24,113 bases of DNA. Source: a virus. The stretch lies in the IMG/VR virus record IMGVR_UViG_3300031857_001360, positions 1 to 24,113 of that record; one strand, given 5' to 3'. How positions within the stretch are numbered: position 1 is the first letter of the stretch; each line of letters starts with the position of its first letter. The translations under genes were made by a program, and so were the position numbers. The notes under the pieces are model-generated. The model ran no database searches. It had not been told where the DNA came from and worked only from the letters and a program-made list of their open reading frames with translations. Shown here piece by piece: positions 1 through 24,113 of this stretch.

Positions 1-1
1 T

Positions 2-1615
2 ACAGAGGCTTCTGTAGATGCAGTAGCAGCAGCAATTGCCGCTGGCACACAAACAAATATTTCTATCACATATAACGATGAGGCTGGAACGCTTTCATTT
101 AATGCTTCGGGCGGAGTGTCAAGCATCTCTGGAACAGCAAACCAAATTACTGCATCAACATCTACTGGAGCAGTAACTCTTTCTCTTCCAAATGCAGTAA
201 CATTCCCAGGAACAGTTACACTTAACGCAGATCCTCAAAACGCTCTTGAAGCAGCAACAAAGCAATATGTTGATGCCGTTGCAGAAGGTCTACATGTTCA
301 CGCCTCAGTAAAGGCTGCGACAACAAGCAACATTGATCTATCTACTGATCTTGAGGCAGGAGATGTAATTGATGGAGTAACACTTGTTGCTGGTGATCGT
401 GTTCTTGTAAAAAACCAGAGCACAACATCACAAAATGGTATTTATGTAGCCTCAACATCAGGTGCTGCAGTTCGTGCAAGCGATTATAACTCAGCAGCAG
501 AAATTGATCCAGGCGACTTCTTCTTCGTAGACCAAGGCACTGTATATAACAATACTGGTTGGGTACAAGTAAATACAATTACAACTCTTGGAACTGATCC
601 AATTGTATTTGAACAGTTCTCTGGTGCGGGTACTTATCTTGCTGGTAACGGTTTAACACTTACTGGAAATACATTTAGCATCAATACTGGTGTTACTGTA
701 GATCTAAGCACTGCTCAAACCCTTACAAATAAGACTCTTACAAGCCCAGTAGTTTCTGGACTTTATCTATCTGACAATAATATTATTGTTGAAGGTACAA
801 ATAATACTCACGAAACTACACTTAACTTTACAGATCCTACACAGGATAATACAATTACATTTAAAGATGCCACAGGCACAGTTGCATTTACAACAGATGT
901 TGAGTCTGCAGTAGATGGATTTGGTAACGCAGTAACTGGTGGTACAGGAATCAGTGCTTCATACGCATCAACTTCAAATGTACTAACAATTACTAACACA
1001 GATACAGGTTCTGCACAAAATATCTTTAAAAATGTTGTAGTTGGAGCAACCACAATTGCTGCTGATAGCAACAATGATACTCTTACATTTACAGCAGGAT
1101 CTGGTATTGGACTAACTGGTGCTTCAACATCAGACACAATCACAATTGATAACACTGGTGTTCTTTCAATTGCTGGTACAGCAGATCAAATCACAGCATC
1201 TGCTTCTACTGGTGCAGTAACACTATCTCTACCACAGAGTATTGCTACAACATCTAGTCCAACATTCGCAGGTCTAACAGTAGGGTCAGTAACTCTTACA
1301 GATGCTCTTATTGGAACTGCCACAACAAGCCTTTCTACAACAAGTGCAACTGTGGTAGATTCTTGGTCAGCAACATCATATAACACAGCAAAGTATATTG
1401 TTCAAATGAAAAATGGCAATGACATTGAGGTGCTTGAAGTTCTTGTAACTATTGATGGAAACAACAATGTTTATCTGACAGAATATGCAGACGTAATTAG
1501 CAATGCACAAATTGGCACAACAGATGCAGATTATTCAGGCGGAAACGTTCGTCTACTAGTCACATCAACAAATGGTACATCAGTAAAGGTCCACAAGACG
1601 CTTATCGAAGCGTAA
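2..1615 (+). CDS. Tail fibre / receptor-binding structural protein, 5' end cut by window
   Basis: The frame is open from base 2 to the TAA at 1615, so this is the 3' part (537 codons plus stop) of a longer gene. The first in-frame GTG, at 116, is not its start because coding sequence of the same character continues upstream. The protein is rich in Thr, Ser, Ala and Asn, typical of beta-structured trimeric fibres. An 'AATKQYVDAV' motif is followed by a 'GDRVLVKNQ...NGIYV...RASDY...TGWVQV' module that I recognise from many phage fibre proteins. A 23-codon block occurs twice (122-190 and 1166-1234). The last ~95 residues ('SLSTTSATVVDSW' to the end) look like a C-terminal domain seen in structural proteins of aquatic phages. 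Likely role: distal tail fibre contacting the host surface. The family-level call is solid; the exact position in the virion is inference. Confidence 0.85.
   Translation, partial: TEASVDAVAAAIAAGTQTNISITYNDEAGTLSFNASGGVSSISGTANQITASTSTGAVTLSLPNAVTFPGTVTLNADPQNALEAATKQYVDAVAEGLHVHASVKAATTSNIDLSTDLEAGDVIDGVTLVAGDRVLVKNQSTTSQNGIYVASTSGAAVRASDYNSAAEIDPGDFFFVDQGTVYNNTGWVQVNTITTLGTDPIVFEQFSGAGTYLAGNGLTLTGNTFSINTGVTVDLSTAQTLTNKTLTSPVVSGLYLSDNNIIVEGTNNTHETTLNFTDPTQDNTITFKDATGTVAFTTDVESAVDGFGNAVTGGTGISASYASTSNVLTITNTDTGSAQNIFKNVVVGATTIAADSNNDTLTFTAGSGIGLTGASTSDTITIDNTGVLSIAGTADQITASASTGAVTLSLPQSIATTSSPTFAGLTVGSVTLTDALIGTATTSLSTTSATVVDSWSATSYNTAKYIVQMKNGNDIEVLEVLVTIDGNNNVYLTEYADVISNAQIGTTDADYSGGNVRLLVTSTNGTSVKVHKTLIEA
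122..190 (+). repeat. Copy 1 of a 23-codon repeat inside the tail-fibre gene
   Basis: It encodes 'SISGTANQITASTSTGAV' and a few more residues. It matches the block at 1166-1234 at 20 of 23 amino acids, while the DNA has drifted mostly at third codon positions. It is probably a repeated shaft or domain-boundary unit. Confidence 0.8.
1166..1234 (+). repeat. Copy 2 of a 23-codon repeat inside the tail-fibre gene
   Basis: It encodes 'SIAGTADQITASASTGAV' and a few more residues, paralogous to 122-190. Here it is followed by 'SSPTFAGLTVG', a common phage-fibre linker leading to the C-terminal domain. Confidence 0.8.
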
Positions 1616-1644
1616 TGTGAACCACGAAGGGACAGTGAACTTCA

Positions 1645-2046
1645 GTGGCAACAACTAACAGAGATTTTGTCGTAAAGGCAGGAGTCAAGGTTGCTACTGG
1701 AGTTACTTTCCCTGATAATTCTGTACAAACAACCGCATATACTGGATCACCACTAACAGTAGGTTCTACATTTCCAGTAAGTCCAGCCAGTGGTGCAATG
1801 CACTTAGATACAGTAACATTAAAGATATATTATTACTACAGTTCTCAATGGAACCCATTAGCAAATTATGATGATACATTATCAGTAGTTGATCACGATC
1901 ATACTCCTGGAGGATTTGTTGAAGATACCTACCCCTATAATGGAAATGGTGTAACATTACCAGCCTTTATTTGGCAAGATCTTGATGGCGGAACACCATC
2001 CACAACATCCTTTACTGCTACTATAGATGGTGGAGAAGCAGCATGA
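1645..2046 (+). CDS. Small tail-fibre-like structural protein
   Basis: 133 residues starting at GTG 1645, 29 bases after the preceding fibre gene. The purine-rich AAGGGA at 1627-1632 is a weak, distant ribosome site. The N-terminal 'GVTFPDNSVQTTAYTG' matches the 'FP(D/G)xxVQTTA' motif found in many phage fibre and baseplate proteins. The middle has an aromatic 'KIYYYYSSQWNPL' patch like those where fibre proteins describe a displayed label or value, and the C-terminus is short and acidic. It probably works with the fibres on either side, as an adaptor or accessory fibre. No enzymatic motif is visible. The start codon is less certain than the frame. Confidence 0.65.
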   Translation: MATTNRDFVVKAGVKVATGVTFPDNSVQTTAYTGSPLTVGSTFPVSPASGAMHLDTVTLKIYYYYSSQWNPLANYDDTLSVVDHDHTPGGFVEDTYPYNGNGVTLPAFIWQDLDGGTPSTTSFTATIDGGEAA

Positions 2047-2053
2047 TAAGATT

Positions 2054-2062
2054 TGGTATAAT
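2054..2062 (+). promoter_or_regulatory. Extended -10 promoter before the MtD-like tail gene
   Basis: TGGTATAAT is a perfect TATAAT with the extended-10 TG one base upstream. It lies 22 bases before the GTG at 2085, so a transcript would start near 2069 and carry the ribosome site GGAGGT (2074-2079). No convincing -35 hexamer is seen. Confidence 0.6.
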
Positions 2063-2084
2063 TAAAGGATTACGGAGGTAAATC

Positions 2085-3212
2085 GTGGCAGTTAGAATTC
2101 AAATGCGTAGAGGTACTACCTCTCAATGGAATACAGCAGATCCAACCCTAAATGCTGGAGAAATAGGGTATAACACTACTCTCGGAGCCTTTAAAGTTGG
2201 AGATGGATCAACAGTATGGTCCGAACTAGATTATTATCAGACAGTATCAAGTATTACACCTGCAGAAGTAGGAGCAATTGCACTTACAGAAAAGGGTGCT
2301 GCTAATGGTGTTGCAGAACTTGACTCTAATAAAGATGTTATAACAGCAAGTAAAATTGTTTTTGAAGGTGCTACAGTAAATGAATATGAAACATATATTC
2401 AGGTTGGAGCAGAGCCAGCAGTAGCAGATATAACGCTAACTCTTCCAACTACATCGGGAACATTTGTTACAGCAAATACAAGCGGTGACGTAACAATATC
2501 TGGAAACCTAACAGTATCTGGCACAACAACCACAATTGATACACAAAATCTTCAGGTAGAAGATAAAAATATTGTTCTTGGATATGGTTCTACTTCAGAT
2601 GCTGCCGTAGATGGTGGCGGTATTACATTAACTGGCGCTACCAACAAAACTTTTAATTGGGTAGATGCTACAGACGCATGGACCTCATCAGAACATATGA
2701 ATCTTGCTTCTGGCAAATCATATTATGTAGATGGTACTCTTCTTAGAAATGTTAGTGAAACATTAACAAATAAAACAATAGATGCAGGAACTCTTACTGG
2801 AACATTAACAGCAGGTGGTGGAGTTGGTTCTAGCGGACAATATTTAGAATCAACAGGAACTGGTGTTAGATGGACAACAGTATCTGGATATTCTGCTCCT
2901 ACTCTTGGTTCAACAACAATTACCTCTGGCGCTACAGTAACAACAATTTCTGGCTTGACACTTGCTAGCGGTATTGGAACAACAGCGTTTACATTAAATG
3001 CTACTGCAGAACTCAGATTTGCAGATACAGATTCAAGCCATTATGTTGGATTTAAATCTCCAGGAACTGTTACAACAAACAGAATTTGGACGTTGCCTTC
3101 CGTAGATGGAACAAATGGACAAACACTATCTACCAACGGATCTGGAACTCTTTCTTGGTCAACTCCAGCAGCAGGAGCGGCATTTAGCGAATTTATGCTA
3201 ATTGGTGCATAG
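2085..3212 (+). CDS. Tail fibre protein with major-tropism-determinant-like N-terminus
   Basis: 375 residues from GTG 2085 with a good ribosome site, GGAGGT, 5 bases upstream. The N-terminus 'MAVRIQMRRGTTSQWNTADP' and the following 'LNAGEIGYNTTLGAFKVGDG' have the signature of the MtD-N / hyaluronidase-like domain that attaches fibres to the virion. A second module around residues 140-205 contains 'DKNIVLGYG', 'DGGGITLTGATNKTFNWVDA' and 'AWTSSEHMNLASGKSYYVDG', a domain I recognise from fibre proteins of aquatic T4-like and other phages. The C-terminal half is Thr/Ser-rich with beta repeats and ends 'LSWSTPAAGAAFSEFMLIGA'. Likely role: receptor-binding or adaptor fibre. It is the last gene of the fibre cluster before the AT-rich gap and the reductase. 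Confidence 0.8.
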   Translation: MAVRIQMRRGTTSQWNTADPTLNAGEIGYNTTLGAFKVGDGSTVWSELDYYQTVSSITPAEVGAIALTEKGAANGVAELDSNKDVITASKIVFEGATVNEYETYIQVGAEPAVADITLTLPTTSGTFVTANTSGDVTISGNLTVSGTTTTIDTQNLQVEDKNIVLGYGSTSDAAVDGGGITLTGATNKTFNWVDATDAWTSSEHMNLASGKSYYVDGTLLRNVSETLTNKTIDAGTLTGTLTAGGGVGSSGQYLESTGTGVRWTTVSGYSAPTLGSTTITSGATVTTISGLTLASGIGTTAFTLNATAELRFADTDSSHYVGFKSPGTVTTNRIWTLPSVDGTNGQTLSTNGSGTLSWSTPAAGAAFSEFMLIGA

Positions 3213-3235
3213 TACTTTACAAAAACAAAAGTACT
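3211..3235 (+). terminator. AT-rich inverted repeat at the end of the fibre cluster
   Basis: AGTACTTT (3211-3218) pairs with AAAGTACT (3228-3235) across a 9-base loop and starts inside the stop codon of the fibre gene. The stem is weak, with no G+C clamp and no clean T-run, so it may be a weak terminator, an mRNA 3' processing site or chance. Confidence 0.35.
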
Positions 3236-3268
3236 TAACCTTAAGTTAATAGTTATACTTTATAAAAC

Positions 3269-3277
3269 TGTTATAAA
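3269..3277 (+). promoter_or_regulatory. Possible upstream -10 element of the reductase gene
   Basis: TGTTATAAA resembles an extended -10 and lies 35 bases upstream of the better TGCTATACT. The surrounding 163-base gap is almost pure A+T, so chance matches are likely. Confidence 0.3.
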
Positions 3278-3303
3278 TTAAACTTTTTTTAATTAAAACT
3301 TTG

Positions 3304-3312
3304 TGCTATACT
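3304..3312 (+). promoter_or_regulatory. Extended -10 promoter of the reductase gene
   Basis: TGCTATACT is a TATACT hexamer with the TGn extension. The predicted start near 3319 leaves a leader of about 57 bases, whose first bases form the hairpin at 3319-3337. The region where a -35 would sit is a T-run, not a TTGACA-like site. Confidence 0.55.
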
Positions 3313-3318
3313 TACAGT

Positions 3319-3337
3319 ACTTTGCAATTAGCAAAGT
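3319..3337 (+). promoter_or_regulatory. Hairpin at the predicted 5' end of the reductase mRNA
   Basis: ACTTTGC and GCAAAGT form a perfect 7-bp stem around the loop AATTA. The left arm begins 7 bases after the -10 hexamer, just where transcription should start. A run of seven T (3348-3354) follows 10 bases later. It could protect the 5' end, act as an attenuator, or be an operator. Confidence 0.4.
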
Positions 3338-3375
3338 TCTAATAATATTTTTTTAGTGAAAGGCTTTAACTTTAA

Positions 3376-5406
3376 ATGTCAGATGTATTTTCTTTTCGTC
3401 TTTTGGATGAGTTTGTTAATAAATATAAGGATGTAGAGCCTCCTTTTGGCTTTACCGACGCAGGTGGCAACTCATTGGGGGAAATCACATTTATCCGTAC
3501 CTACTCAAGAGTCAAACAGGATGGTACCAAAGAACGCTGGCACGAAGTTTGTAAGCGTGTGATTGAAGGTATGTACTCAGTGCAAAAGAATCATGCTAAA
3601 GAAAACCGTCTTCCTTGGAATGACAATAAGGCACAAAAATCTGCCCAAGAAGCCTATGATCGCATGTTTAATCTTAAGTGGACTCCTCCAGGGCGTGGAC
3701 TATGGGCTTTTGGTACCCCTATGACGATGGAGAGACGCAATTCTGCAGCCTTACAGAACTGTGCCATGGTATCTACTAGGGACATTGATAGAAACGATCC
3801 TGGTGCCCTTTTTGGCTGGGTTATGGATGCCCTTATGCTTGGGGTAGGGGTAGGATTTGACACCCTTGGACAAGAAAAGGGTATGGAAATATATCCTAAT
3901 ATTAAAGAAGAAATAACATATGTAATTCCTGATACAAGAGAAGGATGGGTAGAATCTGTAAGATTACTACTTAATTCATATTTGAAACAAGGTCAGGCTA
4001 AGATTAATTTTGATTATTCTCAGATTAGACCATTAGGTGCACCTATTAAAGGTTTTGGTGGTACTGCTTCAGGTCCAGCACCATTGATTAAATTACATGA
4101 AACTGTTCGTAAAGTAATTGGAGATAGAGCAGGAGATATTCTTGATTCTCGTGCAATTGTTGATATTGTAAATCTTATTGGAACTTGTGTAGTTGCTGGC
4201 AATGTTCGTCGTTCTGCTACTTTAGCGCTTGGTGCCCCAGAAGACGCTAACTTTATTAATCTTAAAAACTCAGAGGTATTTCCTGATAGAAACTCGTTTG
4301 ATCCAGAAAATCCAGGATGGGCATGGATGAGTAATAACTCTATTTCTGCTTCAGTAGGAACTAAGTATGAAGATTATGTGGATTTAATTGCAGATAATGG
4401 AGAACCAGGATTTATTTGGCTTGATGTTGCTCGTAATTTCGGTCGTCTTGCAGATTCTGCAGATGGAAAAGATTATCGTGTAATGGGCTTTAACCCATGT
4501 GCAGAGCAACCACTAGAATCTTACGAACTTTGTACACTTGTTGAAGTACATTTGAATCGCCATGAATCTAAAGAAGATTTCTTACGTACTTTGAAGTTTG
4601 CATATTTGTATGGTAAGACAGTTACTCTTGTTCCTACACATTGGCAGATTACAAATGGCATCATGCAGCGTAATCGTCGTATTGGAACATCTCTTACTGG
4701 CATTGCGTCATTTGCAGATCAAAAGGGTTTGCCAGCAGTTCGTGAATGGATGGACGAAGGATACAAGACGATTCGTAAATATGATCATTCATATTCTGAA
4801 TGGCTATGTGTTCGTGAATCAATTCGTGTAACAACCGTTAAGCCATCAGGTTCAGTTTCACTGCTATCTGGTGCAACTCCAGGAGTTCACTGGGGTCCAG
4901 GAGGAAACTTCTTCCTTCGTGCAATTCGCTTTGGAAACCAAGATCCAATGATTAGTTTGTTTAAAGCAGCAGGGTACAAAATGGAAGCAGATCTTGTATC
5001 ACAAAATACAACTGTTGTATATTTCCCAGTTCATTCTGGTCACCCACGCTCTGAGAAAGATGTAACATTGTTTGAAAAGATTGGTCTTGCTGCTACAACA
5101 CAAAAGTATTGGTCAGACAATGGTGTTTCTGTTACTCTTTCATTTGATAAAGAAAAAGAAACAGAGCATATTGCTCCAGCACTTCACATGTATGAGGGGC
5201 AGTTAAAGGCTGTATCTTTCTTGCCTATGGGAAATAAGACATATCCTCAGCAACCATATACTCAGATTACAAAAGATGAATATAACGCATACATTGGGCA
5301 AATCAAGAAGATTAATTGGTCTGCTATTTATGACGGGGTAGATAATTTAGAGGCTGAAGGAGAGGCATACTGCACTACAGATACTTGCATGATAAAAATA
5401 TCTTAA
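3376..5406 (+). CDS. nrdJ: Adenosylcobalamin-dependent ribonucleoside-triphosphate reductase (class II)
   Basis: 676 residues, within the range of monomeric class II reductases (the Lactobacillus leichmannii enzyme is ~739). It reduces ribonucleoside triphosphates to deoxy forms using a B12-derived thiyl radical, supplying dNTPs for phage DNA synthesis in the cytoplasm. The key residues are visible: Cys129 in 'LQNCAMVST', the radical Cys375 and Glu377 in 'NPCAEQPLESYELC' with Cys386 eleven residues later, and the C-terminal shuttle pair Cys666/Cys671 in 'CTTDTC'. This matches the C119, C408/E410, C419 and C731/C736 pattern of the Lactobacillus enzyme. 'VKPSGSVSLLSGATPGVHWG' is the conserved loop late in the barrel. 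The gene looks intact, with no intein. It has its own promoter region and lies between fibre and head genes, away from any other nucleotide gene visible here. The ribosome site before ATG 3376 is poor. Confidence 0.93.
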   Translation: MSDVFSFRLLDEFVNKYKDVEPPFGFTDAGGNSLGEITFIRTYSRVKQDGTKERWHEVCKRVIEGMYSVQKNHAKENRLPWNDNKAQKSAQEAYDRMFNLKWTPPGRGLWAFGTPMTMERRNSAALQNCAMVSTRDIDRNDPGALFGWVMDALMLGVGVGFDTLGQEKGMEIYPNIKEEITYVIPDTREGWVESVRLLLNSYLKQGQAKINFDYSQIRPLGAPIKGFGGTASGPAPLIKLHETVRKVIGDRAGDILDSRAIVDIVNLIGTCVVAGNVRRSATLALGAPEDANFINLKNSEVFPDRNSFDPENPGWAWMSNNSISASVGTKYEDYVDLIADNGEPGFIWLDVARNFGRLADSADGKDYRVMGFNPCAEQPLESYELCTLVEVHLNRHESKEDFLRTLKFAYLYGKTVTLVPTHWQITNGIMQRNRRIGTSLTGIASFADQKGLPAVREWMDEGYKTIRKYDHSYSEWLCVRESIRVTTVKPSGSVSLLSGATPGVHWGPGGNFFLRAIRFGNQDPMISLFKAAGYKMEADLVSQNTTVVYFPVHSGHPRSEKDVTLFEKIGLAATTQKYWSDNGVSVTLSFDKEKETEHIAPALHMYEGQLKAVSFLPMGNKTYPQQPYTQITKDEYNAYIGQIKKINWSAIYDGVDNLEAEGEAYCTTDTCMIKIS

Positions 5407-5407
5407 C

Positions 5408-5416
5408 TGATATAAT
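5408..5416 (+). promoter_or_regulatory. Extended -10 promoter before the LamG-like structural gene
   Basis: TGATATAAT directly follows the reductase stop codon (5404-5406). The predicted start near 5423 gives a leader of about 11 bases that consists almost only of the ribosome site AAGGAG (5424-5429). Confidence 0.6.
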
Positions 5417-5433
5417 TAGAAGCAAGGAGAACT

Positions 5434-8400
5434 ATGTCCATACCCTCTAATCTATACGCCGAAAAGGTATATTCAGAGCAACCACAAATCCTGTGGTCTT
5501 TGGATGATCAGGCTGACTATATAAGCCTAATAACAGAAGCACAAAGAGATATTTCGGATGCATGGACCTTAGATGACTGCACAGCCACAACATCTATCAT
5601 TGATATAAATCAACCATTTGAGGATAGTGTTTTAAATTTAATAGAAGGAGACGTTCCTTCAACAAGTTCTTTAACAATACAGTGTGTTAGTGAAAATCTA
5701 GTTAATTTTACAGATTTAAATACGGATCTTGGTACTCTAACTATTGGTGGATACTTTTATTCAAACAGCGCATACTTAACACAAGTACAAATTGGATTTG
5801 AATATACTGATACAACAACATCCCAAATAGTGCAAAACCTTAAAAGTTTTAATACTACAATATTCCAGTCTTGGAGTTTTATATCTGAGACTTTTGATAT
5901 ACCAAATGAAAATACAGATTTTAGGGTTGTTTTAAAATTTACATATAACAGCGGAGGTAGCGCTCCTGATCAGTATCAGTTCTATATAAATGGAATTACT
6001 GCTGGTCAATGGTCTGAAGAATTTAATGCTATATCTCTTGGCGTAATTCCAATTTCCCTACCCTCAACAATTGCACTAACTGCAGATGCTGCTGTTGCTG
6101 CAGACGCATATGGTTTAGGCGGAGAGTCTGGATACTATCTTGTAGCAGATAATGCTCTTGTTGCAAGAAATAGCGGTGTTCCAATGGTGTTTGGTGCAAC
6201 TGGTGTTACTAGAATATCTCCAAACAATGGCAATAAACCATCTTTAATAGTTCCAGGTCAAGGATTTTTAAATGAACTTGGTAAATTTAAAGATTACACC
6301 GTTGAGTTTTGGATTAGAGTTAATTCAAATGCATATCAGCCAAAAAGAATATTTGGACCAATATCTTCTTCTGACGGCTTATATGTAGAATCTGGATTTT
6401 TAACACTTGTTATTGGTAAGCAATTTTCTTCACACTTTGTTGGAGAATGGTTTAGACCAATGCTTGTTCATATTAGATTAATTAGAAATAATGCAAGTGT
6501 ATTGATTAATGGAGAAGAAGTAATCAGTATTCCGCTTGAAACAGATAATTTAACGCTTCCCGCACAAATTGACAATACTGGGGATAGTCAAGATTGGCTT
6601 GGATTTTATGCATATGAAGATGTAACACCAATTGAAATTGACTGTGTTGCAATTTATCCATATTCCGTCTCTATAAGTGTTGCAAAGCGTAGATGGGTGT
6701 ATGGACAAGGTGTTTTATCACCAGAGGTAATTAACGCCGCCTATGGCGGTATACAGGCTTTTATTGACTATCCATTTGCAGACTATACGGCAAACTATAC
6801 ATATCCAGATTTTGCACAATGGGAGCAGGGTAGTTTTGATAACCTTGCAACAACAACCACATCTCTTTCAACACCACCCTATTCATTACCTGAAATATTT
6901 TTGGGATCTAAAACATTACAAGACCTTTATGATGATAATCAAGCAATACAAACCTCTGGAGATAAGTTTATAACTTTTAGACCAAATATTTCTTGGGACA
7001 CGGAAGAGTGTTATTTTAACTTTCCAAGACTCAGTATTTTAAATGCAGAAATTAATACTTTATACGGAGTATTTTCTTCTGATGATTTAGCCACAGAAGA
7101 AACTCTGTTTAAAATCTATAACAGGCTGACTGGTAACTATTTTTCTATTCGTAAAGACCTAGATGAAGTTCATTATTATTTATATTTTAATGGAGAAGAA
7201 GAAGAAATTTATACAACTGACATAATTGTTGTAGATGAAAAATACGCAGCAGGTATCAAAATAGATGAACTTGTTTTATTTTTTGGCGGAAATGTTGCAT
7301 CATTTTTTGGAAATCGTAATGGTCTAGAAATGTATGTTGGTGGAGATGAAACTGGAACGCTTCAATTTACTGGCAAAATATATTCAGTAGGTCTTTGCAC
7401 TGCTTATAATGCAAACTCTATTTCTTCTCACTTTGAAGAAAACGGAACTGCTATTCTTGATAGTTATTTGGCTACTGGATCAGAGGAGTCTGCAAATGCT
7501 AAGGCTTTGCTTGAGCATACTGCTAGTTATACACTTTTACCATCAGAGGCATATGACACATATTTCTTAGACATAGGTGTTTCTGGTTATTGGGAAGACT
7601 ACTTGCCGTTATCATATTTTGCACAGTCAGTAGCAAATGATGTTGGAAATACATACTATGACCTAGATTTTCTTCAGTTCAATATTGGCTATCCATCTCC
7701 TACAAGATTAACGGAATATGAAGAAACAGGTTCTTGGACCTACAATGAATTAAAAGAAGAATATTCTCACCCACTTCAAGAAACCTATTTGCAACTAGAC
7801 AACAGCCTATTGACTGGCTGGGACAACTATCAAGATATGGAAGAAAAGGCTCTTAAGTATTTTGAATATGACACTACAGATGCTGTTATCAGAAGTTATA
7901 TAACTTTGCAATATATTGCAGAAGGTGCTAATGCTCCAATGTCAGATTTTCCAAATTATGTTCCGCCAAAAGAAGATAGAATTATTAATATTGACGAGTA
8001 CTCAAATTGGTTAACTACAAGATTTGAAGTTGTTGACAATACCTTGATTTATCCAACAAAAACTGTAGACTTTAATAATTTGGCAGTAGTTTATCATTTA
8101 GATTTTAACATTCGTGGTATTTTAAGAAAGCCAATAAGGTTGCGTAGACTTGAACTAACTTCTCAGGCATTTAATGATAATTCATTTAACCCAATCGGAA
8201 CACGATTTGGTGTAAATATGTTCCCATACACTCGTGCTGGACTATATTATGATTATAAGGCTAAAAATCCATTTAGCATTTATAAAGGAAGTACCCCATA
8301 TCTTTATCTCAACAGAACATCTGGCATAGAAGTTCGTGGAGATTTTAATCCACTAATTTCTCGTGGTATATCTGTTCCAGTTAATTCAACAATAGCAGAT

Positions 8401-9051
8401 AACTATCGTATTAGTGCAACTCAGATATGGATGAGATATGATCAAGATCAATTCCCAGCAATTCCTACAGAAGTGTTTGAAATTGTTTATAAAGGAGATA
8501 CCATCAAGTTTTACATGGTTGCCTCTAACCCAGATGGTAGTAGAGCAAGAGTATATGCACAAAGCCTAGCAACTGGTCAAACATTTAATGGCTTGTCGTA
8601 TTTTTGGAACGGTGCATTAGTAAGAGAACCAGTACTAACTACTAAAGAATGGGGAGTTCTTGGAATAGCATTTGCAAGTGCCCTTAACTTTGATCTATTT
8701 ATAGGAAGTATTAATTTAACTGGTCCTATGGTATTTAATAATATTGCGTTTTATCAAGCAAATAATTTACAGCAGGTTCAGAGTACACTAACACGACCAT
8801 GGCTAAAAATAAAAACTGACGGGTTTACTAATTTTGATTGGTCATACTGGGTAAATAGTTTTACGTGGGAGGGTGTACTTATTATTTCTGCTTCCGACCT
8901 TTATGGTGTCAGCCCGTCTGATGTTTATAAAACCTATATTGGAACTAACAAGATTATTCTTGATGATGATGAAGGTATGATTTTTGATGCTGAAAAAGTC
9001 AAAATATACAATGACACAACATGGACCGTAAGGTTGGGTTCAGCGGTATAG
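5434..9051 (+). CDS. Large LamG-like minor structural (tail/tip) protein, 1205 residues
   Basis: It starts at ATG 5434 with AAGGAG 4 bases upstream. The N-terminus 'LYAEKVYSEQPQILWSLDD' is a pattern I recognise from large minor structural proteins of actinobacterial phages that carry concanavalin-A/LamG-like folds. Jelly-roll segments are suggested near residues 285-410 ('YTVEFWIRVN', 'DWLGFYAYED', 'IDCVAIYPY'), 565-655 ('YFSIRK', 'GLEMYVGGDE', 'FTGKIYSVGL') and 1020-1100 ('DTIKFYMVA', 'LGIAFAS'). The conserved end 'VSPSDVYKTYIGTNKII' followed by acidic 'DDDEGMIFDAEKVKIYND' closes the protein. It is strongly aromatic and acidic, with no signal peptide or membrane segment. Likely role: virion surface or tail-tip protein that may bind carbohydrate. 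It sits just upstream of the portal module, an unusual place for a tip protein, so a head-surface role is also possible. Confidence 0.75.
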   Translation: MSIPSNLYAEKVYSEQPQILWSLDDQADYISLITEAQRDISDAWTLDDCTATTSIIDINQPFEDSVLNLIEGDVPSTSSLTIQCVSENLVNFTDLNTDLGTLTIGGYFYSNSAYLTQVQIGFEYTDTTTSQIVQNLKSFNTTIFQSWSFISETFDIPNENTDFRVVLKFTYNSGGSAPDQYQFYINGITAGQWSEEFNAISLGVIPISLPSTIALTADAAVAADAYGLGGESGYYLVADNALVARNSGVPMVFGATGVTRISPNNGNKPSLIVPGQGFLNELGKFKDYTVEFWIRVNSNAYQPKRIFGPISSSDGLYVESGFLTLVIGKQFSSHFVGEWFRPMLVHIRLIRNNASVLINGEEVISIPLETDNLTLPAQIDNTGDSQDWLGFYAYEDVTPIEIDCVAIYPYSVSISVAKRRWVYGQGVLSPEVINAAYGGIQAFIDYPFADYTANYTYPDFAQWEQGSFDNLATTTTSLSTPPYSLPEIFLGSKTLQDLYDDNQAIQTSGDKFITFRPNISWDTEECYFNFPRLSILNAEINTLYGVFSSDDLATEETLFKIYNRLTGNYFSIRKDLDEVHYYLYFNGEEEEIYTTDIIVVDEKYAAGIKIDELVLFFGGNVASFFGNRNGLEMYVGGDETGTLQFTGKIYSVGLCTAYNANSISSHFEENGTAILDSYLATGSEESANAKALLEHTASYTLLPSEAYDTYFLDIGVSGYWEDYLPLSYFAQSVANDVGNTYYDLDFLQFNIGYPSPTRLTEYEETGSWTYNELKEEYSHPLQETYLQLDNSLLTGWDNYQDMEEKALKYFEYDTTDAVIRSYITLQYIAEGANAPMSDFPNYVPPKEDRIINIDEYSNWLTTRFEVVDNTLIYPTKTVDFNNLAVVYHLDFNIRGILRKPIRLRRLELTSQAFNDNSFNPIGTRFGVNMFPYTRAGLYYDYKAKNPFSIYKGSTPYLYLNRTSGIEVRGDFNPLISRGISVPVNSTIADNYRISATQIWMRYDQDQFPAIPTEVFEIVYKGDTIKFYMVASNPDGSRARVYAQSLATGQTFNGLSYFWNGALVREPVLTTKEWGVLGIAFASALNFDLFIGSINLTGPMVFNNIAFYQANNLQQVQSTLTRPWLKIKTDGFTNFDWSYWVNSFTWEGVLIISASDLYGVSPSDVYKTYIGTNKIILDDDEGMIFDAEKVKIYNDTTWTVRLGSAV

Positions 9052-9053
9052 TC

Positions 9054-9062
9054 TGGTATACT
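9054..9062 (+). promoter_or_regulatory. Extended -10 promoter giving a leaderless transcript
   Basis: TGGTATACT ends 7 bases before the ATG at 9070, so transcription should begin at or one base before the start codon. A TTGGGT at 9034-9039 lies 17 bases upstream of the hexamer and is a plausible -35. No Shine-Dalgarno sequence is present. Confidence 0.6.
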
Positions 9063-9069
9063 TAAGTAC

Positions 9070-9465
9070 ATGAATCCATTAATTAGTCAAAAAACTGGTA
9101 AACCGCTTGTAAGTAATGTACGAAGAAAGGTCATTCCTAAGAGTTATGACTGGGGTTTGTATGTTTACAAGAAATCCAATGGAAAATGGTTTACAGACGG
9201 CGAAGGCAATGTTTTAAATATACCTTCTATGAAGGGTGATATTTCAAAAATAACAGAACTAAAGACTGCGGCAGTTTATTATGGCGATGATGGTGAAGGC
9301 ACTGCAGTGTTTGTGCCTGGACTAAATAGAATTAGCGAAGAAGAGCATACAGAGCAGGTAGAAAGATTAAAAAACGGTCTTATCCCATCTATGAATGATC
9401 TAGGTGCATGGCAGGCTGCTCAGGACACATTAAACAAATATGGGAAAGATATATACGAATCATGA
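9070..9465 (+). CDS. Conserved-looking hypothetical protein preceding the portal
   Basis: 131 residues, function not recognised. The N-terminal half is basic ('NVRRKVIPKSYDWGLYVYKK') with a Trp/Tyr-rich strand pattern. The C-terminal half is acidic and helical ('RISEEEHTEQVERLKNGLIP', then 'NDLGAWQAAQDTLNKYGKDI'). There is no signal peptide, membrane segment or cysteine. The stop codon overlaps the portal start (ATGA at 9462-9465), which implies coupled translation and probably matched amounts or a shared function with the portal, for example a portal or packaging accessory protein. The ATG at 9070 is chosen because a promoter -10 ends 7 bases upstream, fitting leaderless initiation; there is no ribosome site. 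Confidence 0.8.
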   Translation: MNPLISQKTGKPLVSNVRRKVIPKSYDWGLYVYKKSNGKWFTDGEGNVLNIPSMKGDISKITELKTAAVYYGDDGEGTAVFVPGLNRISEEEHTEQVERLKNGLIPSMNDLGAWQAAQDTLNKYGKDIYES

Positions 9466-11093
9466 GTGAACAATACGATTACGATTTTATTCAAGCAAGT
9501 CTTAAGACTCAAGAAGAGTTTGAAAATATTTTTAAGTCACAAGATCCTTTCGGAAAAGACTGGAATGTTCTTAAAGAATACTCTGGATTAGATCAAAACT
9601 TCAAGCGTAGAACAACAAGAAATGTTTCTAAAGTTTATGGGTATAACTCTGTTGAACCATCAGCACGTTATTTGGAAAATGCAAATGCAATTCCTATGGG
9701 TCAAGACGGTAGTGGATCAAAGCAAATTAATCCTGGCACGGTATACAGAAATGGCTATGGACTATTTGATGTAATTACTCCACCATACAATATGTATGAG
9801 TTAGCAAGTTATTATGACACTTCTTTTGCTAACCATGCTGCTATTGATGCTAAGGTAGAAAATGTTGTTGGTCTTGGATACCGATTTGATATTACAGATC
9901 GCACAATGCTTCGTTTTGAAAATAATGGCGACGAAGGAGCAGTAGAAAGAGCACGTCGTCGTATTGAAAGAATGAAATTAGAAATTCGTGAGTGGTTAGA
10001 ATCTCTTAATGATGATGACTCATTTACTACAACAATGGAAAAAATTTATACAGATCTACAGGCTACTGGAAATGGTTTTATTGAAATTGGAAGAACCGTA
10101 TCTGGTGAAGTAGGATACGTAGGTCACATCCCGTCAACAACTATTCGTGTTCGTCGTCTACGTGATGGATTCGTTCAAATCATTGGTCAAAAAGTTGTTT
10201 ATTTCCGTAACTTTGGGGCAAAGAACGTAAACCCAATGACAACAGATACAAGACCAAATGAAATTATTCATATCAAAGAATATTCTCCACTTAACACATA
10301 CTATGGTATTCCAGATATCATTTCAGCCGTTTCTTCTCTTATTGGAGACTCGCTGGCTGCTCAATACAATATTGATTATTTCCAAAATAAGGGTGCTCCA
10401 CGATACATTATTACTGTAAAGGGTGCAAAACTTTCTGCAGATGCTGAAGACAAAATGTTTAGATTTTTGCAGACTGGTCTAAAGGGACAAAATCACAGAA
10501 CCCTATACATACCACTTCCTGGAGATACAGATAATAATAAAGTTGAGTTTAAGATGGAGCCTGTTGAATCTTCAGTTCAAGAAGCATCCTTTGAAAAATA
10601 TCGTAAACAAAATCGTGATGATATTTTGGTTGCACATCAAGTTCCTATTTCAAAACTTGGTGGTTCAGACTCTGCTGCTATTGCTGCTGCTATGTCACAA
10701 GATCGTACATTCAAAGAGCAGGTGGCAAGACCAGCGCAGGCACAACTTGAAAAGATGGTTAATAAAATTATTAAAGAAAAAACAGATATTCTTGAACTAA
10801 AGTTTAATGAGATGACTTTAACAGATGAAATTGCTCAATCTCAGATTATTGAGCGATATGTTAAAACTCAGGTTATTACTCCAGATGAGGCTCGTGAAAT
10901 GCTAGATCTTCCACCAAGACCAGACGGTGATGGAAATTCTCCATTTACAATGAGTCCTCGTCAGGGGGCAGATGCTAGGGCAAATCTAGCGGGTAACCGT
11001 GAAAGAGACACAGAAAGAGCAAATAATGTATCTGATTCTCCTGCCACCATTAGTGGAAGAAATCCACAGGGTGAGGGAAGATCATCTCAATAA
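9462..11093 (+). CDS. Portal protein
   Basis: 543 residues. It forms the dodecameric ring at one capsid vertex through which DNA is packaged and ejected, and nucleates head assembly. The start is ATG 9462 in an ATGA overlap with the previous gene; a longer in-frame start at 9408 would lie inside that gene. The family fold is that of PBSX/HK97-type portals: 'PPYNMYELASYYDTS' and 'HAAIDAKVENVVGLGYRFD' in the N-terminal part, the clip/stem region 'RPNEIIHIKEYSPLNTYYGI' and 'SAVSSLIGDSLAAQYNIDYF', and the late 'ILVAHQVPISKLGGSDSAAI' followed by 'TFKEQVARPAQ'. The last ~40 residues are polar, Arg/Gly/Asn-rich and probably disordered. It leads the head module: protease-scaffold, capsid and connectors follow. 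Terminase is not adjacent upstream, unlike the usual order. Confidence 0.92.
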   Translation: MSEQYDYDFIQASLKTQEEFENIFKSQDPFGKDWNVLKEYSGLDQNFKRRTTRNVSKVYGYNSVEPSARYLENANAIPMGQDGSGSKQINPGTVYRNGYGLFDVITPPYNMYELASYYDTSFANHAAIDAKVENVVGLGYRFDITDRTMLRFENNGDEGAVERARRRIERMKLEIREWLESLNDDDSFTTTMEKIYTDLQATGNGFIEIGRTVSGEVGYVGHIPSTTIRVRRLRDGFVQIIGQKVVYFRNFGAKNVNPMTTDTRPNEIIHIKEYSPLNTYYGIPDIISAVSSLIGDSLAAQYNIDYFQNKGAPRYIITVKGAKLSADAEDKMFRFLQTGLKGQNHRTLYIPLPGDTDNNKVEFKMEPVESSVQEASFEKYRKQNRDDILVAHQVPISKLGGSDSAAIAAAMSQDRTFKEQVARPAQAQLEKMVNKIIKEKTDILELKFNEMTLTDEIAQSQIIERYVKTQVITPDEAREMLDLPPRPDGDGNSPFTMSPRQGADARANLAGNRERDTERANNVSDSPATISGRNPQGEGRSSQ

Positions 11094-11100
11094 TTGAGAA

Positions 11101-11119
11101 AGCATTATAAAGTAATGCT
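11101..11119 (+). promoter_or_regulatory. Inverted repeat overlapping the protease promoter (candidate operator)
   Basis: AGCATTA and TAATGCT form a perfect 7-bp inverted repeat around TAAAG, 7 bases after the portal stop. The right arm includes the TGC and first T of the extended -10 TGCTATAAT. No T-run follows, so a repressor or activator site fits better than a terminator. Confidence 0.4.
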
Positions 11120-11124
11120 ATAAT
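11116..11124 (+). promoter_or_regulatory. Extended -10 promoter of the protease-scaffold gene
   Basis: TGCTATAAT ends 9 bases before the ATG at 11134. Transcription would start about 11131-11134, giving a leader of 0-3 bases with no ribosome site. It would drive the protease, scaffold and perhaps capsid genes. Confidence 0.55.
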
Positions 11125-11133
11125 AATACTGCC

Positions 11134-12453
11134 ATGACTATAAATAAAGCACACTGGATTACTGATGGCGACAATGTTCGCTTTTCGATGCCTATCGGAA
11201 AGATTGACAAAGATCGTCGAATCGTATCTGGTTTCGCTACCCTTGACAATGTTGATAAGCAAAATGACATTGTTACTACAGAAGCAAGTATAGACGCTTT
11301 TAAAAAGTTTCGTGGTAATCTACGTGAAATGCATCAGCCAACTGCTGTTGGTAAAGTAGTTTCATTTAAAGAGGATCGTTATTTTGATCCGCAAACAAGA
11401 AAATTTTATAGTGGAGTATATGTTTCGGCATATGTTTCAAAGGGTGCACAAGATACTTGGGAAAAGGTTCTTGATGGCACACTAACTGGTTTTTCAATCG
11501 GAGGAAATATTACAAAGTCAATGGATTCCTACGATGAAGAATTAAAGAAAGCAGTAAGAATTGTTAAAGAATATGAGTTGCACGAACTATCTCTAGTAGA
11601 TAATCCAGCAAATCAGTTTGCTAATGTTATCTCTATTGAAAAGGGACAACTCGGAGGGTACTTAGCAAAAGCAGTCATTGATACAGTTTATTGGTGCAAT
11701 ACAGATGACATTGTAAGACTATCAAAAGAGTCTGATGAAACTTGTCCAACATGTAGTGGATCAATGAAGAATATTGGTTTTGTGGAAGATCAAAACGATA
11801 TTGAAACAGTAAAGTTCTTAGTTGATAGTGCAAAAGGCATTAGGACAATTAAGATTACAAAGGAGGAAAATCCTATGACAGAAGAAACTGTTATTGCAGA
11901 AGAGACACTAGTTGTCGCAGATGCAACAAAAGTTGAAAATGTTGAGGTTGCTCCAGAGGCTCCAGCAGAAGACGCTGTAGCAGAGGCTACTGAAGTTGTT
12001 GCAGAAGCAGCAGCAGAAGAGCCAGTAGCAGAGGCAGTGGCAGAAGAGGATGCACCAGTTGCAGACGCTCCTGTTGCTGAAGAAGCAGATGCAGCAGTAG
12101 ATGCAGTTGTTAGCGCAACTGCAGAAGTTGCAAAGTCTGTAGAAGAAATTAATAACTCTCTAACTAATGCCTTGAGCAATCTTGCTGAAACAGTTAAGGC
12201 TATGCAAGCCAATGTTGAAGCAATCACAAAGTCCCTTGAAACAGTTACAGGCGAAGTAAAGTCTGTAGCAAGTGAGGTAAGCCAAGTAAAGGGAACTTTT
12301 AATGAGTTTGGAAAGCGAGTAGATCTTGTAGAAAAAGATACTGCTTTCCGCAAGTCTGGCGATCTAGGCGAGATCGTGCAGGAACCTGTACGTCAGGTTC
12401 AAAAATCCCTATGGGGCGGTCGTTTCCTCACAAATGCCGACCTATTTAGTTAA
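11134..12453 (+). CDS. Prohead maturation protease fused to a coiled-coil scaffold
   Basis: 439 residues. Residues ~15-165 match HK97-family prohead serine proteases (U35): 'RRIVSGFATLDNVDKQNDIV', His67 in 'LREMHQPTAVGKV', Ser121 in 'LTGFSIGG', then 'YELHELSLVDNPAN'. His67 and Ser121 are the likely catalytic pair. Residues ~185-215 carry Cys188 and a CPTC knuckle (Cys204, Cys207), an incomplete zinc-ribbon pattern. From Met248 the protein is a Glu/Ala/Val/Pro low-complexity acidic stretch to ~330, then a heptad-like coiled coil (~335-410, 'NALSNLAETVKAMQANVEAI'), ending in basic 'VRQVQKSLWGGRF', a plausible capsid-binding tail. The protease would cut scaffold and capsid precursor after assembly. 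It is followed at once by the capsid gene. It starts at ATG 11134 with an almost leaderless promoter. A second strong start lies inside it at 11875. Confidence 0.88.
   Translation: MTINKAHWITDGDNVRFSMPIGKIDKDRRIVSGFATLDNVDKQNDIVTTEASIDAFKKFRGNLREMHQPTAVGKVVSFKEDRYFDPQTRKFYSGVYVSAYVSKGAQDTWEKVLDGTLTGFSIGGNITKSMDSYDEELKKAVRIVKEYELHELSLVDNPANQFANVISIEKGQLGGYLAKAVIDTVYWCNTDDIVRLSKESDETCPTCSGSMKNIGFVEDQNDIETVKFLVDSAKGIRTIKITKEENPMTEETVIAEETLVVADATKVENVEVAPEAPAEDAVAEATEVVAEAAAEEPVAEAVAEEDAPVADAPVAEEADAAVDAVVSATAEVAKSVEEINNSLTNALSNLAETVKAMQANVEAITKSLETVTGEVKSVASEVSQVKGTFNEFGKRVDLVEKDTAFRKSGDLGEIVQEPVRQVQKSLWGGRFLTNADLFS
11861..11866 (+). promoter_or_regulatory. Internal ribosome binding site for a separate scaffold product
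   Basis: AGGAGG lies 8 bases before an in-frame ATG at 11875, as strong and as well spaced as the site of the major capsid gene. Its place exactly at the domain boundary between protease and acidic scaffold argues that it is used. Confidence 0.65.
11875..12453 (+). CDS. Nested scaffold protein from internal start (same frame as protease)
   Basis: The inferred product is 192 residues, beginning 'MTEETVIAEETLVV' at Met248 of the fusion. It would contain only the acidic low-complexity region, the coiled coil and the basic C-terminus: a classic scaffold composition. Lambda gpC/Nu3 is the known precedent, where scaffold is made in excess from an in-frame start inside the protease gene. The AGGAGG site and 8-base spacing are seen directly; that the product is made and works as scaffold is inference. 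Many copies of scaffold but few of protease are needed per capsid, and the main start at 11134 has no ribosome site, so this arrangement would give that ratio. Confidence 0.65.
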   Translation: MTEETVIAEETLVVADATKVENVEVAPEAPAEDAVAEATEVVAEAAAEEPVAEAVAEEDAPVADAPVAEEADAAVDAVVSATAEVAKSVEEINNSLTNALSNLAETVKAMQANVEAITKSLETVTGEVKSVASEVSQVKGTFNEFGKRVDLVEKDTAFRKSGDLGEIVQEPVRQVQKSLWGGRFLTNADLFS

Positions 12454-12466
12454 GGTATATTCACTT

Positions 12467-12474
12467 AGGAGGTG
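12467..12474 (+). promoter_or_regulatory. Strong ribosome binding site of the major capsid gene
   Basis: AGGAGGTG is a full anti-16S match. It decides the start: the in-frame GTG at 12472 is part of this site, so the ATG at 12481, 8 bases after AGGAGG, is the true start. A weak -10-like TATATT is at 12456-12461, without the TG extension. Confidence 0.8.
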
Positions 12475-12480
12475 AACAAT

Positions 12481-13620
12481 ATGTCGGAACAAGAAATCGT
12501 AAAGAATTATCCAGGCGCCCCAACAGTGTCGCACAATCATCAAGGTGATGGTGCTTTCGCTTCAGGTGATATCGGCGGTGCAACAGCAACCAGCCCTACC
12601 ACATCTGATATTGGTGCAAATTTGGGTAACATTGCTACTCCTGAATGGGGTGTAACTTCTGGTCCAAACGCAGTTAATCCAACTGGTACACCAGGAGGTA
12701 TTCTCCTTCCAGAACAGGCTCGCCGCTTCATCGACTATGTGTGGGATGCAACAGTTCTCGCCAAAGATGGTCGTAGAGTTACTATGCGAGCAAACACCAT
12801 GGAACTTGAAAAAGTTAACGTTGGTGAACGTGTAATCCGTGCAGCAGCACAGGCTAACAACAACTATGAAAACGCTGGTGCAACATTTACTAAGGTTGAA
12901 CTTACTACCAAGAAGATTCGTCTTGATTGGGAAGTATCAACTGAAGCACTTGAAGACAATATTGAAGGTGGTGCGCTTGAAGATCATTTAGTTCGCTTAA
13001 TGACAAACGCATTCGCAAACGATATTGAAGACCTCGCTATTAATGGCGATGGTACAACTGGCGACTTCCTTTCAATTATGGAAGGTTTCGTTTACAAAGT
13101 TGAAAATGATGGCGATGCTCACGAAGCAGCCGTCACTGTCACTGATGACAATTGGACCACAGAGGTAATGCAAGACATTATCCTTGCAATGCCACGTAAG
13201 TATCGTGCACTTAAGCAGAACCTAAAGTTCTACGCAGGCACAGATGCATTCGCAGGTATTGTTAAGAACAACGGAACACTTGCTGACGCTATTGCTGAAG
13301 CATTTGCTCCACGTACTGGTGGTACAGAGCGCAACCGTCAAGACTATCTTGATGGCATGGGTCAAACATTCGGTGGAGCACGTACAACACGTGTTCTAGG
13401 TATCGATGTTATGGAAGTACCTTACTACCCAGCAGATTATGTCGACTTGACATTCCCTGCTAACCGTGTTTGGGGCTTCCAGCGTGATATCACGGTAAAC
13501 CGTGAATACAAGCCAAAGAAGGATACAATTGAATACACAGTATTCGTCCGCTTTGGTATTCAATGGGAAGAACTTGATGCAGTTGCTTATGCAGATGCAG
13601 CAGTTGACCCAACCGCATAG
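12481..13620 (+). CDS. Major capsid protein (HK97 fold)
   Basis: 379 residues from ATG 12481. It builds the icosahedral shell. Residues 1-74 are a Gly/Pro/His-rich N-terminal region: 'YPGAPTVSHNHQGDGA' (10-25), 'LGNIATP' (48-54) and 'GTPGGI' (69-74). The core then begins: 'LLPEQARRFIDYVWDATVLA', 'VNVGERVIRAAAQANNNYEN' (an E-loop-like segment), 'LDWEVSTEALEDNIEGGALE', 'NDIEDLAINGDGTTGDF', 'VMQDIILAMPRKYRAL' and 'LKFYAGTDAFAGIV', ending in a P-domain/A-domain pattern 'VFVRFGIQWEELDAVAYA'. These segments are typical of HK97-type coats. It lies directly behind the protease-scaffold gene and has the best ribosome site in the window, as expected for the most abundant head protein. The N-terminal region has a separate paralogue encoded just downstream. 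Confidence 0.93.
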   Translation: MSEQEIVKNYPGAPTVSHNHQGDGAFASGDIGGATATSPTTSDIGANLGNIATPEWGVTSGPNAVNPTGTPGGILLPEQARRFIDYVWDATVLAKDGRRVTMRANTMELEKVNVGERVIRAAAQANNNYENAGATFTKVELTTKKIRLDWEVSTEALEDNIEGGALEDHLVRLMTNAFANDIEDLAINGDGTTGDFLSIMEGFVYKVENDGDAHEAAVTVTDDNWTTEVMQDIILAMPRKYRALKQNLKFYAGTDAFAGIVKNNGTLADAIAEAFAPRTGGTERNRQDYLDGMGQTFGGARTTRVLGIDVMEVPYYPADYVDLTFPANRVWGFQRDITVNREYKPKKDTIEYTVFVRFGIQWEELDAVAYADAAVDPTA

Positions 13621-13640
13621 TTTGTAAAAACTATTCATAT

Positions 13641-13670
13641 AGGGAGGGCAGCGTAAAAACTGCCCTCCTT
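13641..13670 (+). terminator. Strong stem-loop after the capsid gene (terminator or attenuator)
   Basis: AGGGAGGGCAG (13641-13651) pairs with CTGCCCTCCTT (13660-13670) over an 8-base loop; 10 of 11 are Watson-Crick pairs and one is G-T. Only a broken T-rich tail (TTATTCATT) follows, so partial termination or mRNA 3'-end protection fits best. Confidence 0.7.
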
Positions 13671-13687
13671 ATTCATTAGGAGAACAA

Positions 13688-13912
13688 ATGTCATATCCAG
13701 GAAATCCAACAATTGCTCATCAACATAGCGGAGATGGGGCAATTGCAGTTGGTGGAGTTGGCGGGGTAATGGTAATGGGTCCTAATGGTATGATTACACA
13801 AACAAATGTATTGGGAAATATACCAACTCCTATATTTGGAGAAAATATAACAATATCTGGAACGCCAGCGGGAATAAGAAGACCACAAACATTAAGAGCC
13901 AGTAGAAGGTAA
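13688..13912 (+). CDS. Small paralogue of the capsid protein N-terminal arm
   Basis: 74 residues from ATG 13688 with AGGAGA 4 bases upstream. Aligned with the capsid N-terminus it shares 'YPGxPTxxHxHxGDGAxAxG' (residues 3-22 here, 10-29 in the capsid protein), then 'LGNIxTP' (42-48 against 48-54) and 'GTPxGI' (58-63 against 69-74), with nearly equal spacing. It stops where the capsid core begins and ends in a basic tail 'RRPQTLRASRR'. The DNA is clearly diverged, so the duplication is not recent. It lies after the capsid stem-loop with its own ribosome site and no clear promoter, so it is probably made at reduced level by read-through. Possible roles: decoration or cement protein using the same surface as the capsid arm, or an assembly regulator. 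The function is unknown; the paralogy is clear by eye. Confidence 0.8.
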   Translation: MSYPGNPTIAHQHSGDGAIAVGGVGGVMVMGPNGMITQTNVLGNIPTPIFGENITISGTPAGIRRPQTLRASRR

Positions 13913-13915
13913 TTC

Positions 13916-13924
13916 TGATATAAT
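13916..13924 (+). promoter_or_regulatory. Extended -10 promoter before the connector operon
   Basis: TGATATAAT lies 15 bases before the ATG at 13940. The predicted start near 13931 coincides with the ribosome site GGAGG (13931-13935), so the leader would be very short. It would drive the five genes to 17009. Confidence 0.55.
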
Positions 13925-13939
13925 AGCAGTGGAGGATTT

Positions 13940-14293
13940 ATGGCAACAACAAAAGAAGTAATAGAAAAATTTTCTAAGAAAACGGTACCGCAGTTACAAG
14001 CCTATGCAAAAAAACATAATATTGATGTAATTGGATCTAATACAAAAAATGAACTTCTTGAAGCAATTCTTCCGTTTGTGCCAAGAGAAGATGAAGCACC
14101 AAAGCCAGTAGAAAATAAGCCAAAAGAGAAGGTAGCAATATTTTCAAAGGGAAATATTTATTGGAGTGGAGTGGGTAGCCTTGAAAAAGGTTATAACATT
14201 GTCACAAAGGAGGCATCCGTTAAGTGGCTAACTCGTAAGAATGTCCGTGAAGCGACACCACAAGAGGTAGCCAAGCACTACGGTAAAGCATAA
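13940..14293 (+). CDS. SAP/Rho-N-like small head protein
   Basis: 117 residues from ATG 13940 with GGAGG 4 bases upstream. Residues ~14-45 ('TVPQLQAYAKKHNIDVIGSN', then 'TKNELLEAIL') have the helix-extended-helix pattern of SAP/Rho N-terminal domains, which bind nucleic acid. A Lys/Pro/Glu linker (~50-67) follows. The C-terminal ~50 residues, 'IYWSGVGSLEKGYNIVTKEA' and 'REATPQEVAKHYGKA', are a module I recognise from small proteins just after the capsid gene in actinobacterial siphoviruses. Its role is not established; binding DNA or RNA in the head, or decoration, are options. Its stop overlaps the next start (TAATG), pointing to coupled translation with the connector genes. Confidence 0.75.
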   Translation: MATTKEVIEKFSKKTVPQLQAYAKKHNIDVIGSNTKNELLEAILPFVPREDEAPKPVENKPKEKVAIFSKGNIYWSGVGSLEKGYNIVTKEASVKWLTRKNVREATPQEVAKHYGKA

Positions 14294-15303
14294 TGCAAAA
14301 ATTAAGACTTCCGCCTTACCCACTTTCTATCACATATGATGTGCCAGAAGCAGATACTGATTATGTTCTGGTAATTAATGAGGGTACACGAAATGTCAAT
14401 GATGTTACAGCAACAATAACATCTTCATCAGATTCTCAGATTAACTATACGCTACCAGATCAATTTAATACTTATGACGAGTCTTATTCACTAACTATTT
14501 ATGAAGCAATTTACACTACCGCCTCTACAAGTGCAGAAGAAGGCGATATTGTTGTAGAAGACAATCTTGAAATTATGCGTCCATATGTAAACCCTATTAA
14601 ACTTGCTCAGGAAGAAACAGAGGGTACTGCAACTGATATTGCTAAATATACAATGTGGGAAGGTTTAGCAAGAGCAATTATTGATTCCATTGTTCCTGGA
14701 GGATTCTACTATGAGCGTTCATGGTATGAAACAAATGGTAATGGAACAGACTATATGCCAATTTGGGATAGAACCTACAATATATTAAAGGCATATGAAA
14801 ATAATATTTTGGTTTGGGATTATTATGATGATCCACAGGCTCAGGGAGATGGGCAGTGGAATTATCTACTGACTAAAGATAAAACATCAATTATTAAAGA
14901 ATGGACACAGATTGGCGATCAGTCGTATATTCGTCAAATTGGAACTCCAAAAGGAGTGCCACTTGGAGAGTCAGACTCAATCTATCTCTATGATACAGAA
15001 GATAGCACCGTAACTCTTGCAGTAGCACCAGGAGTAACATTTCCAGTAACATTTAACTACTTGTTCCAATTAGAAACAGGGTATAAAGTAGTTCCATATG
15101 ATATTCAAGATGCAATTAGAATGTTGATAGATGACATTAAGTGTGGAAGAATGGAATATCACAAGAGATACATTACCAACTACTCAACTGATCAATATAG
15201 AATTCAAATTGATAAATCTGCTTTAGATGGAACAGGCAATATCTTAGTAGATAAAATACTACAAAAATATATTACAAACTTTGGTACACCAGGAGTTTTA
15301 TAA
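14293..15303 (+). CDS. Probable head-tail connector (adaptor) with N-terminal Ig-like domain
   Basis: 336 residues; ATG 14293 shares bases with the previous stop. Residues ~1-85 ('LRLPPYPLSITYDVPEADTD', 'YVLVINEG', 'SLTIYEAIYTT') are all beta and look like an Ig-like or T-tube-like domain. The middle and C-terminal parts ('NPIKLAQEETEGTATDIAKY', 'WEGLARAIIDSIVPGGFYYE', 'YDIQDAIRMLIDDIKCGRME') are helical, with the multi-helix pattern and position expected of a gp6-type adaptor that docks below the portal. Assignment rests on gene order (capsid, small head protein, adaptor, stopper, neck, terminator) more than on sequence. It is long for an adaptor (usually 100-200 residues) because of the extra N-terminal domain. 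Confidence 0.6.
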   Translation: MQKLRLPPYPLSITYDVPEADTDYVLVINEGTRNVNDVTATITSSSDSQINYTLPDQFNTYDESYSLTIYEAIYTTASTSAEEGDIVVEDNLEIMRPYVNPIKLAQEETEGTATDIAKYTMWEGLARAIIDSIVPGGFYYERSWYETNGNGTDYMPIWDRTYNILKAYENNILVWDYYDDPQAQGDGQWNYLLTKDKTSIIKEWTQIGDQSYIRQIGTPKGVPLGESDSIYLYDTEDSTVTLAVAPGVTFPVTFNYLFQLETGYKVVPYDIQDAIRMLIDDIKCGRMEYHKRYITNYSTDQYRIQIDKSALDGTGNILVDKILQKYITNFGTPGVL

Positions 15304-15749
15304 TGGACTCTTGCGATATTGATTTTCTTTATCCAATGAAGGCTGACATTTATTATCCTATTATTAGCCAAAATGAATATGGGCAACCTAATAAAAACTG
15401 GGTATTTGATAGAACTGTAGTTTGCAATGCTACTGTAGTAGGTGGAGCGGGTACAGAAGAAATTAAGCCAGAAGTATTTCTACAGTATAAAGATAAATTA
15501 GTAGCAAGAACTAAGTCAGATTTAAGAATATCTTCTGGCAAAGAACCGTATGCTGATACAAATATTCTAATAACAAATGTTAGAAGCACTAACGATTTAA
15601 TTATTTATAAAGAAACTGCTGGTCCTCGTGCTGGAAAAGGCACCATATATGAAATTGGAACTCTTGAACCATTTATTGGTCCATTTGGCAACATAGAATA
15701 TTATAGAATGCTATGGCGTAGATCTGAGAATCAGGATGTAAATGACTAA
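15303..15749 (+). CDS. Probable head-closure / stopper protein
   Basis: 148 residues; start overlaps the upstream stop (TAATG). The sequence is beta-rich: 'YPMKADIYYPIISQNEYGQP' followed by 'NKNWVFDRTVVCNATVVG', then 'SDLRISSGKEPYADTNILIT' and 'YEIGTLEPFIGPFGNIEYYR'. A 'MxADIYxPxxxQNEYGQ' opening and a size near 110-150 residues match SPP1 gp16 / HK97-type stoppers that seal the packaged head. It lies between adaptor and neck genes in a run of overlapping genes, supporting the call. No distant homology could be tested. Confidence 0.6.
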   Translation: MDSCDIDFLYPMKADIYYPIISQNEYGQPNKNWVFDRTVVCNATVVGGAGTEEIKPEVFLQYKDKLVARTKSDLRISSGKEPYADTNILITNVRSTNDLIIYKETAGPRAGKGTIYEIGTLEPFIGPFGNIEYYRMLWRRSENQDVND

Positions 15750-16423
15750 TGAGAGTGTCATTACAAACCAATAATTTTGAAAAACAAATTATGAATATTG
15801 CACAGTATTCTATTGGTTTTCTTGATGGAGTTAAAAAGGGCAAAAGAATATTTTTAGACAATATGGGTAAAGGCGTTGTATATTCTTTAAGTAGGTATAT
15901 AGATGTTGAAGCAAGAGCAAACCCATCAGCACTTCATCACGTTTATGAATGGTATCAAACAGGTAGTCCAAGCGCAAGATTATTTGATATTGACTATACT
16001 GTTAGCAATGTTGGGCTATCTTTGAATTCTACATTTAGACAATCAAGAAGTATTGCTGTTGATGGCACCGTTCCATTTTATAACAAAGCAACAATTATGG
16101 AAAATGGTGTTCCAGTTTTAATTAAACCTAAAAGAGTTGCTTTGCGCTTTCGTACAGGCGGTCAAGAAATTTTTACTCGTAAAGCAGTGAATGTTCGTAA
16201 TCCTGGTGGCGAAGAAGTAGAGGGTGCTTTTGAAAGAACATTTGATGAGTTTATGAGAAATTATTTTACACAAGGATTTTTAAGAGCAAGTGGCATATTT
16301 GGTTATATTCAAAATCCAAGAGTATACAAAAAGAATTTTGCTGCTGGTGCAAAAGGCGGTAGAAATGTTGGAGTCTCTACTGGATTTAAGTGGATTACTA
16401 ATGCAAAGGTTGAGGTAGAATAA
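15749..16423 (+). CDS. Probable neck / head-to-tail joining protein
   Basis: 224 residues; ATG 15749 overlaps the previous stop (TAATG). The N-terminal ~60 residues are helical and basic ('SIGFLDGVKKGKRIFLDNMG'), followed by a mixed alpha/beta body with 'ALHHVYEWYQTGSPSARLFD' and 'PVLIKPKRVALRFRTGGQEI'. A 'LHHVYEW' segment ahead of a long helix is typical of HK97 gp10 / neck type 1 proteins in my recollection. The C-terminal 'NFAAGAKGGRNVGVSTGFKW' is Gly/Lys-rich. Context (stopper before, tail-completion after) fits a neck protein joining the filled head to the tail. Moderate certainty. Confidence 0.6.
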   Translation: MRVSLQTNNFEKQIMNIAQYSIGFLDGVKKGKRIFLDNMGKGVVYSLSRYIDVEARANPSALHHVYEWYQTGSPSARLFDIDYTVSNVGLSLNSTFRQSRSIAVDGTVPFYNKATIMENGVPVLIKPKRVALRFRTGGQEIFTRKAVNVRNPGGEEVEGAFERTFDEFMRNYFTQGFLRASGIFGYIQNPRVYKKNFAAGAKGGRNVGVSTGFKWITNAKVEVE

Positions 16424-16427
16424 AATC

Positions 16428-17009
16428 ATGGCAATATATAATATGAAGACTACAGCATTCCCACCATTTTTTATCAATCAATATATTGTTCAACAATTAG
16501 AAGATTTTGGTATTTTTTCTGGTTTTGAACAGATGACTCCTATTTTTCCAACAAGCCCAACAAACATAGAAGATGTTTTTAAAAACTATATTGGTGCTCC
16601 AGGCGTTGGAGATCCTTTATTAATTCAATATGAAAGACTTATAAGATTTAGGGTTGGTCCATTCTACCCACGTAAGCGAGAACAACTAATATACTATTTA
16701 TATTGCACCGACTTATCAAAAGTCAATAATGCTCATAGAATTATTACAGATTCTCTTGATCGTGAAGATTCTGCTGCTCAAGATGTAAATGCCTTATGTG
16801 CAGGATTATCTACAAGCACCATCCCATTTAACGTGTTTTTCCATAACGTAAGAGTCTATCAGGCAGATGAAACTAGGGATATTTTAGAACTAGCCTCAGC
16901 CAGAACGGTATATTCAAACAAACTGATTATTGAATATGACTACCATGTAAAAAATAGTATCCCAGACCCAGACAATCCTGGGGAATACTTCACAAATCCA
17001 TATACTTAA
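16428..17009 (+). CDS. Probable tail completion / tail terminator protein
   Basis: 193 residues from ATG 16428, 4 bases after the neck gene. The alpha/beta pattern 'AFPPFFINQYIVQQLEDFGI', 'IQYERLIRFRVGPFYPRKRE', 'QLIYYLYCTDLSKVNNAHRI' and 'SNKLIIEYDYHVKNS' agrees with the small tail-terminator fold (lambda gpU-like) that caps the tail tube and binds the neck, though it is longer than most (~130-170). It is the last gene before the major tail protein, the usual place for the terminator. There is no clear ribosome site, so translation probably depends on the upstream gene. Confidence 0.6.
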   Translation: MAIYNMKTTAFPPFFINQYIVQQLEDFGIFSGFEQMTPIFPTSPTNIEDVFKNYIGAPGVGDPLLIQYERLIRFRVGPFYPRKREQLIYYLYCTDLSKVNNAHRIITDSLDREDSAAQDVNALCAGLSTSTIPFNVFFHNVRVYQADETRDILELASARTVYSNKLIIEYDYHVKNSIPDPDNPGEYFTNPYT

Positions 17010-17015
17010 AAAGGC

Positions 17016-17024
17016 TGTTATACT
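17016..17024 (+). promoter_or_regulatory. Extended -10 promoter of the major tail gene
   Basis: TGTTATACT starts 7 bases after the upstream stop. The predicted start near 17031 leaves a 55-base leader, the longest after that of the reductase, ending in the ribosome site AGAGGTG (17073-17079). Confidence 0.6.
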
Positions 17025-17085
17025 TGTGGTGAGGAAACCCGCCAAAAACTTCATATAGATTCTATTGAAAGTAGAGGTGAAAAAT

Positions 17086-17721
17086 ATGGCATACACTCGT
17101 GGTACATCGACCAACATTATCGTTGGCGCAGCCGCACTCTTTGTTGCTGATACAACATTGACAGCAGGCACACTTCCAGCATTTGATGCAACTGAATCAT
17201 ACAGAGATACACTTTCTGATGATGGAGATTTCACAAATATTGGTTACACCATGAACGGTCTTGAATTGCAGTTCCAACCAGACTTCGGTGAAGTACAGGT
17301 TGACCAACTTCTTGACGTTGCTAAGTTGTACAAGCAGGGAATGCAGGTAAATCTTGCTACTGCTTTTGCTGAGGCTACCCTTGAGAATCTTCTCTTGGCT
17401 CTTGCTTACAGCAATGATGAACTATCAGGAACAAAATCCAGTTCAAATGGACAAACTCTTAATCTCTCCGCAGGAGACATTGGAGAATGCCCAGTTGAGC
17501 GTGGAATTGTTGCTGTTGGACCTGGAACTGGAGATTGCGAAGACTCTGCATATGTAGAGCGTGTCTACGCAGCATACCGTGCACTCTCAATTGAGAATGT
17601 TACAGTATCTGCAAAGCGTGATGAACCTTCGATGTTCGAAGTTTCCTTCCGTCTTCTTCCTGAAGATACTAGTGCATCCTACGGTAAGATCGTTGATCGT
17701 ACCTGGGCACCAGCATCATAA
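17086..17721 (+). CDS. Major tail (tube) protein
   Basis: 211 residues from ATG 17086, preceded at 6 bases by AGAGGTG; an in-frame TTG at 17065 is ahead of that site and is not the start. The protein stacks in hexameric rings to form the tail tube around the tape measure. 'GAAALFVAD', 'DFTNIGYTMNGLELQFQPDF' and 'GEVQVDQLLDVAKLYKQGMQ' match the opening of siphovirus tube proteins. The middle has 'EATLENLLLALAY' and the end 'MFEVSFRLLPEDTSASYGKI', a terminal strand typical of the tube fold. It is set off by its own promoter upstream and a strong terminator downstream, as expected for an abundant protein. Codon use is cleaner (more C- and G-ending codons such as GTC, CTC and CGT) than in its neighbours, also fitting high expression. 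Confidence 0.88.
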   Translation: MAYTRGTSTNIIVGAAALFVADTTLTAGTLPAFDATESYRDTLSDDGDFTNIGYTMNGLELQFQPDFGEVQVDQLLDVAKLYKQGMQVNLATAFAEATLENLLLALAYSNDELSGTKSSSNGQTLNLSAGDIGECPVERGIVAVGPGTGDCEDSAYVERVYAAYRALSIENVTVSAKRDEPSMFEVSFRLLPEDTSASYGKIVDRTWAPAS

Positions 17722-17722
17722 T

Positions 17723-17738
17723 AATCTAATTTTAGATT
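17723..17738 (+). repeat. Small inverted repeat after the major tail gene
   Basis: AATCTAA and TTAGATT form a perfect 7-bp inverted repeat separated by TT, just behind the stop codon and just ahead of the main terminator. It is too tight to make a full hairpin but could fold with a 4-base loop or serve as a protein site. Confidence 0.35.
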
Positions 17739-17745
17739 AATAACT

Positions 17746-17780
17746 AGCCCACCACTTTTGTGGTGGGTTTAGTTGTTTTA
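17746..17780 (+). terminator. Rho-independent terminator after the major tail gene
   Basis: CCCACCAC (17748-17755) pairs perfectly with GTGGTGGG (17760-17767) over a TTTT loop, followed by TTTAGTTGTTTTA. This is the best intrinsic terminator in the window and isolates the tube gene from the chaperone genes. Confidence 0.85.
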
Positions 17781-17789
17781 TGATAGAAT
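17781..17789 (+). promoter_or_regulatory. Extended -10 promoter giving a leaderless transcript (long chaperone)
   Basis: TGATAGAAT follows the terminator directly and ends 7 bases before the ATG at 17797. The first transcribed base should therefore be at or next to the A of the ATG. No ribosome site is present (AGATAAA). Confidence 0.5.
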
Positions 17790-17796
17790 AGATAAA

Positions 17797-18480
17797 ATGG
17801 CTACAGAAGTATATAATAAAGATAATATTTTTTTAATTGACGGTAGAGAGTTAGAAATAATTCCTCTTAAGATTAAATATCTAAGAGAATTTATGACAGT
17901 CTTTCAGTCAATGAAACAAGCACAAAATGATGATGAAGCAATAGATGTTTTAACACAATGTGCTGCTATATGTTTAAAGCAATATTGTTCAGAAATAGCA
18001 TCAGAAGCAGAAGATTATTTAGATCTTCCCACAATATATAAAATTATAGATATTGCTGCTGGCATAAAAATTAATCAAGAATCTGACAATACTGTAAAAG
18101 ATCAGGCTATGCAAAAGGGATCTACTTGGCAAGAATTAGACTTGGCAAAGTTAGAGGCTGAGGTATTTGTGTTGGGTATTTGGAAAGATTATCAAGATCT
18201 AGAGTTATCATTATCAATGCCAGAACTTATGGCTACCCTTGGGAGCAAAAGAGAATTAGATTATGAAGAAAGAAAGTTTTTGGCAGCAATTCAGGGTATA
18301 GATTTAGAGGGTGCAACTAATCCAGAAAAGGGACAAAAGGAATGGGAAAATATGAAAGCCAGGGTATTCAGTAAGGGGCAAGCAAAAGATAGCAATGATG
18401 TGCTGGCTCTACAAGGTGCAAATGCAAAGAAATATGGTTTTGGCATTGGCATGGGTCTAGATTATGAAAATTTAACGTAA
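17797..18480 (+). CDS. Tail assembly chaperone, long (G-T-like) form
   Basis: 227 residues from ATG 17797; a TTG at 17773 in the same frame lies upstream of the promoter and is rejected. The N-terminal ~95 residues ('IPLKIKYLREFMTVFQSMKQ', 'LDLPTIYKIIDIAAGI') are paralogous to the next gene. The C-terminal half carries 'LEAEVFVLGIWKDYQDLELS', 'LSMPELMATLGSKRELDYEE' and 'RKFLAAIQGIDLE', the pattern of the T domain that recruits tube subunits. Such chaperones coat the tape measure before tube polymerisation. In most siphoviruses the long form is made by programmed frameshift from the short gene; here it is a complete gene of its own, placed first. It is predicted to be translated from a leaderless message. 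Confidence 0.82.
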   Translation: MATEVYNKDNIFLIDGRELEIIPLKIKYLREFMTVFQSMKQAQNDDEAIDVLTQCAAICLKQYCSEIASEAEDYLDLPTIYKIIDIAAGIKINQESDNTVKDQAMQKGSTWQELDLAKLEAEVFVLGIWKDYQDLELSLSMPELMATLGSKRELDYEERKFLAAIQGIDLEGATNPEKGQKEWENMKARVFSKGQAKDSNDVLALQGANAKKYGFGIGMGLDYENLT

Positions 18481-18492
18481 TAAGCCCCTATC

Positions 18493-18501
18493 TGATATAA
18501 T
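18493..18501 (+). promoter_or_regulatory. Extended -10 promoter of the short chaperone gene
   Basis: TGATATAAT is identical to the elements at 5408 and 13916. The predicted start near 18508 gives a 19-base leader carrying the full ribosome site AGGAGGT (18517-18523). Confidence 0.6.
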
Positions 18502-18526
18502 TAACATAACCTAATTAGGAGGTAAA

Positions 18527-18847
18527 ATGGCAACAACTGAGCACGAAACAAAAGAACTTGTTCTTATGGATGGTACAAAAATCCAGGTTCGTCCTTTAAA
18601 AATCTCTCTTCTTCGTCCTTTCATGAAGAAGTTTGAGGGAGTTGCGGCGGTGGCGGATGATAACGAAAAGTCAATGACTCTTCTTATTGAATGTGTAAAA
18701 ATCGCAATGGAGCAGTATAAGCCAGAATTGGCTGACGCTGCAAAACTAGAAGAAGTTCTAGATCTGCCAACTGTTTACAAGATCGTTGAGGCTGCATCAG
18801 GTGTACAACTTGCTACAGTCGCTGACGCTCTTTCAGCAACAGCATAA
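18527..18847 (+). CDS. Tail assembly chaperone, short (G-like) form
   Basis: 106 residues from ATG 18527 with AGGAGGT 3 bases upstream. It is a paralogue of the first half of the preceding protein: both start 'MAT', then share 'L.DG', 'PLKI..LR.FM..F', 'L..C..I...QY..E.A' and 'LDLPT.YKI...A.G' in register. It lacks the T-like half and ends 'VADALSATA'. It is in the canonical place directly before the tape measure and has the stronger expression signals (perfect -10 and ribosome site), agreeing with the excess of short over long form needed in other phages. I see no slippery heptamer near its end and only 25 bases to the tape-measure start, so no room for a frameshifted extension. Confidence 0.82.
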   Translation: MATTEHETKELVLMDGTKIQVRPLKISLLRPFMKKFEGVAAVADDNEKSMTLLIECVKIAMEQYKPELADAAKLEEVLDLPTVYKIVEAASGVQLATVADALSATA

Positions 18848-18872
18848 CAACTTAAGAACGAGGTGTAAATAA

Positions 18873-21800
18873 ATGGCTGACGTTAATGCTAATATTGGCG
18901 TTAACATAGATACTACGCAAGCATTAGCCCAACTAAAGGCTCTTCAGCGTCAGATATCTCAGTTCCACACCTCTATTGCAAAAAGCAGCGAATCTGCTGC
19001 GCTAGCACAGCGAGATCTGCAGAGGAATTTTCTTAATAGCGTAAATGCTTTAGGATCTTTCTCTGCAGAACTACGTACTGTTAGAACTACATCAGAATCT
19101 TTTACTGATGCTTTAGAAAAAAATAAATTTTCAATGCGTGAATACTTCCGCTATGCGGGAGGCGCAACAAAAACCTTTGGTAGACTTTTTAAATCTGAGT
19201 TTGACACAATTGGCAAGGTAGCCGAAGATCGTGTAAAGAAACTACAAACACAATATATCAAACTAGGTCGTGATACATCTGGTGCAATGAAGGCTATTGC
19301 CATCATGCCAAACCAATTGGATATGAAAAATTGGTCTACACAGACACAGTTAGCAGCACAAAGACAAGCAATATTTAATCAACTTGTTAAACAAGGATCT
19401 ACTAATCTTCTAAACTTTGGTAAGAACACTCAGTGGGCTGGTCGCCAGTTGATGGTTGGTTTTACACTACCACTTGCCACACTTGGAACTACTGCAGCCA
19501 GAACATTTATGGAAATGGAAGCAGCAGCGCTTAAGTTCCGTAAAGTATATGGAGATTTATTTACACCAAGAGAAGAAACACAGCAGGCTCTGGCTGATGT
19601 TACAGCACTTGGCGAAATGTTTACAAAGTATGGTATTTCAGTATCATCTACAGTTGGTTTAGCAGCAGAAGCCGCAGCAGCAGGTTTCGCTGGAGTTGAC
19701 TTACAAAGACAGACTACTCAAGCAACACGACTTTCTGTACTAGGACAAATTGAACAACAAAAAGCACTTGAAACAACTATTTCATTGCAAAATGCATTTA
19801 AAATGTCGTCTGAAGATCTTGCTGGTTCAATTGATTTTCTTAACGCAGTAGAAAACCAAACAGTTGTATCTCTTGATGATATTACAACTGCTATTCCTAA
19901 AGTTGCTCCAGTTATCCAACAACTTGGTGGTGATGTAAAAGATTTAGCCTTCTTTATGGCAGCAATGAAAGAGGGTGGAGTAAATGCATCAGAAGGTGCA
20001 AACGCATTAAAGTCAGGTCTTGCAGCATTAATTAACCCAACTGAAAAAGCAAGCAAGATTCTTGCAGGCATGGGTATTAACATTAAGCAGATTGTTGAAA
20101 CAAATCAGGGCGATCTTAAAGGCACTGTAATTGCATTTGCTCAAGCCTTAGATACCCTTGATCCTCTTACTCGTGCTCGTGCTATTGAGCAGTTATTTGG
20201 TAAATTCCAGTTTGCTCGTTTGTCTACCCTTTTTGATAACGTAACAAATCAAACTGGTCAGGCTGCTCGTGTTCTTGATTTAGCGGGCACATCAATAGAA
20301 GATCTTGCTGCACTATCTGAGTCAGAATTAGGAATGACTGCAGATTCTGCAATGAATAAGTTCCGTAAGTCTGTTGAAGATTTAAAGATGGCTTTAGTTC
20401 CAGTTGGAGAAACATTCTTACAGGCTGTTACTCCAATTGTAGAATTTATTGGCGGTATATTAGAAAAATTCAATAACCTATCATCTGGTGTAAAGAAAGC
20501 AATAGTAGTATTAACAGTTGCAATTGGTGCAATTGGTCCAGTAGCGCTTATGACATTTGGTTTGCTTGCAAACGGTTTAGCAAACATTGTCAAGGGTGCA
20601 ATGATTCTTCGTAATGGATACTTAAGACTAACTGGACAAACACAGATTCTTGGTGAGCAAACAGATTATTTAACTACAGAGCAGATGAATGCTTCTGCTG
20701 TAGCACACTCACTTGAACAATCACATGCAAGATTAACACAAACATTTACTGCAGAAACAGCGGCAATTGCTCAATTGATTCAGGCTTATCAGGCTGCTGC
20801 TCGTGCTGGCGCACAATTTGCAATGAATAACCCTGGCATGATGCTACCTCCAAAGGCTAAAGGATTTAACAAAGGAACAATGCGTGTTAATAAATACGCT
20901 AATGGAGTTGTTGTTGTTCCTGGAAGTGGTAACAAAGATACCGTTCCAGCGATGCTTACTCCTGGAGAAGCAGTTATTCCAAAGGATAAAGCAAAACAGT
21001 ATGCACCATTAATTCAGGGAATGATTGCTGGAAATATTCCAGGATTTATGGCTGGTACCGTAAGCGTTGGTGGACAAACTACTGGATTAGATTTTGCTAG
21101 AAGAGACACTGCTGCTAAAGCACAAAGACTTGTTGATGCAATGCTTGCAGATGGAAGCGGTATTGAAAATGCATTGACTATTGTTAATGAAACACTTACA
21201 AGAATGGCAAATGATACTCAAATAAGTATTGGTTCATTTGTTAGAGAGATTGAAGTTGTTACTAAGGAACTAACTGGAGGACTTCTTCCAAAAGGAATTT
21301 TAGTTGCTGGTGGTAGACCAGGAGAAAGAAAGTTTAGTGCTGGTCAAACTAATGTTGGGACAATGGAACAACAGGCTCAAGGAAATATTGCTCTTCAGGA
21401 AGAAATATCAAGAGCAAGAGAATCCAGCAAGGCTGCACAAGAAGCAATGGTTAAGTACTATGAAGAAGTAGGAATAGATCTAACAAAAACAGATAAGAAA
21501 ACGCAAAATATTCTTAATGCTGTTAAGCAGTCTGGAGAAATTCATAGAGCACATGTTATTCAAATGCAAGACAATGTTGATAAGATGTTTGACGAGGCAT
21601 GGGATCCAAACGCTTGGGTTGCTCAGTCTTCTACCCTAAATCAAATTAGTAACATTCTTGATTCTTCCGTTCCTACTCGTGAAGAGTATTTAAAAAATCT
21701 TACAGAGATTAATGCAGATGAAACTATTGTCAATTCTATTAGAGAAAAAATTACCAATAATATTGCATTAACAGAACAAGAATTGGCTGTCCAAAAACAA

Positions 21801-24113
21801 GTACTTGAGCGTATGCTTTCTTCTACTGAATCAATGGCTAAACTTTCTCCATCGTTTGTGCCACAAGCAAGAGGCGCTATTGCTGCTACAGACTATTTAA
21901 TGCAAAATCCTGCACAACAGGCTGGCGTTGGATTTAGAACTGAACAACAACAAGCAGGTGCTAGACAGGCATTAACACAAGCAAGATTTAGAGGTCAACA
22001 GTCATTTGCTCCAGTTACTGCTGCAGCAACTGATGTTGTAAATCAAACGGTATTAGCAACAGCACAAGCAGCACAAACACAATCTCCATCTAGAAGAACT
22101 ATTCCAATTGGTGAAGATATTGCTCGTGGTCTTTCTGTTGGAATGATGAACCAGGCTGATGATGTTGCAATGGCAGCAGGGGCAGTTACACAGGGCGCAG
22201 TTACACAAATGCGTGATACTGGATTGCTTGGTCCAGGAGGACAACCACTTCGTGTTCCAGTTACTCAACCAGGAGTTCCAGTAGGTCAGGTAGCACAATC
22301 AGCAGCAATTAGTGGTGAGACTAAAAAGGCTATTGATGCAGAAGTAGCAGCACGTAAAACATCACAACAACGCATAGACTCTATGAATAGAGTTATGATG
22401 ACTGGAACATTTGCTCTTACTAGCCTTGCAGGTGCTGGATCAATGGCTGGTGGAAAACTTGGTGAATTATCTCAAGCGGTATTTAAATATTCAGGTTTAC
22501 TATTTGCATTAATGTCAGTAACACAATTATTAACACAGGCTAAAATAGCAGAACTTGCAGTAACAAGAGCACAAACAGTTGCTGGTGCTATGGGATCTAA
22601 AACAGTTAAAGGATTATTTGCTAAAGGTGGAGGTCTTGCTGGATTTGGTAAGAACCTTATGACTGCTGGAAAATTTGCTTTAAGATTTGCTGGACCACTT
22701 GGAATTGCAACTACTTTGTTAGGACTTGCTGCAGTAGGAATTAGAACATATAATAAAAATCAAGAAGAATTAAGAAAAGAAACATATGGTCTTGCAGAGG
22801 CTATGAAGATTACTGCAGAACAAGCAAAAACTCTTGGTGACTTCTTTGGTGTAGTTGCTGGTCGTACCGCTTTTGAGTCAAGAGAAGATCTTCGTAATAG
22901 AGAGTTAGTGGCACCAGAGGTAAGATCTCAGCGTGATAGGCTTCGTCAAGACGAGGGATTCCAAAAAGATTTTAAAGATCAAATTGAGTCATTTAGAAAA
23001 GCAACTAATGTAGAGGCACGTCTTGCATTCCAATCTTTGGCTCTAGATCTTAGAGCAAGAGGTTTTGCTGTTGAGCAAGTACAAACAATAATTGATGCAC
23101 TTCGTGAAGAGTCTGAGCAAACAGATGTTGTTATTAATGTTAAATCTATGGATTTCTCCAAAGAGTCATTTGATAAACTTGGATCAACATTAGATGAAAA
23201 TATTAAAGTATTCCAAAGCACATATGCTAAAGGATTTGATAAAGTATTTGAATATGTTCCAACTGGTCAAGGGTATGGGGTTAAACTAGTAGAAAAATTA
23301 GTACCTACAAAAGACCTAAAAAGACAACTTGCTAATCTTTCTACCTTTGTAGCAACTTCAGCAAAATCAATTACTACGCTATTTGAAAATGGCTCAATTA
23401 CTAGCGAACAGTTTACGCAGTCTATTGATCAGGTTACTAGTAGAGTGTTTGCTTTAGATGCAGCACAAAGAAAACTAGTTTTAACTAAGATATTCACTGA
23501 ACTAAATGTTGATGCTTCTAAGTTCTTGGACAATTTATCTACCGCAAAACAACAAATGATGGTTCTTACTTTGATAAGTGCTGGAATTCTTAGCGAAGGC
23601 AGTTCCGTGCTTGCTGATCTTGGTGCAACTGGCGCAGATGCAGCAATGCGTCATGCTAGAGGTGTTTATGGATTAACTCAGGCATATGACAAGTATATGG
23701 CTACAGTTAACAAGGTGATAGAAGAAGAAAAAAAGAAAAATGCAGTTACTAGTGGAGATGGAGAAAAGTCTGCATTCCAAAAGGCTCTTGAAGCATTACG
23801 TGCACAAAACAAAGATTTGCTAATGCAGGCAAAAGCATTTAAGATTTTAGAAAAATCTGGTATGGATGCAGGAACGGCTCTTAAGTATGCAAGCGATTCT
23901 ACAATTGCCCTTGGTATTGCTACTGGAAAAATTAAACCAGGACAATTAAAACAATTAACAGATCTTATGGAAAAAATTGAAAAGAAGGCTCAGTCTGCTG
24001 CTATTAGAGAGTTCTTTACAAATCTTAATACTGAAAATAAACTCAATAAGAGTTTTGCTCAAGTCATTCCACAATTGAGCGGCATGGGAATGAAACTTGA
24101 AGACATTAATCGT
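18873..24113 (+). CDS. Tape measure protein, 3' end cut by window
   Basis: Open from ATG 18873 (GAGGTG 7 bases upstream) to the window edge, at least 1747 residues. It sets tail length and passes through the tube, later helping DNA entry. The N-terminal ~130 residues are coiled coil ('ALAQLKALQRQISQFHTSIA'). Residues ~190-450 are the TP901-type core: 'WAGRQLMVGFTLPLATLGTT', 'AAEAAAAGFAGVDLQRQTTQ', 'FFMAAMKEGGVNASEGANAL' and 'LTRARAIEQLFGKFQFARLS'. Hydrophobic segments lie near 542-570, 1206-1221 and 1267-1291. 'NKDTVPAMLTPGEAVIPKDK' at ~690 is a widespread tape-measure motif. The rest is helical and Gln/Ala-rich. By the usual 1.5 angstrom per residue rule the tail would be at least ~260 nm. 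No frame break is seen. Assembly is helped by the two chaperones just upstream. Confidence 0.93.
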   Translation, partial: MADVNANIGVNIDTTQALAQLKALQRQISQFHTSIAKSSESAALAQRDLQRNFLNSVNALGSFSAELRTVRTTSESFTDALEKNKFSMREYFRYAGGATKTFGRLFKSEFDTIGKVAEDRVKKLQTQYIKLGRDTSGAMKAIAIMPNQLDMKNWSTQTQLAAQRQAIFNQLVKQGSTNLLNFGKNTQWAGRQLMVGFTLPLATLGTTAARTFMEMEAAALKFRKVYGDLFTPREETQQALADVTALGEMFTKYGISVSSTVGLAAEAAAAGFAGVDLQRQTTQATRLSVLGQIEQQKALETTISLQNAFKMSSEDLAGSIDFLNAVENQTVVSLDDITTAIPKVAPVIQQLGGDVKDLAFFMAAMKEGGVNASEGANALKSGLAALINPTEKASKILAGMGINIKQIVETNQGDLKGTVIAFAQALDTLDPLTRARAIEQLFGKFQFARLSTLFDNVTNQTGQAARVLDLAGTSIEDLAALSESELGMTADSAMNKFRKSVEDLKMALVPVGETFLQAVTPIVEFIGGILEKFNNLSSGVKKAIVVLTVAIGAIGPVALMTFGLLANGLANIVKGAMILRNGYLRLTGQTQILGEQTDYLTTEQMNASAVAHSLEQSHARLTQTFTAETAAIAQLIQAYQAAARAGAQFAMNNPGMMLPPKAKGFNKGTMRVNKYANGVVVVPGSGNKDTVPAMLTPGEAVIPKDKAKQYAPLIQGMIAGNIPGFMAGTVSVGGQTTGLDFARRDTAAKAQRLVDAMLADGSGIENALTIVNETLTRMANDTQISIGSFVREIEVVTKELTGGLLPKGILVAGGRPGERKFSAGQTNVGTMEQQAQGNIALQEEISRARESSKAAQEAMVKYYEEVGIDLTKTDKKTQNILNAVKQSGEIHRAHVIQMQDNVDKMFDEAWDPNAWVAQSSTLNQISNILDSSVPTREEYLKNLTEINADETIVNSIREKITNNIALTEQELAVQKQVLERMLSSTESMAKLSPSFVPQARGAIAATDYLMQNPAQQAGVGFRTEQQQAGARQALTQARFRGQQSFAPVTAAATDVVNQTVLATAQAAQTQSPSRRTIPIGEDIARGLSVGMMNQADDVAMAAGAVTQGAVTQMRDTGLLGPGGQPLRVPVTQPGVPVGQVAQSAAISGETKKAIDAEVAARKTSQQRIDSMNRVMMTGTFALTSLAGAGSMAGGKLGELSQAVFKYSGLLFALMSVTQLLTQAKIAELAVTRAQTVAGAMGSKTVKGLFAKGGGLAGFGKNLMTAGKFALRFAGPLGIATTLLGLAAVGIRTYNKNQEELRKETYGLAEAMKITAEQAKTLGDFFGVVAGRTAFESREDLRNRELVAPEVRSQRDRLRQDEGFQKDFKDQIESFRKATNVEARLAFQSLALDLRARGFAVEQVQTIIDALREESEQTDVVINVKSMDFSKESFDKLGSTLDENIKVFQSTYAKGFDKVFEYVPTGQGYGVKLVEKLVPTKDLKRQLANLSTFVATSAKSITTLFENGSITSEQFTQSIDQVTSRVFALDAAQRKLVLTKIFTELNVDASKFLDNLSTAKQQMMVLTLISAGILSEGSSVLADLGATGADAAMRHARGVYGLTQAYDKYMATVNKVIEEEKKKNAVTSGDGEKSAFQKALEALRAQNKDLLMQAKAFKILEKSGMDAGTALKYASDSTIALGIATGKIKPGQLKQLTDLMEKIEKKAQSAAIREFFTNLNTENKLNKSFAQVIPQLSGMGMKLEDINR

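Follow-up and report, generated by a model that had tools for sequence, protein, structure and literature searches.

In Actinobacteria, leaderless genes are described, in the parts of the literature drawn on here, as carrying a TANNNT hexamer about 12 nt upstream of the start, and they have been estimated to make up ~20% of genes (PMC3160421). In mycobacteria, the mutually exclusive presence of a -10 element or a Shine-Dalgarno (SD) sequence separates leaderless from leadered genes, and a 5' ATG or GTG is given as both necessary and sufficient for leaderless translation (PMC4633059). Among phages, leaderless promoters were predicted for the Cluster O mycobacteriophages, i.e. Corndog and its relatives (PMC4351075). 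In this study, we analysed a stretch of 24,113 bases from a virus record, hereafter called the window, with respect to the start of the gene lying in front of the portal gene, a member of the phrog_9394 family. Judged by the cited portions of these works, the phrog_9394 start resembles actinobacterial leaderless genes in its hexamer 6-7 nt before the start, in having no SD and in the mutual exclusion of -10 and SD, while it differs in belonging to a phage, in a hexamer nearer to the consensus and in its TG extension (PMC3160421, PMC4633059). The Cluster O phages represent another lineage in which, in the part of the work used here, leaderlessness was predicted for a few named promoters, whereas we follow one gene through 75 distinct sequences and 18 cultured phages (PMC4351075). 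In Deinococcus-Thermus, a -10 element about 6-7 bp before the ORF likewise gives rise to leaderless mRNA; this is a different phylum, in which the arrangement was, according to the portion cited, tested experimentally, whereas the phrog_9394 start is assessed by sequence comparison (PMC12340547). Among the matches listed in literature searches on leaderless starts, phages and these hosts and families, no title dealt with the phrog_9394 gene. The leaderless arrangement as such is already known in actinobacteria; with the phrog_9394 start, a further example is added that is new and conserved in depth.

Architecture and conservation of the phrog_9394 start

The hexamer TATACT (9057-9062, + strand) is preceded by TGG (9054-9056), and together they form the extended -10 element TGGTATACT (9054-9062, +). 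It is followed by the 7-nt spacer TAAGTAC (9063-9069, +), which holds no SD, and by the ATG at 9070, so that the -10 ends 7 nt before the start codon just as the sequence-only reading had noted. The gene (9070-9465, +; 131 aa) was assigned to phrog_9394 with an E-value of 3e-24 and is predicted to be leaderless; its stop overlaps, in an ATGA, the start of the portal gene (9462-11093, +; phrog_12, Pfam Phage_portal). The upstream gene 5434 ends with TAG at 9049-9051 in the frame of ATG 9070, leaving a gap of 18 nt. Since ATG, GTG and TTG are absent between this TAG and 9070, and the next in-frame candidate is the TTG at 9157 (codon 30), ATG 9070 is the sole plausible in-frame start. Searches with the protein itself yielded neither a Pfam match (E 0.001) nor an NCBIfam match (0.1) nor a convincing hit among solved structures (best E 0.36), and its AlphaFold model is of low confidence (mean pLDDT 67.5, pTM 0.50).

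Dinucleotide shuffles of the window yielded at least one TGNTATA[AC]T N6-8 ATG in 51 of 500 cases and TGGTATACT somewhere in 48 of 500; a single site by itself, taken from the window alone, is within chance. The full set of sites is a different matter: TGNTATA[AC]T occurs 8 times on the + strand and 0 times on the - strand, all 8 falling inside the 654 bases (2.7% of the window) which lie outside the gene list, and none of the 500 shuffles reached 8 (mean 1.5, maximum 6). The window therefore bears one promoter-like element type in front of many genes. The generic form TANNNT N6-8 RTG is not enriched in the window, with 59 occurrences compared to a shuffle mean of 57.

Relatives were chosen by protein similarity among viral contigs, taking the best 80 per list, which resulted in 144 loci. 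Hits were omitted if the match began after query residue 25, lay on the other strand, lacked a start codon or had less than 60 nt of upstream DNA, and 135 of the 144 loci provided usable DNA upstream of the phrog_9394 gene, 75 of them distinct. This 75-row set leaves out the window and the loci found by motif and is the count to rely on, while a set of 81 rows (74 in the column table) takes in the window and some motif-found loci. For three rows with a raw distance of 12, the start was moved to the nearest ATG lying 5 nt or more past the hexamer, giving a spacing of 6. Among the 75 distinct relatives, which are non-independent with proteins 67-100% identical to that of the window, the extended -10 is present in every case as TGNTATA[ACG]T (TGGTATACT in 67, TGCTATACT in 6, TGATATACT in 1 and TGCTATAAT in 1), and it ends 7 nt before the ATG in 70 and 6 nt before it in 5. 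The earlier claim that there is no ribosome site was borne out as well, with an SD-like tetramer in 0 of the 75; in the region from -22 to -4, 75 of the 81 upstreams match AAGGAGGTGA over 3-4 nt at most, and the other 6 show no match of at least 3 nt. In 70 sequences, the nine motif columns hold 1.95 bits per column and the spacer 1.0, compared to 0.95-1.42 bits at codon positions 1 and 2 of the gene and 0.41-1.05 bits at position 3. The non-coding motif is kept tighter than the protein, which suggests that it is under selection.

Directly 5' of the ATG, 51 of the 75 distinct relatives have a T and the other 24 a C, so that a purine is never found there. RNA polymerase favours a purine after a pyrimidine as start, so this pyrimidine fits initiation at the A of the ATG, and the spacing would place ATG 9070 at the 5' terminus of the RNA. 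In rows reading GTAC-ATG, the window included, the A two bases upstream (A9068 in the window) could serve as a start too, giving a 2-nt leader; the RNA would therefore begin at A9070 or A9068. The leaderless assignment of the sequence-only reading is in agreement with all 75 relatives and all 18 cultured phages described below, but its placement of the RNA start at the A or one base before it was perhaps slightly narrow. As a side observation, 39 of the 81 distinct upstreams (e.g. L101, L102, L142) contain an extra ATG or GTG one base 3' of the -10 hexamer. At a spacing of 7 it sits 6 nt before the main ATG, where it could be used only on a longer transcript.

A TTGGGT located 17 nt upstream of TATACT (9034-9039, +) had been proposed as the corresponding -35. 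These letters are indeed present and agree with TTGACA at 3 of 6 positions, but the role assigned to them did not hold, since TTGGGT is kept at the -35 place in only 4 of 74 rows, one of them the row of the window, and lies inside the coding sequence of the upstream gene. We therefore rejected it as a -35, and it is probably no functional element. A consensus promoter scan of 5000-13000 did not list the TTGGGT/TATACT pair. At a distance of 17 nt, the 75 distinct relatives match TTGACA at 1, 2, 3 and 4 of 6 positions in 26, 26, 22 and 1 cases, respectively, so that the conserved -35 of a classical -35/-10 sigma-70 promoter was not found among them, while the extended -10 of sigma-70/SigA type (TGN-TATAAT-like) was found in the window and in 75 of 75. 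With the -35 not conserved, the promoter of the metagenomic lineage is to be regarded as one of extended -10 type and TTGGGT as incidental.

Cultured relatives and the putative host

At E 0.01, relatives of the phrog_9394 protein were found in 135 phage-collection records, 127 from Streptomyces and 8 from Rhodococcus phages, of which 18 (14 Streptomyces, 4 Rhodococcus) make up our cultured set. The Stanwilliamsviridae of Streptomyces and the related Rhodococcus phages show the same order of phrog_9394 gene, portal and protease and the same leaderless-type starts, although many of them carry one additional gene between portal and protease and their phrog_9394 proteins are about 32-44% identical to that of the window; the portal is 44-45% identical to that of the best Streptomyces phages. 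The window, a 24 kb fragment, thus has a gene order similar to that of a Stanwilliamsviridae-like lineage and head genes homologous to its own.

TANN[AC]T precedes the phrog_9394 start in 18 of 18 cultured phages, at 6 nt in 13 and at 7 nt in 5, while it is found 6-7 nt before 27 of 1969 other + strand ATGs of the same loci. For the protease start, 17 of the 18 phages show such a hexamer, 14 of them at 6 nt and 3 at 9 nt; in Wofford, where two ATGs lie close together, the one 6 nt past the annotated protease start was used. At the portal start, none of the 18 has a hexamer at 5-9 nt, and 16 carry an SD-like tetramer. Before the phrog_9394 gene, SD-like tetramers within 20 nt are restricted to four of the 18 (Francob, Annadreamy, Comrade and Blueeyedbeauty), and their AAGG adjoins the 5' side of the hexamer and hence falls outside the predicted RNA; Trina has an AAGG at -6, within the spacer. 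The base before the ATG is A in 3 of 18. A TTG at the -35 with a 17-nt spacer is present in 14 of the 18 cultured phages, in contrast to the metagenomic lineage, which lacks it. Reading of the sequences of the Boydwoodruffvirinae revealed in 8 of 8 a hairpin with a T-run in the gap just 5' of the hexamer; a hairpin scan of two of these phages reported it in Wofford and not in Samisti12. The position of hairpin and T-run directly before the promoter leaves scant room for anything except a very short leader.

Among the cultured phages (L261-L278), the gene 5' of the phrog_9394 gene shows a hexamer in 12 of 16, at a distance of 6-9 nt from its start, whereas gene 5434 of the metagenomic lineage has its -10 farther away and an SD, as detailed in the following section. 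Homology of gene 5434 to the gene at the same place in these 16 phages could not be established (best E 0.022).

Concerning the host, the actinobacterial origin hinted at by the sequence-only reading agrees with the hosts of the cultured relatives and with WhiB (Pfam PF02467), which is encoded in 3 of 6 large relatives and, among 14 control genomes, in Corynebacterium glutamicum only; the occurrence of WhiB is in line with such a host. Planktophila is a freshwater actinobacterium, and we consider Candidatus Planktophila a putative host type. In 400 kb of one genome of Candidatus Planktophila versatilis, with starts taken from mechanical ORFs, the 285 starts include 57 with a TANNNT ending 6 nt upstream and 14 with one ending 7 nt upstream, compared to 9 (6 nt) and 21 (7 nt) of 1988 internal ATGs, so about a quarter of its genes (71/285) look leaderless by this measure. 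This spacing signal, too, fits an actinobacterial host. The spacing differs, being mostly 6 in Planktophila and mostly 7 before the phrog_9394 gene. The exact form TATAAT N7 ATG was found 4 times in four acI-type genomes (two Planktophila, two IMCC isolates), compared to 6 times in the reversed control; without enrichment, the exact form of the phage is not the usual one in these genomes. The window also carries a gene for a B12-dependent type ribonucleotide reductase (RNR; 3376-5406) amid its structural genes, and in Streptomyces phage Francob an RNR gene lies two genes before the counterpart of gene 5434. A search for the host via the RNR gene returned 30 genome-contig stretches fitting the pattern, none of which encoded a relative.

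Two classes of start in the window and its relatives

To survey the spacing, every distinct TGNTATA[AC]T (378) in the 144 loci was assigned to the next ORF ATG 4-44 nt away, with 102 of the 378 sites having none in this range. Two classes emerged, in counts to which a few portal-proximal gene families contribute most and which are non-independent. In 148 sites the -10 lies 5-11 nt before the ATG, with an SD-like tetramer in 11, which in the rows read is the AGGA of the protease leader; 0 sites fall at 12-14 nt; and 120 sites fall at 15-37 nt, with an SD-like tetramer in 119. A further 8 sites lie at 41 nt, 0 of them with SD. The mirrored motif was used as control (131 sites, 112 without ATG); distances of 7 and 9 nt to an ATG did not occur, while 6 nt was seen for 4 sites and 12 nt for 11.

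The short class includes the phrog_9394 gene, the head maturation protease and, under the looser pattern TGNTANNNT, gene 17797; since the starts of the latter two are built like that of the phrog_9394 gene, this gene is not special in this respect. In front of the protease, the extended -10 TGC-TATAAT (11116-11124, +) ends 9 nt before ATG 11134. Of 69 distinct relatives, 68 have the element at 9-10 nt and all 69 a purine at -3, which suggests a predicted 3-nt leader, GCC in the window. Just 5' of this promoter, a 15-base palindrome TCTCAATAATTGAGA (11085-11099) extends across the portal stop codon; it or a near form is kept in many relatives, and some carry TCCACATAATATCCACAT in its place. Gene 17797 (phrog_10504) represents a candidate third start of leaderless type: the extended -10 TGA-TAGAAT (TGATAGAAT; 17781-17789, +) ends 7 nt before the ATG without SD, and of 23 distinct relatives, 21 have the end of the element at 6-9 nt from the ATG and the remaining 2 at 14 nt, with SD-like tetramers in 0 of 23. 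Its promoter is directly preceded by an intrinsic-terminator-like hairpin (17746-17769, +), followed by TAGTTGTTTT. The neighbouring genes 17797-18480 and 18527-18847 both belong to phrog_10504, and the first has the leaderless-type start after the terminator-like hairpin while the second is leadered.

Four genes provide the contrast of leadered starts with SD. The extended -10 lies 22 nt before GTG 2085 (2054-2062, +), 17 nt before ATG 5434 (5408-5416, +), 15 nt before ATG 13940 (13916-13924, +) and 25 nt before ATG 18527 (18493-18501, +). Of 29 distinct relatives of gene 2085, 27 have it at 22-32 nt and all 29 carry an SD-like tetramer; of 41 distinct relatives of gene 5434, 38 have it at 15-17 nt and all 41 carry such a tetramer. 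For gene 13940, the element is present in 35 of 36 relatives, 33 of them with a distance of 15-24 nt and single ones with 0 and 5 nt, and an SD-like tetramer in 33 of 36; for gene 18527, the element is present in 24 of 25, 23 of them with a distance of 24-29 nt and a single one with 6 nt, and an SD-like tetramer in 23 of 25. Loose counts on mechanical ORF calls in three large relatives, covering 100 kb apiece and without background subtraction, gave the leaderless-type signal for 21 of 141, 23 of 128 and 26 of 136 genes. A further observation concerns the leader (17016-17085) of gene 17086 (Ig-domain family, phrog_2175), in which 28 of 28 distinct relatives hold an extended -10 together with a GAGGAAAC block, at 17031-17038 in the window, followed by GCC in 24 of 28 and by a AGAGGTGA ribosome site in 25 of 28; the block has no obvious role.

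Proposed model, rival explanations and meaning

We propose a model in which the host housekeeping RNA polymerase (sigma-70/SigA type) would read the extended -10 at 9054-9062 and begin transcription on the A of ATG 9070 or no more than two bases away, producing a leaderless phrog_9394 mRNA. The ribosome would initiate directly on the 5'-terminal AUG, without SD contact, and the same transcript would continue into the portal gene, whose start overlaps the phrog_9394 stop; given the ATGA overlap, the portal is probably co-transcribed and translationally coupled. RNA start, sigma factor, leaderless translation and co-transcription are elements which we infer. From sequence comparison, we hold it highly probable that the extended -10 drives a leaderless mRNA of this gene.

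The rival which deserves most attention is that the gene is mainly translated from a longer read-through mRNA of gene 5434, with ribosomes restarting after the TAG at 9049 and the -10 being of minor importance. All accepted genes of the window run in one direction, the gap is short, the downstream portal has an overlapping ATGA start, and the extra ATG or GTG in 39 of 81 upstreams could serve as another start. Such a scenario leaves the retention of the -10 at 1.95 bits per column and the fixed spacing unexplained, and in the eight cultured Boydwoodruffvirinae the gap contains, by reading of their sequences, hairpins with a T-run, yet hexamer and spacing are retained; we therefore regard it as improbable. 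A fusion of gene 5434 to the phrog_9394 gene by amber read-through of TAG 9049-9051, which would render an own start signal unneeded, could draw on the shared frame and the single stop between both genes. The triplet at this place, though, is TAA in 58 and TAG in 8 of the 75 distinct relatives, an in-frame stop is found at -21 in 62 of 75, with a second at -6 in 21 of those 62 (13 of 75 rows have none at either position), and genes of the window end in TAA, TAG and TGA alike, so that we give this fusion next to no credence.

It could further be argued that the promoter is real, but that the conserved block is chiefly an operator or regulator site, for instance the 10-bp palindrome TACTTAAGTA (9059-9068), and that the ATG spacing is incidental. 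This palindrome is perfect in the window, but it is retained in 4 of 75 distinct relatives, and the part which is kept, and which is found again before other genes of the window, is the -10 element alone; an operator is thus very unlikely to be the main reason for conservation. A chance promoter-like match in AT-rich DNA would be compatible with the shuffles which produced a site near an ATG, but the arrangement recurs in each of the 75 relatives and in each of the 18 cultured phages, which leaves coincidence with a very small probability. The leaderless start driven by the extended -10 accordingly stands as our preferred reading.

Going beyond this model, selection acting on translation might have kept leaderless starts in the head module, in phages infecting Streptomyces and Rhodococcus as well as in those of uncultured actinobacteria. 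The phage might rely on direct 70S initiation late in infection, which would favour such transcripts when leadered initiation is limited, and the phrog_9394 start would be an ancestral fixed point. We consider this extension speculative and rather unlikely.

In practical terms, the two classes provide a start-calling rule for these contigs, with a -10 either 5-11 nt ahead of the start, in most cases lacking an SD, or 15-37 nt ahead and accompanied by one, and the existence of cultured Streptomyces relatives makes the leaderless reading directly testable. The phrog_9394 gene offers a firm comparative case for a leaderless start in the structural module of tailed actinophages, which can be followed at the same gene in both cultured soil phages and uncultured phages. 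Otherwise, the arrangement is as expected for phages relying on actinobacterial transcription and translation.
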